This document shows, piece by piece, positions 1 through 64,000 of a DNA stretch of 64,000 nt (position 1 is its first letter; every line of letters starts with the position of its first letter). The stretch is from Cenarchaeum symbiosum A. Its GTDB lineage: Archaea > Thermoproteota > Nitrososphaeria > Nitrososphaerales > Nitrosopumilaceae. The stretch covers positions 194,832 to 258,831 of the forward strand of contig DP000238.1 in the NCBI GenBank assembly GCA_000200715.1, written 5' to 3'. The translations under genes and the position numbers were made by a program. The notes beneath the pieces were generated by a model. That model saw nothing but the letters and a program-made list of their open reading frames with translations, was not told the DNA's origin and ran no database searches.

Positions 1-809
1 GGTTTGCAAAGTTCTTTGCAGACGCCGGCTATGAGGTGACTGGATATGATTCAGAGAACAAGGTGACTGGACGCGCCGTCATAAAGTCAGAATCGCTTGT
101 GGGATGCGTCCTCAAGGCAGACTATGTCCTGTTATGCACACCGACCCGCCGCACGCCTGAGATAATCCGCCTTATAGCAAAGGAGATGCGGCGCGGCGCC
201 TACATGATAGAGATATCGTCGCAAAAGTCAAAGACTGTATCCGCGCTGTCCAGGATGCCCCCAAAGATAAACCCCATATGCGTGCACCCGATGTTCGGGC
301 CCGGCACGCGCCGGATAGCCAACAGGAACATGATATCGATACCTGTCCGGGACGCCAAAAAGGAGCTTACTGTCGCAAAAGAACTCTTCCCCGGGGCGAG
401 CTTTGTCACTATCGATGCCGCCGAGCACGACAAGAGGATGGCCGTGATACTAGGGCTCACACACCTGGTAAACCTGGTCTTTGCAAGCGTGATATCACGT
501 GACGACAAGTCCGCTTTGACAGAGAGGATGTCGGGGACCACATTCAGGGCGCAAAAGATAATCTCAGAGAGCATATTGACAGAATCTCCGGAGCTTATAG
601 AGACCGTAATATCCAACCCGGAGATACGCCGGTATGCTGAAGAGTTCTGGAAGGACATTGGTAGATTGCTCACCGCCATCCAGGAGGCCAAGACAGAAGA
701 GATCACCGAGTATATCCGGGCCTGCCATGACAGGCTCACAGAGCACTCTGATCTTGATGATTCGTACAAGCGGCTCTATACCATGGTAAACGCGCTAGAC
801 CGCAAATAG
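1..809 (+). CDS. tyrA: Prephenate dehydrogenase, 5' end outside the window
   Basis: The frame is open from base 3, so the true start lies upstream and 268 codons are visible. The first residues (FAKFFADAGYEVTGYD) are the second half of a Rossmann beta-alpha-beta unit, so only the glycine-rich start is missing. HPMFGPG near residue 94 of the fragment is the conserved catalytic-histidine motif of the TyrA family. The C-terminal half is the helical dimerisation domain (MSGTTFRAQKIISESIL region). The enzyme oxidatively decarboxylates prephenate in tyrosine synthesis in the cytoplasm. A NUDIX gene starts one base after its stop, so the two are probably cotranscribed. The family call is firm; whether it uses prephenate or arogenate cannot be read here. 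Confidence 0.88.
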   Translation, partial: FAKFFADAGYEVTGYDSENKVTGRAVIKSESLVGCVLKADYVLLCTPTRRTPEIIRLIAKEMRRGAYMIEISSQKSKTVSALSRMPPKINPICVHPMFGPGTRRIANRNMISIPVRDAKKELTVAKELFPGASFVTIDAAEHDKRMAVILGLTHLVNLVFASVISRDDKSALTERMSGTTFRAQKIISESILTESPELIETVISNPEIRRYAEEFWKDIGRLLTAIQEAKTEEITEYIRACHDRLTEHSDLDDSYKRLYTMVNALDRK

Positions 810-810
810 C

Positions 811-1200
811 TTGATAGAACACAGGGTATCCACCGCTTTTGTCTGCTGCCGCGGCAGATATCTGATAGTCAGGAGGAGCTCATCCGTGCGCACCATGCGC
901 GGGCTGTGGGGCGGGATAAGCGGAAAAATTGAAGACGGCGAGGATCCATTGTACAGGGCAGTCACAGAAGTGTACGAGGAGGCGGGCATTGGCGATATGA
1001 TACTGTTGAAGAGCGCGGGTGGTGTTCCGATAGAGGGCGAGGGGAAAAAGTGGCTTGTACACCCGTTTCTATTCGGGGTCGATGATGATACAGTGCGGCT
1101 CAACTGGGAAAATGACGAGTACAAATGGGTGGGCCCCGACCTGTCAGGGCTTGCTACCGTCCCTGGCCTGCAGGGGCTTCTCCTGGGGCTTGTCGGCTGA
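811..1200 (+). CDS. NUDIX hydrolase
   Basis: A 129-residue protein with a TTG start one base after the tyrA stop. The Nudix box spans residues 38-60: Gly38, five residues, Glu44, seven residues, then TEVYEEAGI. The usual Arg of the REUxEE core is Thr52, while the metal-binding glutamates 53, 56 and 57 are kept. Such enzymes hydrolyse nucleoside diphosphates linked to another group; the substrate cannot be inferred. The last 57 bases overlap thiC on the other strand, so the C-terminus is encoded antisense to the end of thiC. Confidence 0.8.
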   Translation: MIEHRVSTAFVCCRGRYLIVRRSSSVRTMRGLWGGISGKIEDGEDPLYRAVTEVYEEAGIGDMILLKSAGGVPIEGEGKKWLVHPFLFGVDDDTVRLNWENDEYKWVGPDLSGLATVPGLQGLLLGLVG

Positions 1201-2499
1201 TTCGTCGTATTCGCGCTGTTTTGGCAGCATGATGTAGACGCAGGCGCTCCCGCACATTGTACAGGGGACGCCGTTGCCCGGGTGCTGCCCTGTCCTTGTG
1301 TGTATGCGGGCGGCTTCCTCAGGGTCTATCGACAGGGCCAGCTGCGATTCCCAGTCGAGTGTGCGCCGCGCTTCTGCCATCTTGATGTCCCACTTTATCG
1401 CCTTGTCCCTTAGCTTTACGAGGTCTCCCGCATGGGCAGCTATCCTGTATGCGATGAGGCCCGCCTTTACCTCTTCTGCGTTGGGCAGGGCCAGGTGTTC
1501 CGAGGGTGTAAGATAGCATAAAAGATCCACACCTTCTGCCGCCGATACTGCCGCCCCTATGGCGCTAGCTATGTGGTCGTGGCCCGATGCGATATCTGTG
1601 ACCAGCGGGCCCAGCACGTAATACGGGACTGCCCCTATGAGGGATTTTGCAAGCTTTACGTTGGCGGCCACCTGGTCTAGCGGTACATGGCCGGGGCCCT
1701 CCACCATTACCTGCACGTCGGATTCGTGCGCCCTCTTTGTCAGCCTGGCTATGTTGATCATCTCCTGCACCTGGAGCTCGTCATGGGAGTCCAGTATGGA
1801 GCCTGGCCTGAGCGCGTCTCCAAGGCTGAATGTCACATCGTACTTTCTAGCAATCTCTATGAGATAGTCATAGTTGGAATAGTACGGGTTCTCTTTGTTG
1901 TGCTTTAGCATCCATGCGGCGGTAATTGTTCCCCCCTTGCTGACTACGCCGCCGTGGCGCTTTACCTTCATTATCCTCTCGGCTATCTCTTTTGTTATCC
2001 CCGAGTGTATGGTGGTATAGTCGACGCCGTCTTTTGCATTGTTCTCAAAGGCGGATATAAAGTCATCTTCAGTTATTAGCAGCGGGTTGTGGTGCTCCTC
2101 TACGCCCCTGCTGTATGCCTCGTATATCGGGACTGTCCCGAATGTTATGGGCGCCTCTGTGAGCAGCCTTCTGCGAATCTCCGCTACTGGCCCGCCGTCG
2201 CTCAGATCCATTATGGTATCGGCGTGATACTTTACAGCGGTCCTGGCCTTTTCAGCCTCTTCGTCGGGGTTTACGTTGAGGGTGGAGGTGCCGATGTTCA
2301 CGTTGACTTTTGTCTTGAGGCCGGTCCCTATGCCGACCCGGTGGACCTTTTCTTTTCTCTCTACATTATGGGGGATTATGATGGACCCCTGGGCCATCTT
2401 GGGGAGGAGCCATTCCAGGGTGACGTCCTCGTCCTGTGCCACCCTCTTCATCTCGTCTGTGGCTACCCCGCGCCTGGCGGAGGCCATCTGCGTACTCAT
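1144..2499 (-). CDS. thiC: Phosphomethylpyrimidine synthase ThiC
   Basis: A 451-residue radical SAM enzyme that rearranges aminoimidazole ribotide into the hydroxymethylpyrimidine phosphate of thiamine. The cluster-binding motif is near the C-terminus as Cys413, Cys416 and Cys420 (CTMCGSAC), spacing CX2CX3C. Family blocks such as MVEGPGHVPLDQV and the GADGVD-like SAAEGVDLLCYLTPSEHL region are intact. The chosen ATG lies 26 bases after a TATA-like box at 2521-2530, which implies a leaderless transcript; a second in-frame ATG follows four codons later. It overlaps the NUDIX gene tail to tail by 57 bases. A ThiD-ThiN fusion gene for later steps lies 2.5 kb away. I saw no TPP riboswitch upstream. 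Confidence 0.95.
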   Translation of the reverse strand: MSTQMASARRGVATDEMKRVAQDEDVTLEWLLPKMAQGSIIIPHNVERKEKVHRVGIGTGLKTKVNVNIGTSTLNVNPDEEAEKARTAVKYHADTIMDLSDGGPVAEIRRRLLTEAPITFGTVPIYEAYSRGVEEHHNPLLITEDDFISAFENNAKDGVDYTTIHSGITKEIAERIMKVKRHGGVVSKGGTITAAWMLKHNKENPYYSNYDYLIEIARKYDVTFSLGDALRPGSILDSHDELQVQEMINIARLTKRAHESDVQVMVEGPGHVPLDQVAANVKLAKSLIGAVPYYVLGPLVTDIASGHDHIASAIGAAVSAAEGVDLLCYLTPSEHLALPNAEEVKAGLIAYRIAAHAGDLVKLRDKAIKWDIKMAEARRTLDWESQLALSIDPEEAARIHTRTGQHPGNGVPCTMCGSACVYIMLPKQREYDESADKPQEKPLQARDGSKP

Positions 2500-2520
2500 G
2501 CTATGGGATAAACCCCCCCG

Positions 2521-2530
2521 AATTTAAGTA
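2521..2530 (-). promoter_or_regulatory. TATA box of thiC
   Basis: On the minus strand this reads TACTTAAATT, centred 26 bases before the thiC ATG. The spacing predicts transcription starting at or within a base or two of the start codon. This leaves no room for a leader riboswitch. Confidence 0.6.
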
Positions 2531-2917
2531 ATAACGGGCGGGGGGCATATCAAACCTGAGCGTTCTGCCCTGGTCTTGCATAGGGCGTGCATGATCGGCG
2601 ATGCTGTGGTTGGGTACCGCCGGCAGTCTATCATGCCTGCTTGCTTGAAACCCATGCCGTCGTTCACGATATGCGTCACAGCCCATGAGGTGTACAGCGC
2701 CATCCCAGGAGCCGCACATTGTGCCATTCCATAGCTGTATGCGATGCCCGGCTGTTCTATGAATCCTTTGGCAGATGGGCACTTGACTGGATCTTGCCCG
2801 CTGATATCTCGCCTGGACACTCCAGCTTTGTATGTTCAATCTCAAATGGATTTTTTTATTCTGGATGCCCTTGTTTGCTGTACAGGATAAATGCGCTGCA
2901 AGTGAGCAAAATATTGG
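2531..2917. other. Intergenic stretch without a clear gene
   Basis: It separates divergent thiC from the gene at 2948. A minus-strand frame from GTG 2820 to 2524 encodes 98 residues with several Cys and Met, but it has no recognisable domain, no box at the usual distance, and it ends inside the thiC promoter. I cannot support it as a gene. An A/T-rich patch with a T7 run lies at 2850-2860. Confidence 0.3.
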
Positions 2918-2947
2918 TATATAAGAAAGGAAGCCTCGCGCGTTTTA

Positions 2948-3520
2948 ATGTGGCCCGATCCTGAAGGTCTGAGCTTGTTTATGACATGGTGCAACGCGCC
3001 AGACGAGTACAAGAAAAGCATCAAGGAGTTGTCATTTACGTATGCAATGCATGTAGGAGGGGAGTGGAATCCAAGCACGGGTGTCATGAAGGTGAATCCG
3101 GAAATACCCGACATGGCGCAGGCTGATTTTATGAGGGACGAGCTTATACACGCGACATGGACCCTGTGGGGGGCCAACAGGCATAAAGAATTTCAAAACG
3201 GCATACAAGACATGGAGCCGCTGACCCCGCACTCGGCATCCTGGAAGTCCTCCAATCACAAAGTAATCTGGGAGAGGGTCAGTCAACTTGTCACAGATGC
3301 CATCAGCAGCGGCGACAAGGCGGGACACGGCGCCCGGATTCCCCTTCGACTGATCGACATAGAGCTCGGCTTTACGGATGACGACTACAAGCCGGAGGGC
3401 AGGGCCCAGAAATGGGCCGAACACGGCCTGTCATATGCGGAGCATATCTACGCCAACATGTCATATTCTGTCCTCATGAAAATCCGAACCGAGAAAAAAC
3501 CCGACAAGGATGATGGATAA
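2948..3520 (+). CDS. Hypothetical protein with an ExxH-like motif
   Basis: A 190-residue soluble protein I do not recognise. A strong TATA box (TATATAAG, 2918-2925) lies 28 bases before the ATG, so it should have its own leaderless transcript. Residues around 61-68 read RDELIHATW, in which ELIH resembles the ExxH half of a zincin metallopeptidase HExxH site, but the first His is Asp and no third metal ligand is obvious. The N-terminal region (SIKELSFTYAMHVGGEWNP) looks like a beta-rich fold. A zinc-protease-related or purely structural role are both possible; neither is shown. Confidence 0.65.
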   Translation: MWPDPEGLSLFMTWCNAPDEYKKSIKELSFTYAMHVGGEWNPSTGVMKVNPEIPDMAQADFMRDELIHATWTLWGANRHKEFQNGIQDMEPLTPHSASWKSSNHKVIWERVSQLVTDAISSGDKAGHGARIPLRLIDIELGFTDDDYKPEGRAQKWAEHGLSYAEHIYANMSYSVLMKIRTEKKPDKDDG

Positions 3521-3605
3521 AACAGGACAGATGCTGCCAACAGCGTGGCTCGGAAAATCCCGGATGCTTACCATGTCGGTCTGACCGCACGGTTCCCGGT
3601 AGATT

Positions 3606-3854
3606 CTATGGCTCGGGGGAAGGCTTGCGCCAGCCGTCGACTATATCCGCGGGCTTCATCGATTTGGGGATGAACTTCCATTCCATGGTGTATACTATCT
3701 CATTTTCTTTGTTGATGTGCATCTTGCGCACCCATGCTGAATTCTTTTTATCTGTTATCCCATAATATGGGTCCATGTAAAACCAAAGTTCGTTTGGATC
3801 TATTGCCGGCTCACCTGTGTCGTTTTTCTCGGACAATGTTTCACACCGTGCCAT
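3606..3854 (-). CDS. Small hypothetical protein
   Basis: An 82-residue polar protein with several aromatic residues (LWFYMDPYYG, YTMEWKFIP) and no Cys cluster or membrane segment. Composition looks protein-like, but no TATA box sits at the usual distance; the only one, around 3858-3866 on this strand, is too close to the ATG. The start is therefore uncertain. I do not recognise a family. The flanks (3521-3605 and 3855-4101) hold no other supported gene. Confidence 0.45.
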   Translation of the reverse strand: MARCETLSEKNDTGEPAIDPNELWFYMDPYYGITDKKNSAWVRKMHINKENEIVYTMEWKFIPKSMKPADIVDGWRKPSPEP

Positions 3855-4101
3855 TCGCTATATGTACCTGTCCATGCGGGAACCGCGGGCGTGCCCCTGA
3901 ACATGTGAGACTCCCCTGACACGGCCCGGGCCCTTTTGGACAGCCTCTTTTCAGGGCATACACTGGTAGTTATGCACCGCCGGAATTGACATTCATGGAA
4001 ATTTGCCTCCGGTGCGAAACCCGATTTCAGGCGGCTGTTTTACCTGGGCGGCCTTTTAACTATGGCCAAGCCTTGGGCCCCACTCTGACAAAAATATAAT
4101 T

Positions 4102-4707
4102 GTGCGCATGATCACATTATCCGATGAACAACATGAAACAATCCAACTCCTGCTGGGGCGGGATCTGTGCTGCCATGGCATCCGGGGCCGGCTCTTGCAT
4201 CGGATACTTCCATGGTTCCGGTACGGGGCCCGGGTGGAATACATGAAGGCACACGTGGGCCCGCACTACCTGATGGTCATGCCTGCCCAGACATACAGGG
4301 ACATACTTGGGGAACTGGAGGCCGGCGGCTGGACCTACGACGACCTGCTCCGAGACCAGCCCCCCTCTCCGTCCCTGAGGGAAGGCAAGCTGGTAAAAGA
4401 GTACTTTTTGGAGAAAAGCGTGGTCCTGCATCTCTCCCTCAAGGATGGAGGGGGGTGGGCCTATTATTCCGACATACCCCAGTACCAATACTGGTGGCAG
4501 GAGCTCTTGATCAATATTGCCGGAAACGAATTCAAGGTGGAATGGCCCCCGATGCCCATGCCCGAGGATGTGTCCCGCTGGGTGCATGCCCGGCTCGATG
4601 AGGACAATCTGACCATAGACTGGCTGGCCCGGGACTGCATAAAGCACATAACCGACCGGATGGGCGCCGAAGACCGCCGCTGGGACACCCTTGGCGGGTA
4701 TGGGTGA
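4102..4707 (+). CDS. Hypothetical protein
   Basis: A 201-residue protein of unknown family, rich in Trp and acidic residues toward the C-terminus (WLARDCIKHITDRMGAEDRRW). The first possible start is GTG 4102; ATG 4108 two codons later is equally likely. An A/T-rich stretch at 4091-4100 is too close for the usual leaderless spacing, and TTTTAACTA near 4054 would leave a leader of about 25 bases. A 221-codon frame on the opposite strand (4117-4782) covers the same region and I take it as a shadow. Confidence 0.55.
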   Translation: MRMITLSDEQHETIQLLLGRDLCCHGIRGRLLHRILPWFRYGARVEYMKAHVGPHYLMVMPAQTYRDILGELEAGGWTYDDLLRDQPPSPSLREGKLVKEYFLEKSVVLHLSLKDGGGWAYYSDIPQYQYWWQELLINIAGNEFKVEWPPMPMPEDVSRWVHARLDEDNLTIDWLARDCIKHITDRMGAEDRRWDTLGGYG

Positions 4708-4816
4708 CATTCGGCATATCGCCTGAATGTGCGCCGTGCTGTTTGCATGACGGTGCCATGATAGGCGGCGTGGAGATCTCACTTGTACCTATTCTGTTAG
4801 GTGAACACAGATCGTC

Positions 4817-4824
4817 CTTATATG
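4817..4824 (+). promoter_or_regulatory. TATA box upstream of the small zinc protein and thiDN
   Basis: CTTATATG is centred 28 bases before the ATG at 4849. It probably drives both the 31-codon zinc protein and the ThiD-ThiN gene, which begins 28 bases after the small gene ends. Confidence 0.5.
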
Positions 4825-4848
4825 CATGAACGACGTAATATATGAGAC

Positions 4849-4944
4849 ATGAAGACAATAAGGGAATGCAGGCATTGTGGCAGAGAGTTCCTCGATTCTG
4901 TGAGCGAATTCTGCTCATTCAAGTGCGTCCAAGAGACGTCCTGA
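4849..4944 (+). CDS. 31-residue zinc-finger microprotein
   Basis: The reading frame is 31 codons with four cysteines arranged CX2C-X11-CX3C (Cys7, Cys10, Cys22, Cys26: CRHC and CSFKC). This is a minimal zinc-binding knuckle pair. It has its own TATA box at leaderless distance and lies 28 bases upstream of thiDN. It could be a small regulator or a structural peptide. Its reality rests on the cysteine pattern and the promoter, both of which are visible. Confidence 0.6.
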   Translation: MKTIRECRHCGREFLDSVSEFCSFKCVQETS

Positions 4945-4972
4945 TCGCACCGCGCATCCGGGATATAGACTG

Positions 4973-6289
4973 ATGGCAAAACGCGCCGCCCCGTACGTGC
5001 TCACCGTAGCGGGCTCCGACCCGTCGTCTGGCGCCGGCATACAGGGCGACCTTGGGACAATATCCCGGATGGGCTGCACGGGGCTTTCTGTAATAACTGC
5101 AATAACGGCCCAGAACTCGTCAGGGTTCACAGGCGCCGAGCCCGTGCCCACCAGTATGGTCGCATTGCAAATGCAGGCGGTCCTCTCCGATTATGATGTA
5201 TCCGCGGTAAAGGTGGGCATGGTGCTCACGGTCCCAGTCATAAGGGCCGTATCTAGAGGGTTGGAAGAACTTGATGTTCCCGTGGTGCTCGACCCTGTAA
5301 TGCACTCGACTACCGGCGGCAGGCTGCTCGATGATGCAGCGCTCCCTGCACTTTCTAAACATCTAGTTTCCAGGGCTGATGTGGTGACCCCCAATGCGTC
5401 AGAGCTTGCTGTACTGTCCGGCATGAAGGCGGGCACGGCGGTCCAGGCTCGAACAGCAGCAACAAAACTGCTGGACAGGGGCGCCGGGGCGGTGGCGGTC
5501 ACGGGCCTGGCCGGACGGGGCAAGATATACGACCAGGTGGTCACATCAAAAGAGCACTTTGAGGTATCCGGCAGGAGGATAAGGGGCGAGAGCCACGGGG
5601 GCGGGTGCGCCTATTCTGCTGCAATGGCGGCATCGCTCGCACGAGGAATGGGCCTCAAGGCAGCAGCCCGGGAGGCGGCCGAGCATTCAAGGCGCTCCAT
5701 AGCATCGACAAGATCCGGCAGGGGCCTGCCTACGGTCTCGCACGGCCCCCGGGACAGAATAGAGGAGGAGCTGCAGGAATCCATTGGCGACTTTGTCCTC
5801 GATGATAACGCATGGAGGCACATACCCGAATGCCAGACAAACTTTGTCTATTCCAAAGAGCGCCCTAGATCCATATCCGGAATACTCGGAGTCGAGGGCC
5901 GTATAGTCCGGTGTGGGAACAGGGCGGTTATGGCGGGCAGGCTTGAGTACGGCGGCTCGAGGCACGTTGCAGCAGCAGTCCTAGAGGCAGGCAGGGCCCA
6001 TCCCTCGATACGGTCTGCCGCCAACATCAGGTACGATATACGCACGATAAAGATCATGAAGAAAAAGGGCATGATGGTCCTCTCGTACGATAGAACAAGC
6101 GAGCCTGCATCCTCAAAGTCCAGGGAGGGATCGTCTGTCCGCTGGGGGGTGCGCGCGGCGCTGGCAGGATCCCGGGATATTCCGGATGCGATCTATCACA
6201 CAGGCGATCACGGCAAAGAGCCCATGATTATAATATTTGGAAAAAAGCCATCCGATGTAATGGACAAGATACGCGCGATACTGACCTAG
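4973..6289 (+). CDS. thiDN: Bifunctional HMP(-P) kinase / ThiN-type thiamine-phosphate synthase
   Basis: A 438-residue fusion. Residues 1 to about 255 are a ThiD ribokinase-fold kinase (TVAGSDPSSGAGIQGD, DPVMHSTTGGRLLD, VTPNASELAVLSG). From about 265 to the end is a ThiN domain (NFVYSKERPRSISGILGVEG; IRYDIRTIKIMKKKG), which in archaea replaces ThiE and joins pyrimidine and thiazole moieties. ThiD phosphorylates hydroxymethylpyrimidine and its phosphate. The anion-hole motif near residue 209 reads HGGGCAYS where the usual form is GTGC, so one Thr is Gly. The stop codon shares a CTAG with the convergent gene at 6286. Confidence 0.92.
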   Translation: MAKRAAPYVLTVAGSDPSSGAGIQGDLGTISRMGCTGLSVITAITAQNSSGFTGAEPVPTSMVALQMQAVLSDYDVSAVKVGMVLTVPVIRAVSRGLEELDVPVVLDPVMHSTTGGRLLDDAALPALSKHLVSRADVVTPNASELAVLSGMKAGTAVQARTAATKLLDRGAGAVAVTGLAGRGKIYDQVVTSKEHFEVSGRRIRGESHGGGCAYSAAMAASLARGMGLKAAAREAAEHSRRSIASTRSGRGLPTVSHGPRDRIEEELQESIGDFVLDDNAWRHIPECQTNFVYSKERPRSISGILGVEGRIVRCGNRAVMAGRLEYGGSRHVAAAVLEAGRAHPSIRSAANIRYDIRTIKIMKKKGMMVLSYDRTSEPASSKSREGSSVRWGVRAALAGSRDIPDAIYHTGDHGKEPMIIIFGKKPSDVMDKIRAILT

Positions 6290-6762
6290 CTTGCCGTCTT
6301 GCACTCTGTCTTCAGTGATTTTACCGTGGTAAAGTAGGCAAGCAGCAGCACGGCTATGGCTGCAGCCCGTATGGGCACCTCATAGTTTGTAAGAAATGCA
6401 GACGCTGCCGCGCCCACGCTGCCAAATGTTGAAAACAATGCAAAGCCCACGGGCCCGCAGCCGCACGCGCCGGCCATCGCGCCGACCACCGATCCAGAGA
6501 ACCTCCAGGAACCGCTCTTCCTTGACGCGCCAAGCATCCTCATCCTGTGTATGTTCATCGGTATGATAAGCCCGGAGAGTCCCGCCAGCACGACTATCAA
6601 TACAAGGCTGAGCTCGGTACCTGCCGGCACATGCCCTATCAGATACGGCTCGTAAAAGACAAACTCGGATATTATCAGCAGGGGCACAAGCATGCCTGCA
6701 AATATGCACGCGGCCAGTGCCACGCGCGAATAACTAGAATAGACCAGCCGGAGTGGGTGCAA
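6286..6762 (-). CDS. Integral membrane protein, DsbA partner
   Basis: A 158-residue protein with about four hydrophobic helices (residues 13-34, 48-70, 88-112 and 130-148). It contains a small Gly/Cys cluster ACGCGPVGF between helices and a basic loop around 75-85. It begins with TTG one base after the stop of the DsbA-like gene, so the two form an operon. This suggests a membrane protein that works with the thiol oxidoreductase, for example in redox recycling, as VKOR or DsbB do elsewhere. No VKOR signature is evident, so that remains inference. Confidence 0.75.
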   Translation of the reverse strand: MHPLRLVYSSYSRVALAACIFAGMLVPLLIISEFVFYEPYLIGHVPAGTELSLVLIVVLAGLSGLIIPMNIHRMRMLGASRKSGSWRFSGSVVGAMAGACGCGPVGFALFSTFGSVGAAASAFLTNYEVPIRAAAIAVLLLAYFTTVKSLKTECKTAS

Positions 6763-6763
6763 C

Positions 6764-7402
6764 TCACACCGTCGAGTCTAGGACGTTTTTGAACACGGAA
6801 AACGGCTGCGCGCCCACTATCGTCTCTGTGCGGCCGTCCTCGAATATTATCGCAAAGGTGGGCGTGCCAGATACCCCGAACTCCCTGGCTTCCGCCACGT
6901 TCGACTGGACGCGCCCCTGGTGCTTGTTGGAGTCAAGGCAGCCATCAAAGACGCCCGGATCGAGCCCAAGGTCGAACGCAAACGCCTTGAGCCTCTCCCT
7001 CGAGGCCCATCCGCTGTCTATCTGGGGGTCCTGCAGGGTGTACAGCATGTCGTGGTATTCCCAGTACATCCCCTGGTCGCCCGCACAGTACGCCGCCACG
7101 GACGCCGGGAGCGAGTCCCGTCCGAGAAACGCCATGTCGACAAAGACAAACTTTACCATGCCCGTCTCTATGTATTCTTCAGTTATCCCGGGCTTTGTAT
7201 TATGGAACCAGTTGTAGCACTGGTGGCACTGGTAGTCGCCAAACTCTACTATTGTAATGGGCGCATCGGCATTCCCCACTACGGGCGAGCCATTCGAGGT
7301 GTCTATCATGCCGGCAGCGCCTTGCCCGGACATGGACACGCCTGCTACTGCGATCCCTATGATGACGGCTGCTGCAATGCCCCCTATGACTGCCTTCTTC
7401 AT
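6764..7402 (-). CDS. DsbA-like thiol-disulfide oxidoreductase, membrane-anchored
   Basis: A 212-residue protein. Residues 4-25 are a hydrophobic N-terminal segment (signal peptide or anchor). The thioredoxin-fold active site is CHQC near residue 60 in the block VEFGDYQCHQCYNW, and the cis-proline loop is GVSGTPTFAI. The fold has the helical insertion of the DsbA/Thioredoxin_4 family. It would form or shuffle disulfides in exported proteins outside the membrane. A TATA box near 7423-7431 lies about 25 bases before the ATG. A membrane-protein gene follows one base later. Confidence 0.88.
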   Translation of the reverse strand: MKKAVIGGIAAAVIIGIAVAGVSMSGQGAAGMIDTSNGSPVVGNADAPITIVEFGDYQCHQCYNWFHNTKPGITEEYIETGMVKFVFVDMAFLGRDSLPASVAAYCAGDQGMYWEYHDMLYTLQDPQIDSGWASRERLKAFAFDLGLDPGVFDGCLDSNKHQGRVQSNVAEAREFGVSGTPTFAIIFEDGRTETIVGAQPFSVFKNVLDSTV

Positions 7403-7513
7403 AACGACAGGGCCTGCATGGAGCTTAAAAAATGTACGGCATGAGCCTGCAGGGTCCGCGGGCTGCCCCGAATCCCGCGTATGGGGCTGATTGCCCCGTA
7501 TTCCAAGAGGTTC

Positions 7514-7702
7514 CTATTTGCCCTTGAAGAACTTGACTACCCTTGAGATTGCCGAGTCCAGAGGGCAGGCATCCATCGAGAAGCCCGAATGGCCCTCTGT
7601 GTGGCGCTCCATATGGCGCTCGAACCGCTCCCTCGAGTCAAAGACCTCATTGCACTTTTCACAGTACACTTTTGCGGCTTTGCCGCCTTTCTGATCTTCC
7701 AT
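7514..7702 (-). CDS. Small C2H2 zinc-finger protein
   Basis: A 62-residue protein with one C2H2 finger in residues 14-34: CX2C-X12-HX3H (CEKCNEVF then HMERH). The rest is short and basic at the C-terminus (VVKFFKGK). A single finger usually binds nucleic acid weakly or mediates protein contact. Its promoter is shared with the divergent gene at 7757. Confidence 0.8.
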   Translation of the reverse strand: MEDQKGGKAAKVYCEKCNEVFDSRERFERHMERHTEGHSGFSMDACPLDSAISRVVKFFKGK

Positions 7703-7724
7703 GGCACACTTAGGGGCCGGACTC

Positions 7725-7734
7725 TTATAAATAT
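7725..7734. promoter_or_regulatory. Shared bidirectional TATA element
   Basis: TTATAAATAT is centred 28 bases before the plus-strand ATG at 7757 and 27 bases before the minus-strand ATG at 7702. The near-symmetric A/T element can be read as a TATA box in both directions, and no other candidate exists for either gene. Confidence 0.6.
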
Positions 7735-7756
7735 CCTGTACGGGGGCCCACGTGAT

Positions 7757-8275
7757 ATGAGAGACGAATCGCTAGAGGCCAAATGCAATGGATCACGCGA
7801 ACAGCTCTGGGACAAGCTTCGCAGGCACAGATCCAAACTGTTTCACGGGCGCAGCGAGATGTCCTGCGTGATAAACGCCGCTGCCAGCATAGGGGACCTG
7901 CAGGTAAAACTCGTCCTGGCATCGGCCCAGCTGCCAGACAAAAACAATCTGACCGTCTGGATGCACCTGTTAAACAATGGAAACAGGCCCGCTGTCATGG
8001 AACAGGACAGGTCGGCCATTGTCGTGTCTCTAAAAGAGTCCGCAGAAAGCGAGGAGTACTATCCCACTGACTATGACGGCGTGGGTGGCCTCTCCAAGCC
8101 AGAGGTTGTATTTCCTGAAACGTCAAAGTACAGGGGGCTGCAGTTCCCCTGGCTTGCCGGCGCATGCGGGCTGTACCTGGTGGTAGACCAGATGTACCAC
8201 AAGATCGAGGTCTTTATCCCCCCCATACCGGATGTGCCCGAGGCCGGCTTCTCCCGGCTGGGCACGCCGTGCTAA
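7757..8275 (+). CDS. Hypothetical protein
   Basis: A 172-residue protein of unknown family. The ATG at 7757 is chosen over upstream in-frame starts because it lies 28 bases after the shared TATA element. The protein looks like a soluble alpha/beta domain, with strands such as LQVKLVLASAQL and GLYLVVDQMYHKIEVFIPP. No catalytic motif is visible. It faces a small zinc-finger gene across a common promoter, so the two may be controlled together. Confidence 0.6.
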   Translation: MRDESLEAKCNGSREQLWDKLRRHRSKLFHGRSEMSCVINAAASIGDLQVKLVLASAQLPDKNNLTVWMHLLNNGNRPAVMEQDRSAIVVSLKESAESEEYYPTDYDGVGGLSKPEVVFPETSKYRGLQFPWLAGACGLYLVVDQMYHKIEVFIPPIPDVPEAGFSRLGTPC

Positions 8276-8344
8276 AACCGCATTTGCATATCTTGGCGGC
8301 AGGCGGAGCTGCCCCTTGCACCGGGGCAATCCATACGGTTCGTC

Positions 8345-8710
8345 CTAGAGATAGTGGATTCTCTTATGTGCGTTGTATTCGACCTCATACTGTGTGACAA
8401 ACCCGCAGTGGGGGCACGAGTACATCGAGAGCTGCTTTGACTGCTCCCTTTCTATCTGCCTTCCAGAGACGGATCTTATGCGGACGATATCGGAGCTGGA
8501 GACCACGGCAAAGTTCCTGCCTTCTCCTATCGAGTCCAGGAACTCCTTGATGGCGGTCATCACCTCGGTCCTGTCCACCGGCTCGTCCTCGATGGGGGAG
8601 AGCACAAACTCGTGGAGCTTTACCGCCGGGATGGCCGCCACGTTGTCTGAGACGTATATGAGCAGCTCCTGCTTTATGGATTCGACCTCCCTGCAGTCGA
8701 CTGTTATCAT
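8345..8710 (-). CDS. Zinc-finger-tailed hypothetical protein
   Basis: A 121-residue protein with an N-terminal alpha/beta domain of about 90 residues (AIPAVKLHEFVLSP; AVVSSSDIVRIRS) followed by a C-terminal C2H2-like finger CX2C-X12-HX3H (CPHCGFVTQ, HKRIH). A TATA-like box at 8731-8740 is centred 26 bases before the ATG. The combination suggests a small nucleic-acid-binding regulator. I do not recognise the N-terminal domain. Confidence 0.75.
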   Translation of the reverse strand: MITVDCREVESIKQELLIYVSDNVAAIPAVKLHEFVLSPIEDEPVDRTEVMTAIKEFLDSIGEGRNFAVVSSSDIVRIRSVSGRQIEREQSKQLSMYSCPHCGFVTQYEVEYNAHKRIHYL

Positions 8711-8983
8711 GCAGGTTCCCCGTGGGTCATGTTATTTTAGTCTAACAAGATGCCTGGCATCACAGGCCGATCTCAAACTTTGGTGCCATGCGAGGCGTTT
8801 GGGCCGCGCCCCTCCAAGTGCAGCACAAAGGGCCCCGCGTCTAAAAGCCCCGTTATTGTGTCTAGACGCCGCAGAGAAAACCCGTCTGCCTTGTCTCTAC
8901 GATCAGAGCCCCAAACTCTCACCGGGGATCCGTGCTAAAGTCTGTCAAACCGCCCCCGCCGGGCAACCGCCGCAGCGCCCCTG

Positions 8984-9373
8984 CTATGCACGAAGCGCCG
9001 GCATGCCCGCGTACGGCCTGGTGTCTGTCATGACAAAAGTCAGATCGGCACCTTCCACCGTGTCCCTGTCCGTCGTAAACGGGTTCTCATCCGTGCCGGC
9101 TGCGGGCTCCATATCAACGGGCTCGGAGCAGCTTGCAGCCACGCCCCCCACGGCTATCGCCAGCGCGACAAGACCGATTCCCAGGGCGAGGCTCCTCTTT
9201 GCCATGCGGGGGTTTCTATCCCTCATTGCAGCGTATACAATCACGCCACCTACCACGTTCATAAAGACCGGAAGCAGGTACCACGCACTGGAGTTTCTCG
9301 CGAGGTATTTGTTGCACTCGGGGCACCTTACCGCACCGTAGGATACGGGTTTGCCGCATTGATGACAGTACAC
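8984..9373 (-). CDS. Zinc-ribbon membrane protein
   Basis: A 129-residue protein with a GTG start. Residues 3-20 are a zinc ribbon (CHQC, CPEC). Hydrophobic segments at about residues 31-49 and 60-80 would cross the membrane, followed by an acidic tail of about 45 residues. This layout occurs in many archaeal and bacterial proteins of unknown role. A TATA-like box at 9399-9410 lies about 30 bases upstream. The 270-base stretch between this gene and 8710 holds no gene I can support. Confidence 0.7.
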   Translation of the reverse strand: MYCHQCGKPVSYGAVRCPECNKYLARNSSAWYLLPVFMNVVGGVIVYAAMRDRNPRMAKRSLALGIGLVALAIAVGGVAASCSEPVDMEPAAGTDENPFTTDRDTVEGADLTFVMTDTRPYAGMPALRA

Positions 9374-9410
9374 TATCAGTCATGTTGGCAGTTCTCGCTA
9401 TTATACTTAG

Positions 9411-9676
9411 CACTGCAGGACGTGGATTTGGGCCCATGCTCAGACATACAGCCCCTGGATGGAAAATCTGTGCCTGAAAGAGGAATATGCCGGCGGGAAT
9501 AAGCCGCCTCTCACGTTCAGAAATAACGCCATCACGGCGGCAACTGACCTGAGAAGGCCATACGCAAGGCAGATCCGGATAAATGCCGGCAAGCTGCTTA
9601 TTCACAGCTGGAACCTAGAGCGGGAGGCCCCTCTCACATAGATTTTATTTCCATAACAAAATGTATCTGACAGGAA
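9411..9676. other. Intergenic stretch, no supported gene
   Basis: It lies between the divergent genes at 9373 and 9677. A 60-codon plus-strand frame (9459-9641) is the only one of any length and has no domain or promoter. Bases 9642-9650 are the T-rich TATA-like box of the next gene, about 30 bases before its ATG. Confidence 0.3.
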
Positions 9677-10726
9677 ATGGAGGCAGCCAAAAAAGGGGTA
9701 ACATACTTTCCCAAGCAAGGAACTTATCACGGTGACGTATACGGAGATCTGGCTTTTACTAACGAATACGATTCGCCCGTCATAGGGATAGACCGTGCCG
9801 ATCTAATACGTGACAGCGAAGCGGAGCCCATCAGCAGCTACATCGATTTCAACGACAACGCCGATCCCGCATATCGCATTCTATCAAATTTTGTCGCCCC
9901 CATTAACAACGACAAATACTGCTCACTTGACAGGGCGTACAACAGACTACACCTGGACAAATCAGGAATGCGGCAGAACCTACTCCATATTCCTGGTTCT
10001 GAAGATGATGCCGCAAAGCCAATTACCCGACAGATACAGCTAACCCTGCTTGATCATCCCATTGAGACGCTTCATTCCGGATCAGAGCGCTATTCATATC
10101 AAGACATGGTCATACAGGCCCAGACCATACGTTACAACCGGAACAAGCGTGAAAGGCGCGCCCTGGAATGCCTCAAGGAACTGAAATATTACTACACAAA
10201 GGACAAGGCGGGAAGGGAGGCGTTTGGTTCTACATCCCGGCCTGATAATATGCAGAACCTGTCATACTATGATTCAACATCCCCAGACGATGAACACCGC
10301 TCTATAATGATAGACGAGATTCAAGACATGTGCGACAAGTTTTATGATTCATACAGAGTCAGGCTGACGCATTTTGTCACAAATCTAAAGATGATGCATG
10401 CGCTGGCGATAAACGCATTCCCGTCTGATACGCACAACCTTGAGCCGTATCAAAGATGTATTGGAATAAAGAAATTTCCTGGCATGCCCGATGCTCGGCT
10501 TGTCGCTTCCCCGTACTGTGACGATTACAAGCTGTATGCGGTCTCCCAGCCGCACAATGTGATGACATTGATTGAGGGCCCAAAGAGGGTAAAGACCTGG
10601 ATCGGCACGGACGGTACAGAACACATCCAGATGCTCGATTACTGCCAGTATGCGTGCCTCCAAGGCAGTCCGGACGGCCGGTTGCACGGCTGTATGGCCG
10701 CATTTGACAGCGGGGAAATGAAATAA
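9677..10726 (+). CDS. Hypothetical protein, unknown family
   Basis: A 349-residue soluble protein with no family I recognise. It is rich in Tyr, Asp and Asn (SSYIDFNDNADPAYRIL; YYYTKDKAGREAFGS) and has many charged residues between about 150 and 210. No membrane segment, nucleotide-binding loop or metal cluster is evident. Six cysteines are scattered. A T-rich TATA-like box precedes the ATG by about 30 bases. Codon composition is slightly richer in A/T than in the neighbours, which may hint at a lineage-specific gene. Confidence 0.65.
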   Translation: MEAAKKGVTYFPKQGTYHGDVYGDLAFTNEYDSPVIGIDRADLIRDSEAEPISSYIDFNDNADPAYRILSNFVAPINNDKYCSLDRAYNRLHLDKSGMRQNLLHIPGSEDDAAKPITRQIQLTLLDHPIETLHSGSERYSYQDMVIQAQTIRYNRNKRERRALECLKELKYYYTKDKAGREAFGSTSRPDNMQNLSYYDSTSPDDEHRSIMIDEIQDMCDKFYDSYRVRLTHFVTNLKMMHALAINAFPSDTHNLEPYQRCIGIKKFPGMPDARLVASPYCDDYKLYAVSQPHNVMTLIEGPKRVKTWIGTDGTEHIQMLDYCQYACLQGSPDGRLHGCMAAFDSGEMK

Positions 10727-10758
10727 TATACCGAGGATACAGTCAACATTGGTTTATC

Positions 10759-11145
10759 ATGGCGGACTCTGAATCCTACGGGGTTGAAAAGGGCCACAGT
10801 GCCCAGTTCATCGAATGGCTCAACAAGGCGGCAGGCGAGCGCGGCATAAAATTCGAGGCCAGATTGTACGGGTACACCCTAGAGACGGACAACTTTGGAT
10901 CCTTTGAGATGTTCTCCTGGATAGGCGATGCCAGGCAGTCCCGGAGGCTCATAGTGCGGGCCAGCAAGCGCTTCAAGGTAAAGGTGATAGAAGGCGGGTA
11001 CAAGACCCGCGAGCAGATGTTCCACACTAGTAGGACCGACTATGCCATGGTCAGAAAAGGAGACCGGGTGATAGGCAGGCTGCAGCTCGAAGCGTCAAGG
11101 TTCCGCAACGACCACTGGAAGATAAAAAACGAAGAGCGCACCTAG
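10759..11145 (+). CDS. Hypothetical protein
   Basis: A 128-residue basic protein (WLNKAAGERGIKFEARLYGY; RLIVRASKRFKVKVIEGGY). A TATA-like box at 10727-10735 lies about 28 bases before the ATG. It appears to be a small alpha/beta domain. The family is unknown to me. It ends 8 bases from a convergent gene. Confidence 0.6.
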   Translation: MADSESYGVEKGHSAQFIEWLNKAAGERGIKFEARLYGYTLETDNFGSFEMFSWIGDARQSRRLIVRASKRFKVKVIEGGYKTREQMFHTSRTDYAMVRKGDRVIGRLQLEASRFRNDHWKIKNEERT

Positions 11146-11153
11146 CTGGATGA

Positions 11154-11597
11154 TCAGGTGCGTCCGAGCTCGATTACCACTATGTCGCCATTCTCAGTTA
11201 TCGTCCTTGGGGACCCTGAATCATCCTTGGCGCATATCTCCATGACCCTGCCGACCATTGATGTAAACGGGTCAAGGTCAGATGGCCTGTCGACCCTGCT
11301 GTGCCGTGAATCCCACCGGACCAGATCCCCGACTATCACGCCGTCCCTTGACCGGATTCCCACGCGGGAGCCGGGCCCAAAACAGCCCACTGTCTTTCTG
11401 GTAAGATCCAGTGACGCAGACTCTGCCGCCTGGTACAGCCCACGTGTGAACTTTAGATCGGGCCATTTTAGCAGCCCGTTGTCCCCCTTGGTGTACAGGC
11501 ACCCCTTGACTATCTCCAGGCCCTTGTAGGGCTGGGATGACTTGACTAAATGATCGGGGTAAAAGAGATCGCCTGGTTCCATATCTTCATTTGACAT
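11154..11597 (-). CDS. Hypothetical protein
   Basis: A 147-residue protein. ATG 11597 is preferred over upstream starts (up to 11750) because a clear TATA box (GTTTATAA on this strand, 11621-11628) lies 28 bases before it. The sequence is beta-rich, with GSRVGIRSRDGVIVGDLVRWD near the centre, and resembles a small barrel, but I cannot name a family. Confidence 0.6.
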   Translation of the reverse strand: MSNEDMEPGDLFYPDHLVKSSQPYKGLEIVKGCLYTKGDNGLLKWPDLKFTRGLYQAAESASLDLTRKTVGCFGPGSRVGIRSRDGVIVGDLVRWDSRHSRVDRPSDLDPFTSMVGRVMEICAKDDSGSPRTITENGDIVVIELGRT

Positions 11598-11756
11598 TGT
11601 GCCCCGGTACTCGATATTGGTTATAAACTGCCGCGGGTACGGCCTTTTCATACGGGGATTTGGGGGCGGCATGCCAGCCGGATTGTAAAATGCAGTGATA
11701 TATTCAACGGGCCCCGTGGGCAAGCCACAAATACGGAATGTCATGCACACAACAGA

Positions 11757-12632
11757 ATGAACGTGGGGTTGGTGGGTACAGGCATGCTGGGAACCGGCAT
11801 CGGCTTGCGCCTCCTAAAGACTGGCATCAACGTTATAGCATACAACAGGACCGCCGATAAGACCAAGGCCCTCGAAGACGCGGGCGCCCGCATAGCAAAG
11901 AGCCCCGGGGAAGCAGCAGGCCTCTCTGATACGGTGATAACCTGCGTGACAGACGCCGATGCCCTCGAACAGGTCTCATTCGGGGAGAACGGCATAGCAC
12001 AGGGGGCACACAAAGATCTCGTATTATGTGATATGAGCACGATAAACCCGGAAGGGGCCGTCTCTATCTCCAAAAAGCTCGCAGATGCAGGAATCCGCAT
12101 GGTAGACGCGCCGGTCATGGGGGGACCTGGCGCCGCCATGCGGGGGGAGCTTGTGATAATGGCCTCTGGCGACAAGGGGGCCTATGAGGAGAGAAGGGGC
12201 ATACTCGGGGCGGTCTCGCGCAAGATGTTCTATCTTGGGGGCAGCGGCACTGCATATTCGATAAAGCTTGCCATGAACCTGCAGATAGCAATGCTTGCCA
12301 TATCGCTCTCCGAGGGGATAACGCTTGCACGCGGAGCATCTGTCGACCCGCACAAGTTTCTAGAGGTGCTCAATTCGACCTACTTTAACACCGGCATGAG
12401 CAACAACAAGGCGTACAAGATGATAGAGGGCAGCTTTGAGCCGTCATTTTTGCTGCGCAACCTGAAAAAGGACCTCCATACGATAAACGACCACGCAGAG
12501 TCATCCCGGCTGAAGCTGCCACTCAGCACGCTGGCAGAGGAGGTCTATAGTGAGGCCGTAAAGGGGGGCTTTGGCGATCTGGACTATACCGGTATACTAG
12601 CATACCTAAAGGAATCCACGCGGCTCAAATGA
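11757..12632 (+). CDS. Beta-hydroxyacid dehydrogenase (3-hydroxyisobutyrate dehydrogenase family)
   Basis: A 291-residue NAD(P)-dependent dehydrogenase. The N-terminal Rossmann motif is GLVGTGMLGTGIG, the substrate-binding signature is DAPVMGGPGAAMRGEL, and the catalytic lysine lies in SIKLAMNL at about residue 170. The family reduces or oxidises short beta-hydroxyacids, or glyoxylate and succinic semialdehyde. In a thaumarchaeon a semialdehyde reductase for the 3-hydroxypropionate/4-hydroxybutyrate cycle is an attractive guess, unproven. The stop overlaps the next start as ATGA. Confidence 0.85.
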   Translation: MNVGLVGTGMLGTGIGLRLLKTGINVIAYNRTADKTKALEDAGARIAKSPGEAAGLSDTVITCVTDADALEQVSFGENGIAQGAHKDLVLCDMSTINPEGAVSISKKLADAGIRMVDAPVMGGPGAAMRGELVIMASGDKGAYEERRGILGAVSRKMFYLGGSGTAYSIKLAMNLQIAMLAISLSEGITLARGASVDPHKFLEVLNSTYFNTGMSNNKAYKMIEGSFEPSFLLRNLKKDLHTINDHAESSRLKLPLSTLAEEVYSEAVKGGFGDLDYTGILAYLKESTRLK

Positions 12633-13252
12633 ATACAGCATCAGCAGTCTCCGCAAGTGTATCGGAGATCCAGTACTGTGAACTGAATATATACGGCAAG
12701 ATACTGTGTGATGCAGTGAAGATATACACAAAAACAGGCGACGACGGGACTACCGGCCTGCAGGGCGGCAGGCGCGTCCCAAAGTCAGACCCCCGCATAT
12801 CCGCGTATGGCGGCGTAGACGAGATAAACTCGTTATTGGGCGTGGTGCTCTCACACGGGCTTGAAGGGGACATCGAGAGCATCATGGCCAGGATACAAAA
12901 CGAGCTCTTTGTAACCGGCGCCGACCTCTCCAATCCAAACCTCGAAGACGGCAAGAACCGGGTCACCGAACAGATGGTAAAGAGACTCGAAGATGACATA
13001 GACATGCTCGAGGAAAAGCTCGAGCCACTGACGAGCTTTATACTTCCCGGCGGGGATGTCGCTGCCGCATTCATACACCTTGCAAGGACTGCGGCAAGGC
13101 GGGCAGAAACCCTGGTTGTAATACTGGAGGAAAAGGAGAAGATCAACCCCTGGTGCCGTATATACCTCAACAGGCTGGCAGACATATTGTTCGTAATGGC
13201 TAGGATCCGCAACAGCCAGCAGGACTGCCCCGACGTGCCCTGGGTTCCATAG
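12629..13252 (+). CDS. Cob(I)alamin adenosyltransferase, PduO type
   Basis: A 207-residue protein that transfers adenosyl from ATP to cobalamin. Signatures are KIYTKTGDDGTTGL, GGVDEINS and FILPGG...HLARTAARRAE. The first ATG overlaps the preceding stop by ATGA, giving an N-terminal extension of about 33 residues before the family core. A later start such as GTG 12717 near KIYTKTG is possible. Adenosylcobalamin would serve methylmalonyl-CoA mutase in the thaumarchaeal carbon cycle (established for the group, not seen here). Confidence 0.88.
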   Translation: MNTASAVSASVSEIQYCELNIYGKILCDAVKIYTKTGDDGTTGLQGGRRVPKSDPRISAYGGVDEINSLLGVVLSHGLEGDIESIMARIQNELFVTGADLSNPNLEDGKNRVTEQMVKRLEDDIDMLEEKLEPLTSFILPGGDVAAAFIHLARTAARRAETLVVILEEKEKINPWCRIYLNRLADILFVMARIRNSQQDCPDVPWVP

Positions 13253-13293
13253 AGGGATACCCTTTAATCCCGCACTAGGCGCCGCCAATCCGT

Positions 13294-13370
13294 GCCAGGG
13301 TAGCTCAGCCTGGGAGAGCACTCGGCTGAAGACCGAGCTGTCGCGCGTTCAAATCCCGCCCCTGGCACCA
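13294..13370 (+). tRNA. tRNA-Phe (GAA)
   Basis: A cloverleaf with acceptor GCCAGGG/CCCTGGC, anticodon stem CTCGG/CCGAG and loop CTGAAGA (anticodon GAA). The T loop is TTCAAAT. The discriminator is A at 13367, and CCA is encoded at 13368-13370. The T stem GCGCG/CCCGC has a C-C mismatch next to the closing pair. No intron is present. Confidence 0.92.
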
Positions 13371-13465
13371 CAATGAAACTCGTCACATCATGCATTCCCG
13401 GGCGCATCTCCCGTGCCGGGGCACCGCCCGCACTATTTAATAACACGTGGCTGGTATCATAGGAT

Positions 13466-13591
13466 ATGTCCGAGAAGAGCTCCTGCCCGTACTGTGATTC
13501 CATATTTGAAGACAAGGATGAGCTGTCAAAGCACATTGACAGAATCCACCACGGTTCGGGCCTGCTGGAAGGGGACGGCCGCAAGTTCTAG
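13466..13591 (+). CDS. 41-residue C2H2 zinc-finger microprotein
   Basis: The protein is almost only a C2H2 finger: CX2C-X12-HX4H in residues 7-28 (CPYCDSIF, HIDRIHH), then a short tail. A TATA box (CTATTTAATA, about 13433-13442) lies 28 bases before the ATG. The HD-domain gene starts three bases after its stop, so the two probably form an operon. Confidence 0.75.
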   Translation: MSEKSSCPYCDSIFEDKDELSKHIDRIHHGSGLLEGDGRKF

Positions 13592-13594
13592 GCC

Positions 13595-14401
13595 TTGATC
13601 GAGGACTTTTTCAAGGCAGCCGCCCTGCTCAAGACCGTACCGAGGCAGGGCTGGATAGAAAAGACCGGCATAGCTAATCCTGAATCCGTGGCCGACCACT
13701 CCTATTCCGCCTCGGTGATCTCGATGGTATTCGGGGACATGCTGGGGCTTGACGCAGACAAGATGGTGCGCATGTCACTTTTGCACGATCTTGCAGAGAC
13801 CGTCACAAGTGATATCACCCCGGAAAAAATGGAGGGGCACGACAAACAAGAGCTCGAGAACAAGGTCATGCTCGGCATACTGTCCACCCTCCCTGCCGCC
13901 CTTCAGGAGCGATACCTCGGTATATGGGACGAGTTCTCTGCCGGCAAGTCGCCTGAATCAAGGCTGTTCCACGAGATAGACAAGCTCGAGATGGCCATAC
14001 AGGCTACGGCCTATTCCGGGCAGTATCCAGGCAGGAGCTTTGCACCGTTTGTACAGTCGGCCGATTCTGTCATACAAACGCCTGAGCTGAGGAAGATATT
14101 TTTGTCCATAACTGGGGGCATGCAGACAGCCGTTGCAGACAAGGTCCTGGCAAAGAGCGGGGGCGCGCCAGAAGACGGACCCGTTGACAAGGACGTGGTA
14201 ATAGAGGTGCAAAGGCAGGTCATAGGGGTACTATTCGAGGTGATAAAGCGATTTCAAGAGAACAACGGCCTTGATGACGAGTACTTTAAGATAATATCCT
14301 CGGGCAGGGCCGGTACAGAACAGAAGAGGCTCGACGAGATAACCAAGAAGAGAAAGGACAATGCGCTCGTGGTGGACAAGCTGCTCTCGCAGCTGGAATA
14401 G
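13595..14401 (+). CDS. HD-domain hydrolase (YfbR/HDDC2-like)
   Basis: A 268-residue protein with a TTG start. The metal-binding HD motifs are SVADHSYSAS (His near residue 34) and SLLHDLAETVTSDITP (HD near 68), as in the YfbR/HDDC2 5'-deoxynucleotidase family. That core usually ends near residue 190; here a charged, helical C-terminal extension of about 70 residues follows. It probably removes phosphate from deoxynucleoside monophosphates, but substrate is inferred from family only. It follows a zinc-finger microprotein by three bases. Confidence 0.78.
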   Translation: MIEDFFKAAALLKTVPRQGWIEKTGIANPESVADHSYSASVISMVFGDMLGLDADKMVRMSLLHDLAETVTSDITPEKMEGHDKQELENKVMLGILSTLPAALQERYLGIWDEFSAGKSPESRLFHEIDKLEMAIQATAYSGQYPGRSFAPFVQSADSVIQTPELRKIFLSITGGMQTAVADKVLAKSGGAPEDGPVDKDVVIEVQRQVIGVLFEVIKRFQENNGLDDEYFKIISSGRAGTEQKRLDEITKKRKDNALVVDKLLSQLE

Positions 14402-14454
14402 GCCCGGGGGCACAGTTCTGCGGGATTTTTATAATCAAGGGGATCACACATTCC

Positions 14455-14811
14455 ATGCAGTACTTTGCCGCCCTTACCCAGGGCAAAAAGAGGGTCGAGG
14501 CGGCCCGCGTATACCTAAATGACATCCCGGAGGCAGGCGGGCGCGCCATGCCCGCTCTTGCGCTAAAACCGGCATCAAAGGACAACGTATGGACGCCCGT
14601 AGGGACGGAGATGCTCTATGCGTTTGTCGACGAATCGTCGGGGTTTGTGCTGACCGATAAGAGCGGGCACATACTGGCAATAGTGGACAATGACGGCCTC
14701 TCCAAGACTGTAATCCAGGGCGTTACTCCGCCTCAAAAGGAGGCGCTGATAAAGTCCTTCCAGGCGGACAACATACCTGAATACAAGGGCATGGTCACTC
14801 TTCCCGTGTGA
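14455..14811 (+). CDS. Hypothetical protein
   Basis: A 118-residue soluble protein with a TATA box (TTTTATAATC, about 14427-14436) 24 bases before the ATG. The middle (MLYAFVDESSGFVLTDKSGHILAIVD) is a beta-hairpin-rich stretch. Only two basic patches and no catalytic motif are visible. I do not recognise it. Confidence 0.6.
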   Translation: MQYFAALTQGKKRVEAARVYLNDIPEAGGRAMPALALKPASKDNVWTPVGTEMLYAFVDESSGFVLTDKSGHILAIVDNDGLSKTVIQGVTPPQKEALIKSFQADNIPEYKGMVTLPV

Positions 14812-14855
14812 TCAAATCCGCAACATTTTAGACACCTGTGTATGGCTGGATATAC

Positions 14856-15488
14856 ATGGGAAGCTTTAGCCGCGAGATAGAGGTGCGCGGGCACCTCATA
14901 GATTCGTCCATACTGACCAGGATATTCGACGGCGTAATGGACCTAAAAGGCGATTTTGAGGTGCTCGAGATAACCATAGGCAAGAGAAAGGGGGATCCCA
15001 GCTATGCGAGATTGATGGTCCAGGGGGGCACGCAGGTGCACCTGGACAGGATCCTAGACATTGCGTACAGGGCCGGCGCCACATCCAAGGTGGAGCGCGA
15101 CGCGCATCTTGCACGGGCCCCCAAGAACATGGCGATGCCTGACAACTTTTACAGCACGACCAACAACAGGACGCAGATATTCCTCGGGAACAGGTGGACA
15201 GACGTGCAGGACATGATGATGGACAAGTGCATAGTGGTCAAGGGGAAGAGGGCCGCATGCGTGCCGATTAGAGAGGTTAAACGCGGCGACCTTGTAGTGG
15301 TGGGAGAATCGGGCGTCAAGGTGACGCCGCCCGAGAGGCCGCGCGAGGGGGTAAACGTGTTTGAGTTCATGGGGAGCAGCAGTTCAAGCGAGCGGCCCAC
15401 CCAGCATATCGCCCGGAGGGTCGCCGAAGACATGTACAGGACCAAGGCCAAAGGCGGCAGGATAGTCCTCGTGGCGGCCCCGCCATAG
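14856..15488 (+). CDS. LOR/SDH-family (TIGR00300-like) protein, N-terminal part
   Basis: A 210-residue product corresponding to the N-terminal half of the archaeal LOR/SDH conserved-domain family, related to the ornithine cyclodeaminase half of cyanobacterial ArgZ. ATG 14856 is 29 bases after ACATTTTAGA; an earlier in-frame GTG at 14838 is possible. It stops at a TAG at 15486-15488. The next gene carries the other half in a different frame. If the C4 run at 15478-15481 were C5, the join would read VLVAAPAIVHTG, close to the family consensus. I therefore read these as one gene broken by a one-base deletion, in sequence or in data. Confidence 0.75.
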   Translation: MGSFSREIEVRGHLIDSSILTRIFDGVMDLKGDFEVLEITIGKRKGDPSYARLMVQGGTQVHLDRILDIAYRAGATSKVERDAHLARAPKNMAMPDNFYSTTNNRTQIFLGNRWTDVQDMMMDKCIVVKGKRAACVPIREVKRGDLVVVGESGVKVTPPERPREGVNVFEFMGSSSSSERPTQHIARRVAEDMYRTKAKGGRIVLVAAPP

Positions 15489-16081
15489 TGCACACGGGCG
15501 CGGCAGATTCTGTCGCGGAGCTTGTAAAAAAGGGCTATATCCGCGGTGTCCTGGCCGGCAACGCACTGGCAGTCCACGATATTGAATACGCCACCTTGGG
15601 CACCTCGCTTGGCATGAATGTTCACGACGGCACGCTTGCAGTAAGAGGCCATAGAAACCACATGGAGGCGATAAACAGCGTCTTCCGGGCGGGCTCCATA
15701 CCAAGGATGGTATCCTCGGGCGCTCTCAAGAGGGGGATAATGTACCAGTGCATAAAGAAAAAGATACCGCTGGTCCTTGCCGGGTCGATACGGGACGACG
15801 GGCCCCTCCCCGACGTGATAACCGATGTAACCGAGGCGCAAAAAGAGTACAAAAAGGTCCTCAAAGACGCGCAGATGGTCATGATGGTATCGACCATGCT
15901 CCACTCGATAGCCACCGGCAACATGCTGCCCGCAGACGTAAAGGTGATAGTCGTAGATATCAGCCAGCCGACAGTCACCAAGCTGATGGACAGGGGCACA
16001 TGGCAGGCCCTTGGGATAGTCTCGGATGTGGGGGCGTTTTTGCCCATGGTTGCAGCCGAGATAAAAAAGCTAGAAGGCTAG
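15488..16081 (+). CDS. LOR/SDH-family (TIGR00300-like) protein, C-terminal part
   Basis: A 197-residue continuation of the preceding gene, beginning at GTG 15488 inside the overlapping TAGTG. It holds the Rossmann-like half (VLAGNALAVHDIE; VHDGTLAVRGHRNHMEAIN; IVSDVGAFLPMVAAEI). Together the two parts give about 410 residues, the usual length of the single-chain family. In archaea one member was reported as an ornithine cyclodeaminase (family knowledge). Translation coupling through TAGTG could still make two subunits, so function may survive. Confidence 0.75.
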   Translation: MHTGAADSVAELVKKGYIRGVLAGNALAVHDIEYATLGTSLGMNVHDGTLAVRGHRNHMEAINSVFRAGSIPRMVSSGALKRGIMYQCIKKKIPLVLAGSIRDDGPLPDVITDVTEAQKEYKKVLKDAQMVMMVSTMLHSIATGNMLPADVKVIVVDISQPTVTKLMDRGTWQALGIVSDVGAFLPMVAAEIKKLEG

Positions 16082-16126
16082 CCAGTGTACCCGCACAATA
16101 TGCGGGTTTGGCATGGCAAAAACTGC

Positions 16127-17521
16127 TCAGCTGGATATCTTTTTTTGCAGTATCTCCAGGGCTGCAGCGGGGTCCGCCCTGCCCTGGGTCTCTTTCATCA
16201 CCATTCCAAGCAGGTAGTTTATCGCCTGCGGGTTGGCTTTTGCGTCCTGCACGGCCCCGGGCTCCGCGGATATGACCCCGTCTATTATCCTGCCCAGCTC
16301 GTCCCCGTCGGATATGCTGCCCGTGTCGCGGCCTCCCGAGACCTCGGAGAGGCTCTTTCCAGAGATCATCTCATGCAGGGCCACTTTGGCAGAGGACCTG
16401 GTCATGGACCCGTCGAGCACCGCGTCGGCAAGCTGGCCTAGGTGCGCAGCCTCCAGTTTTGAGCTGCCGCGCTTTTCGCGCGTATCGAGCAGGCCCATCA
16501 GATCGGTAGTTATTAGATTTGCAACCTCTTTTGCGTTGGCGGCACTGTGCGCCTCCTCGAACATTCTGGAAAAAAAGGGATCAGACGATAATACCTCGGC
16601 CACCTGGGCGGGTATGCCCAGGGATGCATACCTGTCCTTTCTGCTTGCCGCCCCCTCGGGGATGCCTGCCCGGAGACTTGCCAGCGTATCGTCGTCGATG
16701 GTTATCCACGGTATGTCACCCTCTACAAAATAGCGATAGTCGGTCTCTTCCTCTTTTTTGCGCGCAGAGACTGTGATCCGGCGCCGGTCGTCCCACTGCC
16801 TGGTCTCTTGTACCACCTCTATCCCCCTGTCTACAAGGCTCTGCTGTCTAGTTATCTCATAGTGGAGCGCCTTTTCCAGATCATGAAACGAGTTTACGTT
16901 TTTTACCTCGACTTTTGCGCCCCCGTGAACAGAGACGTTCCCGTCTGCCCGGAGCGCCCCCTCCAGGGATGGATCCGCCACCCCCAGGCCCCCGAGCAGC
17001 CCCGACAACTCGTTTAGGAACAATCTTACCTGCGCCGGCCCCTCAAAGTCGGGCTCTGTCACTATCTCCACCAGGGGGACTCCCGCCCTGTTGTAATCGA
17101 CTAGCGTATGCTGGGCCTTGCCCGGGGCGCCCTCGTAGATTATCCTGCCCGGGTCCTCCTCTAGCTGGACCCTTCTTATGCGGATTGTACGGCCGCCAGA
17201 ATCGATGCTGCCGCCGGACCCCGCGCAGGTCTCACCGTACGCGTCGAGCTGCGTTATCTGAAAGTTCTTTGGCAGGTCGGGGTAGAAATAGTTCTTTCTG
17301 AAAAAGGCCAGCCTTGGGGGCACCCTGCAGCCTAGCGCGAGCGCCACCGTCGCGGCCTTTTCTATCGCCCTTTTGTTTGGGAGCGGCAGCGCCCCCGGCA
17401 GGCCGGTGCACACGGGGCAGATGTTCGTGTTTGGTTCGAGCCCGCGGTAGTCGGCCCTGCACGGGCAGAAGAGCTTGCTGTTCAGGCTGGTCAGCTGGCA
17501 GTGGATCTCGAGCCCTATCAT
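16127..17521 (-). CDS. gatB: Asp-tRNA(Asn)/Glu-tRNA(Gln) amidotransferase subunit B
   Basis: A 464-residue GatB that phosphorylates the tRNA-bound acid and accepts ammonia from GatA. Signatures are IGLEIHCQLT at the N-terminus, the Cys pairs CPCRADY and CPVCTGLPG of the zinc site, and VDYNRAGVPLVEIVTEPD. The start at 17521 overlaps the gatA stop as ATGA, which fits translational coupling. Upstream in-frame codons to 17641 only extend antisense into gatA. The C-terminal YqeY-like tail (NPQAINYLLGMVMKETQGRAD) is complete. Confidence 0.95.
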   Translation of the reverse strand: MIGLEIHCQLTSLNSKLFCPCRADYRGLEPNTNICPVCTGLPGALPLPNKRAIEKAATVALALGCRVPPRLAFFRKNYFYPDLPKNFQITQLDAYGETCAGSGGSIDSGGRTIRIRRVQLEEDPGRIIYEGAPGKAQHTLVDYNRAGVPLVEIVTEPDFEGPAQVRLFLNELSGLLGGLGVADPSLEGALRADGNVSVHGGAKVEVKNVNSFHDLEKALHYEITRQQSLVDRGIEVVQETRQWDDRRRITVSARKKEEETDYRYFVEGDIPWITIDDDTLASLRAGIPEGAASRKDRYASLGIPAQVAEVLSSDPFFSRMFEEAHSAANAKEVANLITTDLMGLLDTREKRGSSKLEAAHLGQLADAVLDGSMTRSSAKVALHEMISGKSLSEVSGGRDTGSISDGDELGRIIDGVISAEPGAVQDAKANPQAINYLLGMVMKETQGRADPAAALEILQKKISS

Positions 17522-18957
17522 TGCCAAGGCGGGGCCTCCGGCATCCTGGATCTCTCCTGCAGGGAATACGCCGCCTGCAGCACCTCTGCGTCCCCCGAGG
17601 GCCTCCCCATTAACTGCATCCCGACGGGGAGCCCGTCGCATACCGTATACGGGACGGAGGCCGCCGGCTTGCCCGTAAGGTTGGCGGTGACCGTATTATA
17701 GTCCACCAGGAACAGCCCCACGGGATCGCCCATCTTCTCGCCAAGCTTGAAGGGCAGTATGGGCACAGTCGGAGATAGCAGCAGGTCGTATTCCGCGAGG
17801 GCCTCTTCTGCCTCCCGGGCCAGCAGCCCGCGCACCTTGAGGGCCCTATGATAGTACCTGCCCCCGTGCCCTGACGACGAGACAAACCCGCCGAGTATCA
17901 TCCGCCGCGTCACCTCGGGCCCGAACTTTCTGCGCGCCTTTGATATGTATGAATGGAACTCGTAGCTCTCTATCGGCATGTCATACCCGTACATTGTATT
18001 GTCGTATCTTGCAAGGTTGCTTGCCGCCTCTGTTGCCGTTATGGTATAGTATGCAGCTACAGAATACTTTACCATGTCCAGGGAGACCTTGCCGCACCGG
18101 GCGCCGGCATCTTCGAGGGCGGCCATGGCGTCCCTTGTCGCCTCTGCCACCCGCGGATCAATCCCCTCGCCCGCCATCTCGGTTATCAGGCCCACCTTCT
18201 TGCCTTTGATGCCTGCGTCTATCCCGTCAAGAAACCCTCCCTTGCATTCTATCGTGGTGGCATCATTGGGGTCTGCACCGGATATCACATCCATCATAAA
18301 TGCCGCGTCTTCTACGGTCCTCGTTATGGGGCCTATCTGCTCTATGCTGTTTGCATACGAGACCAGGCCGTACCTGCTTACCAGGCCGTATGTCGGCTTG
18401 AAGCCGACCATCCCGCAAAAGCTCGCGGGATTCCGCACAGAGCCCCCCGTGTCCGACCCTAGCGAAGCTATGCATTCAAGCCCCCCCACTGCGGCGGCGC
18501 TGCCCCCCGACGAGCCGCCCGGCGTGCACTCTTTGTTCCAGGGGTTCCTGCTCGGGCCATAAGCGCTAAACTCGGTGGTAAGGCCCATCGCAAACTCGTC
18601 CATGTTGGTCTTGCCCGTTATTATGGCATCTTCGGCTAGCAGCCTCGTTACGACCGTTGCGTCATAGGGGGATTCGTACCCTTCGAGCATCTTTGAGGCG
18701 CATGTAGTCCTCATTCCCCTTACACAGATGTTGTCCTTTACGGCTATGGGGGCGCCAAGGCACCTGCCCACCTTTTCCCCCTTCTTTATCCTAGAGTCTA
18801 TCCGGCGCGCCTCGTCGAGCGCCTTTTCGTTCAGAGTAATGTACGCGTCGAGCCCCTGTTTTTTTGTCCGCTCTATCGCCCCTGCGGTAAACTCCTCGCA
18901 GGTGGTGCCCCCCGAGCCCACCTCCCGCACATACTCTACTAGCGATTCTGGGAGCAT
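17518..18957 (-). CDS. gatA: Asp-tRNA(Asn)/Glu-tRNA(Gln) amidotransferase subunit A
   Basis: A 479-residue amidase-signature protein that hydrolyses glutamine and channels ammonia. The Ser-cisSer-Lys triad is visible: Lys in IAVKDN, the cis-Ser in GGSSGGSAAAV and the nucleophile in DTGGSVRNPASFCG. The start at ATG 18957 overlaps the gatC stop as TGATG. A longer version from 19005 would overlap gatC by 49 bases and is less likely. Confidence 0.95.
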   Translation of the reverse strand: MLPESLVEYVREVGSGGTTCEEFTAGAIERTKKQGLDAYITLNEKALDEARRIDSRIKKGEKVGRCLGAPIAVKDNICVRGMRTTCASKMLEGYESPYDATVVTRLLAEDAIITGKTNMDEFAMGLTTEFSAYGPSRNPWNKECTPGGSSGGSAAAVGGLECIASLGSDTGGSVRNPASFCGMVGFKPTYGLVSRYGLVSYANSIEQIGPITRTVEDAAFMMDVISGADPNDATTIECKGGFLDGIDAGIKGKKVGLITEMAGEGIDPRVAEATRDAMAALEDAGARCGKVSLDMVKYSVAAYYTITATEAASNLARYDNTMYGYDMPIESYEFHSYISKARRKFGPEVTRRMILGGFVSSSGHGGRYYHRALKVRGLLAREAEEALAEYDLLLSPTVPILPFKLGEKMGDPVGLFLVDYNTVTANLTGKPAASVPYTVCDGLPVGMQLMGRPSGDAEVLQAAYSLQERSRMPEAPPWQ

Positions 18958-19223
18958 CAGGACAACCTCGGCGAGCGCACGTACCCGTCGCGGATCCTCA
19001 GGCACCCGAGGGCGCCCTCAAACGGGACCGCCTTGTCCTCCCTGAGCTCAGAATGTGGCACCACCCTCGGCGAGTACTCTTCCGCGCCTGCCGCTTCGTC
19101 TAGTATCTCCATGTAGACTATCATCTTTTGCGCTTCGTCCATGTGCACTTCGTGGTCGTCTACCTCTATCCTCATGAGGCGGGCTATCCGCTCGGCCTCC
19201 TCGATGCTGACTTTTGCGCTCAT
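18957..19223 (-). CDS. gatC: Asp-tRNA(Asn)/Glu-tRNA(Gln) amidotransferase subunit C
   Basis: An 88-residue GatC that clamps GatA and GatB together. The N-terminal helices (VSIEEAERIARLMRIEV) and the C-terminal strap (SPRVVPHSELREDKAVPFEGALG) match the family. The ATG overlaps the aspS stop as ATGA. It sits second in the aspS-gatC-gatA-gatB operon. Confidence 0.93.
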   Translation of the reverse strand: MSAKVSIEEAERIARLMRIEVDDHEVHMDEAQKMIVYMEILDEAAGAEEYSPRVVPHSELREDKAVPFEGALGCLRIRDGYVRSPRLS

Positions 19224-20521
19224 GGCGTCAGCCTGTCCACGTCCCGGGGGTAAAACGTCACGTCCCTGATGTTCTCCGTGCCCGTAAGTGCCATCATCAG
19301 CCTCTCGAGGCCTATTCCGCAGCCCGCGTGCGGGGGCACCCCGTAGTCAAAGGCGGCAAGGTGGTGCCCAAACGATCCCGCATTCATCCCCTTTGCGGCC
19401 ATTCTCTCTTCGAGTTCGGCCCTGTTGTCTATCCTTGTGCTGCCAGAAGAGATCTCAAGGTCGCCGAACATTAAATCAAACGATTCTGATGTGCGCCCGT
19501 CAGGGCCCACCTTTACGTAGAACGGCTTTGGGCCGGCAGGCCAGTCGGTGATAAAGTAAAAGCCCTCAAGGCCTGCTTTTTTGAGGGCCGACGGGTACAG
19601 GTCGTCGCCCCATTCGGCCTTTGCCCCCGCGCCCTTTATCCTGTCGAGCAGGTCTGCATAAGTATACCTTGGTATCTCTGCTGGAACATCCGGCACTGCA
19701 AACTGCGCGCCGGGGCCCCCCGCATAGGGTGTAGCAGCTGATGCCGCGCGCTTTACAATATCTGATATCCTGTCCATTATATCGTTGTAATCTACAAATG
19801 CCTCCTCAAGGTCTATCGATATGGCCTCGGCCAAATGCCTGTTGGTCCTTGACGGCTCGGCGCGAAAGATTGGCCCTATCTCGAATACCCTCTCAAGACT
19901 CATCGTCAGCTGCTCCTTGTACAGCTGTGGGCTCTGCGCCAAAAACGCCTCTTTGTTATAGTAGAATATCGGGAACAGCGCGGCGCCGCCCTCTGTGGCA
20001 GTCGATATCATCTTGGGGGTGCTGGCCTCGACAAAGCCGTTTTCGTAGAAATACTCCCTTGTCTCCCTCAATACTGCGCTCCTTGCATGGAACAGCTCGA
20101 GCAGCGCGTCCCTTCTGAGGTCTATCGGTCTTATCTCGAGGCGCGTCTCTATGTTTTTTACAGTCTTTGCCTGCGGCTCAAAGGGCGGTATCTTTTGCAC
20201 GTCTGCAAAGACCTTGAGCTCATTTGGCACCAGCTCAAACCCGGACGGGGCCTTCTCCGATGCCCTTACCGTCCCTGTTACGGCCACCACCGAGTGCGGC
20301 TTGAGCCCCGATATCCTCTCCCTTGTTTCATCGGGGCAGGAGCCGGACTTTGCGACCACCTGTATGCGGCCGTCCCTGTCGCGTATGGTCATAAAGGATA
20401 TTGCCCCGTGGCCCCGCACTGCCATGACCCACCCCATGACGGTGACATCCTTGCCGTCCATTGACGGGCCCAGTCCGCTGGAATAGTGCGTGCGCCTCAG
20501 GCCGCCCAGGCTGTCTTCCAT
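19220..20521 (-). CDS. aspS: Aspartyl-tRNA synthetase (archaeal type)
   Basis: A 433-residue class II synthetase. The N-terminal OB fold (GWVMAVRGHGAISFMTIRDRDG) is followed by motif 2 (GPIFRAEPSRTNRHLAEAISID) and motif 3 (GCGIGLERLMMALTG). ATG 20521 is chosen because TAAATTATGC (20541-20550) lies 25 bases upstream and the family begins with this sequence; longer in-frame starts up to 20788 run antisense through the divergent gene at 20634. Linkage to gatCAB suggests a non-discriminating enzyme that makes Asp-tRNA(Asn) for amidation (inference). Confidence 0.93.
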   Translation of the reverse strand: MEDSLGGLRRTHYSSGLGPSMDGKDVTVMGWVMAVRGHGAISFMTIRDRDGRIQVVAKSGSCPDETRERISGLKPHSVVAVTGTVRASEKAPSGFELVPNELKVFADVQKIPPFEPQAKTVKNIETRLEIRPIDLRRDALLELFHARSAVLRETREYFYENGFVEASTPKMISTATEGGAALFPIFYYNKEAFLAQSPQLYKEQLTMSLERVFEIGPIFRAEPSRTNRHLAEAISIDLEEAFVDYNDIMDRISDIVKRAASAATPYAGGPGAQFAVPDVPAEIPRYTYADLLDRIKGAGAKAEWGDDLYPSALKKAGLEGFYFITDWPAGPKPFYVKVGPDGRTSESFDLMFGDLEISSGSTRIDNRAELEERMAAKGMNAGSFGHHLAAFDYGVPPHAGCGIGLERLMMALTGTENIRDVTFYPRDVDRLTP

Positions 20522-20633
20522 GCAGGCACGACAAACAGGGGCATAATTTACTTTCTCATGTGGGAATGGACCGCCCCCGTGCCTGCGGGAGACGCCTGTG
20601 CCCAATAAATAACGGCGCGGGTCATTATCCTGC

Positions 20634-20843
20634 ATGTCCCTCTCATCCAGGGAGAAGGCGATAGCCCTGGTCTCAAACGGCATAGCCGTATACTCTCTGT
20701 ACAGGGAGAGCAACTCCCTGCCGGAGGGCGTCTCGCTGATCGACTTTGTGCTCAAGGCGGTCCCCGAGGGGATAAGGGGCGAGGTCACAGCGGAGCTTAT
20801 CGACGAGGTCTTTGCGTATGTATCGGGCGCACATGCTTCATAA
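20634..20843 (+). CDS. Small conserved-looking hypothetical protein
   Basis: A 69-residue helical protein with no motif that I recognise. A TATA-like box (CAATAAATAAC, about 20602-20612) lies 28 bases before the ATG. It is divergent from aspS and 23 bases ahead of purP, with which it may be cotranscribed. Confidence 0.65.
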   Translation: MSLSSREKAIALVSNGIAVYSLYRESNSLPEGVSLIDFVLKAVPEGIRGEVTAELIDEVFAYVSGAHAS

Positions 20844-20866
20844 GTAGAGCAGAGGGCGCCCCCCGC

Positions 20867-21892
20867 ATGAAGTCGGTATCCACGCTTGGATCACACTGTT
20901 CTCTTCAGCTGCTCAAGGGCGCAAAGGACGAGGGGTTCCGGACCCTGCTCGTCTGCGAGAGAAGAAGGGAGCGCTTTTACCGCAGGTTCGGCTTTATAGA
21001 CGAGCTTGTCCTTGTTGACGGCTTTGGGGAGCTGCTGGGCGACGAGTGCCAGTCCGTCCTGGCCGAGAATGATTCCATACTGATCCCCCACGGCACATTG
21101 GTGGCCCAGATGTCGCCCGACCAGATAGAATCGATAGGGGTGCCGGTCTTTGGCAACAAGTGGATCCTCCGGTGGGAATCCGACAGGTCTCTAAAGGAGA
21201 GGCTCATGCGCGAGGCGCGCCTCAGAATGCCAAGGAGCATAGATAGCCCCGGCGACATAGACACGCTTGTCATAGTAAAGAGGCAGGGTGCGGCAGGCGG
21301 CAAGGGCTACTTTATGGCAAACAGCGAGGAAGAGTATGAATCCAAGAGGCTGTCCTTGATAGAATCCGGGGTGATATCTACCGACGAGGATCTCTACATA
21401 CAGGAGTATGTGCCGGGCGTGCTCGCATACCTGCAGTTTTTTTATTCTCCGCTAAAGGCGGATATCGAGTTCTTTGGCGCAGACCAGCGGCACGAATCCG
21501 ACATAGAGGGGCTGGCACGCATACCCGCACCTGTGCAGATGGGCTCCAGCGGGATACCTTCATTCAATGTGATAGGGAACAGCCCGCTTGTGCTCCGTGA
21601 ATCGCTTTTAGAGGGGGCGTACCGGATGGGCGAGGACTTTGTCGAGGCATCAAGCAGGCTTGTTGCGCCCGGGATGAACGGGCCGTTTTGTATCGAGGGC
21701 GTATACGGCGATGACGGGAGGTTCACCTCCTTTGAGTTCTCTGCAAGGATTGTGGCCGGCACCAACATCTACATGAACGGCTCCCCCTACTATGGCCTGC
21801 TGTTCGATGAGCCGATCAGCATGGGCAGGCGCATCGCCCGCGAGATAAAATCAGCCATCGCCGAGGAGAGGCTCGACGAGACGGTCACCTGA
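20867..21892 (+). CDS. purP: FAICAR synthetase PurP (formate-dependent)
   Basis: A 341-residue ATP-grasp enzyme of archaeal purine synthesis that formylates AICAR with formate and ATP. Recognised blocks are STLGSHCSLQLLKGAKDEGF, VKRQGAAGGKGYF (ATP-grasp loop), and FEFSARIVAGTNIYMNGSPY near the C-terminus. The length fits the family. A 39-base piece resembling codons for LIPHGTLVAQMSP recurs at 23601-23639, evidence of a former second copy nearby. Confidence 0.9.
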   Translation: MKSVSTLGSHCSLQLLKGAKDEGFRTLLVCERRRERFYRRFGFIDELVLVDGFGELLGDECQSVLAENDSILIPHGTLVAQMSPDQIESIGVPVFGNKWILRWESDRSLKERLMREARLRMPRSIDSPGDIDTLVIVKRQGAAGGKGYFMANSEEEYESKRLSLIESGVISTDEDLYIQEYVPGVLAYLQFFYSPLKADIEFFGADQRHESDIEGLARIPAPVQMGSSGIPSFNVIGNSPLVLRESLLEGAYRMGEDFVEASSRLVAPGMNGPFCIEGVYGDDGRFTSFEFSARIVAGTNIYMNGSPYYGLLFDEPISMGRRIAREIKSAIAEERLDETVT

Positions 21893-21937
21893 AGCGAAAA
21901 CAAACAGTATAAAACCAGATCATGTAGTACATGCACT

Positions 21938-22447
21938 ATGGAGGTGCGTATTCTCTCTGACGGTGGCGTGCAGGTCCTCAAGTACAGGCCCCACCAGTCG
22001 AAGCGTCCAAAGAGAGGCCGCTATGCCAGCAGGTATACGGTGGCTGAGCAGAAGTTGGCGGCAATGCAAGACTATGAGAGATGCATCAACATGTGGGCAG
22101 GCCTTGCAACGACCGACCGGAACTCGACCCATGTCCTCTACTATGACTGGGAACAGGCAGTGTATGTCGTGATCAGCATCAAAAAACCGATGCTCACGCC
22201 CGCCAAGTGGATAGCGGTGGCCTGTTTTAACATGTTCGGGTATCGCTCGGGCAGATCCTGCGAGCATATAACGACCCTGGGAGATCTAATAGACGAGATC
22301 GAAGATGCCAACATCACCGGGGGATCACATAACTCGTATCCGGATGATATTGCCCGCCTTGCGGCGCGGCACCTTCTCTATGCCGAGCCCTCCATAATGG
22401 AACCAGAATCCGGCCGGACCACTGCCGCATTGGTTGAACTTACATGA
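21938..22447 (+). CDS. Unknown family, copy 1 of a local paralogue group
   Basis: A 169-residue protein with a basic N-terminal stretch (KRPKRGRYASRYTVAEQK, about residues 22-39) followed by a mixed domain (CINMWAGL, YYDWEQAVYVVISIKKP, ITTLGDLIDEIED) and a conserved end (YPDDIARLAARHLL). It is the only intact copy of three in the next 2.7 kb. CAGTATAAAAC (21907-21917) is 27 bases before the ATG and is nearly the same as the box before copy 3. I do not recognise the family; the basic N-terminus could bind nucleic acid. Confidence 0.7.
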   Translation: MEVRILSDGGVQVLKYRPHQSKRPKRGRYASRYTVAEQKLAAMQDYERCINMWAGLATTDRNSTHVLYYDWEQAVYVVISIKKPMLTPAKWIAVACFNMFGYRSGRSCEHITTLGDLIDEIEDANITGGSHNSYPDDIARLAARHLLYAEPSIMEPESGRTTAALVELT

Positions 22448-22526
22448 TTACAGACATGCATAACAATACCGGATCATACCCTTCTGCATGTTGAAGATCT
22501 GCTGCGATAAAGTCAGGCATCCGAAT

Positions 22527-22847
22527 TCATGCCGGACATCGGGGGCAGTTTGGTAACATATGTTCATACGCTTTGCCTGACAGTTCAATGAGAGAGTCTT
22601 CTATCATCCGTATAAAACTTAATACTGGATACAAATCCAATTCCCTTGGTTCTTCCATAACCGAAACCGAATTCTTACATGTCAACACGATGTGACCAAG
22701 ATGTGATTTGGATTCAACATAACCACACTCACAATATAGCTTAGGACACAAAAAAATATAGATAAATACACATCTTGCAGAATGATCTAAATTAAATAAT
22801 ACCTTGAGTTTGTATGCTTCATCAGGTTGTGATTGATTATGCTGCAT
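22527..22847 (-). CDS. Hypothetical protein in an A+T-rich insert
   Basis: A 106-residue protein with four clustered cysteines (CPKLYCECG, CKN) that could bind zinc, then a helical tail (LSFIRMIEDSLIELSGKAYEHM). It lies in a stretch clearly poorer in G+C than the rest (22% and 38% in two 60-base lines counted here), which suggests foreign origin. Its ATG overlaps the start of the divergent gene, so at least one start is wrong. Confidence 0.45.
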   Translation of the reverse strand: MQHNQSQPDEAYKLKVLFNLDHSARCVFIYIFLCPKLYCECGYVESKSHLGHIVLTCKNSVSVMEEPRELDLYPVLSFIRMIEDSLIELSGKAYEHMLPNCPRCPA

Positions 22848-23339
22848 ATAGGATTGGACGTATCAGGAAATCAGAACGAGGGTAATTATCTGCATATGGG
22901 GATTGTGATCGGAACGGACAGTGGGATAGCTCGGATGATAAAACATCTAAATTACGTGCTGGGATCCGATGAATGGACCAAAACCACTACGGATCGAAGA
23001 CTCCTTGTCCGAAACATGATATTTGACGAGAAAAACATAATTGCGTTCTGTATCAATTTGTCAATGAATAAGATAATTAGAGATGTAAATAGTTCAATGA
23101 GGGGTAGGCACAAGCGTATTTCATCAGATGCCACTTTGAGGGCATATCGTCGTTTGTTATGGAAGACAATCAGGGAAAACATATTAGAATTTGTAAATAT
23201 GCATAACCATTCATTTGATGATGTTGCTTTTCAGTGTGATTCCGACTGTGTCAAATTTTTGAAAGATAACGGCCTGCACCGAGCAGGCGCTGGCGATGCA
23301 TATCTTGCTTTCAGATCTCGTGGCGTGGGCAAACAATAA
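22839..23339 (+). CDS. Hypothetical protein in an A+T-rich insert, frameshifted at the 3' end
   Basis: The open frame gives 167 residues beginning LHIGLDVSGN, which looks like the first strand of an RNase H-like fold with a catalytic Asp, and containing FQCDSDCVKFLKDNGL. It ends AFRSRGVGKQ. Skipping one T in the TTT at 23309-23311 restores a frame reading SDLVAWANNNDRHDHPGV and ending in KLKKNLKR at TAG 23422-23424. I judge that longer tail to be the original C-terminus. The gene is in DNA of about 27-38% G+C (two 60-base lines counted), unlike its surroundings, and stops at the edge of repeat A. A DUF3800-like nuclease is possible but not shown. Confidence 0.55.
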   Translation: MLHIGLDVSGNQNEGNYLHMGIVIGTDSGIARMIKHLNYVLGSDEWTKTTTDRRLLVRNMIFDEKNIIAFCINLSMNKIIRDVNSSMRGRHKRISSDATLRAYRRLLWKTIRENILEFVNMHNHSFDDVAFQCDSDCVKFLKDNGLHRAGAGDAYLAFRSRGVGKQ

Positions 23340-23414
23340 TGATCGACATGATCACCCCGGAGTTATTTCTCTGAGCTTGCCTGACACATTTACGAGTAAA
23401 TTGAAGAAGAATCT

Positions 23415-23519
23415 AAAAAGGTAGCCGCACCCACACAATGCCCTAGGTTACCAGCACAGCTGACCCTAAGGGTTCGAGCGCGACTGTATATACGGGGTAG
23501 ATAATAGTATAATAATTTG
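23415..23519 (+). repeat. ~105-bp repeat, copy A
   Basis: First of three copies (A, B, C). The core from CACACAATG to GACTGTATA is 59 bases and differs between A and C at one base. It contains an imperfect hairpin: CCCTAGG...CCTAAGGG around AGC-ACA-GCT. It ends in AGTATAATAATTTG, which looks like a TATA box. The left edge includes the restored stop codon of the preceding gene. Confidence 0.85.
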
Positions 23520-23600
23520 TCGCTAAGCTAAAAGTAAGGATTCAGGTTCAGGCGTGGCTGAGGAGGCAGGCAGTGGAGGATATGTGCCTGAAAGATGATG

Positions 23601-23639
23601 CTGATCTCCCACGGAACACTGGCAGCCCAGATGTCGCCC
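23601..23639 (+). pseudogene. Fragment of a second purP
   Basis: Thirty-four of 39 bases match purP at 21080-21118. One frame still reads LISHGTLAAQMSP against LIPHGTLVAQMSP in purP. It is joined directly to the 3' half of a copy-1-like paralogue, so a purP-plus-paralogue unit seems to have been duplicated and mostly deleted. Confidence 0.6.
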
Positions 23640-23911
23640 CGGGGGATCTAATAGTCGTGAACAAAGACTCCAACATTCTCGGGGGATTTAATAACTCGTA
23701 TCCGGGTGACATTGCCCGCCTTGCCGCGCGGTACCTTCTTGACGTCGAGCGCTCCGTGATGGGGCTGGAATCTGGCTGGCCTGTTCCATTGGCAGGGCTC
23801 TCATTATGTATCTGTGAGTTTGAAAAGGTAGTCGCACCCACACAATGCCCTAGGTCACCAGCACGGCTGATCCTAAGGGTTCGAGCGCGACTGTATACAC
23901 ATGGGGTATAG
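23640..23911 (+). pseudogene. Paralogue group, copy 2: 3' remnant
   Basis: From GGGGGATCTAATAG onward the DNA parallels copies 1 and 3 and reads NNSYPGDIARLAARYLL, the conserved C-terminus of the family, followed by VPLAGLS and a run-on tail to 23911. The N-terminal two thirds are missing and replaced by the purP fragment. No promoter is evident, so it is unlikely to be expressed as a functional protein. Confidence 0.6.
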
Positions 23912-23926
23912 TAGTATAATAGTTTG
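23822..23926 (+). repeat. ~105-bp repeat, copy B
   Basis: It follows the copy 2 remnant and includes its run-on coding tail. The 59-base core differs from copy A at three positions. It shares with copy C an extra upstream block (CTGTGAGTTTGAAAAG), so B and C were duplicated together with the gene end. Confidence 0.85.
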
Positions 23927-23968
23927 ACAGATCCGTCCCTGAGGCCAAAATCTGGGAGATTTGCGCTA

Positions 23969-24012
23969 GCTGGCTGCCAAAAATCAGTAACTAACACCTG
24001 CTGGCAGGCAGC
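23969..24012. repeat. Inverted repeat
   Basis: GCTGGCTGCC (23969-23978) is matched by GGCAGGCAGC (24003-24012) with one mismatch and a 24-base spacer. It lies between repeat B and the promoter of copy 3. It could be a hairpin terminator or a relic of a mobile element end; nothing else supports either. Confidence 0.45.
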
Positions 24013-24071
24013 TAAAGTTAACAGAGCCGCGGGGGCAACTGTATAAAACTACATTATGCCGTATACGCACG

Positions 24072-24473
24072 ATGGAGGTGCACATTTTCTATGGAGGGGG
24101 CGCGCAGGTCCTCAAGTACAGGCCCCGCCAGTCAAAGCGCCCAAAGAGGGGCCGATATGCCAGCAGGTATACAGTGGCCGAGCAGAAGATGGCGGCCGAG
24201 CGGGACTATGAGCGATGCATCAACATGTGGGCAGGCCTCGCGGCTACCGACCGGAACTCTACCCATATTCTCCACTATGACTGGGAGCAGGCAGGGTATG
24301 CTGTAATCAGCATCAAAAAACCGGTGATCACGCCCGCCAAGTGGATAGATGTGGCCTGCTTTGACATGTTCGAGTATGGCCCCGGCAGATCCGGCGAGGA
24401 GATAACACCCTTGGGGGATCTAATAGACGAGATCGAAGACTCCAACATCACCGGGGGGGGGGGGGCGCAATAA
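24072..24473 (+). CDS. Paralogue group, copy 3, truncated at a poly-G tract
   Basis: The 133-residue product is closely similar to copy 1 over its first 128 residues (basic KRPKRGRYASRYTVAEQK, then CINMWAGL). At a run of 13 G the frame turns into GGGGAQ and stops. Removing one G, or adding two, restores RNNSYPDDIARLAARHLL and continues to TGA at 24583-24585, matching copy 1. The promoter CTGTATAAAAC (about 24039-24049) is conserved with copy 1. The gene may be phase-variable, decayed or mis-sequenced. Confidence 0.65.
   Translation: MEVHIFYGGGAQVLKYRPRQSKRPKRGRYASRYTVAEQKMAAERDYERCINMWAGLAATDRNSTHILHYDWEQAGYAVISIKKPVITPAKWIDVACFDMFEYGPGRSGEEITPLGDLIDEIEDSNITGGGGAQ
24453..24465 (+). repeat. 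Homopolymer tract of 13 G
   Basis: It lies inside copy 3 where copies 1 and 2 have only five G. A tract of 12 or 15 would keep the full protein in frame, so slippage here would switch the C-terminal 39 residues on and off. Confidence 0.85.
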
Positions 24474-24600
24474 CTCGTACCCGGATGACATAGCCCGCCT
24501 GGCGGCGCGGCACCTTCTAGATGCCGAGCCCTCCGTGATGGGGCCGGAATCTGATGGGCCTGTTCCATTGGAAGGGCTACCATGATGCATCTGTGAGTTT

Positions 24601-24705
24601 GAAAAGACAGCCGCCCCCACACAATGCCCTAGGTTACCAGCACAGCTGACCCTAAGGGTTCGGGCGCGACTGTATACACTGGGATCATTCCAGTATAATA
24701 ATTTG
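24601..24705 (+). repeat. ~105-bp repeat, copy C
   Basis: It follows the displaced 3' end of copy 3 by 15 bases. The core is identical to copy A but for one base. It again ends in AGTATAATAATTTG, about 107 bases before the asparaginase start. Confidence 0.85.
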
Positions 24706-24811
24706 CTGCTCCTAGTGCATAATCCCGGCCCCAGTGGATCTGTGCGGCCAGGCTATCTGTGCGGCAGGGATCTACGCTTCGATTAAAATACATCGTGATA
24801 CTATAACCTGC

Positions 24812-25651
24812 ATGGATAGGTGTGCCGTGATAGTGCACGGCGGGGCGGCAAACCAGGGCCCCGGCGACTGGTTCAAGAAGGGCTACATACGCGACGTGGC
24901 AAAGTCTGCATGGGAGAAGATAGGTAAAGGCGCGGCAGCAATCGAGGTGGCCGAGCAGGCCGTAATAGACCTCGAGGACAGCCGCCTGTTCAACGCGGGA
25001 ATGGGCTCGTACGCAACAAAGGAGAACACGCTGGAGATGGACGCGGGCATAATGGACGGCCGCACTCTCGCATGCGGCGGGGTGGGGGCGATAAGCGACG
25101 TAAAGAACCCTGTTGCGGTGGCCTCCAAGGTGATGAGCCTGTCGGACCACTCGGTGATAGTGGGCCCGGGCGCGCTCAGCTTTGCACTCTCCCACGGGAT
25201 GGAAAAGTACACAATGGAGCTCCGGGAGAACATGGATCACGAAAAACTCGGCACGGTGGGCGCTGCCATACTGGATACCCACGGCGACATGGCCGCGGCT
25301 GTCTCAACTGGAGGAACGGGCACTATGCCCAGCGGCAGGGTTGGGGCATCCGCAATAGCCGGATCCGGATATTACGCAAAGAACGGGGCCGGCGCCGCGG
25401 CTACAACCGGGAACGGCGACACCCTGCTGATGTCCGGTACGGCGCGCAGATGCTGCGAGCTCATGGAGAAAAAAAGCGCCGCACAGGCCGCCTCGGATTT
25501 ATCAGTAAAGGAGCTGGGCGCACTCCCCGGCGGCATGGGCGGTATAATATCGGTCGATGCAAACGGGGAAATAGGATTTTCATTCAATACCACATCAATG
25601 ACATACGCATGCATAAACGACAGGATGGATGAGATATGGGTCTCGCTATGA
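24812..25651 (+). CDS. Isoaspartyl peptidase / plant-type L-asparaginase
   Basis: A 279-residue Ntn-hydrolase precursor that cleaves itself before the nucleophilic Thr in KLGTVGAAILD (about residue 149), giving alpha and beta chains. Other family blocks are IVHGGAANQGP at the N-terminus, LFNAGMGSYAT and GGTGTMPSGRVG. ATG 24812 is chosen because GATTAAAATAC lies 27 bases before it; an upstream in-frame GTG at 24734 would add 26 residues. It removes isoaspartyl dipeptides or asparagine. Confidence 0.9.
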   Translation: MDRCAVIVHGGAANQGPGDWFKKGYIRDVAKSAWEKIGKGAAAIEVAEQAVIDLEDSRLFNAGMGSYATKENTLEMDAGIMDGRTLACGGVGAISDVKNPVAVASKVMSLSDHSVIVGPGALSFALSHGMEKYTMELRENMDHEKLGTVGAAILDTHGDMAAAVSTGGTGTMPSGRVGASAIAGSGYYAKNGAGAAATTGNGDTLLMSGTARRCCELMEKKSAAQAASDLSVKELGALPGGMGGIISVDANGEIGFSFNTTSMTYACINDRMDEIWVSL

Positions 25652-25917
25652 TGCCTAGATACATGAAAGGGCGCCTGGCACACCTCTGGTATGCTAGGGC
25701 ATGGAAGATGGCATGCAACCGGCCTGGCCCCCAAACCCGGAATCAGTGCCCGGGCGATGCCCTAGGGACCTCCACGTCGGGAGCCCGCCGGCTGCCTGCC
25801 GTCATGCTATGCCGCCCGGGGCACAGCAGTGCCTGGTCTCTTGGGGTAACGCCGGGGATCCTTCAAACCGGCCACCTGCGGCTGCCCGCGATGCCCGAAT
25901 CTGCCCCTGACCAAAGC
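25652..25917. other. Intergenic stretch, no supported gene
   Basis: This stretch between the asparaginase gene and the radA promoter is G+C-rich. A plus-strand frame of 98 codons (25636-25932) overlaps the asparaginase end, runs into the radA promoter and has no domain, so I treat it as chance. Confidence 0.35.
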
Positions 25918-25927
25918 GTATATATGG
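25918..25927 (+). promoter_or_regulatory. TATA box of radA
   Basis: GTATATATGG is centred about 26 bases before the radA ATG, predicting a leaderless transcript. It is one of the strongest boxes in the window. Confidence 0.65.
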
Positions 25928-25948
25928 TATAGTACGGTACGATACAGC

Positions 25949-27145
25949 ATGAATATTGAAAACTTCGATCTCTCGGATCTCGAAGGCGTAGGACCTGTCA
26001 CCAAGAAGAAACTAGAGGACTCTGGAGTTCACTCCATGATGGACCTCGTGGTGCGCGGGCCCGTTGAGCTGGGCGAGATATCGAGCATGAGTTCAGAGAT
26101 ATGCGAAAAGATAGTGACGATCGCAAGAAAGAGGCTCGCTGAAACGGGCGCGATCACAAAGGACTTTGCCTCAGGCTCAGAGATCTACAAGCGGAGACAG
26201 AGCATCGGAATGATCACCACCGGCACGGACGCACTAGACGCGCTCCTGGGCGGCGGCATCGAGACGCAGGCAATAACGGAAGTCTTTGGAGAGTTCGGTT
26301 CAGGCAAGACGCAGTTCTGTCACACCATGTGTGTGACTACCCAAAAGCCCAAGGAAGAGGGCGGACTGGGCGGAGGCGTCATGTACATCGACACCGAGGG
26401 CACATTCAGGCCAGAGAGGGTAGTGACGATCGCCAAGGCTAACAACATGGATCCAGCAAAGCTGCTCGACGGCATCATAGTTGCCAGGGCATACAACAGC
26501 TCCCACCAGGTACTGATACTCGAAGAGGCCGGAAAGACAATCCAAGAGGAGAACATAAAACTGATAATCTCCGATTCCACCACCGGCCTGTTCAGATCAG
26601 AGTATCTGGGCAGGGGGACGCTGGCAAGCAGGCAGCAGAAGCTCGGGCGGTACATCCGGCTCCTCGCCAGGATTGCAGAGACGTACAACTGTGCTGTTCT
26701 CGCGACCAACCAGGTATCATCCAGCCCCGACTCGTTCTTTGGGGACCCCACGCGGCCGGTAGGCGGCAACGTGGTGGGCCACGCGAGCACGTACCGGATA
26801 TACTTCAGGAAGGGCGGCAAGAACAAGCGCGTAGCCAAGATCATCGACAGCCCGCACCATCCGGCAAGCGAGGCGGTCTTTGAGCTCGGCGAGCGCGGAG
26901 TGCAGGACACCGAGGAACACCTCAAGCAGCTTGACAAGGAGGCAAAAAAGGCCGAGAAAGAGGCCGCCAAGCCTGTCAAGAAGTCAAAGGCAAAGGCCAA
27001 GGCTGACGGCCCCGAGGGTGTAGACGCCACGCCGGCGATCGAGCCCGAGGGTATCGACACTGCGGCTGCCGAGCCGGAGGATATTGGTACAATTGTATCC
27101 GAATCTGCGGATGCAGGCGAGCCTGCAGATCCCGAACTAGAATAG
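25949..27145 (+). CDS. radA: DNA repair and recombination protein RadA
   Basis: A 398-residue archaeal RecA/Rad51 homologue. The N-terminal helix-hairpin-helix domain is LEGVGPVTKKKLEDSG (11-26). Walker A is GEFGSGKT at 114-121 and Walker B is LIISDS. DNA-binding loops and the region VSSSPDSFFGDP follow. The family core ends near residue 325. About 70 extra residues follow, first Lys/Ala-rich and helical (KEAKKAEKEAAKPVKKSKAK), then acidic and Pro/Ala-rich. RadA forms filaments on single-stranded DNA for strand exchange. A hairpin terminator with T runs follows. Confidence 0.96.
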   Translation: MNIENFDLSDLEGVGPVTKKKLEDSGVHSMMDLVVRGPVELGEISSMSSEICEKIVTIARKRLAETGAITKDFASGSEIYKRRQSIGMITTGTDALDALLGGGIETQAITEVFGEFGSGKTQFCHTMCVTTQKPKEEGGLGGGVMYIDTEGTFRPERVVTIAKANNMDPAKLLDGIIVARAYNSSHQVLILEEAGKTIQEENIKLIISDSTTGLFRSEYLGRGTLASRQQKLGRYIRLLARIAETYNCAVLATNQVSSSPDSFFGDPTRPVGGNVVGHASTYRIYFRKGGKNKRVAKIIDSPHHPASEAVFELGERGVQDTEEHLKQLDKEAKKAEKEAAKPVKKSKAKAKADGPEGVDATPAIEPEGIDTAAAEPEDIGTIVSESADAGEPADPELE

Positions 27146-27155
27146 ATTTTCACAC

Positions 27156-27186
27156 GCCCCATTGGGGCAGTTTTTTTTACTTTTTT
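27156..27186 (+). terminator. Hairpin and T-run terminator after radA
   Basis: A five-pair stem GCCCC/GGGGC with loop ATT is followed within two bases by eight T and then six more T. Archaeal termination mainly needs the T runs; this site would stop radA transcription before the convergent thrS. Confidence 0.7.
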
Positions 27187-27208
27187 ACAAGCATGAGGGT
27201 GCGGCGCC

Positions 27209-29056
27209 CTAGAGCATTACCTGGGGCCGCTTGGACAGATAGAACGGCGAGTTGAGCCCTGCCGACGGCTTTCCGGCAGTCTGCTCCCTGACCGCCTCGA
27301 CCAGGTCGTCGAGGCCCATCTCGGTGCTCTTGCCTGTGCGCCTGTCCCGGACGCTCAGCCTGCCCGATGCTGCCTCTTTCTCGCCCACCACCAGGATGTA
27401 CCTTACCCACTCTTTTTCGGCCTCGCGTATGCGCTTTCCCATGCTTTCGTTTCTGTCGTCCACGTCCGCCCTTATGCCGTGCCCCGCCATCTCCTTTGCC
27501 AGCTCGGTTGCATTTCTGACCAGCTCCTCGCCGACGGGTATTATCCGGGCCTGCACGGGGCTCAGCCACAGCGGGAGCTCGGGCTTTGTGCCGCGGGCGG
27601 AATCTGCCGCGGCCTTTTCAAGCAGGGTGTATATGACGCGCTCGATGGCACCGCTTGGCGAGTTGTGCAGTATCACTGGATGCTGGCGCCCGTTGTTCTC
27701 GTCGACAAACTCTATCCCGTATCTCTTTCCGTTCTCGACGTCAATCTGGTCGGTGGAGAGCGCAGAGGCCTTGCCCGCGCCGTCGATATAGTTGAACTCC
27801 CACTTTAAGACAAAGTAAAAGAACCGCTCCTTCCACATCTCGACGAGAACGGGCCTGCCGTGCCTCCGGACCATCTCCCTTACCGCCCCGCCGTTTTCTG
27901 CATAGAACTCCTCTGTCAGCCTTATGGCCATTTCATAGTCGGCTGCATCGAGCCCGAGCTGGCCTATCACGTCCCTGGACAGCTCAAAGCGCACGCCCGC
28001 CTCCCTTACCGCCTGCGCCATGTCCGTGCAAAATGCATGGCAGTCGGGCATTGTAAACGCGCGCAGCCTCCTTAGGCCGACAAGCTCCCCCGACTGCTCG
28101 CGCCGGAAGCTGTACCTGGTCAGCTCGTACAGCCTGAACGGCAGGTTCTTGTACGATAGCTGATAGTCGCCCGCCATCAGAAACTGCCCAAAGCATGCGG
28201 CAAACCTCAGAAAGAGGCTCTTGCCCTCGGAATCTATGCTGTACTGCCTTGCAGGGAACCTGTTGAAATAGCTGACCATGCTCGGGTGGTTGGAATCGTA
28301 CATTATGGGCGTCTCCACCTCGTACCCGCCGTACTCGACGACCCGCTCCGTAACATACCTCTCTATGAGCGATTTTATCAGCCTCCCGTTGGGAAAAAAC
28401 TTCATGTTCCCCGCGTCTGACGCCGGCTCATAGTCGGCTATTCCCATTCTTTTCATGAGGGCCACGTGGGGGGGCGGCTCGTCTGTTCCGCGCTTTTTCG
28501 ACGCCTCGTACCTTGCCAGCGCCTTGAGCTTGGGGCAGCCTGCAAAGTCAAACTCCGAGGCATCTGTCATGTTCCCGTCGGGAGTAAGCACGTGCCATGT
28601 CGACTTCATCGATGATTCTGATTCTAGCGCCTTTGGGGCCCCTGTCCCCCGCGCGTCCCCCGTTATCACCTTGAATCCCTCTGCCAGCGGGTGGCCCTTG
28701 ACGCTTATCGTATAGCTTTTCGTCCAGCCAAAGGGGGCGCGGGATACTTCAAGGTCGTGCAGGGCTGCCTCCATCTCGGATATGAGGCCCAGCGCTATAG
28801 ACGGCGCTGCCAGCGTCGAGCTTAGGTGTGCATACGGATAGATGAGCAGCTTCTTGCAGCCGATCCTGCCTAGCGCCTGCCTCAGCTCGGCCGCGGCCCT
28901 TGCAGCCTCGCCGGGCCCGTCGCCCTTTTCTACGGCCACAAACGCGAGCACCGCATCCTCGAGCTTCCCCCCGGTGGCTGGCTCTTCTGCCGCGGCAATC
29001 TCTTTTTTGACGGGCGAGTACTCTATACGGTCACAGTGTAGCTGCAGTATGCGCAC
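27209..29056 (-). CDS. thrS: Threonyl-tRNA synthetase (archaeal type)
   Basis: A 615-residue class II synthetase. The N-terminal ~140 residues are the archaeal editing domain (related to D-Tyr deacylase; MRILQLHCDRIEY start, YPYAHLSS), which removes mis-attached serine. The catalytic core and the C-terminal anticodon-binding domain (VQARIIPVGEE; ADVDDRNESMGKRIREAE) follow. GTG 29056 gives the usual family N-terminus and lies about 31 bases from CTTATTCG; a TTG at 29077 would add seven residues. Confidence 0.94.
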   Translation of the reverse strand: MRILQLHCDRIEYSPVKKEIAAAEEPATGGKLEDAVLAFVAVEKGDGPGEAARAAAELRQALGRIGCKKLLIYPYAHLSSTLAAPSIALGLISEMEAALHDLEVSRAPFGWTKSYTISVKGHPLAEGFKVITGDARGTGAPKALESESSMKSTWHVLTPDGNMTDASEFDFAGCPKLKALARYEASKKRGTDEPPPHVALMKRMGIADYEPASDAGNMKFFPNGRLIKSLIERYVTERVVEYGGYEVETPIMYDSNHPSMVSYFNRFPARQYSIDSEGKSLFLRFAACFGQFLMAGDYQLSYKNLPFRLYELTRYSFRREQSGELVGLRRLRAFTMPDCHAFCTDMAQAVREAGVRFELSRDVIGQLGLDAADYEMAIRLTEEFYAENGGAVREMVRRHGRPVLVEMWKERFFYFVLKWEFNYIDGAGKASALSTDQIDVENGKRYGIEFVDENNGRQHPVILHNSPSGAIERVIYTLLEKAAADSARGTKPELPLWLSPVQARIIPVGEELVRNATELAKEMAGHGIRADVDDRNESMGKRIREAEKEWVRYILVVGEKEAASGRLSVRDRRTGKSTEMGLDDLVEAVREQTAGKPSAGLNSPFYLSKRPQVML

Positions 29057-29088
29057 AAAGACGTGGCCCTGATCCAATCGAATAAGTG

Positions 29089-29436
29089 TTATGAATGGTC
29101 CGCGGGGCTTGCTCCGCCCTCCAGGGCCATCATCGAGCGCAATACAACCCCGGAGACGCCCATGCTCTCGGCTAAAAACTTGGCCGCGCGCCCCAGCGCG
29201 TCTGCGCCGCGGTAGCCCTCGTCGTATATCATCTCGACGGAGCCCGCATCGGCCTCTACATACGAGGTTATCAGGGAGTACGGGCCAAGCTCTCCGCCGT
29301 CCCCTTCCGTGTACAGCCTAAGCTGCACCTTGTGCACTGTATGCCCGCCCTCCTCGAAGGATCCCGAGAGCACGTCTATCATATCGTCGGGCTCACGCGC
29401 GACGCGCGCCGGGTCGTACAGGTCTATGATCTTCAC
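29089..29436 (-). CDS. Hypothetical protein
   Basis: A 115-residue protein with a GTG start at 29436, 29 bases from TAATTTAAATGA (about 29458-29469). In-frame codons extend to an ATG at 29508 but would cross that box. The sequence has a beta-rich first half (KIIDLYDPARV; VQLRLYTEGD) and a helical second half (ALGRAAKFLAESMGVSGVVLRS). I do not know the family. It precedes thrS on the same strand with a separate TATA box between them. Confidence 0.6.
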   Translation of the reverse strand: MKIIDLYDPARVAREPDDMIDVLSGSFEEGGHTVHKVQLRLYTEGDGGELGPYSLITSYVEADAGSVEMIYDEGYRGADALGRAAKFLAESMGVSGVVLRSMMALEGGASPADHS

Positions 29437-29549
29437 AGGCAGCGGCTGCCGCCGACCATCATTTAAATTACCACCGCGGCCCGCCACCACGTGGATGACC
29501 ACCACCACTTTAGGGGAGGGACATCCCGCATATTGAACTCGACCCCGGA

Positions 29550-30611
29550 ATGGGGATAGAGGAGCTCGTCGAGGCGTATTCCAAGACCGGCTTTAACGGC
29601 CGCCAGCTCGGCGAGGCGGCAAAGCTCTTTGGCAAGATGATAAGCGAGGACGCCACCATCTGCCTTACAATCTCGGGGGCGCTCACCCCTGTCGGCTTTG
29701 GCGGCATATTCAAGGAGCTCATCGAGCGGGGGCTCGTCGACTGGATAATAACCACGGGTGCCAACGTCTACCACGAGGACCACTTTGCCTGGGGGCTCCC
29801 CGTAAGGCAGGGCCACCATGAGGTAGACGACATGCAGCTGTACGACAAGGGCATAGTCCGGATAAGGGACGTCTTTATCAAGTTCTACGAGACCCTCGAG
29901 GTAGAGGACCAGATAATGCAGAGGATGTTCCGGGACAGGCTGCTGGATAGCTCGTTTACGAGCGCCGAGTTTTGCAATGTAATAGGGGAGATATCATCTG
30001 CAAAGGCCCCGCATCCGGAGAGGAGCTTTGTGGCGGCGGCCCACAAGTATGACGTCCCCGTGTACGTATCGACGCTCAAGGATTCTTCTCTAGCGCTCAA
30101 CCTTGCCGTGCACAGGCTGCGGGGCAAGGAGCACAGCCTGGACTTTGTGCGCGAGATACTAGAACAGGCGGCTATCGTGCACGGCTCCAAAAAATCAGGC
30201 ATAGTCGAGCTTGGCGGGGGCGTCCCCAAAAATGCAGCCCAGCAGACGGGCCCCCTGCTTGACCAGATACTGCGGCGCGACCACGGCGGCCAGGACTACA
30301 TAATACAGGTGACCGATGCGCGGCCCGACACGGGCGGCCTCTCCGGGGCGACCCTCCAGGAGGGCAAGAGCTGGGGCAAGGTCCAGGACGCGCACGAAGG
30401 TATGGTGACAGTATATTCTGATGCCACCATCGCGTTTCCCATAATGGCTCTATACGCGATGAGCGTGGGCGGGCGCCGCAGGCACAAAAGACTCTACAAG
30501 AATCTCGGCAGGCTGTACTCTGACCTCAAGGATGCATACTTTTCAGAGCCGGACAAGTACTATGGCCTGCTAGGCGACGACTACAACATGGGCAGCTGGC
30601 CCAAGACCTAG
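29550..30611 (+). CDS. dys: Deoxyhypusine synthase
   Basis: A 353-residue NAD-dependent enzyme that moves the aminobutyl group of spermidine to a lysine of aIF5A. The active-site lysine motif is SWGKVQ near residue 275, and NAD-binding blocks GANVYHEDHFAWG and ELGGGVPKN are present. The in-frame codons just upstream read IPHIELDPG back to a TAG at 29511-29513 with no start codon, so ATG 29550 is the first usable start, though homologous-looking sequence extends further. The stop shares CTAG with the convergent gene. Confidence 0.92.
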   Translation: MGIEELVEAYSKTGFNGRQLGEAAKLFGKMISEDATICLTISGALTPVGFGGIFKELIERGLVDWIITTGANVYHEDHFAWGLPVRQGHHEVDDMQLYDKGIVRIRDVFIKFYETLEVEDQIMQRMFRDRLLDSSFTSAEFCNVIGEISSAKAPHPERSFVAAAHKYDVPVYVSTLKDSSLALNLAVHRLRGKEHSLDFVREILEQAAIVHGSKKSGIVELGGGVPKNAAQQTGPLLDQILRRDHGGQDYIIQVTDARPDTGGLSGATLQEGKSWGKVQDAHEGMVTVYSDATIAFPIMALYAMSVGGRRRHKRLYKNLGRLYSDLKDAYFSEPDKYYGLLGDDYNMGSWPKT

Positions 30612-30820
30612 AACCTGTCGTACCTTGCCCGCTCGAGGGCCCTGTCATCCTTGGTCTCTTTCTTCCATTCCTTGTAATGCTCCTTGCACAGGACCGCCTT
30701 TTTGGCCGATGTTGCCACGTCGAGCCCCGCACCCTCTACCTTCTTCGAGTTGAGCGAGCGGGCGCCGTCTTTACCGCACCCGGCCACTCCGCACTTTGCG
30801 CCCTTTGATACAATTCCCAT
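30608..30820 (-). CDS. Small zinc-binding hypothetical protein
   Basis: A 70-residue basic protein with Cys10 and Cys15 (CGVAGC) and a later CKEHY pair at 45-48, forming a likely CCCH zinc site. TATA box CATAAATAGA (30843-30852) is 27 bases before the ATG. No family name comes to mind. Confidence 0.7.
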   Translation of the reverse strand: MGIVSKGAKCGVAGCGKDGARSLNSKKVEGAGLDVATSAKKAVLCKEHYKEWKKETKDDRALERARYDRF

Positions 30821-30968
30821 GCAAGTAAACCGGGCATTATTCTATTTATGTATGAGGGCAGGCACCGCGGGAAAAGTACCCGTATCCACCGCGGCATTAT
30901 ACAGTCCTGTATATCCTGGATTGAATCCGGCCTCGTTCGTTTATAAAGGGACGGAGCCGACTCATCCC

Positions 30969-31280
30969 ATGGGCGGCTCAAAGAACAAATCCCCTGCACA
31001 GCGCGAAAAGGCGCAGGGCAGGTCGCCCGATCCAAAAAAGGGCAAAAAGGGTGACAAGGGCGACGGCTCTGTCCCAAAGGCGGCAATCCGTGTAACTCTT
31101 ACAGACGAGCAGGCATCCAAGATCCTCAAGGAATCCAAGGTGATAACCATCCAGCATCTGGGGACGTCCGCCGGGGTCAAGGCATCGGCCTCAAAGGCCT
31201 ATCTGCGTGACGCAGAGCGCAGGGGCCTGGTAAAAGCTGTCGGCGGCAGGCGCGGCCACATACTGTATCAGCTGGCCTGA
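30969..31280 (+). CDS. rps25e: Small ribosomal subunit protein S25e
   Basis: A 103-residue protein with a Lys-rich N-terminal tail and the winged-helix core of S25e (VTLTDEQASKILKESKVITI; KASASKAYLRDAERRGLVKAVGG). GTTTATAAAGG lies 27 bases before the ATG, which excludes longer starts. Part of the small subunit near the exit side of the mRNA. Confidence 0.9.
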   Translation: MGGSKNKSPAQREKAQGRSPDPKKGKKGDKGDGSVPKAAIRVTLTDEQASKILKESKVITIQHLGTSAGVKASASKAYLRDAERRGLVKAVGGRRGHILYQLA

Positions 31281-31649
31281 TAGAACCGCAAGGTGTCTCC
31301 GGGCCCGAGACTTTTCAAGATGGACGGATCATCGAGCATCCTTCCTATCGGAGTCATCACCTTTCCCGGCACTGCATCGTCTGCAAAAAAGCATATGCAG
31401 CCCCCCGCCGGCAAAAATGCAATATCTCCCGCCTTGAACTCCTTGCGGGCCCTCTCAATGCCTGACTTTACGGGCGTCTCGATGTACGTTATGGCCCCGT
31501 CAAACCTGTGGGCGTTGCCCTCCAGAGGGAGGGCGCGCAGCACGAGCCCCGCGGTCCTCGGTGAGAGGTGCCTCTTGAGCTCGCACCGTATATTTCCCGC
31601 CTGCGGCCTCGAGGACCAGCTCGGTCTTTGATATGGATGCGGCGCCCAA
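31268..31649 (-). pseudogene. Cyclophilin-like (DUF369-type) protein, frameshifted
   Basis: The N-terminal part starts at TTG 31649 (27 bases from GTATATATCG at 31672-31681) and reads SISKTELVLEAAGGKYTVR. After about 31584 the homologous sequence continues one frame over: ELKRHLSPRTAGLVLRALPL, then FKAGDIAFLPAGGCICFF to the stop at 31268. Together they make the usual small cyclophilin-like barrel of about 125 residues. As given, no single frame spans it; the second frame alone has an in-frame GTG or ATG at 31543. Either a real lesion or a one-base sequence error. Confidence 0.65.
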
Positions 31650-31753
31650 TCCGCACCGGTCGATATGCCGGGTATATATCGCTTCGCGGGGGATGGCCCC
31701 TGCTTTCGTACACAATGCGCAGGAATTTATGGACGTCATTGCTCCGCCGTTTC

Positions 31754-32617
31754 ATGGCGGCACGGATGATTGGCGAGGATGATGTAAGAAAGTTTGTCCC
31801 CTCCAGGAGAAGGGATTCGCGCAAGGGCGAGAACGGCAAGGTGCTCGTTGTGGGCGGCAGCTACATCTATCATGGCGCCCCCATATTCTCGTCTGTTGCT
31901 GCCCTGCGGTCCGGGTGCGACCTTGTGTACACGGCAGTCCCCAAGATCAACGCACCTGCCACGCGGGCCGCATCGCCCTCCATGATAGTGATCCCGCTTG
32001 CGGACCAAAAGCTTACGCGCGGGGCTGCAAGAAAGCTTGCAGGGCAGATCCCTACAGGCCTCGACTCCGCCACCATCGGGATGGGCCTGGCGATAGCCGA
32101 GAGGTCGGCGCTCAAAGTGCTCGTCGTGGCGCTCGTGGATATGGACGTCCGCATATCGCTTGATGCGGGCGCACTAGTCCGCGAGATACTAGGTGACATA
32201 TCGGGCAAGAACTGCCTTGTCACTCCCCACGCAGGAGAGTTCAAGAGGCTCTTTGGGGAATCTCCCCCTGCTGATATCGAGGGGAGGGCTTCCATGGTGG
32301 AGCGGCTCGCACAAGAGCACGGCATAACCATACTCCTCAAGGGGCCCACGGATGTAATATCCGACGGGAACAGGACCCTGCTTAACGACCGGGGGGCTCC
32401 CGCCATGACGGTCGGCGGAACAGGCGATGTGCTCTCTGGGATAGCCGCGGGGATACTTGCAAGGAACAGAAGCCCGCTGGAATCTGCCGCTGCGGCAGCG
32501 TACATCAACGGGCTGGCAGGCGAGGCGGCGCAGGAGATGCACGGGCTGCACATAACCGCCATGGATCTCTGCGAGCTTTTACCCTCGGTCATGAAGCCGT
32601 TTGACCGCCTGGAATGA
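31754..32617 (+). CDS. nnrD: ADP-dependent NAD(P)H-hydrate dehydratase
   Basis: A 287-residue ribokinase-like repair enzyme that dehydrates damaged (hydrated) NAD(P)H using ADP. Blocks are GENGKVLVVGGSYIYHGAP, LVTPHAGEFKRLFG, LLKGPTDVISDG and GGTGDVLSGIAAG with the catalytic Asp. ATG 31754 lies 26 bases after AATTTATGG. The N-terminal epimerase domain of many fusions is absent. The next gene starts within its stop (ATGA). Confidence 0.88.
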   Translation: MAARMIGEDDVRKFVPSRRRDSRKGENGKVLVVGGSYIYHGAPIFSSVAALRSGCDLVYTAVPKINAPATRAASPSMIVIPLADQKLTRGAARKLAGQIPTGLDSATIGMGLAIAERSALKVLVVALVDMDVRISLDAGALVREILGDISGKNCLVTPHAGEFKRLFGESPPADIEGRASMVERLAQEHGITILLKGPTDVISDGNRTLLNDRGAPAMTVGGTGDVLSGIAAGILARNRSPLESAAAAAYINGLAGEAAQEMHGLHITAMDLCELLPSVMKPFDRLE

Positions 32618-33729
32618 CCATGAAGGCGCTCCGCGAGGTGGACCGGGGATTTCCCGGCACGATAGATACACTGCAGGAGCTGATAAGGCAGCCTAGCGTT
32701 TCTGCAAAAAATGAGGGGATAGAAGAGTGTGCATTGCTTGTGCACAGGATACTCAAGAGATCAGGGATAACCCCGGAGATACTGCGCATAAAGGGGGCCG
32801 CCCCCCTCGTATACGGCGAGGTCCGGTCCCGGGCAAATCCCGGCAGGACATTACTCTTTTACAACCATTATGACGTGCAGCCGGCAGAGCCGCTAGATCC
32901 CTGGGATCACCCTCCGTTTGGCGGAACAGTCCGGGGGAACAAGATATTCGGGCGCGGCGCCACCGACGACAAGGGGGAGCTGGTCACCAGGATAAAGGCA
33001 GTAGAGGCGTGCCTCCGGGCGGAAGGGGATGTGCCCTGCAATGTAAAGTTCGTAATAGAGGGCGAAGAGGAGACAGGCAGCGAGCACATCGGGGCCTATC
33101 TGAAAAAGTACAGAAAAAAGTTCGCGTGCGACGGAGTCATCTGGGAGTTTGGATATGTGGACAGCAGCGACAGGCCGGTCATAAGCCTGGGCATGAAAGG
33201 ATTGCTTTACGTGGAGCTATCCGTTACGGGGGCCAACCAGGACGCACATTCGAGCCTTGCCGTTCTCATAGAGAACCCCGCGTGGAGGCTAGTCTGTGCC
33301 CTGAATACAATGCGCGGCCCCGCAGGTACAGTCCTCATAAAGGACTGGTACCGGGAGGTAAAACCGCTTGGAAAAAGGGATGTACGGCTAGTCTCCAAAG
33401 AGCCGTTTGATGAGGCCGCATTCCGGCGCGAGTTTGGCATAGATAGATTTGTTGGCGGCATAAGGGGAACCGCGGCAAAAAAGGCCCTGGTATCTGGCGC
33501 GACATGCAACATAGCGGGCTTTCACTCTGGGTATGGCGGGGAGGGTGCCAAGACCGTATTGCCTGCAAAGGCGGTGGCAAAGGTCGACTTTAGGCTTGTT
33601 CCCGGCATGGATCCAAAAAAGCAAGAGGCCCGGCTCCGGCGCCACCTTCTATCGCATGGCTTTGGCGACATATCTGTGAAGGTATTCCACGGGGAGGCTG
33701 CCGCGCGCACAGACCTGGGCACAAGCTAG
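32614..33729 (+). CDS. M20-family metallopeptidase, cut by an in-frame TAG
   Basis: The 371 residues before the stop match an M20 dipeptidase or carboxypeptidase: first metal His in YNHYDVQP, bridging Asp in GRGATDDKGE, catalytic Glu pair in EGEEETGSEH, then the dimerisation domain. The TAG at 33727-33729 interrupts; the same frame continues for 78 codons with clear family sequence. The last zinc ligand (IHSANEY) lies after the TAG, so this product alone should be inactive. ATG overlaps the nnrD stop; a second ATG follows two codons later. Confidence 0.85.
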   Translation: MTMKALREVDRGFPGTIDTLQELIRQPSVSAKNEGIEECALLVHRILKRSGITPEILRIKGAAPLVYGEVRSRANPGRTLLFYNHYDVQPAEPLDPWDHPPFGGTVRGNKIFGRGATDDKGELVTRIKAVEACLRAEGDVPCNVKFVIEGEEETGSEHIGAYLKKYRKKFACDGVIWEFGYVDSSDRPVISLGMKGLLYVELSVTGANQDAHSSLAVLIENPAWRLVCALNTMRGPAGTVLIKDWYREVKPLGKRDVRLVSKEPFDEAAFRREFGIDRFVGGIRGTAAKKALVSGATCNIAGFHSGYGGEGAKTVLPAKAVAKVDFRLVPGMDPKKQEARLRRHLLSHGFGDISVKVFHGEAAARTDLGTS

Positions 33730-33966
33730 TCTCAGGATACTGTTGCAGCCGCAGATGAATCCTACGGCATCTCGGTCCTTACCGTATCGAACGCAGGCAC
33801 CGGCCCCATGCACCAGTTTTCCATACTGAATGCCCCGTGCGTGGCAATAGGGAGCACGCACGTCTTTTCAAGGATACACTCGGCAAATGAATACGCGCGA
33901 ACAGACCTGCTCAAAAAGACCACAAAGTGCATCTGCATACTATTGGACAGGTTCGCGCAGGACTAG
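33730..33966 (+). pseudogene. C-terminal remainder of the M20 peptidase, after the in-frame TAG
   Basis: In the same frame as the preceding gene: SQDTVAAADESYGISVLTV, then NAGTGPMHQF, VAIGSTHVFSRIHSANEY and a normal stop at 33964-33966. These are the conserved closing blocks of M20 peptidases. The restored protein would be about 450 residues, the family norm. Its stop shares CTAG with the convergent DoxX gene, as do three other gene pairs here. Confidence 0.8.
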
Positions 33967-34394
33967 TGGATGTACCGGGGCAGCTTTTTCACTATCTGGG
34001 CAAGCGCGATCCTTCCGGGGCCCGCCAGCATTATCACAAGGCACGAGGCAAGCAGTATGAGATCCAGCTCATAAGCCCCCTCTCCAGTGAGCGACCCCGC
34101 CCCCTTTACGACGAATATGGCACCCACCATTATCGCCGATATGACAGCGGCCGATATCCTGCTCAGCACGCCGATTATCAGCAGTATGCCGCCGACAAAC
34201 TCGCCCAGGGCCACCAGGGTTCCGAGCACGGGCCCTATGTCGGGGATTCCCACCATCGAGTCTACCATTCCAAAGAAACGCTCGCTGCCGAACTTGCCAA
34301 AGCCGTGTACGATGAATATCACGCCGATGGCGCTGCGCATTCCCATGAACGTTACGTCTACGAGCTTGTTCTCCTTGAATTCCGCAGTGGGCAT
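33963..34394 (-). CDS. DoxX-family membrane protein
   Basis: A 143-residue protein with four hydrophobic helices and the DoxX pattern (RSAIGVIFIVHGFGKFG; LGEFVGGILLIIGVLSR). ATG 34394 lies 26 bases from a TATA-like box at 34415-34424; an in-frame start at 34436 would cross that box. DoxX proteins are linked to quinone or thiosulfate redox and oxidative stress; the role here is unknown. Confidence 0.85.
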   Translation of the reverse strand: MPTAEFKENKLVDVTFMGMRSAIGVIFIVHGFGKFGSERFFGMVDSMVGIPDIGPVLGTLVALGEFVGGILLIIGVLSRISAAVISAIMVGAIFVVKGAGSLTGEGAYELDLILLASCLVIMLAGPGRIALAQIVKKLPRYIH

Positions 34395-34556
34395 GTGGGC
34401 CGCGCAATTCCGGGTTGATATAAGTCCATTGTTCATTCCACGCCGGAGTAATCGCGGGCGGCACGCCCATCCGTGCCTGCCGCCTAGTGCCTGCAGTATG
34501 CAACCGCCCCGTCTGCTAGAAAAACCCTTTAATTATCCCACGGAACCCCATCGATC

Positions 34557-35153
34557 ATGTCATACATGTATATGCCGGGTGCCACCGCAGTCGGCATTAC
34601 ATATGCAGGCGGGGTCATACTGGCCAGCGAAAAGAGGATCGCCTATGGCAACTTTCTCGTCAGCAAGAACACGCGCAAGACCTTTCAGATCACCCCATAC
34701 GTGGGGGCGGCATGCGCCGGGCTTGTCGCGGACATGCAGATCCTGTCCCTGCAGATATCGGCCCTGGCCAAGATCCGCAAGATGGATCTAAAGCGCGACA
34801 TACCGCCCAATTCGGTCGCAAAGATGATGTCCAACATGATGTACGAGAGGCGCTTCTTTCCACTGCTCACCCAGGTGATAGTCGGGGGGGTCGTAGGCGA
34901 GCCCGCAATCTATACGCTCGATTCGCTCGGCTCTGTCCTCCCGGATGAATATGCGGCAGTGGGGACCGGCGCCGAGATGGCGCTCGGCGTGCTCGATCCG
35001 CAGTTCAAGTCCGGCATGAGCGAAAAGGACGCAGTCGACCTTGCGGTCAGGGGCATCCGCTCTGCAGCCCTCCGGGATTCGTTTAGCGGCGACGGCCTGG
35101 ACATACTTGCACTAGATGCAAACGGAGCCAGAGAGATAGCCCAGGCCGCCTAG
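34557..35153 (+). CDS. psmB: Proteasome beta subunit without the catalytic threonine
   Basis: A 198-residue 20S beta-type subunit. The family expects G|TTTVG, with Thr1 exposed after cleavage; here the aligned residues are GATAVG (8-13), so Thr1 is Ala. Lys33 in GNFLVSKNTRK and the GTGAEMALGVLD region are conserved. It would be a structural, inactive beta subunit working with an active one encoded elsewhere, as in some crenarchaea. TATA TTTAATTA is about 27 bases upstream. Confidence 0.9.
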   Translation: MSYMYMPGATAVGITYAGGVILASEKRIAYGNFLVSKNTRKTFQITPYVGAACAGLVADMQILSLQISALAKIRKMDLKRDIPPNSVAKMMSNMMYERRFFPLLTQVIVGGVVGEPAIYTLDSLGSVLPDEYAAVGTGAEMALGVLDPQFKSGMSEKDAVDLAVRGIRSAALRDSFSGDGLDILALDANGAREIAQAA

Positions 35154-35623
35154 GCCCCGGTCTCTTTTGCGGCATTCCAGTACTTGTCGGATATGTAATG
35201 CAGGTTTTTTACTATCTCGCCCTTTTTCATGGCTTCCCCCTCGGAGCTTGTAGCCAGGGATCTTCCCACAGCTATGAACTTGTGCTGCGACTCTTCTACC
35301 ACGCATACTATGTCGCCGAGGCCGAACTCTGCAAACCCCGTTATGCCGGGCCTCATCACGTTTGCCCCCTTGCACATGAACGAGACCGCCCCCATGTCGA
35401 CGGTCACAGACGGGAACTTTTCCAATGTGTCCGTATCGGAGAGAAATGGCAGGTAGTCGTCGCCGGCCTTTAGCGCCTTGAAGCCGTCCCCCACTATCAG
35501 CTGGGCACCTGCCACCTCGTGGACGCGCAGGTTTCTCGTCTTTGGTATGGCTATGCCCCAGGCCGCCCCTATCTCGCCCAGGATTGCATTCGACTCGCTC
35601 TTTGATACAAAGTTGGACTTCAT
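35150..35623 (-). CDS. PUA-domain RNA-binding protein
   Basis: A 157-residue protein. The C-terminal half is a PUA domain (VTVDMGAVSFMCKGANVMRPGITGF, then GDIVCVVEESQHKFIAVGRSL), as in archaeal homologues of MCT-1/Tma20. It likely binds tRNA, rRNA or ribosomes. The ATG at 35623 overlaps the homoserine dehydrogenase stop as ATGA, so the two are coupled, and the stop shares CTAG with psmB. Confidence 0.82.
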   Translation of the reverse strand: MKSNFVSKSESNAILGEIGAAWGIAIPKTRNLRVHEVAGAQLIVGDGFKALKAGDDYLPFLSDTDTLEKFPSVTVDMGAVSFMCKGANVMRPGITGFAEFGLGDIVCVVEESQHKFIAVGRSLATSSEGEAMKKGEIVKNLHYISDKYWNAAKETGA

Positions 35624-36627
35624 TCCCGCGCCATCCCCGCCCGTATATCGAGCAGGTCCCTTATTATCGAGCTGGCAGTCTCTATACCGCCCGCCCCCCT
35701 GCCTATTATCGTCTGGGTCCCGGAATGCTCGGAGGTAAACGCCACCGCGTTGAGCGTGCCGTCCACACACAGCGGGTCGCCCACGGGGATCCTTTCCGGC
35801 GCCACGCGGAGCCCCCCGTCGCAGGTGGCCACTAGCTTGACTGCGCTGCCGGCGGCTGCCGCCTCCCTTATGTCGCCTGTATCCACGTTTCGTATCCCCG
35901 TCCTGTCCACGTCCCCCAGTGTAACCTTCATGCCCATTACCCAGTTGGCCAGTATGACAAGCTTTGCCGCCGCATCCAGGCCGTCAAGGTCGAGCGCCTC
36001 ATTGCGCTCCACATAGCCCCTGCCCTTTGCGTCGGCCAGGGCCTCCTCGTAGCTGCTCCCGCCTGCCATACCCGTCAGTATGTAGTTGGTGGTCCCGTTG
36101 AGTATGCCCGCAAAAGACGTGATCCTTTCTCCGCGGAGGCTCTTTTTTGCAAAATCCAGTATGGGCGTCCCCCCTCCTACCGTCCCGCTAAAGCGCAGCA
36201 TCACCCTGTTGTATTCTGCCAGCTCGGTAAGAGACGGAAACGAGAGCGCCAGCGGGCCCTTGTTGACGGATATCACATGCATGCCGCGCCCCATGGCCCC
36301 CGTTATGTGGGCCGTGCCGGGCTCTGCATTGGTATAATCGCTGACTGTGGTCTCGATCATCACGTCTGCATCTAGCCCTTCTATGAGCTCCCCGCCGGTC
36401 AGGCCTCCGCCCGCGCCGGGGTAGCCGCGCACAGAGCCTGCCTTTTTGGCCGCCACGAGCCTTTCGGGGTCAAGGCCCGACGGGTCTGTTGCGCTGCCCC
36501 CGCTGTCGGCTACGCCGACTATTCTTGCCTTGATCCCGTACCTGGCGTATAGGTCCTCGGATCTTGATTCTATAAGCTTGGCCAAGCTCTGGCCCACAAC
36601 CCCGAAGCCGCAGATTATTATCCTCAT
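35620..36627 (-). CDS. hom: Homoserine dehydrogenase
   Basis: A 335-residue NAD(P)-dependent enzyme of threonine and methionine synthesis. The Rossmann motif is IICGFGVVGQSL; the family signature appears in FSGTVGGGTPILDFAKKSLRG, and catalytic and substrate residues lie in GILNGTTNYIL and GYVERNEALDLDGLDAAAKL. No ACT domain is attached. It is followed by the PUA gene with overlap and preceded by a membrane-anchored protein 27 bases upstream. Confidence 0.93.
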   Translation of the reverse strand: MRIIICGFGVVGQSLAKLIESRSEDLYARYGIKARIVGVADSGGSATDPSGLDPERLVAAKKAGSVRGYPGAGGGLTGGELIEGLDADVMIETTVSDYTNAEPGTAHITGAMGRGMHVISVNKGPLALSFPSLTELAEYNRVMLRFSGTVGGGTPILDFAKKSLRGERITSFAGILNGTTNYILTGMAGGSSYEEALADAKGRGYVERNEALDLDGLDAAAKLVILANWVMGMKVTLGDVDRTGIRNVDTGDIREAAAAGSAVKLVATCDGGLRVAPERIPVGDPLCVDGTLNAVAFTSEHSGTQTIIGRGAGGIETASSIIRDLLDIRAGMARE

Positions 36628-36654
36628 GGCCCGGCGGCGTGCCCGCGCGCCGCG

Positions 36655-37107
36655 CTAGGAGTCATTGTCCCACTCGGTGAGAAAGTACTGGTATCTCTCC
36701 GCGTGGACCGGCGAATCGGGTGTCACGTACCACACGTTGAGGGCCGACTTGTCCCCGTGGAGCTGGTCGCAGGGGAGCATGATGGTCTCTGTATCGTTGT
36801 CAAACCGGAGATCGGCCGCCAGCCTCTCGCCCTGTGCAAAGTAGCTGTGCTCGATGATCGGCTGGAAGCGCTCGGCGCTGACCGTGCAGGTGCCGCCGTT
36901 GCGCTCCATCAGGTTGACCGGTATGAAGCTCTTTACTATATACCGCTCGTGCACCTCGTCCCAGTTGGTCGAGCCGTACCCGGAGAGGAGGCTTGCCAAA
37001 AGGGAGTTCTCTACGCGCTCGGAGAGTGTGTCTACGCCCACCGCGTACACTATGCCCACTGCGGCAGCGACGGCGACTCCGATTATTATCAGGGGTTTGA
37101 GTTCCAT
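36655..37107 (-). CDS. Membrane-anchored hypothetical protein
   Basis: A 150-residue protein with one N-terminal hydrophobic helix (residues 6-25) and an extracytoplasmic-looking domain with two cysteines (GTCTVSAER, MLPCDQLHGD) that could form a disulfide. No domain is recognised and no TATA box sits at the usual distance. It precedes hom by 27 bases on the same strand. Confidence 0.65.
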   Translation of the reverse strand: MELKPLIIIGVAVAAAVGIVYAVGVDTLSERVENSLLASLLSGYGSTNWDEVHERYIVKSFIPVNLMERNGGTCTVSAERFQPIIEHSYFAQGERLAADLRFDNDTETIMLPCDQLHGDKSALNVWYVTPDSPVHAERYQYFLTEWDNDS

Positions 37108-37232
37108 GGCTATATCCCTGCCGCAAAGGTTGCTGCGGGGCCGGATGTGCGCGACGTGGGTGTGTCGCGGTGCCGGCTGCCCGTGCTTGTGTTCACGGTT
37201 TTGGGGGCCGATCCGCGTGCTTATAATCTTTT

Positions 37233-37632
37233 TTATGAAACTCGGCCGTCTTTTTCAAAGTCAAGGGACAGCGAGTTTATGCAGTATCTGAGGCCGGACG
37301 GCTTGGGGCCGTCGTCAAAGACGTGGCCCAGGTGGGCGCCGCACCCCCCGCAGTTCACCTCGGTCCTCATCATGCCGAGGCTCCTGTCCTCTATATGCTC
37401 TATGCCGCTGCCCGGGAGTCTCCTGGGCAAAGCTCGGCCAGCCGGTCCCGGAGTCGAACTTTGCATCCGATCCAAAGAGCTTTTTGCCGCAGCAGACGCA
37501 CAGGTATGTCCCGCCGTCCTTGCGGGCCAGATGCTCCCCCGAAAAGGGCGCCTCCGTTCCCTTGTTGACGCACACCTCGTACTGTTCCGGCGTGAGCCTC
37601 TCCTTTGCATCCTGGGGAATCCTGTCAGCCAA
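37233..37632 (-). pseudogene. msrB: Methionine sulfoxide reductase B, frameshifted
   Basis: The first part (TTG 37632, 29 bases from GTTATAATCC at 37657-37666) reads through [11 protein letters not shown] and [11 protein letters not shown]. Near 37411-37425 the family sequence moves to another frame: [29 protein letters not shown] and [12 protein letters not shown] with the catalytic Cys, ending at 37233. Zinc Cys pairs lie on both sides of the break. The enzyme would reduce methionine R-sulfoxide. As given the gene cannot make a complete enzyme without a frameshift. Confidence 0.8.
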
Positions 37633-37657
37633 CTGTACAGGGAAATGCCGTTTCCCG

Positions 37658-39274
37658 TTATAATCCCTTTCTCTTCTCTTCTGCCCTCTTTTCAGATGAT
37701 ATCCTCTCGAGGCCGCGGCCGCGCATGTCGGCGTATTTTATTATCGAGGAGAGCAGGGGGTGCTTTTTCCGCACCATGTACAGCATATCCTGGGCAGTCC
37801 TCCTGTAATCCTCGTGGCCCTGGGGGGACGTCCTGAGCTCTATCAGGTGGGCAGCCTCCCTCAGGTTGAGCCGCATGAAATACGGATAGTTGTACCCAAA
37901 GTTTACGACATACTGGGCCTCTTCTGGCATCCTGCCCCGCATCTTTTCAAAGGCCGACTTGGAGCCGTCCAGGCACTCTGTGTACTCTTTTTCACGCCCG
38001 ATATCTGGCACCTCCCGGGGGACCTCGTATCCGTGGTCTGTTGTCAGCAGCTGCCTCTCCATGGTGAGCACCCGGTGCCTGTGCAAGTCGCGGAACATGC
38101 CAAAGTTTGTCAGCAGGTCAAAGGTATAGTACGTCATCTCAAACGCCCTGTGGGGCCTGTGCCTCCTGTTCCTCCTCAGGCCGGCAAACCCGCTGATTAT
38201 CTTGCCCTTTTCGTTCATTGGGATCTTTTTGGCCGCACTGATCATGGCGCCAAGCGGGCTGCCAGGCGCCTGGTCGTAGGCGAGCGCGGCCACCACCCTG
38301 TCCATGGCCCTGCTTTCTGGCTCCCATTCCACCAGCTTTACCTTGGACTTGGGGCCCCCCGAGTTTACAAAACGATTCGAGGCCAGCCATTTAGACGCCC
38401 TCCGGACCCTCTGAAGGTACTCTTGCATCTCGACTCCGTGCGCGCCGTCGGCCCTCCTTACAAATGCGCCAAGCACGCCTTCAAGCTCGGCCCTGATCAG
38501 TTCCGCAAGCCGGCGCTCTTCGTGCAGCTTTGAGGCGCGGAGAACAGATAGCAGGTATTCAAACGCCCTCCCGTTGCCCGTTATTCCCACGTTGGTCAGG
38601 GCGGATGCCGGGAGCAGTCCCCTGAGCACGTCAAGCGCCTTGGCCTTTGTGGACCTGGAATATGCGGCCTCTGCGGATTTAATGTCGTCTTTTTCTTTGA
38701 GCCTGCCGAATAGCTTGCGGCTGCCGTCCGACGAGTCTTGAAAGGAGTATCTGCCTATGGGGTTTCTCTCCTTGATGTACGGTATCATCTCTTTTAGCAG
38801 GCGCGAGTATGTGTCAAACGAGAGGTTGCATGCGTTGACGTAGGTGTCCGCGTGCCTGCTCTCCATGATTCCGGGCCCGCGGTAGAACCTGTACTTGCCT
38901 CCTTCCTTTGCGTCCCATGATACATACCGCGACGACTTTTCGAGGTATGAGAGCCCCAGGCGCCTGTCCTCTATGCTCTTTACGGCTATGTTGGATAGGC
39001 CCTCTATTGCGATCTGCGCCTCGCCGAGCTCTGCCACGGAATCGTCGCCGTACTCGACGAGCACCCTCTCGTAGAACTTTTCACCGCGGCCTTTCTTTCC
39101 GCGGAACTCGTCAAGAAAGACGCGCCGCATGCTCTTGCCGGTCCTGCTGTACCTTGACATCAGGGCGCCGCGGTCGGCCTGGCGGGGCGTGGTTATGGCA
39201 AAGACCGGCCTGTCGTGGTTGGAAAAGTGCCCGCGCATGGCCCTCTTTTCTGTCGCGGTGAACTTTTCGGCCAA
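37658..39274 (-). CDS. Tandem ThyX-like protein
   Basis: A 538-residue protein with two ThyX-like halves. The N-terminal half contains [21 protein letters not shown] and EKSSRYV; the C-terminal half contains [17 protein letters not shown], aligned with the ThyX motif RHRxxSxNExS, though the Ser/Asn/Glu positions are changed. ThyX normally has one such domain of about 220 residues. Flavin-dependent thymidylate synthesis is possible, but the altered motif makes another or partial activity likely. TTG start, TATA-like AAATATAGAT about 30 bases upstream. Confidence 0.75.
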
Positions 39275-39322
39275 CAGGAATGGGGCTGCAGCGCCGGTAT
39301 TATCTATATTTGCGTGCGGCTC

Positions 39323-39610
39323 TTACTGCTTGCCCATCTTTAGCACGTCGGGCGCGCCCTCGGTCCTCTCCTGGTTGCCCTTGGCCTGCCACTTTTGCAG
39401 CACGCTCCTGAATGTCTCGGCATCCGCCTCATTCTCCGTGTACATGACCACAGTGACCCATTTGCCCATGCCGGCCCTGCCTCCTGCTGCATTCATCCAA
39501 AAGTCGTTGGGAAGGGACTGCAGGGCCTTGTTCTCTGGGTCCTTTGCAAGATCCATCCAGCGCTTTGATACCACCTCTAGTATCTGGTCGAGGCCGCTTC
39601 TATCAAGCAT
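39323..39610 (-). CDS. Hypothetical protein
   Basis: A 95-residue protein that looks like a small alpha/beta domain (KWVTVVMYTENEADAETFRSVL). TATA-like CTTAAAATC (about 39634-39642) is 28 bases before the ATG. Family unknown. Confidence 0.65.
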   Translation of the reverse strand: MLDRSGLDQILEVVSKRWMDLAKDPENKALQSLPNDFWMNAAGGRAGMGKWVTVVMYTENEADAETFRSVLQKWQAKGNQERTEGAPDVLKMGKQ

Positions 39611-39749
39611 GGATATGGTAGAATATAGGGGGATTTTAAGATTAGCGTGCGGGTCTCAGGACGGCCCTGCACAGGGTAAAACTATTCTAACCAAAACTTG
39701 AAAGCTTGCTAACACTTTATCGGTTATATATCGACCCGGATTCCGGGCC

Positions 39750-40571
39750 ATGAGCAACGACGACATGAGGATCATCGGCAAGGCTGTAAAGGACATGTAC
39801 GGCACACCGGTGGGAAAGGTCGTCGGCGCCATGACCGACATAGACGGCACAGTCCTGTCGGCAGGCGTCGACTGCGGCTCCCGCGGGCTGGTGCAGGTCC
39901 CCTTTGAGCAGCTGGTGATCCAGGGCGACGTTGTCATCTTCATCCCCAAGTGGAGGCTGGACTCACAGAGGCTGCTCCGCGAAAAGGGGCTCACCCTGAG
40001 GCGCCTCCGGGCACTCATGGAGATAGTCTCTGAGAATGACGAGATGAAAGACGACGCGTCCATGGTCAACGAAAAGTACAGGTCGCAGCTTGCCACCTTT
40101 GATGAGCCGGAAAAAGAGATCAATTCCCGGCTTCAGGAGAGGCTCAGCGAGCTCGACGAGCAGATGAAGTCGGTCAAGATGCTAGTCTTCGATGCCAGGA
40201 TACAGTTCAAGAGCGGCGAGATACCAGAGTCCGTCTTTGAATCGGTCCGGGCGCAGACGGCTGGCATGATCGAGCGGATCACCCACGAGAACGCCGAGAT
40301 ATCCAACGTCCAGCGGAGAATCGCAGACCTTGGTATCGATGTCCGGGAGGCGCTAGACGCATCGCCGGCGCACCTTCAGGACTCGGCGCTATCATACCTG
40401 GGCGACCAGCCCGAGGCGGAGTCCAAGCTTCCAGAGGCACCGCAGGCAGAACCACAGCCCGCCATCTCTGCAGAGGCCTTTCCCGAGCCTCCGCAGTCCG
40501 GGACCGCCGAGGTCGAGCACGCAGCGCAGCCCGAGAGGGCCGACTGGCTTACAAGAATGGAGACACAGTAG
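39750..40571 (+). CDS. cdvA: Cell division protein CdvA
   Basis: A 273-residue protein with an N-terminal PRC-barrel (IIGKAVKDMYGTPVGKVVG, VQVPFEQLVIQGDVVIFIPKW, residues 8-67), a long coiled coil (about 70-205) and a Pro/Ala/Glu-rich linker ending in WLTRMETQ, which may be the ESCRT-III-binding end. CdvA is the membrane-proximal, archaea-specific part of the Cdv division machinery and recruits CdvB. TATA box TTATATAT is about 25 bases upstream. CdvB and CdvC are not in the window. Confidence 0.85.
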   Translation: MSNDDMRIIGKAVKDMYGTPVGKVVGAMTDIDGTVLSAGVDCGSRGLVQVPFEQLVIQGDVVIFIPKWRLDSQRLLREKGLTLRRLRALMEIVSENDEMKDDASMVNEKYRSQLATFDEPEKEINSRLQERLSELDEQMKSVKMLVFDARIQFKSGEIPESVFESVRAQTAGMIERITHENAEISNVQRRIADLGIDVREALDASPAHLQDSALSYLGDQPEAESKLPEAPQAEPQPAISAEAFPEPPQSGTAEVEHAAQPERADWLTRMETQ

Positions 40572-40608
40572 CTCCCATCTTTTTCTTTATTCTATATACA
40601 GGCGCGCA

Positions 40609-41424
40609 TCAGCCCGCCGATGCAAACAGGTACGGCGTGCCCTCTGTCTGGTCGACAGTCCACATTGTGGGCAGGATGACAGTCTCCTTTACATGCAGGC
40701 CGTGCTTTTCGATTAGCGGCCCCCATCCGGAGAGCTCCCTGTGCCGCGCGCCCCGGGCCCTGCCGCCTGCCAGGACAAACACGGATCCCTCCAGCCGGGG
40801 CACCCGGGAGACCCCGTCCATGACTCCGCCGGCTAGCATCTCGCCGACTTCTGGCAATCCACCTATTGCAAAGCATGTGCTCTCGTATCTTACAGCAGAA
40901 TAGTCGTATCTGGTGGCGTCCGCTATGACGGGATCAAACCGGGCGCCTGTGCTGTCAGCCATCTTCTCTTGAAGGGAGACTAGACCCGGGTCTATCTCTA
41001 TGCCGGTGCTATTCATGCCGAGGACAGCCGCACAGTATGCTATCCTGCCGTCGCCAGAGCCCACATCCACCATCCCTGAACAGCCCATCCTGAGGGCTGT
41101 TTTCGCAAGCAGGTATGCCGAGATTATCCACGTGGGGTAGAATGGCGCATAGCTTGTATCGTGCTTTGTGCTGTCCAGCCAGTGGTTGTTGATGTCCCCT
41201 TCGTATACTGTGCACCGTTCTCCTGATATTACCTCTTCAAAGGAGGACTCGTACAGGGGGCTGCTCCTGGCAAACCGGTGCAGCATCTCAAGATGGCCAG
41301 GCTCCGCCCCGAGTACTGCCGCATCGGACGGGACTGCCTCGTACATCTGATAGCTACCATGGTATGATTTTGCGAGTCCTTTTCTTATGGATTCTGCCGC
41401 CTCTGCGGGCCCCACTAGAACCAC
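40609..41424 (-). CDS. Class I SAM-dependent methyltransferase
   Basis: A 271-residue protein. The SAM-binding motif I is [13 protein letters not shown] and the following acidic end is TGIEID; a motif like [11 protein letters not shown] follows. The substrate is unknown. The first ATG overlaps the end of the FEN1 gene by 10 bases, so the two are probably cotranscribed. A GTG at 41415 is an alternative start. Confidence 0.8.
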
Positions 41425-42458
41425 TGGTCCAGGTTCTGGCTCCGCTTTTCAAGCGCCCGCCTGAGCCTGTTGAGGGCTGCAGCCACCCTGTCTTCTGAAA
41501 AACTCCTCTCGCCCACCAGGTATTTTGTTATGCCGTCATAGTCTGTCGCGCCAAACTCTATCTCTATGTTCCCGGGGGATTCTGGCTCGAGGAAGATCTT
41601 GCGTATCTCTGCATAGCTGACACTGCCCAGCTCGTCCTGTATTCGGGGTATGTCTTCGAGCCTGCCGTGCTCGTGCACCAGCTTGAGGGCGGTCTTTGGG
41701 CCTATCCGCTCAAAGCCGTCCGGGTTAAAGTCGGTGCCAATCAGTATGCCCACATCTACAAGCTGCTCCCTTGTAAGATCGAGCGTCGTCAGAGTCTTTT
41801 CCGTCTCTATTATCTCGGGCTGGACGTCGACGTACATGTTCCTGTTGGGGATCTTTCTTCTTCCGCTGTTGGTAAAGTTTCTGACCAGCCTCTTGGCTCC
41901 AAACAATACAGAGTCAAAGTCCTGGCTTGCAGACGCGTATGCATCTCCGGTCTGCGTAAGGTAGGCGGCAGTGGCCTCCCCTTCTGACGGGGCGTCTATG
42001 TACGGTATCCCGAAGAGCTTTAAAATCTGCTTTGAATCATCGACCATGCCGTCGCGCATGGAGGTCGTCTGCTGGGCGTACTTTCTGGCGTCGTCCATGT
42101 TGCCCGCGTCTACTGCTGCGGCATACTTTACGGCTGCGCCCTTTTTGACGTTTCTGCGGCGCTCTATCTCTGCCGACTTTAGCGTGGGGGGCCGGCCGTC
42201 AAATACATAGACCGGCTTTATCCCCATGGAGAGAAAGCTCGCATTCCTGTACAGCAGGCCGCTGAGGTGGCTTGTCACCCTGCCCCGGGCGTCGGTCAGC
42301 TGCATCCCGTCGGGGCCCCTTATGGTGGCCAGGAACTGGTATATCGCGTTGTACGCGTCTATCGCGACTACCTTTGTCGCAAACGATTCCAGCCTGGTGG
42401 GCTCCCTGCTTACGAGTGCCTTGAGATCCAGCCCCATGTCCGGGATTGGCGGGGCCAT
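41415..42458 (-). CDS. fen: Flap endonuclease 1
   Basis: A 347-residue structure-specific nuclease that removes 5' flaps at Okazaki junctions. The N-domain has [13 protein letters not shown] and VYVFDGRPP; the I-domain has [13 protein letters not shown] and [11 protein letters not shown]; a helix-hairpin-helix motif ends in [13 protein letters not shown]. The C-terminal SQNLDQWF is a PIP-box-like peptide for PCNA in which the first Gln position appears to be Ser. The downstream methyltransferase gene overlaps the stop. Confidence 0.95.
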
Positions 42459-42518
42459 GACACTATTTTGAATGTGCCGTTGGGGTGTTTTTTTATTGGG
42501 GCTGCCCGGGGGGTGGCT

Positions 42519-42600
42519 GCCAGGTTAGCCAAGTGGTACGGCGGCCGCCTCGAAAGCGGCTGCGCGCAAGCGCTCAGGGGTTCGAATCCCTTACCTGGCG
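42519..42600 (+). tRNA. tRNA-Ser (CGA)
   Basis: Acceptor GCCAGGT/ACCTGGC, anticodon stem GCCGC/GCGGC with loop CTCGAAA (CGA), a long variable arm (class II), T loop TTCGAAT and discriminator G. CCA is not encoded. It lies 27 bases from the convergent tRNA-Arg. Confidence 0.93.
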
Positions 42601-42629
42601 CCCCAATATGGCGACCTCATGCATATCAA

Positions 42630-42703
42630 GGACCCGGGGGGCTTCGATCCCCCGACCTGATGATCCGGAATCACCTGCACTATCCAGGCTATGCAACGGG
42701 TCC
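42630..42703 (-). tRNA. tRNA-Arg (CCG)
   Basis: Acceptor GGACCCG/CGGGTCC, anticodon stem GGTGA/TCATC with loop TTCCGGA (CCG), T stem GGGGG/CCCCC. The T loop reads ATCGAAG, so position 54 is A instead of T, and the next base after the acceptor (73) is T. Both are unusual. CCA is not encoded. Confidence 0.88.
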
Positions 42704-42758
42704 GCCTATATCCGGGATCACAATTCTAAAAGTCTATCACCCGGGCGGGCGATCTGCC

Positions 42759-43091
42759 CTATTCCTTGGAATCGTCCGGATCCGACCCGCCGGGGCCCAC
42801 CATGTCCTCGGGCTTGACCCTCCGGTCCCAGTCGCCCCTCATGCCCTTGATCAGCGCGACCCCCCCTGCTCCGAGCACCGCCGATATGACCACGAAAAAG
42901 GCCACCTTGCCCTGCAGTGCCGCCTCGCAGGGGACAGGCTCTGGGGGCCTGTCCTCAAAGTAAGCCAAGCAGTCCTCGAACTGCTCGGCTTTTACAACGG
43001 GGCCGATAAACTGGTCGCTGAACAGCGCAAACAGGAGGTACCCCACAAATACAATCCCCACACCTATGAGGATGAACCTCATGTCGCTCAT
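42759..43091 (-). CDS. Small membrane protein
   Basis: A 110-residue protein with hydrophobic helices at about 5-25 and 65-83 and an extramembrane loop between them holding two cysteines (EDCLAYF, VPCEAAL). The tail is charged. TGTAAAATAC is 24 bases before the ATG; a second ATG three codons later is possible. No family recognised. Confidence 0.7.
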   Translation of the reverse strand: MSDMRFILIGVGIVFVGYLLFALFSDQFIGPVVKAEQFEDCLAYFEDRPPEPVPCEAALQGKVAFFVVISAVLGAGGVALIKGMRGDWDRRVKPEDMVGPGGSDPDDSKE

Positions 43092-43416
43092 GCTATATCA
43101 TGGCGCCTGCTGTATTTTACACTTTGCGGGTTGCGCACGTGGGCCGGGCCCAGATCTGAGCCGGCATTTTGTCTCGGGCGGCCATCTTCTGCATGCACAC
43201 GCAGGCATGCCAAGGGCACGCTGAATATCTCTCTGACTCTCCGACCTTGCGTCTCTCCGTCTGTCACGGAGGTGAGTTTTTCCGCGCCGTGACACCTGAT
43301 GCCGCGCGGTCTCTGGGTTTTTGCAGCTTCGGGATGCCGGGTTTTGTGCCATGCCTGAATATTTGCCCTCGGATTGTTCCACGGTTAAAATAAGGTCATT
43401 TGTGAGGCGTGCTAGC

Positions 43417-45117
43417 TTGGTAAAATATCTCAGAAGCAGGGACATAGTACAGTCTACCGTCACTATAGCGGCATCGCTGGCAATAGGCGCGGCGGTAAGC
43501 TTGATGTCCCTGGATGCCGCCCTGAAGCTGACCATAGAACTGGCAATATCGGCATCAGCCGCAGTACTGCTGTTCGTCCAGTATGTGGTACGGACCCGCA
43601 AATGGCTCTTGGGCGGCCTGGAGGTGGACAAGGCCATATCCCGGTTCAACGGGGAGAATCTACGGAAGGTCATGCGCGGATACGTCAACGAGGCACTCGC
43701 GAGGGATATCGAGATAGTGAACAACCTTTCCCGGGGCAACGTCGAGCTCAGCAGGCGCCAGGTGGAGCGGCTGATGGTTGAAATGTTCAAAACTGACGCG
43801 CGGTACATGGAGATCGACTACAACCTCCCATCGTACTATTACGACGTGTACCACTACTATCTGGACCATCATATCGAGCTTGCAACCAGGATCAAAGACA
43901 AGGGCTTCCGCATCACCGTAAGGGACGATCACGAGCTGCGGAGGGATTCCAGGAAATCCAGCTATTCCAAGTTCCTCAAATGGCACAAGGACAACGGCGT
44001 GAAACTCAAATGGGCGCCGGCGGAGGTGGCCGAGAAGGAGCTGCAAAAGACCGGGGTGGATCCAAACGACAGGACCGGAAGCATCTGCATTTGGGAGGGC
44101 GAATTTGCCCTGCTGTTTGCAAGATCCAAGCCCGACCCGGATGCACGGCCGGAGTATGACATGATCCGCATTACCCTCATAGAAGGCAAGCGGCTTGAAG
44201 AACTGACAGAGGCGTGCAACAGCATTGAAAAAAATGCCAAAGGCATAGAAGAGCTCGACCTCCAGCAGAACATTCCGGACCTGCTGGCAAAGGAATGGGA
44301 AGACTATGTGCGGCCCAAGGAACGGTGGGACCGGATCGGGGGGTTTCTCTGCAACTCGCTGGAAAAATGCAGGGTCAACAACTGGTGGATAATGGACGTT
44401 GCAGCGGGGATGGGCGTGGAATACCAGAATCTCAATGATGAAAAGTTCCATGTGGTCGCCAACGAGGCCCAGGAGAACTTTCGGAAGGCGGGCGAGGTTT
44501 ATGCAAGGGAGGAGTGGCCTGATGTCCGGTACGACCCCTCGCACTATGAATGGGAGGAGATGCATAATTACGGCAAGGTGGGTTATGGCGCAGTGCTGGC
44601 CATAGGCCACTCCCTGAGGGCGCTGCCGGCGGGCGAGGAGCAGGAGAAGGCCTTGAAGACGTTCCATGATATGCTGGTTGATGGCGGCAGCATAATAATT
44701 GACGAGACCAACTTTGCCCGCCTGCATGAAAAGGTGCGTGACTGTCTTCATCGCTGCAACCAGAACCCGGACGACAAGGACATGTTCAAAGAGATGATCA
44801 AGTTTGTAGACAAGTCCCCCAGCCCCCTGTACAGGGGGAATACCGTCAAGGCCATACCGTCCTTGATAGACGCGGATGCGGGGGTTGCCCGGCTCGTCTA
44901 TTACAAGCGAACCAAAGGGATAGACACCTTTGCGGAAGCCGTCAGCGAGAGGCTCCACGAGCGGGAATTCCACTATTCGGGGTCCTTGCATGAAATGCTG
45001 GAAAATGCCGGCTTTAAGAACATCAGAAAGTACGCCGACTACGACCTGTCACTGGAACGAAAGCCCGGAGACAAGGACAGCGACGCGTCGATGTTCGTGT
45101 ACGTGGCAGACAAGTGA
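43417..45117 (+). CDS. Membrane-anchored methyltransferase-like protein
   Basis: The TTG at 43417 lies 29 bases after GTTAAAATAAG (43383-43393); starts at GTG 43402, ATG 43351 or 43321 would also be in frame. The product is 566 residues: two membrane helices in the first 65, a helical region (VEVDK-type coiled segment), a middle domain with conserved Tyr/His (NLPSYYYDVYHYY), and a C-terminal Rossmann methyltransferase-like domain (IMDVAAGMGVEYQ, then VLAIGHSLRAL, GGSIIIDETN). The motif I glycine pattern is altered, so SAM binding is inferred. Substrate unknown. Confidence 0.72.
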   Translation: MVKYLRSRDIVQSTVTIAASLAIGAAVSLMSLDAALKLTIELAISASAAVLLFVQYVVRTRKWLLGGLEVDKAISRFNGENLRKVMRGYVNEALARDIEIVNNLSRGNVELSRRQVERLMVEMFKTDARYMEIDYNLPSYYYDVYHYYLDHHIELATRIKDKGFRITVRDDHELRRDSRKSSYSKFLKWHKDNGVKLKWAPAEVAEKELQKTGVDPNDRTGSICIWEGEFALLFARSKPDPDARPEYDMIRITLIEGKRLEELTEACNSIEKNAKGIEELDLQQNIPDLLAKEWEDYVRPKERWDRIGGFLCNSLEKCRVNNWWIMDVAAGMGVEYQNLNDEKFHVVANEAQENFRKAGEVYAREEWPDVRYDPSHYEWEEMHNYGKVGYGAVLAIGHSLRALPAGEEQEKALKTFHDMLVDGGSIIIDETNFARLHEKVRDCLHRCNQNPDDKDMFKEMIKFVDKSPSPLYRGNTVKAIPSLIDADAGVARLVYYKRTKGIDTFAEAVSERLHEREFHYSGSLHEMLENAGFKNIRKYADYDLSLERKPGDKDSDASMFVYVADK

Positions 45118-45162
45118 ACGCCGGCTTGGGAGGATCCGACCGCGGGCCATTTGTGGGGCGCC

Positions 45163-46176
45163 TTATGCCTTGGCCACCTTGATTAAATCGCCCATCCGTA
45201 TGTCCATGCCAAAGCGCTCCTCGTGCTTTTTCATGTACCGGAATATCGACAGAAAGTCGGGCAGCGACTTTATCATGCTGAACTTGCCGTGTATCTTTGA
45301 TCTGACAAAGTTGAAGACCTTCCCGTATACCGCATAATGCCTCTCTACTGCCTTTTCGTACGCTTCAAAGTCGTCCATGTTCTCGAGGAATATCTCCACG
45401 CACTGCATGGACGGGATTATGCCCTCGCCAAGCAGCGCATACACGGTCCCTATGGATTCGCCCACGCCCACCACCTTGCCGGAATAGTACGGCTTGCACC
45501 TGTCGGGTGTGGCCAGCCTTATGGGCCTGCCCTTTGTTGCAAGCACCTTTCCGCCGTGTTTTTTGATAAAGGCGTCGGTCGCCTTTATGTGGTTTTTGTG
45601 ATAGTCGCCTGCCCCGACGTGGGCCCACTTTTCCCCGAGCGGAAAGTACCAGAAATAGCCGGTCATCCCCGGGAACGGCTCTATGTAAAAGTCGTCGTAC
45701 GGGACGCCGTCCTCATATTCCACCTTGTACTCGTACGTGGGAAGGAAAAAATCCTCTTTGAGCTTGGGGAGGTACTTTCTGGCAAAGCCCGTGCAGTCGA
45801 CTATCATGTCGTATTTCTCCTCGAGCTCTTTGAGCTCCGGCGCCCTGCCGTATTCCACCTTTGAATCCTTGATAAAGTCCTTTATCAGGGCGAGCTTGTC
45901 GTATGTGCAGAGGCCCCTTAGGCCTATGTCGAACTTTACCCCGTTGTTCATCCTTACGTGCATGCTCTTGCCGTCGTGTATGAGAAAGTCGTCAAAGTCC
46001 CTGCCCACCTTTGTACAAAAGCCCTTTAGGACGGGCTTTATCGTGCCCCACGCGCATATCGAATCGTGCCGCTCCTGCGGGTTTCTCTCGTAGCCGGTCA
46101 CGTCGTGGCCTGATCCCTCCAGCCTTGCCATCAGGTAGGAGCCTGCCACGCCCATGCCCATTACCGCGATCCTCAT
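45163..46176 (-). CDS. Geranylgeranyl reductase family flavoprotein
   Basis: A 337-residue FAD protein with GMGVAGSYLMARLEG at the N-terminus and blocks TGFARKYLP, GYFWYFPLGEKWAHVGAGDY and GVGESIGTVYALLGEGI typical of the family that saturates isoprenoid chains of archaeal lipids or quinones. ATG 46176 is 27 bases from a TATA box at 46199-46208; an in-frame start at 46200 overlaps the box. Which substrate it reduces is not clear. Confidence 0.88.
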   Translation of the reverse strand: MRIAVMGMGVAGSYLMARLEGSGHDVTGYERNPQERHDSICAWGTIKPVLKGFCTKVGRDFDDFLIHDGKSMHVRMNNGVKFDIGLRGLCTYDKLALIKDFIKDSKVEYGRAPELKELEEKYDMIVDCTGFARKYLPKLKEDFFLPTYEYKVEYEDGVPYDDFYIEPFPGMTGYFWYFPLGEKWAHVGAGDYHKNHIKATDAFIKKHGGKVLATKGRPIRLATPDRCKPYYSGKVVGVGESIGTVYALLGEGIIPSMQCVEIFLENMDDFEAYEKAVERHYAVYGKVFNFVRSKIHGKFSMIKSLPDFLSIFRYMKKHEERFGMDIRMGDLIKVAKA

Positions 46177-46268
46177 TGGCTGTTCGCGGGGTAATTCCAC
46201 ATAAATACGGTATCGTATCCTGTGCAGAATCCGGCACCAGTTCTCCGGGGGCCCTGTTGTCTACCCAG

Positions 46269-46595
46269 CTAGGCCGGGACGGCAACCTGCCTGGGGGGCC
46301 GTATATTGCGGGCTGTTTCCTGCACAGTACAGGCGCACCGCGGCCGCACAAGGTGCATTATCCTGCCGTCGGGGGCTGCCCGGGTACTCTTGATGCCCCT
46401 CTTGTCGTAGTGGTTGACTATCACGTGGAATACGATGAGCTTTGCAAAGACAGCAGCCGAGATCAGGGCCAGGAACCACTCCCCAAGGTACAGCAGGTAC
46501 CCGCACACGCCCACAGCCGTGGACAGCTCAATCCCCGTGCAACTGCACAGAAAGAGCAGCCTGCCTGCCATGGTACGTTTACGCCGCCATTGCAT
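46269..46595 (-). CDS. Small membrane protein
   Basis: A 108-residue product with a basic N-terminus, two hydrophobic stretches (GRLLFLCSCTGIELSTAVGV; WFLALISAAVFAKLIVFHVIV) and a basic tail. Start candidates are ATG 46595 or 46571; a TATA-like CCTATATCC is 22 bases before the first. It faces a zinc protein at 46657 across a short divergent promoter region. No family. Confidence 0.5.
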   Translation of the reverse strand: MQWRRKRTMAGRLLFLCSCTGIELSTAVGVCGYLLYLGEWFLALISAAVFAKLIVFHVIVNHYDKRGIKSTRAAPDGRIMHLVRPRCACTVQETARNIRPPRQVAVPA

Positions 46596-46656
46596 TTCAA
46601 GATTTCCCGCCCGGGATATAGGCAGGTTTAAGTCGGCAAGGGGCCCATTATCCGCC

Positions 46657-46848
46657 ATGTCGGAATATGAAGAGGTCTTGGAGCTTGTGCGCAAATCAGG
46701 GATACCCCTGGACAGGCTCAAGGCGCTCTTTAGGACAAAGTGCAAGGACTGCGGCCACCAGCGGATAGCCCACGACGAGCATGGCAAGTGCGACGGCGTG
46801 ATGAACAAGCCGTGCAGCTCCGGATGCGACGAGTTCGTGCCTGAATAG
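46657..46848 (+). CDS. Small zinc-binding protein
   Basis: A 63-residue protein with a helical N-terminus and a cysteine/histidine-rich half (CKDCGHQRIAHDEHGKC, then CSSGC). Seven potential ligands suggest one or two zinc sites. GTTTAAGTC (about 46626-46634) is 28 bases before the ATG. Function unknown. Confidence 0.75.
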   Translation: MSEYEEVLELVRKSGIPLDRLKALFRTKCKDCGHQRIAHDEHGKCDGVMNKPCSSGCDEFVPE

Positions 46849-46929
46849 GGCATTTGTGCGCAGGGTCGGGGCATTATCGCATCTAAATAAAAGGTATGCT
46901 GGCTGCCCTGGGGCGCACCAGCACTCTGG

Positions 46930-47214
46930 CTAGCCAGCCAGAACGTTGTACATATTGGGCGACGGCGGTGATTCCATGTAGGTCACTGCCGTGCCGTGGA
47001 GCTTTGCATGCTCCTCGCTGTCGTGGCACTTCACAAAGTCCGCCTGGTTCTCAAACTCGACGATAATCCTGTGGTGTCCGTCCATCGCCTTGAGAAGGCG
47101 CCTTGATACGAAGCCTGGAAACTTTGATATCGTTTCGTTGGCCTTTGTGAACCAAGTGGCAAACTCGCCCTCGGTGCCGTCTTTCAGCTTAACATCTGCA
47201 ACTACAACAAACAT
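46930..47214 (-). CDS. Antibiotic biosynthesis monooxygenase (ABM) domain protein
   Basis: A 94-residue ferredoxin-like fold protein of the ABM family (MFVVVADVKLKDG; FPGFVSRRLLKA; HHRIIVEFENQADF). Members include quinol monooxygenases and haem-degrading enzymes; many have no known substrate. AATTTAAGTG is about 30 bases upstream. Confidence 0.82.
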   Translation of the reverse strand: MFVVVADVKLKDGTEGEFATWFTKANETISKFPGFVSRRLLKAMDGHHRIIVEFENQADFVKCHDSEEHAKLHGTAVTYMESPPSPNMYNVLAG

Positions 47215-47563
47215 CTTGCTATGGTCCGTCTTTTCTCACTTAAATTCCTTATTGGGCGTGACTCTGGGCCGATCGTCCCCCCTGCAGGCGGCCGGGGCCG
47301 CACATTCCGGGGCCGCAGGCACAGGCCGGGCTGATGCCGGCATGGGCGCCAAGCCCTCATTCTATGCTTCGAGAACTGCCTGGTGCTGAAGATCCGGGCG
47401 GGCCTGCCGACTTGGTGGCTCCAATGGATGGCCTTGAGAGAGGCCGGGCGCCGGTCCTGCAAACCTCCAGCCGCCGGTAGTATTACGCTTGGATCTTTGC
47501 CAAAACGCCCTGGGCAGAAAATGCAGCCAAGGCTATTGGGAGCCTTTCATGCAGGGTTTGTAC
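47215..47563. other. Intergenic stretch, no supported gene
   Basis: It holds the ABM gene promoter near 47244 and then G+C-rich DNA. Frames of 60-90 codons exist on both strands but have no domain or promoter. It lies just after the stop of the large His/Met protein on the opposite strand, so a terminator could be here, but I see no clear hairpin with a T run. Confidence 0.3.
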
Positions 47564-50041
47564 CTAGCAGAATCTTTGCAGTTCTTGTATATCGCTGGCA
47601 TTTAGGCTGTTCAACATGTGACTCCTGTCGCCCATTCCGTAATCCTTGTGACTCCTGTCGTGCATTCCGTGCCCCTTGTCACCCATGCCGGAGTGCATTC
47701 CGTGCCCCTTGTCACCCATGCCGGAGTGCATTCCATAATCCTTGTCACTCCTGTCGTGCATGCCGTGCCCCTTGTCACCCATGCCAGAGTGCATTCCATA
47801 ATCCTTGTCACTCCTGTCGTGCATGCCGTGCCCCTTGTCACCCATGCCAGAGTGCATTCCGTGCCCCTTGTCACCCATGCCGGAGTGCATTCCATAATCC
47901 TTGTCACTCCTGTCGTGTATGTCGTAATCCCATTCGCCTATGTCAAAGATCTCGGAAACGAAACTATCATGGTCGACCAGGTGTTCAACCAGATATTCGT
48001 GGTGCTCTGTGCCGTGTCCATCCGATGTATCATGGCTTTCCATGTGATCCACGACAAATTCGGCATGCTCCATCAGATGGCCGCCAAACGTGAGTTGTGA
48101 GTGCAGCTCATTGTGCATGACTACATTATCGAGAGAAAGCTCATCCATCCCAATCATTTGCGCCTCCTCATGCTCCTTCAAATGCTCTTCCTCAACCATG
48201 GCAACTCTCCTCACAAATTCTTCCTCGCTTATCTCCAAGTTTCCATGTATGCCATCGTCGTACATTTTGTGCCCCATCTTACCGCACGAGCATCCCTCGC
48301 CGTCCATGTGGCCCATTCTCTCACTCATATCGTGGCCGCTCTTGCCGCACATGCCCTTTTCCATGTGGCCCATTCTCTCACTCATATCGTGGCCGCTCTT
48401 GCCGCACATGCCCTTTTCCATGTGGCCCATTCTGTCTGTCATGTTGCCGTACTTGTCATGCATGCCCTTTTCCATGTGGCCCATTCTATCGCCCATCTTG
48501 TCCGTCATATTGCCGTACTTGTCATGCATGCCCTTTTCCATGTGGCCCATTCTATCGCCCATCTTGTCTGTCATGTTGCCGTACTTGTCATGCATGCCCT
48601 TTTCCATGTGGCCCATTCTATCGCCCATCTTGTCTGTCATATTGCCGTACTTGTCATGCATGCCCTTTTCCATGTGGCCCATTCTATCGCCCATCTTGTC
48701 TGTCATATTGCCGTACTTGTCATGCATGCCCTTTTCCATGTAGCCCATCTTGTCTGTCATATTGCCGTACTTGTCATGCATGCCCTTTTCCATGTGGCCC
48801 ATTTTATCACCCATTTTGTCCTTCATGTGGCCCATTCTCTCACCCATCTTGTCTGTCATATTGCCGTACTTGTCATGCATGCCCTTTTCCATGCGGTCGT
48901 TCATCTTGCCCATGTGGCCATCCTCATGCATGCCCTTTTCCATGTGCGTATCGTCACCGTGTCCTATCATATGTCCAGTCGCGTGTACCTTGTGCCCGAT
49001 GATGTGCCCGTCGCCTGCATCGTGCTCCTCCATGTGCTCGGCAAGGTATTCCTTGTGCTCCTTCAGGTGCTGGACCGTCCTGTCCTGGGAATGCTTGTCA
49101 TAATGCGTGCCTATCATGCGGGCATACACCTCGTGTGCGGAATCAGATGCATCCAGGTGCTCCTGAACGTGTTCCCTTGACATCATTGATGCTTCTTCCG
49201 CATACTCCTCCGAATACTGTTTGCTGCCATTGTGATTTTCATAGTGGCTTGTTTTGTTGTACGTGCCCTTGTCATACTTGCCCGAGTGCCCCGAGGCAAT
49301 GTGCTCGCTTATGTGCATCTTGTGCTCGCTGATGTGCCCGTCGCCTGCATCATGCCCCTCCATGTGCACCATAAAGTACAATATGTGGTCGAAAAGGTGC
49401 TGGTCTATCCTGCCGTCCGCGTGCATGTCCCGGTGGCCGTCCATCACCTGGACAAACTCGTCCAGGCTGTCATCCGAGGCATCCAGGTGCTCCTGAATGT
49501 GCTTGCTGTTCACCCTGTCCGCTTCCATTACATACCCGGTAGCATCGCCGCCGTGATCAATGGCCATGTGCCCTATTACGTGCATTTTGTGCTCGACGAT
49601 ATGGCCGTCATCCGCCATATGCCCGTCCAGATGTTCTGTGAGGTACTCCCCGTGCTCGTGGCGTATGCTGTCCCCGTCATTCCGGTGTTCATCATTATGC
49701 ACGTCTATCTCGCCGACAAACTTTCCAAGCGTCATAAGACTTGAGACTCCCAAGTGCTCCTGCACGTGCCTCTCTGAGAGCATCAGTGCATCCGTCTTTT
49801 CGGAGCTGCCGGATTCCATCCGGGGCTCCCCTGCCGAGCATACCAGGTGCCCGTATTTGACAAATTTGTCATAGACCGACCTGTCGCCAAACTCGGCGCA
49901 CAGCCTGTCACCGCAGATGACATCGGACGTGGATGTCCCGTACCTGCCGTTTGGCTTGCCTTCTGCCTGTGCCCCGTAGGCGGCCCCCGTGATTATAAGC
50001 AGCGGTATTACAGCTACTATGGCCAGGTGTAATCTATGCAC
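47564..50041 (-). CDS. Secreted His/Met-rich repeat protein, possible metal binder
   Basis: An 825-residue protein with a GTG start and a signal peptide (hydrophobic 6-23). A short Cys segment follows (VICGDRLCAEF, 41-51). Then come three ~75-residue His-rich modules (90-166, 179-253, 289-363), each opening H-V/I-QEHL and closing DGHI-x2-HK-M/V-H; a 215-residue tandem array (366-580) of units like GHMEKGMHDKYGNMTDKMG; a fourth His module (618-695); and a C-terminal array of GMHSGMGDKGH and DRSDKDY units (708-810). Met/His density suggests copper or other soft-metal binding outside the cell. TATA ATTAAATAGC (50061-50070) is 25 bases upstream. Function is inference. Confidence 0.85.
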   Translation of the reverse strand: MHRLHLAIVAVIPLLIITGAAYGAQAEGKPNGRYGTSTSDVICGDRLCAEFGDRSVYDKFVKYGHLVCSAGEPRMESGSSEKTDALMLSERHVQEHLGVSSLMTLGKFVGEIDVHNDEHRNDGDSIRHEHGEYLTEHLDGHMADDGHIVEHKMHVIGHMAIDHGGDATGYVMEADRVNSKHIQEHLDASDDSLDEFVQVMDGHRDMHADGRIDQHLFDHILYFMVHMEGHDAGDGHISEHKMHISEHIASGHSGKYDKGTYNKTSHYENHNGSKQYSEEYAEEASMMSREHVQEHLDASDSAHEVYARMIGTHYDKHSQDRTVQHLKEHKEYLAEHMEEHDAGDGHIIGHKVHATGHMIGHGDDTHMEKGMHEDGHMGKMNDRMEKGMHDKYGNMTDKMGERMGHMKDKMGDKMGHMEKGMHDKYGNMTDKMGYMEKGMHDKYGNMTDKMGDRMGHMEKGMHDKYGNMTDKMGDRMGHMEKGMHDKYGNMTDKMGDRMGHMEKGMHDKYGNMTDKMGDRMGHMEKGMHDKYGNMTDRMGHMEKGMCGKSGHDMSERMGHMEKGMCGKSGHDMSERMGHMDGEGCSCGKMGHKMYDDGIHGNLEISEEEFVRRVAMVEEEHLKEHEEAQMIGMDELSLDNVVMHNELHSQLTFGGHLMEHAEFVVDHMESHDTSDGHGTEHHEYLVEHLVDHDSFVSEIFDIGEWDYDIHDRSDKDYGMHSGMGDKGHGMHSGMGDKGHGMHDRSDKDYGMHSGMGDKGHGMHDRSDKDYGMHSGMGDKGHGMHSGMGDKGHGMHDRSHKDYGMGDRSHMLNSLNASDIQELQRFC
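47612..47920 (-). repeat. Coding tandem repeat, GMHSGMGDKGH/DRSDKDY units
   Basis: Alternating 10-residue units in the C-terminal part of the His/Met protein, nearly identical at DNA level (plus strand ACCCATGCCGGAGTGCATTC and similar). Recent duplication or conversion is likely, and unit number may vary between strains. Confidence 0.85.
48302..48946 (-). repeat. Coding tandem repeat, 22-residue Met/His units
   Basis: Units of about 66 bases encode MGHMEKGMHDKYGNMTDK followed by MGDR; several are identical or differ at one or two silent bases. Two units near the end are 18 residues with Cys (KGMCGKSGHDMSER). The array continues in frame throughout, which argues for selection on the protein. 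Confidence 0.88.
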
Positions 50042-50380
50042 GCACTAGGGCCCGATTTGTGCTATTTAATGATTCAGCAGGATGGATGAGTCCGGACGCG
50101 GGGGAGGGGCCGCCGCGGTGGATTTCGTGCCTGAGGCCGGTCCTGCCGGGGCCCGGGCCCACGGCATATCTACCATGATTGTACCAGTCAATCCGTGAAA
50201 ACCTCCAAAAACAGCCGGCCATGCGGCCCCGTGTTTCCTAAAGCCATCCGCCGCGTGAATGCCCGGATCGCCGGGTCTTGGGCCCCGCGGACTCAATCCG
50301 GGGGATGCCTGCGGCCGGGCCTATTCCAATGCAGGGCGCCCCCTGATTAATAATAAATAAGAGTCGCGACATTACCTGTC
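50042..50380. other. Intergenic stretch between divergent genes
   Basis: It holds the TATA box of the His/Met protein (50061-50070) and, at 50348-50360, AATAATAAATAAG for the gene at 50381. The middle is G+C-rich and carries no gene I can support. Confidence 0.4.
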
Positions 50381-50593
50381 ATGCCAAACCCGGCACACAT
50401 TTCGGCAGCATTCTTTGTTCTGTTTGCGGCGGGGTTCAAGACGGCATCTGGCCTTGTAACCGTCGAGCCAGACTGGGGCTGGGTGGGCACATCCGACATG
50501 TACATAGTAACTGCGTGCCTGTTGATAGCATTCGGCCTGATATGGATGGTCCGGGCAAGCCATCGATTCAAAAAACCTGCCAAGACCACATGA
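50381..50593 (+). CDS. Small membrane protein
   Basis: A 70-residue protein with two hydrophobic helices (about 8-25 and 39-58) and a basic tail (RASHRFKKPAKTT). A TATA-like box is about 26 bases before the ATG. No family. Confidence 0.65.
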   Translation: MPNPAHISAAFFVLFAAGFKTASGLVTVEPDWGWVGTSDMYIVTACLLIAFGLIWMVRASHRFKKPAKTT

Positions 50594-50663
50594 TGTGCCA
50601 GACGCGTGCCTCTCCGGCCCTGCCGGGCAACCTTAATAGATAAGCGAGCGCCCGCCCTGATCA

Positions 50664-50779
50664 AGCCGGCCATAGCGTCAGGGTGCGACCCAATCCCATT
50701 CCGAACTTGGAAGTCAAACCTGATGTCGCTGTTGTGTTACTAAGATGCGAGAGCTCTTGGGAAGCAACAGTGCTGGCAT
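50664..50779 (+). rRNA. rrf: 5S ribosomal RNA
   Basis: The sequence has the archaeal 5S pattern: terminal helix GCCGGC (50665-50670) paired with GCTGGC (50772-50777), the CATAGCG block, and the conserved loop CCCATTCCGAACTTGGAAG. ACCTTAATAG lies about 27 bases before the 5' end. No 16S or 23S gene is nearby, so the 5S gene stands alone. Ends are good to a few bases. Confidence 0.93.
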
Positions 50780-50818
50780 CATCTAGTGTTATATGACAGG
50801 TGCCGCGCCGCTGATCCC

Positions 50819-50947
50819 ATGGACAGCTGCGCCGTATGCGGGGAAAAGTTCGACGACGGGATAAGACTCCTCAACCACATGATGACAAAGCACGGCTTTC
50901 GCAACCCCGACGTCTCAAAGCCCGACAGGAACAGCCGGGGCTACTGA
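50819..50947 (+). CDS. 42-residue C2H2 zinc-finger microprotein
   Basis: A single C2H2 finger, CX2C-X12-HX4H (CAVCGEKF, HMMTKHG), and a polar tail. GTTATATGAC is about 26 bases before the ATG. Its stop overlaps the leucyl aminopeptidase end on the other strand. Confidence 0.72.
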   Translation: MDSCAVCGEKFDDGIRLLNHMMTKHGFRNPDVSKPDRNSRGY

Positions 50948-52407
50948 GCCCTGCCCTTGAGGTAGCCTGCTACCAGCCTCACCCCGAAACCGGTGGCCCC
51001 GCCGGGATTGTACGGCTTTTTCTTGGTTGCAGGCTGATTCCACGCCGTTCCCGCTATGTCCAGGTGCACCCACGGGGTGTCCCCTATTGCATTTTTTAGA
51101 AATGCGGCAGCAGTTATCGTGCCGGCTGCCCTGCCCATCCCGAGGTTCCTCATGTCGGCCACCTCTGATTTTATCATGCTCATGTAGTCGTCGTTGATGG
51201 GGAGCCGCCAGACCTCTTCTGCTGTTCTCTCAGAAGCTCCCTCGATTCTTTTGGCAAACGCGTCGTCATTGCTGACCATGCCTGCCACGTTGTTCCCCAG
51301 GGCGACTATGCAGGCGCCAGTCAGCGTGGCAAAGTCTATGATCTCTGATGGCGCGTACTTTTTCTCTCCATATGACAGGGCGTCTGCCAGGATCAGCCTG
51401 CCCTCTGCGTCCGTGTTTAAAATCTCGGCAGTCTTTCCGCTGTACAGTTTCACTATGTCGCCGGGCCTGTACGAGCTGCCGCCGGGCATGTTCTCGACAG
51501 AGGGGACTATGCCTATTACATTGACGGGCAGCGCCAGATCCTCCACCGCCTTCATTATCCCGAGGACTGTGCAGCCCCCGCACTTGTCAAACTTCATCTC
51601 GTCCATTTTTTCGCCAGGCTTTATCGAGATTCCGCCGGTGTCAAATGTTACAGCCTTGCCCACCAGCACTATCGGCTTCTGCCCCTTTTTGCCGCCGTTA
51701 TACTCTACAATGATGAGCCTCGGCTCGTTGGAGCTGCCCTGCCCCACGGCTATGATCCCGCCAAAGCCGCCTTTTTTCAGCTCTGGCTTTTTCAGCACTA
51801 TACAGCGCATCTTTTTGCCGGTGCACATCTTGACTGCGGCGCGCCCCAGCTTGTCCGGCGGGCACTCGTTTGGCGGCATGTTGGCAAGGCCCCTTGCAAA
51901 GGCCACCCCTGCGGTTATGCTCTGCGCGTCCTTTATGGCGCGGGCAGCCGAGGGGCCCCCGCCGAGTATGTGCAGCCGCGGGCTGTTCCCCGCCTTTTCT
52001 GCCTTGAACTCGTCAAAAGAGTACAGGGCAAGCTCCGCACCTTCTACAATTAATGCGGCCTCTTCAGCAGGGTCCAGTATCGAGGGCGCCGCCACGGCAA
52101 AGTCGGCCAGCCCCATGTCGCGCACCTGCCGGGCCAGCCTGCCCGCCTCCGACCTTATCCCATCGGAGGTGACCTTCCCGGCGGGGCCCAGGCCTGCCAG
52201 GATTACCCTCTCCGATGGCATGCCGGGCGTTCCCGTCATGGAGATTCTGCCCTTTTTGCCCCCGTTCTTGCCTATGGCCTCTTTTATGAGATCATCCAGG
52301 CCGGGGCCGCCAAGGCCCGCCGCGCCCGCTGCCCCCTCCAGTACGAACCCGCAGAGCGCAGCGGTCTTTCTCTTTGCAGGATCTGATGCGTCGGCGGTAA
52401 TCTTCAT
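50941..52407 (-). CDS. Leucyl aminopeptidase (M17)
   Basis: A 488-residue cytosolic aminopeptidase with two metal ions. The signature NTDAEGRLILADAL is intact; GKAVTFDTGGISIKPG and the Lys/Asp ligands around it match. The C-terminal domain ends in GATGFGVRLVAGYL. CTATAAAATC (about 52430-52440) is 28 bases upstream. It probably finishes peptide degradation after the proteasome. Confidence 0.92.
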   Translation of the reverse strand: MKITADASDPAKRKTAALCGFVLEGAAGAAGLGGPGLDDLIKEAIGKNGGKKGRISMTGTPGMPSERVILAGLGPAGKVTSDGIRSEAGRLARQVRDMGLADFAVAAPSILDPAEEAALIVEGAELALYSFDEFKAEKAGNSPRLHILGGGPSAARAIKDAQSITAGVAFARGLANMPPNECPPDKLGRAAVKMCTGKKMRCIVLKKPELKKGGFGGIIAVGQGSSNEPRLIIVEYNGGKKGQKPIVLVGKAVTFDTGGISIKPGEKMDEMKFDKCGGCTVLGIMKAVEDLALPVNVIGIVPSVENMPGGSSYRPGDIVKLYSGKTAEILNTDAEGRLILADALSYGEKKYAPSEIIDFATLTGACIVALGNNVAGMVSNDDAFAKRIEGASERTAEEVWRLPINDDYMSMIKSEVADMRNLGMGRAAGTITAAAFLKNAIGDTPWVHLDIAGTAWNQPATKKKPYNPGGATGFGVRLVAGYLKGRAQ

Positions 52408-52483
52408 CGAGATGCGTCAGGGACCTGCCGATTTTATAGATTACCCGCCCCCGGTTTATATCGGTACTAGAGGCATACCCCCC

Positions 52484-53542
52484 ATGAGAAAAGAGGCCGT
52501 CCTGTATGAGAAGCTGCCCGGCGACAAGGTGCGGTGCACCGCATGCGCCAGATACTGTGAGCTTGCAGACGGCCAGGTGGGTCTCTGCGGGGTGCGGGGC
52601 AACGAGGCAGGCAAGCTCGACTTGTACGTCTACGGCAAGGTGGTAGCGGGGCACACCGACCCCGTCGAGAAAAAGCCCGTGACCCACTACCGCCCGGGCA
52701 CACAGGTCTACTCGATAGCCACCACAGGATGCAACTGGCTGTGCCGGTACTGCCAGAACCACGACATAAGCCAGCGGCGCAAGGCGGAAGGCCGGGACAT
52801 GAGCCCCCGTCAAGTAGTCGCCGAGGCCCTCGCCCAGGGGGCCGACGGGATAGCCTACACCTACAACCAGCCGTCCATATTCATAGAGTTTGCCCGGGAC
52901 TGCGGGGTGGAAGCTAGAAGGCGCGGCCTCTTCAACGTCTTTGTCTCCAACGGATATGACACGCCCGAGACCGTCTCCATGATGGGCGAGTTTCTCGACT
53001 GCATAACAGTCGACTTCAAGGGCAGCGCAGAGCCTGAATTTACGAAAAAGTACATCGGGGTGCCCGACCCGCAGCCCATCTTTGATACGCTAAGGGGGAT
53101 CCGGGATGAGACGAGCATCCACGTGGAGATAACCGACCTGATAATACCGGGTGTCGGCGACAGCCTGGAGCATGCTAAAAAGCTCTGCAGGTTCGTCCTC
53201 GACGAGCTGGGCCCAGACGTCCCAGTCCACTTTCTGAGGTTCCACCCGGATTATAAAATGATGGAGTTTCCCCCCACTCCTGTCGAGACACTCGTCGCGC
53301 ACCACCGTATGGCAAAAGAAGAGGGTCTAAGATACGCGTACATAGGAAACGTGCCGGGCCACCCGCTCGAGGACACGTACTGCCACGGCTGCGGAGAAGT
53401 GGCAGTAAAAAGGAACAGCTTTGATATTTCCTCCTGGAATTTGGACGCGCAGAACAGGTGCCGTTCATGCGGCTGCCAGGTCCCAATAACAGGCAGCCCG
53501 CCTCCAGGATACAAAAAGCGCTGGTTCCACCTGCTCGAATAG
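52484..53542 (+). CDS. Radical SAM protein, AmmeMemoRadiSam (AmrS) type
   Basis: A 352-residue protein. The radical SAM cluster motif is CNWLCRYC (CX3CX2C) after GCN. The N-terminal part has another Cys set (CTACARYCEL, LCGVRGN) and the C-terminal part a zinc site (YCHGCGEV, CRSCGCQVP). This matches the AmrS group, which is usually linked to AMMECR1 and Memo proteins; those are not nearby. TATA GTTTATATCG is 27 bases before ATG 52484, which excludes the long upstream frame. Substrate is unknown. Confidence 0.88.
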   Translation: MRKEAVLYEKLPGDKVRCTACARYCELADGQVGLCGVRGNEAGKLDLYVYGKVVAGHTDPVEKKPVTHYRPGTQVYSIATTGCNWLCRYCQNHDISQRRKAEGRDMSPRQVVAEALAQGADGIAYTYNQPSIFIEFARDCGVEARRRGLFNVFVSNGYDTPETVSMMGEFLDCITVDFKGSAEPEFTKKYIGVPDPQPIFDTLRGIRDETSIHVEITDLIIPGVGDSLEHAKKLCRFVLDELGPDVPVHFLRFHPDYKMMEFPPTPVETLVAHHRMAKEEGLRYAYIGNVPGHPLEDTYCHGCGEVAVKRNSFDISSWNLDAQNRCRSCGCQVPITGSPPPGYKKRWFHLLE

Positions 53543-53543
53543 C

Positions 53544-54173
53544 TCAGAGAGCCAGCGCCCTTGCCGGCGCGCCCGTCGCCCCCCGGAGCTTGAGGGGGAG
53601 CACGGCCAGCGTAAATTCCCCGCGTATCTTTCCCAGGTTTGCAAGGTTCTCCACTATGGGAATATCCGCGCGCGCAAGTATGTGGTGCGCGGGATAGCCG
53701 CGGCCGCCGGCATCTATGCTCGGCGAGTCTATCCCGACGATATTTACACCCCTGGATGCGATGTGCCTTGCCGCGTCTGCTGCAAGGCCGGGGCATGAAC
53801 CAAAGTAGGACTTCCTGCCCGGATCATCCGACCAGCCGGTCTTGAGCACGACAGCGGAGCCGCGGGGTATGCGGCCGGCCCTTTTTTCATGTTCAAGAAT
53901 CCTCCCCCTTGTTATCACGCGGGGGCCGCAGGCATCCACCAGCACCCCTTTCGAGACCAGCCTGCCCGGCGGTATCTTCTCCATGCTCCTGCCCCCTTTT
54001 GCAAAGTGGCTCGGGGCGTCCATGTGCGTTCCTGTATGCGAGCTCATAAAGAGCAGCTCCATGGCAAACCCGTCTGCCCCTATCGCATTCCACGGTATGA
54101 ACCGCGGCTCCGGCGAGCCGGGAAACGCCGGCATCCCGTCCGAGACGGTCATCGTGAGGTCGACAGGTCCCAT
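53544..54173 (-). CDS. Cyclase-family (kynurenine formamidase-like) hydrolase
   Basis: A 209-residue metal-dependent hydrolase with the family motif HTGTHMDAPSHF and GIDSPSID near the end. Family members hydrolyse formylkynurenine or related amides, or act as isatin hydrolases. ATG 54173 is 26 bases from GAATTTATTG (54194-54203); a longer start at 54221 would cross that box. Confidence 0.85.
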   Translation of the reverse strand: MGPVDLTMTVSDGMPAFPGSPEPRFIPWNAIGADGFAMELLFMSSHTGTHMDAPSHFAKGGRSMEKIPPGRLVSKGVLVDACGPRVITRGRILEHEKRAGRIPRGSAVVLKTGWSDDPGRKSYFGSCPGLAADAARHIASRGVNIVGIDSPSIDAGGRGYPAHHILARADIPIVENLANLGKIRGEFTLAVLPLKLRGATGAPARALAL

Positions 54174-54253
54174 AAGGGCGGTCTCCCGGGGTACAATAAA
54201 TTCGCTTTTTAAAGAGACCAAAGGTTAAATGCCCGCCGCTGGAATCACTCTGC

Positions 54254-54514
54254 ATGCCGATAACGTTCGTCCTGCTAAACTCGGACCTTGGCTCTGACGA
54301 TTCCGTGATAGATAGCATACGGGAGATCCTCGAGAAAGAGGACGCCATAGAGTACGAGGTCCTGGCAGTCTACGGGGTATACGATGTGATCCTCAAGCTG
54401 ACCTCCGCTGACGCGGACAAGCTGCGGATGGTCATAACCAACAGGATAAGGCGGATAAGCAAGGTGCAGTCGACCCTTACCATGATGGTCATAGAAGAGC
54501 AGGGCCGGTCATAG
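54254..54514 (+). CDS. Stand-alone Lrp/AsnC effector (RAM) domain
   Basis: An 86-residue protein that is only the ligand-binding, oligomerising domain of Lrp/AsnC regulators (ITFVLLNSDLGSDD; EVLAVYGVYDVILKLTS; VQSTLTMMVIEE). There is no HTH, so it may modulate a full regulator or sense an amino acid. GGTTAAATG is 26 bases before the ATG. Overlaps the aminotransferase end. Confidence 0.88.
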   Translation: MPITFVLLNSDLGSDDSVIDSIREILEKEDAIEYEVLAVYGVYDVILKLTSADADKLRMVITNRIRRISKVQSTLTMMVIEEQGRS

Positions 54515-55633
54515 GCCCGCTAGGGCCTCGAGCACCCGGTCTACCTCCTCGCCCGTGTTGAAAAAGTGTGGCGACGCCCTGATTATCTTTAGATCCGTTA
54601 TCTCCCTTAGGGCAAGCACTATCCCCTGTTCCTCGAGCCTTTTTACCGCATCCGCGGGATCCACCCCTTGGAGATTGAACGGTACTATGCTGGTCCGCCC
54701 CTCCTCGGGCCCGTACAGCATCGAGCCGGGAATCCTGCCTATCCCGTCGCGCAGCCTGCGGGAGAGCCTGGCCGCCCTCTCCTGTATGGCGCCCACCCCC
54801 ACATCCGATATTATCCCCAGCGAATACTCGAGGCCCGCCATCCCGGCATAGTTTCTAAAGCCGGTCTGGAATCTTTCTGGCATCTTTTTGTATTCCAGCC
54901 CGGAATCCCCAAGGTCTGCTGATTCTCCCCCCGTCGATATTGGCTCGAGCGTATCTGCCGCATCCTCCCTGCAGTAGAACAACCCTGTCCCCATCGGCCC
55001 GCACAGCCACTTGGAGCCGTTAAACGACATAAAGCTGCACCTGAGCCGGGAGACGTCGACTTTCATGCAGCCGACAGTCTGGGCGGCATCCACAAAGTAC
55101 GGGACGCCCGCCGACTCGAGGATCTCGCCCGTCTCTTCTGCCGGCATCACCGCACCTGTATTGTACAGGGCGTGGCTCAGGGCCGCAACACGGGTGCCCC
55201 CGTCTATCATCCCGCGCAGCAGGCTTGTATCAAACGAGCCGTGCTTGTCTATCGGGATGCTCCTCACTTCCGCCCCGGTCCTCAGCCACGGGTAATAATT
55301 CGCATGGTGCTCGTGCGCGCCGCCCCGTATTATCACACTCGAGCCCCGCGGCATGGAGAGGCCGCGGGAGACTGCGTTTATCCCGTCGGTCGTGCTCTGT
55401 GTCAGGACTATCTCTGCGGGGCGGCAGCCTATCAGGCGGGATACTGCATCCCGGGTCCGGCCGAGCATGGATGTGACGAACTCGTCGGATGCCTCTGTAT
55501 CGGGGCCCATAACCGAGTACTCTTCTAAAAACCGGGCCACGGCCCGGACCATCCCTGCCGGGTTGGGGGAGACTGACGCGTTGTTCATGCATATCTTTCC
55601 GCGGGGAAAGTCCCCGCCTTGGTCCGCGCCCAT
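54509..55633 (-). CDS. Class V aminotransferase (cysteine desulfurase-like)
   Basis: A 374-residue PLP enzyme. The Schiff-base lysine is in FMSFNGSKWLCGPMGTG, and GAHEHHANYYPW and FVDAAQTVG carry other cofactor residues. The flexible active-site Cys loop of desulfurases is not obvious, so desulfurase, selenocysteine lyase or other class V roles remain open. The start is 30 bases from the divergent gene; its TATA box overlaps that gene's start. Confidence 0.85.
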   Translation of the reverse strand: MGADQGGDFPRGKICMNNASVSPNPAGMVRAVARFLEEYSVMGPDTEASDEFVTSMLGRTRDAVSRLIGCRPAEIVLTQSTTDGINAVSRGLSMPRGSSVIIRGGAHEHHANYYPWLRTGAEVRSIPIDKHGSFDTSLLRGMIDGGTRVAALSHALYNTGAVMPAEETGEILESAGVPYFVDAAQTVGCMKVDVSRLRCSFMSFNGSKWLCGPMGTGLFYCREDAADTLEPISTGGESADLGDSGLEYKKMPERFQTGFRNYAGMAGLEYSLGIISDVGVGAIQERAARLSRRLRDGIGRIPGSMLYGPEEGRTSIVPFNLQGVDPADAVKRLEEQGIVLALREITDLKIIRASPHFFNTGEEVDRVLEALAGL

Positions 55634-55664
55634 TATTATACCGGGCGCGGCCCCCGCATATATT
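55634..55664. promoter_or_regulatory. Interleaved divergent promoters
   Basis: The minus-strand ATG (55633) and the plus-strand TTG (55663) are 29 bases apart. TATTATTATACC (55631-55641) is about 26 bases before the plus start, and CATATATTGG (55657-55666), read on the minus strand, is about 27 bases before the minus start. Each box therefore touches the other gene's start codon. Confidence 0.55.
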
Positions 55665-56271
55665 GGATGATGATACCGCGGATATATTCGGCTCCGGCGC
55701 GTGGCACATGCTGCCAGACGGCCGCGTCAGCTCGGTAATCTGCACGGACCCGTACCTCAAGGCGTCATTTCTCGACGGGCTTGCCTCCTGCAAATCGGAC
55801 GTGCACTATCTGGACCTTGACCTGCTGTACAGCGGCATGGTCTCGGCGGGAATCCTGCCGCGCCGGGAGATCACCGTATACAGGCCCGGCACTGGCGGGC
55901 TTTATTCCTCGCTTGATCGCATGCTGGGCAGGGCGTCATCTGCCGGCTCGCTGATAATTATAGACACCCTCAACGGCCTCTTCAACATACTCGAGGACCG
56001 CGACGCGGGCAGGATGATCGATTCGTACATCATGCTGCTCGGCCTGGCATGCAGGAGCAGCGGCTCGCGCGCGGTGATGGCCAGCATGTCTCTGCGCCGG
56101 GACGGCGCGTGGGCCCTCTCGCCCACTGGAAGGCGCGTCATAGGCGCCGGGACCATATCCACGATCAGGCTTGAAAGGGAGGGAAGGGGCGCCACCGCCT
56201 ATTCTGCCGGGGGCGGATCGGTGATCTCGGCGGATCTTGGCATTCCAGAGTCCAACCCAAAGGCGTTATGA
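55663..56271 (+). CDS. RecA-like fold hypothetical protein without a Walker A motif
   Basis: A 202-residue protein. The pattern of strands (VSSVICTDPY; VHYLDLDLLYSG; SLIIIDTLNGLF) and the Walker B-like IIIDT suggest a RecA/KaiC-type core, but no GxxxxGKT loop is present, so it probably does not hydrolyse ATP. It may be a regulatory or structural relative of RadA. TTG start, promoter interleaved with the divergent aminotransferase gene. Confidence 0.68.
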   Translation: MDDDTADIFGSGAWHMLPDGRVSSVICTDPYLKASFLDGLASCKSDVHYLDLDLLYSGMVSAGILPRREITVYRPGTGGLYSSLDRMLGRASSAGSLIIIDTLNGLFNILEDRDAGRMIDSYIMLLGLACRSSGSRAVMASMSLRRDGAWALSPTGRRVIGAGTISTIRLEREGRGATAYSAGGGSVISADLGIPESNPKAL

Positions 56272-56341
56272 CCGCTTAAACGCCGTTATAGCAGGCCCGT
56301 TTTGGGTAAGTTATATTAAGATCAACATACCGAGGTGATAC

Positions 56342-56641
56342 ATGCCAGTAGCAATTTTACCGGACATTGGTGAACAGATGTGCATCGGATGCGCCCTCTG
56401 CGTTGAGATCTGCACAACCCTGGGACCCGATGTACTCAGAGTAAAGCCAGTCGAAGGCTGGAAGCGGGGCAAGGCATTTGTCTTTTATCCAGAGAGATGC
56501 ATCGCTGATGGCGCATGCATTGGCGTGTGCCCTACCAAGGCGATCTTCTGGATGAGGCCCATGGACTTTACGGTCGGACAGCCCGTCCCTCTGTACAAGA
56601 ACTCAGTCTTCGTCAAGGGTTGGACCGAGCTAGTAGACTAG
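56342..56641 (+). CDS. Ferredoxin, two iron-sulfur clusters
   Basis: A 99-residue protein. The first cluster motif is CIGCALCVEIC (CX2CX2CX3C). The second is CIADGACIGVCP (CX4CX3CP), a spacing typical of archaeal ferredoxins with a modified second site. TTATATTAAG (56311-56320) is 27 bases upstream, and GAGGTGAT eight bases before the ATG looks like a Shine-Dalgarno site, rare in this window. Likely an abundant electron carrier. Confidence 0.9.
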   Translation: MPVAILPDIGEQMCIGCALCVEICTTLGPDVLRVKPVEGWKRGKAFVFYPERCIADGACIGVCPTKAIFWMRPMDFTVGQPVPLYKNSVFVKGWTELVD

Positions 56642-56752
56642 GCTCCAATCACTAATTTTCTTTTTCAAACTGTTCTAGAAGGGCCATGCGGCGGCTCGCA
56701 TGGATTGCTATCTATTCTGCCTTGTCTGCATGAGCCTTTTACTGGATAAAGG

Positions 56753-57304
56753 CTAGTCCTTCCACTTTATGGAGCAGCCTATGGATGGATCAAAGTCCTT
56801 TCTTATCTCCCTGCCTGCCAGAAAGTCGTTTATGTTGTGTGCCATCGTCTTGTCGGTGGCCTTGTCTTCTGGCTTCATGGCGTCGTCTATCCTGCCGTGA
56901 AAGATCAGCTTCCCCTCCCCGTCAAAGAGGAACGGGTCCGGGGTGCACGTGGCGCCATAACTTTTTGCAACCTCCTGAGTCTCGTCTACAAGATAGTCAA
57001 ATTCTATGCCCTTTTCGGCTGCCACCTTTTTCATGTTCTCCAGGCTGTCGTCTGGATACTTTATAGAATCGTTGCTGTTTATGCCCACTATGGCTATTTT
57101 GTCGCCAAACTCCCTGTGCAGGGAGATTATCGTGTCCAGTTTGGCCTTTACGTACGGGCAGTGGTTGCACATGAAGATGACCAGGATTCCCTCGTACTTT
57201 GAATAGTCGCCTAGGGAGTGCACCGCACCGTCTGTTCCCTTGAGGCTGAACCCGGGGGCCTGCTCGCCGGTCTTGAGGCTCACTGCCGATTCCATTAGCA
57301 CCAT
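56753..57304 (-). CDS. Thioredoxin-fold (AhpC/ResA-like) protein
   Basis: A 183-residue protein of the redoxin group with active site CNHCPYVKAKL (CxxC) after LVIFMCN and the strand IAIVGINSND. Family members with CNHCPYV are often annotated thioredoxin family or redoxin-domain proteins. GATTAAATAC is about 26 bases before ATG 57304. A second ATG three codons on is possible. No signal peptide, so cytoplasmic. Confidence 0.85.
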   Translation of the reverse strand: MVLMESAVSLKTGEQAPGFSLKGTDGAVHSLGDYSKYEGILVIFMCNHCPYVKAKLDTIISLHREFGDKIAIVGINSNDSIKYPDDSLENMKKVAAEKGIEFDYLVDETQEVAKSYGATCTPDPFLFDGEGKLIFHGRIDDAMKPEDKATDKTMAHNINDFLAGREIRKDFDPSIGCSIKWKD

Positions 57305-57406
57305 GTGAACAGCCCGGGCAATGCGGTATTTAATCATTGAACCCGCGTGCCGCCTGTCGTTATCACTGGCAACGGTTAAAATCAGAGGCGTACACACCGC
57401 TTCCGA

Positions 57407-57483
57407 GGGCTGATAGTATAGACTGGTAGTATACCCGCCTTGCACGCGGGGGGTCGGGGGTTCAAATCCCCCTCAGTCCACCA
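57407..57483 (+). tRNA. tRNA-Ala (TGC)
   Basis: Acceptor GGGCTGA/TCAGTCC includes the G3-U70 identity pair. Anticodon stem CCCGC/GCGGG with loop CTTGCAC (TGC), T loop TTCAAAT, discriminator A at 57480 and CCA encoded at 57481-57483. Confidence 0.95.
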
Positions 57484-57547
57484 TTGCATCTTTTGCCGGG
57501 GGCCCCTGCGCGGAAAGTGATTATAGTCATGTACCGCAGAACATTCG

Positions 57548-58906
57548 TTGAAGGGCGGGGCCGCTAGGCTGTTTGGGACAAACGGGATACGCGGGGTGTT
57601 TGGCGCGGACCTTGACATTCCGTTTGTATACGATATGGCCATGTCCATATCGGCACACCTCGGGGGCGGGCCGGTCCTTGTGGGCCACGACGGCAGGCAC
57701 TCGGGGCCCGCCGTGGCAAAGGCCGTATGCTCGGCGCTGAACTATGCCGGGGCGGACTGCTCGCTGGCAGGCCTTGTGCCGACCCCGTGCCTCGAGTATT
57801 CCACAAGAAAGCTCGGATACAGGGGCGGCATCATGGTGACCGCCTCGCACAACCCGCCTGAATACAACGGCATGAAAGTGGTGGCGTCTGACGGCGTCGA
57901 GATCCCCCGGGAAGACGAGGAGAAGATAGAGGGGATATACCGGGACAAGGCGTTCCGGCCCGGGGAGAAATACGGTGTTATGCGCGCAGAAGACGGGGCC
58001 ATTCCTGCATACCTTGACGGGATAAAATCTCAGGTGGATGCAAGCGCCGTGCGCGCAAGGGGCCCCTCTGTGGTGATAGATGCCGGCAACGGGGCCCAGG
58101 CGGTGGCTGCGCCGCAGCTCTGCAGGGATCTTGGCTGCACAGTCGAGGTGATAAACAGTGGGATAGACGGAGATTTTCCCGGCCGCGGCCCAGAACCGAC
58201 TCCTGCAAACCTTGGCGGGCTCTCCGAGGCTGTACTGCGCACAGGCGCGGACCTTGGGGTGGCGTTTGATGGCGACGGGGATCGGAGCCTGTTTTGCGAT
58301 GATAAAGGGGAGGTCCTGACGGGGGACCGCTCGGCACTCCTGCTAGCCGGCTTTGTGCTTGGATCAAGCCCGGGCTCGGCTGTCGTCACATGCCTCAACT
58401 CGGGCGGGGCCATAGAAGGGGTGGCTGCAGGGCACGGCTCTCCTGTGATAAGGACCAAGGTGGGGAGCGTCGCGGTATCCAGGAGGATGGTCTCGGAGGA
58501 TGCGCTTGTGGGCTTTGAAGAAAACGGGGGGTTCATGTACGGAAGGCACGGCCAGGTGCGGGACGGGGCGATGAGCCTTGCACTGATGCTCGGCCTGGTA
58601 TCATCGTCGGATATGCCCCTCTCTTCAATGGCTGCAGCCCTGCCGCCGTCGTTTACCTCAAAGGAGAAGATACCGTGCTCTGCAGCAGACGCAGAGCGCG
58701 TGCTCGATGTACTCCGGTCGGAGCACCCCGAGGCGGACACGACCGACGGCATCCGGATTGCCCAGGGGGGGAGCTGGACCATGGTGCGGCCCAGCGGGAC
58801 CGAGCCGCTGATACGGGTCTATGCAGAATCCCATTCCGAGGCGGCCCTCTCTGAGCTGCTCTCGGGGCAGGTCCGGAGGATACGCGAGATACTAGACGGC
58901 GGGTGA
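57548..58906 (+). CDS. glmM: Phosphoglucosamine mutase / phosphomannomutase
   Basis: A 452-residue alpha-D-phosphohexomutase. Catalytic phosphoserine is in TASHNP (98-103), the metal loop is DGDGDR (241-246), sugar-binding EENGG follows, and the phosphate-binding loop is RPSGTEP near the C-terminus. TTG start with GATTATAGTC about 26 bases upstream. Substrate (glucosamine, mannose or glucose phosphate) cannot be fixed from sequence, so the symbol is tentative. Confidence 0.88.
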   Translation: MKGGAARLFGTNGIRGVFGADLDIPFVYDMAMSISAHLGGGPVLVGHDGRHSGPAVAKAVCSALNYAGADCSLAGLVPTPCLEYSTRKLGYRGGIMVTASHNPPEYNGMKVVASDGVEIPREDEEKIEGIYRDKAFRPGEKYGVMRAEDGAIPAYLDGIKSQVDASAVRARGPSVVIDAGNGAQAVAAPQLCRDLGCTVEVINSGIDGDFPGRGPEPTPANLGGLSEAVLRTGADLGVAFDGDGDRSLFCDDKGEVLTGDRSALLLAGFVLGSSPGSAVVTCLNSGGAIEGVAAGHGSPVIRTKVGSVAVSRRMVSEDALVGFEENGGFMYGRHGQVRDGAMSLALMLGLVSSSDMPLSSMAAALPPSFTSKEKIPCSAADAERVLDVLRSEHPEADTTDGIRIAQGGSWTMVRPSGTEPLIRVYAESHSEAALSELLSGQVRRIREILDGG

Positions 58907-58970
58907 AGGCCGGAATTTTGCGCCAAAATCCGGATAAAACACTTTTAAGCCCTATGGCCGGGCCACCCTC

Positions 58971-58988
58971 ATGGAGAGCTGCAACTGA
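58971..58988 (+). other. Five-codon mini-ORF before rpl7ae
   Basis: ATG 58971 opens MESCN and its TGA overlaps the rpl7ae ATG (TGATG). ACTTTTAAGC (58941-58950) is centred 26 bases upstream, so a leaderless transcript would start exactly at this mini-ORF. It may couple translation to rpl7ae. It is too short to judge by sequence alone. Confidence 0.4.
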
Positions 58989-59368
58989 TGGCAAAGGGAT
59001 ACTATGTCAAGTTTGAGACGCCCAAGGACCTTGTAAACCCGATACTAGAGGCGCTCCGGGCAGCCACGCAGAGCGGCAAGGTCAAAAAGGGCACAAACGA
59101 GGCGACAAAGGCCATAGAGCGCGGCACAAGCAAGCTTGTTGTAATAGCGGAAGATGTGGAGCCGCCAGAGGTGGTGGCGCACCTGCCGATACTCTGCGAC
59201 GAGCAGGGGGCGGCATACGCGTTTGTGCCGAGCAAGCAGGATCTCGGCAAGGCGCTGGGCATTGACATTACATCTGCCGCAGCAATACTGGACTCGGGAG
59301 ACGCGCAGCATATCGTAGACCAGGTGATAAGCTCCATAGCCAAGATCAAGGGCGAGACCGGCAAATGA
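58988..59368 (+). CDS. rpl7ae: Ribosomal protein L7Ae
   Basis: A 126-residue kink-turn binding protein ([33 protein letters not shown] core, written here only by its ends: [12 protein letters not shown] and [31 protein letters not shown]). In archaea it is part of the large subunit, box C/D and H/ACA RNPs and RNase P. First gene of the operon; its stop overlaps rps28e as ATGA. Confidence 0.96.
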
Positions 59369-59577
59369 GCACAGAGACAGACGAGGTAACATCAGCCGAG
59401 ATAATACAGATAGTGGGCCGCACGGGGATTGCCGGCGAGGTCATACAGGTCAGGGTAAAGATAATGGCAGGCAAGGACCAGGGCAGGATACTTACGCGCA
59501 ACGTCAAGGGCTCGGTAAGGATGGGCGACATACTCCGGCTCCGCGAGACCGAGCGGGAAGCCAAGAAGATAAAGTAG
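59365..59577 (+). CDS. rps28e: Ribosomal protein S28e
   Basis: A 70-residue small OB-fold protein ([40 protein letters not shown]). It sits at the subunit mRNA exit channel. Starts inside the rpl7ae stop and is followed 11 bases later by rpl24e. Confidence 0.96.
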
Positions 59578-59588
59578 GTGTTGGATAG

Positions 59589-59786
59589 ATGAGCCTGATA
59601 ATAAAGCCGTGCAACTTTTGCAACCGCCCCGTCGCAAAAGGCTCGGGTACAATGTTTGCAAAAAACGACGGGACCGTAATGTGGTTCTGCTCGTCAAAGT
59701 GCAGAAAGAACATGACTGTTCTAAAGAGGGACCCGCGCAAGTTCAAGTGGACGGGCAAGTACGTCAAGGGCGGAATAAGAAAGTAG
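59589..59786 (+). CDS. rpl24e: Ribosomal protein L24e
   Basis: A 65-residue protein with the L24e zinc site ([21 protein letters not shown]). Conserved [15 protein letters not shown] block. Part of the large subunit. A TTG one base after its stop starts ndk. Confidence 0.96.
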
Positions 59787-59787
59787 G

Positions 59788-60189
59788 TTGTCCGACAGAA
59801 CGCTCTTTGTTGTAAAGCCGGACGCCGTATCCAGGGGGCTCGTAGGCGAGGTGCTGTCCAGGTTTGAGAGAAAGGGCTTTGCGCTAGTAAAGCTCCGGAT
59901 GTTCCGGTTTACAAAAGAGCAGGCAGAAGAGTTCTATGCAGTGCACAAGGAGAGGCCGTTTTTTAACGAGCTTGTATCGTTCATAACGTCGGGTTCAGTT
60001 GTGGCCGCCGTAATAGAGGGCAACAACGCAGTGACTGCCGTGCGCACCATGATAGGCTCCACAAAGTCATCCGAGGCCGCGCCCGGCTCGATAAGGGGGG
60101 ACCTTGGCCTCGGGTTTACCGACAATATAGTGCACGCCTCTGATTCTGCAGAGAGCTTTTCCCATGAAGAGAGGGTAGCGTTCCAGTGA
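59788..60189 (+). CDS. ndk: Nucleoside diphosphate kinase
   Basis: A 133-residue enzyme that balances nucleoside triphosphates. Active-site His is in NIVHASDS and the N-terminal block is [17 protein letters not shown] start one base after rpl24e. Family length is about 140, so it is complete. Confidence 0.94.
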
Positions 60190-60195
60190 TCGGCG

Positions 60196-61977
60196 TTGAA
60201 GGTAAGGCAACCAATCGTGACCGTGCTTGGGCATGTGGACTCCGGCAAGACATCGCTTCTTGACAAGATACGCGGGACGGGCGTGCAGGGCAGGGAGGCT
60301 GGCGGCATCACACAGCATATCGGCGCCAGTTTTCTGCCCCGCGAGATAATCAAAAAAAGGTGCGGGCCCCTGTACGGGAAAATATCGGGCTCAGATGTCC
60401 AGGTGCCCGGCGTGCTCGTAATAGATACGCCAGGCCACGAGGTGTTTACAAATTTGCGCGCCCGGGGGGGATCTGCCGCGGATATCGCCATACTGGTAGT
60501 CGACGTCAACAGGGGCTTTCAGCCGCAGACCAGCGAGAGCCTCCGGGTGCTGCAGGCCAGAAAGGTCCCCTTTGTGGTGGCGCTCAACAAGGTCGACCAG
60601 ATCCCCGGCTGGAGAAAGTCCGACGCGCCCTTCATAACGGGCGCCATCGAGATACAGGATGCCTCGATACGGGCAGACCTTGAGCAGAAGATATACGACG
60701 TGGTGGGAACGCTGTCAGTCCTGGGATACAGCTCCGAGGCGTTCTACAACGTAAAGGACTTTGCAAAGGAGGTGGCAATAGTGCCGATGAGCGCCCGCAG
60801 CGGGGTGGGGATACCTGAGCTGCTGGCCGTCCTTGTCGGCCTCACCCAGCAGTATTTATCGGCAAGGCTCGAGCAGGGATCCAAGGAATCGCGCGGCATA
60901 GTGCTGGAGGTAAACGACGAGGTAGGCATAGGCCCGTCGGCAAACATGATCCTCATCGACGGGGAGCTCGGCATGAATGACACCATACTTGTCGCAAAGA
61001 GGGACGGCGTTGTCTCTACAAAGCCCAAGGCGATACTGCTGCCAAAGCCGCTTGACGAGATGCGCGATCCTCGCGACAAGTTCCGGCCCGTCGAGCGCGT
61101 CGAAGCTGCAGCCGGGATAAAGGTGGCGTCGCCGGACCTTGGCGGGGTGCTGCCGGGCTCCGCAGTCTACATAACTTCAGATGCGGCAGAAGTCGGCAGG
61201 CTCAAAAAAGAGATGGAAGCAGAGATGAAGTCCGTATTCATAGAGACCGAGACTGACGGGGTCACTTTAAAATGCGATACAATAGGATCGCTCGAGGCCG
61301 TCACCTCGATGCTGCGCCGGCAGCAGGTCCCGATAGCAAAGGCGGACATCGGGCCCGTCAACCGGCGAGATGTCATGGGGGCCCGGGCGGTAAAAGAGAA
61401 CGACCGGCACCTCGGGGTCGTGCTCGCGTTCAACGTGAGGGTGCTGCCGGACGCCGAGACAGAATCCGACGACTACCACGTGAGGATATTCTCGGACAAG
61501 ATAATCTACAGCCTGGTAGACGGGTACTCCAAGTGGGTCGAAGAAGACGCCTTGCACGAGGAGGATGCCGCCTTTTCAGAGCTCACGCCTCTCTCCCGGT
61601 TTGTATTTCTTGGCGGCTTTGTATTCCGGAACAGCGACCCCGCAGTCTTTGGGATAAGGGTGGATGTAGGGACCCTGCGGCAAAAGACTGCGTTTATGAA
61701 CGAAAGGGGCAAAAAAGTGGGCCACATACACCAGCTGCAGGAGGACAAAAAGACCGTCAAATCCGCCAAGGCGGGATCCGAGGTGGCCTGCTCGGTACAG
61801 GGCGTCACGATCGGCAGGCAGATAAACGAGGGCGAGACGTTCTACACCCTGCCGCATTCATACGAGGCAAAGATGCTTTTGCGAAGGTTCGCGCAGCGGC
61901 TTGGGCCCGAAGAGCGAAAGGTGCTAGACCACATAGTCGAGGTTCAGCGGCGCTCCGACCCCGCGTATGCCTATTAA
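60196..61977 (+). CDS. infB: Translation initiation factor aIF5B
   Basis: A 593-residue GTPase that joins ribosomal subunits. G1 is GHVDSGKT (12-19), G3 is DTPGH, G4 is NKVD. Domain II and the alpha/beta domain III follow (KSVFIETETDGVTLKCDTIG, given here by its ends KSVFIETE and TLKCDTIG), and the C-terminal domain IV ends in VLDHIVEVQRRSDPAYAY. TTG start, six bases after ndk. Last gene of the operon. It meets the convergent gene without a gap. Confidence 0.95.
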   Translation: MKVRQPIVTVLGHVDSGKTSLLDKIRGTGVQGREAGGITQHIGASFLPREIIKKRCGPLYGKISGSDVQVPGVLVIDTPGHEVFTNLRARGGSAADIAILVVDVNRGFQPQTSESLRVLQARKVPFVVALNKVDQIPGWRKSDAPFITGAIEIQDASIRADLEQKIYDVVGTLSVLGYSSEAFYNVKDFAKEVAIVPMSARSGVGIPELLAVLVGLTQQYLSARLEQGSKESRGIVLEVNDEVGIGPSANMILIDGELGMNDTILVAKRDGVVSTKPKAILLPKPLDEMRDPRDKFRPVERVEAAAGIKVASPDLGGVLPGSAVYITSDAAEVGRLKKEMEAEMKSVFIETETDGVTLKCDTIGSLEAVTSMLRRQQVPIAKADIGPVNRRDVMGARAVKENDRHLGVVLAFNVRVLPDAETESDDYHVRIFSDKIIYSLVDGYSKWVEEDALHEEDAAFSELTPLSRFVFLGGFVFRNSDPAVFGIRVDVGTLRQKTAFMNERGKKVGHIHQLQEDKKTVKSAKAGSEVACSVQGVTIGRQINEGETFYTLPHSYEAKMLLRRFAQRLGPEERKVLDHIVEVQRRSDPAYAY

Positions 61978-62349
61978 TCAGTCCTCTTTTATCCTGTATA
62001 CTGTCATGCCGCCCTTTGAGCGGCCGGCGAGGCCGGATAGCAGCGACATTACTCCGTACTTTTTCTTGCGCAGCCCCATTATGGAGATCTCCTCCTCGCC
62101 GGATAGCTGCTCGGCGCTGCCCTCGGTCCAGTCCCCCTTTATCCCGCCCCGGAACGTGCAGGGGGCAAACCGGACGCGCGGGTTGTTTGCTATTCTTTTT
62201 GCCTTGCCGGTGGACCTGCCAGTTGCCACGTATATCACGCCTTCTGTCGCCACAAACCATACGGGTGTCTTGACCCCCTCGCCGCTCTTTTTGAAGGTCT
62301 CCAAGCTGATGTACTTTAGCTGCCCGATATTCTCTGCCGCGCCTGCCAT
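61978..62349 (-). CDS. Pyridoxamine 5'-phosphate oxidase-like flavin-binding protein
   Basis: A 123-residue split beta-barrel protein. The pattern PVWFVATEGVIYVATGRSTGKAKR (given by its parts PVWFVATEGVIYVA and GRSTGKAKRI) and RVRFAPCTFRG matches small PPOX-family proteins that use FMN or F420. GGCTTAAATCC is about 26 bases before ATG 62349. The longer frame to 62430 would run through that box. Confidence 0.82.
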   Translation of the reverse strand: MAGAAENIGQLKYISLETFKKSGEGVKTPVWFVATEGVIYVATGRSTGKAKRIANNPRVRFAPCTFRGGIKGDWTEGSAEQLSGEEEISIMGLRKKKYGVMSLLSGLAGRSKGGMTVYRIKED

Positions 62350-62462
62350 GCGGGATGGCCCCCCGGGGCCGGATTTAAGCCTGTGTGTGCCAGGCCGCGG
62401 CGTCCCGCTTTTGCGGGATCTGCTGACCAAAGTTTAAATGGTTACCGACGGGGCAGCTCGGC

Positions 62463-62537
62463 GGGCTCATAGTCCAGTTCGGTCATGACGTCGCCCTTAC
62501 ACGGCGAAGATCCGGGGTTCAAATCCCCGTGGGCCCA
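62463..62537 (+). tRNA. tRNA-Val (TAC)
   Basis: Acceptor GGGCTCA/TGGGCCC, anticodon stem TCGCC/GGCGA with loop CTTACAC (TAC), T loop TTCAAAT, discriminator A. CCA is not encoded. GTTTAAATGG lies 27 bases before the 5' end, a promoter at the same spacing as for protein genes. Confidence 0.93.
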
Positions 62538-62625
62538 TGTGTGATATTTCTGCAGCGGGGGCCTGCATATCCTCCGGCCGGTGCGCCCGTATATGTATAA
62601 ATACGCAGGACCGGCGCTTTATGTC

Positions 62626-62784
62626 GTGCCAATCGATCTAGTCTGCGGCATCGAGCTCGACGAGGACCTTGCGTTAAAACACGAGTACAAGGGCAAAGAG
62701 TATTACTTTTGCTGCAACGGCTGCAGGCGGATCTTTATCAAAAAGCCCAAAAAGTGGAGCAAGGCTCAGCCTCACGCCGGATAG
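62626..62784 (+). CDS. YHS-domain metal-binding protein
   Basis: A 52-residue protein made of a YHS domain (PIDLVCGIELDEDLA; EYKGKEYYFCCNGC; IFIKKPKKW). GTG 62626 lies 27 bases after GTATAAATAC; an earlier GTG at 62581 would cross that box. YHS domains often bind copper or other metals and sit in metallochaperones and ATPases. It overlaps the convergent asparagine-synthetase-like gene by 13 bases. Confidence 0.8.
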   Translation: MPIDLVCGIELDEDLALKHEYKGKEYYFCCNGCRRIFIKKPKKWSKAQPHAG

Positions 62785-63716
62785 GCGCCGCACATTGCGC
62801 AGAATTTGTACCCGTCGGGAACCGGATGCCTGCAGTAAGGGCACGGCCTGCCGCCCGCCGGGGGCTCCGGCTTTCCAAAGATCCGGCGGTACGCCTCGTA
62901 ATAGTGGAGCGACTCCTTGCTCCTCACCCTGATCCCGTCAGATGCCTCTATTGCACCCCGCTTTGACTCAAACGTGCCGTCAGAGACCACGGATTCAAAG
63001 AGGCCTGTCAGCCCTGCCGTGCCGGAGCCGTCCTGTAAAGCGGCCTTTGGCCTCCACGCTATGGCCCGCGGTATGGCATCCTCAAAGGCCTTGCGGAGGA
63101 TCCACTTGCCGTACGTCCTGCCGCCCTCTTCCCTTACCTTGTACTCTGCGGGGACAGACCTTGCAATCTCGGCCACTTTTGGCGCCAGAAAGGGCGACTC
63201 GATTCTCACCCCTAGCGCCTTGCCTATCCTGTGGGAGTCAAAGTGCATTACGCCGAGGATTCTCTGCTGCTCCTCTTCTATCTCTGCGGGGCCGAGGCGC
63301 CCGAAAAAGTCATACCCTGCAAAGAGCTCGTCTGCGCCGTCGCCTGTTATCATGCTAGTCCACCCCGTGCCGGCTACCCTCTCTATCAGCAGGTACATTG
63401 CAGCCGAGTTTCTTATTTCGATATCGTTGAAGCTGCCCAGCACGCGGATCGTCCCCTCTATCGCATCGAGAATCTCTGGAGTGGTGGCCCGGATTATGCG
63501 CGGGGGCGCCCCCATCATGGCGGCTGCCATCTGGTGGTAGGCAAGGTCTGTCCCCACAAAGTCGTCTGCTATCACGGCCGCCGCCTCGGCCCCTTCGCCT
63601 AGCAGGCACGCTATAACAGTGCTGTCGAGGCCGCCTGAGAGCGCCAGGTTCTTGGACCCGCAGGCCCTGACTGCCGCCCTGAGCTCGTCGCGCAGCCGCG
63701 CCATCATGGACTCCAT
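62772..63716 (-). CDS. Asparagine-synthetase-like ATP pyrophosphatase with zinc ribbon
   Basis: A 314-residue protein with the PP-loop SGGLDSTV (27-34) and synthetase blocks (ITGDGADELFAGYDFFGR; VRIESPFLAPKVAEIA; YGKWILRKAFED). The N-terminal glutamine amidotransferase domain of AsnB is absent, and residues from about 292 form a zinc ribbon (CPYCRHPVPDGYKFCAMC). ATG 63716 is 29 bases from CTATTATAATT. It might use ammonia or amidate another acid; tRNA-dependent Asn synthesis is encoded elsewhere in the window. Confidence 0.82.
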   Translation of the reverse strand: MESMMARLRDELRAAVRACGSKNLALSGGLDSTVIACLLGEGAEAAAVIADDFVGTDLAYHQMAAAMMGAPPRIIRATTPEILDAIEGTIRVLGSFNDIEIRNSAAMYLLIERVAGTGWTSMITGDGADELFAGYDFFGRLGPAEIEEEQQRILGVMHFDSHRIGKALGVRIESPFLAPKVAEIARSVPAEYKVREEGGRTYGKWILRKAFEDAIPRAIAWRPKAALQDGSGTAGLTGLFESVVSDGTFESKRGAIEASDGIRVRSKESLHYYEAYRRIFGKPEPPAGGRPCPYCRHPVPDGYKFCAMCGAYPA

Positions 63717-63810
63717 TGCGGCAGCTCCCTTGGCGGAATTATAATAGCCTAGCTTGGCCTGCCCCGGCGGACTCGCATGCTTTAAATCACAAGATGGCAT
63801 GGTGGAATCA

Positions 63811-64000
63811 TTGCTGCTTCCAGCCGAGATTGAATCCAAGACTCTCATACCGGCGCTCCGCGCCATACTTGCAAGGAAGCTGGCTGGCACCCACAAGATA
63901 AGGGAGGACCGCATATCGAACATGCTCGGCGTGACGCAGGCTGCAGTCAGCAACTATATCCGGGGCACCCGCGGGGATCCCAAGCTCATGGAAAAGCTCG
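63811..64000 (+). CDS. HTH transcriptional regulator, 3' end outside the window
   Basis: Sixty-three codons are visible. TTG 63811 gives the N-terminus LLPAEIESKTLIPALRAIL, common in an archaeal regulator family, and is 28 bases after CTTTAAATCAC; ATG 63799 and GTG 63802 are in-frame alternatives. An HTH follows (DRISNMLGVTQAAVSNYIRG). The C-terminal domain is not in the window, so ligand and targets are unknown. Divergent from the synthetase-like gene. Confidence 0.8.
   Translation, partial: MLLPAEIESKTLIPALRAILARKLAGTHKIREDRISNMLGVTQAAVSNYIRGTRGDPKLMEKL

What the first reader, a model, noticed from the sequence alone, without database searches (positions are those of the whole stretch)
23415..24705. 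Three copies of a 105-bp structured repeat tied to paralogue ends
Copies A, B and C share a 59-base core (one difference A-C, three A-B) with an imperfect hairpin and a terminal TATA-like AGTATAATA. B and C each follow the 3' end of a family gene; A follows the A+T-rich insert. Conservation of non-coding DNA while the genes decay suggests a functional RNA, terminator-promoter or recombination site.
Basis: seen in the sequence. Interest (0 to 1): 0.65.

Follow-up and report, generated by a model that had tools for sequence, protein, structure and literature searches.

The report
Archaeal small RNA beside nuclease gene
The three repeats are copies of a small folded-RNA gene that, in this sponge-dwelling archaeon and some relatives, lies tail to tail with a gene for a nuclease-like protein; the pair looks like a little-known RNA-plus-nuclease module whose job is untested.

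Summary
The repeat is real and is a small-RNA gene on the MINUS strand: an archaeal-type promoter (right end), a constant-length spacer, a ~66-nt bulged hairpin and a T-run (left end). Nucleotide search finds only three copies, but covariance models find 8 related (type I) copies plus 10 of a second form (type II) in this genome, and type I in 8 of 400 sampled genomes of the class. Base pairs covary far above shuffled and slid controls; G-U/A-C counts fix the strand (75, 129). The RNA's partner is not the paralogue family but the gene in the A+T-rich insert: a 165-200-aa protein with a predicted RNase H fold. All 6 copies of that gene in this genome have such an RNA tail to tail at 0-70 bp; of 25 gene loci, 17 have a model-supported RNA there and 6 more an unmodelled hairpin. 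The protein matches no Pfam, NCBIfam, PHROG or PADLOC family, but its profile aligns with DUF3800 (95% probability), a nuclease-fold domain already linked to ncRNAs in print. Best reading: a divergent archaeal DUF3800-like nuclease-RNA module, probably horizontally acquired, partly decayed here. Transcription, binding and function are untested.

The parts
23418..23490 (-). RNA copy A: ~66-nt bulged hairpin (type I), span of model R2
   Evidence: R2 70.5 bits; fold z -2.71
23825..23897 (-). RNA copy B
   Evidence: R2 72.8 bits
24604..24676 (-). RNA copy C
   Evidence: R2 69.1 bits
23508..23521 (-). BRE/TATA-like promoter of copy A
   Evidence: PWM score 7.0, 31 nt before the model start; the plus strand scores 9.3 nearby
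23913..23926 (-). BRE/TATA-like promoter of copy B
   Evidence: PWM score 6.1 at -29; plus strand 8.7
24692..24705 (-). BRE/TATA-like promoter of copy C
   Evidence: PWM score 5.5 at -29; plus strand 8.4
23415..23419 (-). T-run (likely transcript end) of copy A; the same at 23823-23826 (B) and 24602-24605 (C)
   Evidence: seen in sequence
22842..23339 (+). P0002: RNase H-fold (DUF3800-like) protein gene, frame interrupted near its 3' end
   Evidence: family matches; the family's C-terminal motif continues in another frame and runs into copy A
22451..23408 (.). A+T-rich insert carrying P0002 (GC 0.398, flanks 0.566)
21938..22447 (+). P0001 family gene 1 (no known domain), upstream neighbour
23598..23807 (+). 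remnant: 42-bp fragment like the upstream purP-like gene fused to the 3' part of a P0001-family gene
24072..24586 (+). P0001 family gene 3, frame broken at a 13-G run

Best explanation
Each repeat is a self-contained gene for a ~70-nt structured RNA, transcribed leftwards (minus strand) from its own archaeal promoter and ended by a T-run. The RNA belongs to a two-part module with a compact RNase H-fold protein, a divergent relative of DUF3800, whose gene ends tail to tail with the RNA. Most likely the RNA binds the protein, through the conserved internal loop (5' CGAA / 3' AUGUG), and holds, directs or restrains its nuclease activity, so that the pair acts as an accessory (selfish or defence-like) ribonucleoprotein module. 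Extra RNA copies without the gene, like B and C, would act in trans or be leftovers of tandem duplication. Shown by sequence: RNA structure, strand, recurrent gene pairing, predicted fold, low-GC modules. Inferred: transcription, protein-RNA binding, biological role.
For: Covariation: 18 RNAs, 13 of 19 pairs with changes on both sides, 88.3% of cells paired against 30-48% when slid, score 0.489 against 0.298 shuffled, 0/500. Mostly new copies: 10 RNAs (9 not used to build the model), 91.8% paired, score 0.586 against 0.290, 0/500 (this alignment was fitted to the model). Strand: 73 G-U against 6 A-C cells; 29 against 3 in the 9 new copies. Promoter: the best site of a PWM made from 30 of this genome's 42 tRNA matches lies 28-34 nt before the RNA in 17 of 23 copies against 297 of 8400 random positions. 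Pairing: 6 of 6 gene copies in the own genome have a convergent RNA within 0-70 bp, null 0.0013 per gene; stop codon to RNA end is -21 to +24 nt in the 12 loci measured. Fold: model pLDDT 86.8; RNase HII on top, Foldseek E 3.5e-4, VIA Z 8.7, rmsd 3.4 over 141 residues. DUF3800: hhalign 95.3%, E 2.1e-8; a viral DUF3800 protein ranks second in BFVD, E 2.9e-3. G199 has a type I RNA ~390 bp from a canonical DUF3800 gene. Print: DUF3800 has an RNase H fold and was linked to ncRNAs (PMC10910872, passages).
Against: No transcript data. In copies A-C the plus strand scores higher for the promoter PWM than the minus strand (9.3/8.7/8.4 against 7.0/6.1/5.5); TATA boxes are near-symmetric, so the direction rests on spacing and on G-U bias. 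Only 3 of 8 further copies have a promoter-like site at the expected place. One of 25 gene loci (G201) has no adjacent RNA (a type I RNA lies 2.2 kb away on the gene's strand), one was not examined, and 6 have only an unmodelled hairpin, two of which fold no better than shuffled sequence (L105 z -0.67, L104 z +0.10) and three of which lack the promoter site at the usual place (L101, L103, L105). Of 30 canonical DUF3800 loci fetched, 1 carries a type I RNA, so the DUF3800 link for the RNA is thin. The hhalign link vanishes with the 6-sequence profile (6%). Pfam, NCBIfam and PADLOC know no such family.
Confidence: 0.74

Rival explanations
1. The RNA is a cis-antisense regulator: it overlaps the 3' end of the nuclease mRNA and lowers its expression, as in convergent type I antitoxin pairs.
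For: RNA 3' ends overlap or abut the stop codon (-21 to +24 nt in 12 loci); pairing is tail to tail.
Against: Overlap is only a few bases; the structure covaries across genomes and 12 of 18 copies in the own genome are not paired with one of the 6 genes, which a purely cis-antisense role does not need.
Confidence: 0.15
2. The element is the structured end of a transposon or a recombination site that acts as DNA (attC-like, IS200/IS605-like or MITE-like).
For: Multi-copy, patchy (protein in 14 of 400 genomes), low-GC modules (GC 0.40-0.47 against flanks 0.52-0.62), tandem arrays, gene-less copies.
Against: Paired cells favour G-U over A-C 73 to 6, meaning selection on one strand as RNA; promoter-like site at fixed spacing in 17 of 23 copies; no RYYYAAC/GTTRRRY core in A-C on either strand; no protein match in the phage, plasmid or IMG/VR collections. 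Element ends and empty sites were not looked for.
Confidence: 0.12
3. The hairpin is only a (bidirectional) transcription terminator shared by convergent genes.
For: Hairpin plus T-run at gene 3' ends.
Against: Conserved loop sequences, a promoter-like site upstream, and copies not between convergent genes; a terminator needs no such conserved internal loop.
Confidence: 0.06
4. Copies A-C are conserved only because they are a recent local tandem duplication.
For: Flanking P0001-family segments are also duplicated (82-85% identical).
Against: Related copies with compensatory changes lie elsewhere in the genome and in other genera; the 73-nt RNA span differs by 4-8 nt while gene 1 and gene 3 differ at 58 of 390.
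Confidence: 0.03

Closest known systems
DUF3800 proteins (PF12686) and the DUF3800-associated RNA motifs (Rfam DUF3800-I, DUF3800-IX and others)
   Same: RNase H-fold protein with a D-x-S-G start, a later Asp and a C-terminal [LQ]AD helix; structured ncRNA near the gene (association stated in PMC10910872, passages; motif names in PMC11701678 Table 2, one passage; the original 2017 description is recalled, not held).
   Different: No PF12686 hit for any of 18 members at E<=10; shorter (165-200 aa against about 210-270 in the archaeal DUF3800 set); DUF3800's near-invariant Glu lacks a conserved counterpart; the RNA matches no Rfam family; the RNA lies convergent at the gene's 3' end.
RNase HII (class II RNase H)
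   Same: Best fold matches in the PDB (Z 8.7, rmsd 3.4 over 141 residues).
   Different: About 10-16% identity, no RNase HII sequence-family match, D-V/L-S start in place of the D-E of RNase HII (that motif is recalled).
RNA-guided RNase H/RuvC-fold systems (TnpB with omegaRNA, IscB, IS110 with bridge RNA)
   Same: Small nuclease-fold protein next to a structured ncRNA, multi-copy and patchy (comparison recalled).
   Different: The RNA is on the opposite strand, short, ends in a T-run and shows no variable guide segment.
Convergent type I toxin-antitoxin RNAs
   Same: Tail-to-tail RNA and gene (comparison recalled).
   Different: RNA structure is conserved with covariation, and gene-less copies are common.

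Membership tests
DUF3800 protein family (PF12686) | Pfam model match above cut-off | tested here: not met
   0 of 18 members list PF12686 at E<=10; in the genome PF12686 hits one other locus only
DUF3800 protein family (PF12686) | profile-level similarity over the domain | tested here: met
   hhalign 95.3%, E 2.1e-8, 156 columns; only 6% with the smaller profile
DUF3800 protein family (PF12686) | RNase H fold | tested here: met
   BFVD rank 2 is a DUF3800 protein, E 2.9e-3
DUF3800 protein family (PF12686) | near-invariant Glu (E62 of A8) besides the Asp residues | tested here: not met
   A8 lists E62 as nearly invariant; A9 has no conserved Glu column
Rfam DUF3800 RNA motifs and all other Rfam families | covariance-model match | tested here: not met
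   0 matches at E<=1 in window 20000-28000 and in 10 loci, 64191 bases
Structured non-coding RNA | compensatory changes above control, on one strand | tested here: met
Structured non-coding RNA | a transcript with the expected ends | not testable with these tools
   no RNA reads available
Integron attC site | paired RYYYAAC / GTTRRRY cores (consensus recalled) | tested here: not met
   none in A, B or C on either strand
H/ACA or C/D guide RNA | Rfam match or ACA / C-D boxes | tested here: inconclusive
   no Rfam match; boxes judged by eye only
RNase HII | sequence-family match | tested here: not met
   searches list no RNase HII model

The most novel reading that the evidence does not exclude
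A previously undescribed archaeal RNA-nuclease system: a compact RNase H-fold protein that works only with a ~70-nt convergently encoded hairpin RNA, carried as a horizontally moving module in ammonia-oxidising archaea, with gene-less RNA copies acting in trans (as decoys, antitoxins or guides).
Probability: 0.4. Interest if true: 0.85.

Novelty: new variant of a known kind. Interest (0 to 1): 0.7.

Why it matters
DUF3800-type proteins and the RNAs reported near them have no known function that I could find. A short archaeal version, with a simple hairpin in a fixed tail-to-tail layout, would be a tractable way to find out what this class of RNA-nuclease pair does. It also shows at least 18 structured RNA genes in a genome where plain sequence search saw three.

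Tried and rejected
Plain nucleotide search for more copies: only three; short matches in relatives (best E 0.0019) look like chance.

The idea that the paralogue family (P0001) is the partner: it occurs only here in 41 genomes searched, has no convincing domain hit, and in the printed part its matches are all in loci of this region.

H/ACA, C/D, K-turn and tRNA-like readings: considered by eye, no Rfam support; not pursued. attC/integron: core motifs absent. Phage, plasmid and viral-contig homologues of the protein: none.

'Horizontally acquired' rests on GC contrast and patchy presence (14 of 400 genomes).

A second structure job, on a canonical DUF3800 protein without alignment, gave pLDDT 34 and was not used. 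PADLOC, PHROGs and NCBIfam gave nothing useful for the family. PDB sequence search with the profile: no meaningful hit.

Counting of the 25 gene loci (merging split matches): 14 with an R2 hit at E<=0.01 near the 3' end and convergent (11 of these supplied sequences to R2, 3 did not: L089, L097/L164, L111; the gap reaches ~100 nt in L087 and ~200 nt in G139:C122), 3 with R3 (all in its training set), 6 with a hairpin seen by eye and folding only, 1 without (G201), 1 not examined (G276, fragment).

The folding-plus-promoter score reached its threshold in 20 of 24 loci on the antisense side downstream against 5-6 of 24 upstream, but also in 15 of 24 on the sense side downstream, which shares the hairpin, so it is weak for direction.

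Full report
What is there. The window lies at 194832-258831 of a single-contig 2,045,086-bp genome; from memory that is the size of Cenarchaeum symbiosum A, but no call named it. The three copies are confirmed at 23409-23524, 23816-23931 and 24595-24710, with a core 53-56 of 58 identical between pairs. Nucleotide search finds no further copy in the genome or, beyond short chance-level matches, in 60 relatives.

Reading the other strand. On the minus strand each copy shows, in order, a BRE/TATA-like box, a spacer of constant length but variable sequence, a bulged hairpin and a T-run. I built a promoter matrix from upstream regions of 30 tRNA matches of this genome (of 42 found; matrix). In copies A, B, C the minus-strand box scores 7.0, 6.1 and 5.5, but the plus strand scores 9.3, 8.7 and 8.4 at about the same place, so score alone does not give direction.

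More copies by structure. A covariance model of the three copies (R1) found further loci, several beside relatives of the ORF in the A+T-rich insert (compare). A second model from 18 RNAs (R2) found 28 matches in 8 of 400 genomes of the class, 8 of them in this genome. A third model for a second form (R3) found 10 further copies, all in this genome, plus one weak match on the opposite strand of one of them. So this genome holds at least 18 copies.

It is an RNA, and on this strand. On the 18-sequence alignment 88.3% of cells pair, 13 of 19 pairs change on both sides, and the covariation score is 0.489 against 0.298 for shuffles (0/500), falling to 0.10-0.23 when slid. On 10 RNAs, 9 of them not used in building, it is 91.8% and 0.586 against 0.290; that alignment was fitted to the model. 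Pairs are G-U 73 times and A-C 6 times, 29 to 3 in the 9 new ones: the selected strand is the one modelled. The promoter-like site sits 28-34 nt before the model start in 17 of 23 copies against 297 of 8400 random positions, but in only 3 of 8 further copies. Types II and III have it 35-37 nt before the first stem in 9 of 9 cases, one of them with a low score of 4.1; three unmodelled hairpins (L101, L103, L105) do not.

The partner gene. The insert's ORF (P0002, 22842-23339) has relatives in 14 of 400 genomes (29 matches) and 7 loci in the GTDB contigs, all titled as Nitrososphaerota, Cenarchaeum, Nitrosopumilus or Nitrosopumilaceae; none in phages, plasmids or IMG/VR. All 6 copies in this genome have a convergent RNA 0-70 bp from the matched part, null 0.0013 per gene. 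Over 25 distinct loci, 17 have a model-supported RNA (14 by R2, 3 by R3; 14 of the 17 supplied sequences to the models), 6 a hairpin by inspection, 1 none adjacent, 1 not examined. In the 12 loci measured the stop codon lies -21 to +24 nt from the RNA end. In the window the P0002 frame breaks before the last conserved motif, which continues in another frame and ends inside copy A: the same layout, decayed or with a sequencing error.

What the protein is. No Pfam, NCBIfam, PHROG or PADLOC family at a meaningful score. The predicted model is good (pLDDT 86.8, pTM 0.85) and matches RNase HII best. Conserved Asp sit at positions 8, 135, 137 and 160 of the first sequence. The 18-member profile aligns with 22 archaeal DUF3800 proteins at 95.3% probability, E 2.1e-8, not so with only 6 members. 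I read passages of PMC10910872: DUF3800 has an RNase H fold and has been linked to putative ncRNAs; Rfam lists DUF3800-I and -IX (PMC11701678, one passage). The 2017 paper that I recall as the source of those motifs was not held. One of 30 canonical DUF3800 loci, in G199, has a type I RNA nearby, and a second RNA (G272, L172) lies ~0.7 kb from a partial DUF3800 match.

How it probably works. The steps shown are: RNA fold, strand, recurrent tail-to-tail pairing, predicted nuclease fold, low-GC modules (0.40-0.47 against 0.52-0.62 flanks). The inferred steps are: transcription from the box, ending at the T-run, binding of the RNA to the protein, and RNA control of the nuclease. Copies not paired with a gene (12 of 18 here, one of them beside a gene remnant) suggest action in trans or decay. 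Copies B and C probably sit behind P0001-family genes because the segment was tandemly duplicated with deletions; unit B even fuses a 42-bp purP-like fragment to the gene remnant.

Known or new. Searches of the open paper library for DUF3800, candidate structured RNAs, Nitrosopumilus small RNAs, RNase H with structured RNA in archaea and Cenarchaeum with repeat or small RNA listed nothing that describes this RNA; only listings were seen except where passages are named. A survey of thaumarchaeal mobile elements reports no IS-like transposons in C. symbiosum A and does not mention DUF3800 or non-coding RNA (PMC6563490, term search with passages). I rate it a new variant of a known kind: a DUF3800-like nuclease with an RNA.

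Noticed in passing
window 24453-24465: A 13-G run breaks the frame of P0001-family gene 3; could be decay, a sequencing slip or a phase-variable tract.
   Followed up: no
window 23598-23639: A 42-bp piece 86% identical to the upstream purP-like gene (21077-21118) is fused to a P0001-family remnant: trace of a tandem duplication with deletion.
   Followed up: partly
L081 (own genome 746500-757000): Six type II RNA copies on one strand within ~6 kb, with two nuclease genes and small ORFs (at 2967-3359 and 5669-6271) upstream of them; a similar ORF precedes the gene in L082.
   Followed up: partly
L158 1548-2318: A canonical DUF3800 gene in the same genome without a type I RNA nearby.
   Followed up: partly
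window 47633-48983: Arrays of 57-66-bp direct repeats (multiples of three), likely a repetitive protein gene.
   Followed up: no

Follow-up and report, generated by a model that had tools for sequence, protein, structure and literature searches.

An exported His- and Met-rich repeat protein of Cenarchaeum symbiosum A as a candidate metal sponge of the cell envelope

The window analysed here is a stretch of 64,000 nucleotides from the genome of Cenarchaeum symbiosum A, which we take to be a sponge symbiont and whose genome consists of one contig of 2,045,086 bases. On the minus strand of this window, a coding frame at 47564-50041 is open throughout and specifies a protein of 825 amino acids, with a GTG start at 50041 and a stop codon at 47564-47566. 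The GC content of the gene by codon position (0.58/0.31/0.70) resembles that of the neighbouring genes. An overlapping plus-strand ORF at 48101-49180 was rejected, as its values (0.72/0.28/0.54) are unlike those of the neighbours; the long plus-strand ORFs that overlap the gene are mirrors of its repeats. An in-frame stop is located two codons upstream of the GTG, and a TATA-like TTAAATA (50063-50069, minus strand) begins 28 nt upstream of it, a distance read from the sequence. Together, these features render the GTG start credible and a leaderless archaeal transcript, with its promoter at the TTAAATA, likely. The neighbours of the gene, which encode an ABM-family protein, 5S rRNA and an M17 aminopeptidase, are not copper genes; the 5S rRNA gene (50662-50781, plus strand) is convergent with that of the aminopeptidase.

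Inspection of the predicted product revealed, in order along the chain, a signal peptide, a Cys module, His modules 1 to 3, a Met/His array, His module 4, a Gly-Met-His array and a short tail ending in Cys. All of these are encoded on the minus strand. The signal peptide (49964-50041; residues 1 to about 24/26, MHRLHLAIVAVIPLLIITGAAYGA-QA) was recognized by eye and can be aligned with those of other proteins that carry the same Cys module. The latter, 'GRYGTSTSDVICGDRLCAE' (49892-49969; residues about 25-50, with Cys43 and Cys48), is matched by a profile termed A2 and is referred to below as the CGDRLC module. His modules 1, 2 and 3 are located at 49544-49777 (residues 89-166), 49277-49510 (residues 178-255) and 48950-49180 (residues 288-364), while module 4, the most diverged, is found at 47957-48193 (residues 617-695). 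The Met/His array (48278-48946; residues about 366-588) was reported by TRF with a 66-nt unit and a 90% match, the unit reading GHMEKGMHDKYGNMTDKMGDRM. It consists only partly of exact 22-mers, the remaining units being of about 18, 19 or 33 residues, and its last units are Cys-bearing variants (MCGKSGHDM, GCSCGKMGH). Gly occupies several positions of each Met unit, and Leu, Ile, Val and Phe are absent from it. The C-terminal Gly-Met-His array, also reported by TRF (47618-47917; residues about 709-808), is built from an 11-residue unit, GMHSGMGDKGH, and a 10-residue unit, GMHDRSDKDY. The mature part of 799 residues contains 95 His, 89 Met, 8 Cys (none of them in the His modules) and 1 Trp, with acidic residues in excess.

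A previous sequence-only reading had described an exported protein of 825 residues in which four His-rich modules are combined with two arrays, the first made of 22-residue Met/His units; it had named no strand. The intact frame, now placed on the minus strand, and the four modules were confirmed at the positions given above, the signal peptide being assigned by inspection. The Met/His array is real although not uniformly composed of 22-mers, and the second array is present with its shorter 'GMH...' units. The layout was otherwise described correctly, but the CGDRLC module had been missed.

Pairwise comparison of the His modules yielded 25-48% identity at the protein level and 46-65% at the DNA level, and the four modules are best read as old duplicates. 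Across all four of them, 11 of the 14 His residues of module 3 are invariant, compared to 3 of the 61 other residues (Fisher p = 2.4e-8); between module copies, the codons of the conserved His differ (CAC or CAT). Such retention of His amid drift looks like that of ligands kept under selection.

The spacing of the His and Met residues was then considered. H...H occurs 19 times in modules 1-3, as compared to 6.5 ± 2.1 in shuffled sequences (an approximately 3-fold enrichment), while M...M occurs 27 times in the Met array, as compared to 10.5 ± 2.6, an enrichment of about 2.6-fold that is inflated by the units being copies of one another. Within a single Met unit, its five Met all lie on the same side (p = 0.0004 for a Met strip). 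The Met residues of the array peak sharply at 98 degrees per residue, which is the value of an 11/3 helix, and the pooled His residues of modules 1-3 also peak at 98 degrees. Taken individually, modules 2 and 3 peak at this value and modules 1 and 4 at 168-172 degrees, and the module signal is therefore weaker than that of the array. The invariant His fall on one side of the predicted helices in module 3 numbering (p about 0.01-0.02 each). The peaks at 98 degrees suggest that any helices formed would have a strip consisting of a single type of ligand. Among i/i+4 pairs, His-His dominate the modules and Met-Met the array, and mixed motifs of the HxxM/MxxH type are absent from the Met array (0 observed, 8.8 expected) and at chance level elsewhere in the protein. 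The two ligand types are thus kept apart, unlike in SilE, of which HxxM/MxxH-type motifs are typical.

AlphaFold (AF2) modelling of module 3 together with its three sister modules predicted three helices at low confidence (pLDDT 54). The full chain, modelled from its single sequence, was poor overall (44), yet residues 389-538 of the array were predicted as one helix of 150 residues, with a pLDDT of about 70-79 over much of its length. A Foldseek fold search with both models returned no relative, and the models support helicity only, as a prediction.

No homologue of the His module was found in 250 family genomes, GTDB genome contigs or IMG/VR, and the Met unit had no match in 136 genomes. Two matches of the His module in 398 phylum genomes (E about 0.005 per genome) were dismissed, since chance alone would give about four at E <= 0.01; furthermore, one of the two is interrupted by stops and neither resembles a His-rich exported protein. 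A sequence search of solved structures produced no credible match, and matches to Prefoldin, CsgA, GvpQ and ZorA were weak and fell under curated cut-offs. A match to a phage tape-measure protein (E = 2e-6, residues 388-545) is confined to the periodic Met array and was attributed to shared helical periodicity rather than homology. In six relatives, the M17 aminopeptidase gene is located near the 5S rRNA gene as in C. symbiosum A; the ORFs beyond the 5S gene differ in these genomes and none is His/Met-rich, which argues against a hidden orthologue. The archaeal search that the sequence-only reading had proposed for the His module and the 22-residue unit accordingly found no relative in the collections covered. 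Its statement that no described protein has this layout held in every search, with the qualification that the first 25 residues of the mature protein constitute a module common in the family. A literature search, which did not extend to the original genome paper, found no paper describing the protein. As far as searched, the protein body is therefore an orphan of this lineage.

The CGDRLC module, in contrast, is widespread. The pattern 'A(K/Q)..G....YGSxT..(V/I)CGDRLCSE', directly following the signal peptide, was detected with profile A2 in 80 of 136 Nitrosopumilaceae genomes, with up to 13 matches per genome, and was not found outside this family among 250 phylum genomes. The 825-residue protein bears the post-signal YGSxT..[VI]CGDRLC[SA]E and matches the profile with E = 1.8e-20, though it is itself one of the six rows of that profile; an independent single-sequence comparison matched other genomes with E = 9e-6. 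The module has no Pfam or NCBIfam model, and no mention of 'CGDRLC' was found in the literature searched. It is attached to many unrelated domains, being found at the head of proteins with DUF7482, DUF1264 or a metallo-beta-lactamase fold, of Cys-rich proteins and of short stand-alone ones. We regard it as an envelope module common to secreted proteins of the Nitrosopumilaceae, possibly one for envelope sorting or a disulfide or metal module. CGDRLC-headed secreted proteins, in particular those with DUF7482, resemble the protein described here in that a low-complexity spacer, either Met/His or acidic, comes after a signal peptide and 'YGSxT..VCGDRLC'. They differ from it in their known domains: our protein possesses neither DUF7482 nor any other known domain, and has four His modules and arrays instead.

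Only one other CGDRLC protein is encoded in the genome (E <= 1), in which the module is followed by a Met/Asp/His spacer and then DUF7482. A CopC-CopD fusion lies about 8 kb from this protein, and next to the fusion are two plastocyanin-family proteins that contain Met/Asp-rich spacers; a weak Nramp-like transporter match (below the model cut-off) adjoins the DUF7482 gene. The copper locus is located at genome positions 1774000-1792000, the fusion being a CopC-CopD-Vgb-lyase-like protein of 937 aa, and cupredoxins are encoded at 1774-1776 kb. The spacers of the DUF7482 and plastocyanin-family proteins at this locus suggest that Met-rich spacers go with copper proteins in this genome; this is an association only, and the gene for the 825-residue protein is at another locus. 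Ammonia-oxidising archaea (AOA) carry unusually many copper proteins (PMC9723733).

Several known metal-binding systems invite comparison. PcoE and SilE, the enterobacterial periplasmic copper/silver 'molecular sponge', are likewise exported and His/Met-rich, with many ligands per chain and a structure that is probably disordered to helical. Up to eight Ag+ are taken up by SilE and as many as nine Cu+ by PcoE, which becomes helical in the presence of metal (PMC5008109). The present protein is also an exported His/Met-rich chain, as judged by its signal peptide, its 95 His and its 89 Met; however, it is several times longer, and its putative His helices and Met helix are separate rather than composed of mixed motifs. 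No sil, pco or cus genes were seen around its gene, and no PcoE/SilE family match was obtained in Pfam or NCBIfam, which may or may not include a dedicated model. Csp (DUF326, PF03860) is comparable as a helical copper store. Its acquisition was reported to date to the ancestor of the Nitrososphaerales, the soil AOA order (PMC7554672), and in N. viennensis it is up-regulated when Cu is limiting (PMC7785015). In Csp, Cys residues line a four-helix bundle, whereas our protein has 8 Cys in 799 residues and none in its His modules, and the DUF326 profile does not match it. Csp was detected in only 1 of the 61 genomes covered from this lineage and its order, and it was not detected in the genome of C. 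symbiosum A, in which an unrelated copper store would therefore not be redundant. Finally, CopM/DUF305, CopC and other Met/His carriers resemble our protein in that they bind copper outside the cytoplasm through Met/His; no match to any of these was found in Pfam. Since the defining features tested were absent, membership of the SilE/PcoE or Csp families is not claimed.

The protein bears on how ammonia-oxidising archaea keep sufficient copper outside the membrane. The selective retention of His, the ligand-strip helices, the signal peptide and the CGDRLC relative near copper genes point to an exported metal binder, with copper as the most likely metal. To this extent, the proposal of the sequence-only reading is partly supported; metal binding itself and the identity of the metal are inferred, and the binding may serve either storage or detoxification. 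Our favoured reading, which we regard as an even call, is that of an exported soft-metal sponge of the cell envelope, copper being preferred. Following cleavage of the signal peptide, the CGDRLC module would mark or hold the protein in the archaeal envelope, as it may do in many secreted proteins of the Nitrosopumilaceae. In the helical His modules, His residues at i/i+4 along one helix side would bind divalent ions, e.g. Cu(II) or Zn(II), and sites for soft Cu(I) would be provided by the long Met-faced helix together with the GMH array. With many sites per chain, in the manner of PcoE/SilE, the protein could buffer metal outside the membrane and thus supply ammonia monooxygenase and cupredoxins, or blunt toxicity.

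A number of observations speak against a copper sponge. The CGDRLC module also heads proteins without a known copper link (metallo-beta-lactamase-fold, DUF1264), the neighbouring genes are non-copper genes, the models are of low confidence and without a solved relative, and modules 1 and 4 individually depart from 98 degrees. Furthermore, SilE-like mixed His/Met motifs are depleted in the Met array, and the protein is found in one genome only among those searched, hence there is no cross-species conservation. As a putative Met/His metal sponge, the protein is of a known kind; what is new is its layout, which was seen nowhere else searched. If the reading is correct, a sponge in which His and Met occupy helices of their own would represent a new design of metal buffer. 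It is conceivable, though rather doubtful, that it represents an archaeal copper reservoir of a new class, situated outside the cytoplasm, in which the oxidation states are split within one chain, with helical His-strip modules for Cu(II) and one Met-strip helix of ~20 nm for Cu(I), and which could hold dozens of ions per molecule and replace Csp in the sponge symbiont.

The His modules would suit Ni(II) or Zn(II) no less than Cu(II), and the genome encodes the nickel enzyme urease (PF00449, E = 8e-49), which keeps nickel under consideration. A nickel or zinc reservoir or buffer, akin to the His-rich nickel-storage proteins of urease-bearing bacteria, is nonetheless improbable. The approximately 89 Met, with a strip made of Met alone, point to a soft ion, either Cu(I) or Ag(I), as is established for Met ligands; known nickel stores are cytosolic whereas this protein is exported; and the urease locus (379 kb) is distant from its gene (242-245 kb).

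Similarly unlikely, in our view, is a surface or host-interaction protein of the sponge symbiont (an adhesin or matrix polymer) whose repeats give length and charge, with metal binding being incidental or structural, e.g. in metal-bridged crosslinking. Such a role would be consistent with the ready expansion of repeats, the long predicted helix and the occurrence in one genome among those searched, and sponge AOA possess expanded surface proteins with a suggested role in adhesion (PMC6790972). Structural repeats, however, fail to explain why His is kept while most other residues drift. Moreover, neither an adhesin domain nor a PEFG-CTERM or S-layer domain was matched in Pfam or NCBIfam; TIGR04296 (PEFG-CTERM) is present on a cupredoxin of the same genome. 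The surface adhesin that the sequence-only reading had offered as an option gained no positive support from these searches for such a domain or a PEFG-type C-terminal anchor.

Instead of being a metal site, the Met array could also attach to a membrane or to the surface of a protein as an amphipathic helix, in the way of the 11/22-mer repeats of apolipoproteins. The 11/3 periodicity with a single Met side and a weak Pfam Apolipoprotein match (E = 0.012) would fit with this, but the match scores 15.7 against a gathering cut-off of 90 bits, the units contain several Gly and are devoid of Leu, Ile, Val and Phe, and the His modules are left unaccounted for, making this explanation very unlikely. 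Low-complexity drift, be it a fast-evolving orphan of little function or an array length that is wrong in the assembly, would agree with a body without homologue in any search and with near-identical Met units that show recent expansion, but is scarcely credible against four old modules that keep their His despite 46-65% nucleotide identity, a single intact frame of 825 codons and units that differ by separate synonymous changes.

The CGDRLC module is widespread and unnamed, and it may be of wider importance in marking envelope proteins. In other Nitrosopumilaceae, it also heads proteins of about 527 aa in which Cys-rich stretches (CNCAGDCTCG..., CVCGPSCTCG...) recur; these proteins are possibly metal binders of a Cys type. 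Finally, beside the copper locus of C. symbiosum A, a frame of 1068 aa with near-identical repeats (MRSAADALSLADSVAVSAMVARPATDAPTVAERASADRTIDSGEV) is located at positions 14681-17887 on the minus strand of the 1774000-1792000 piece.
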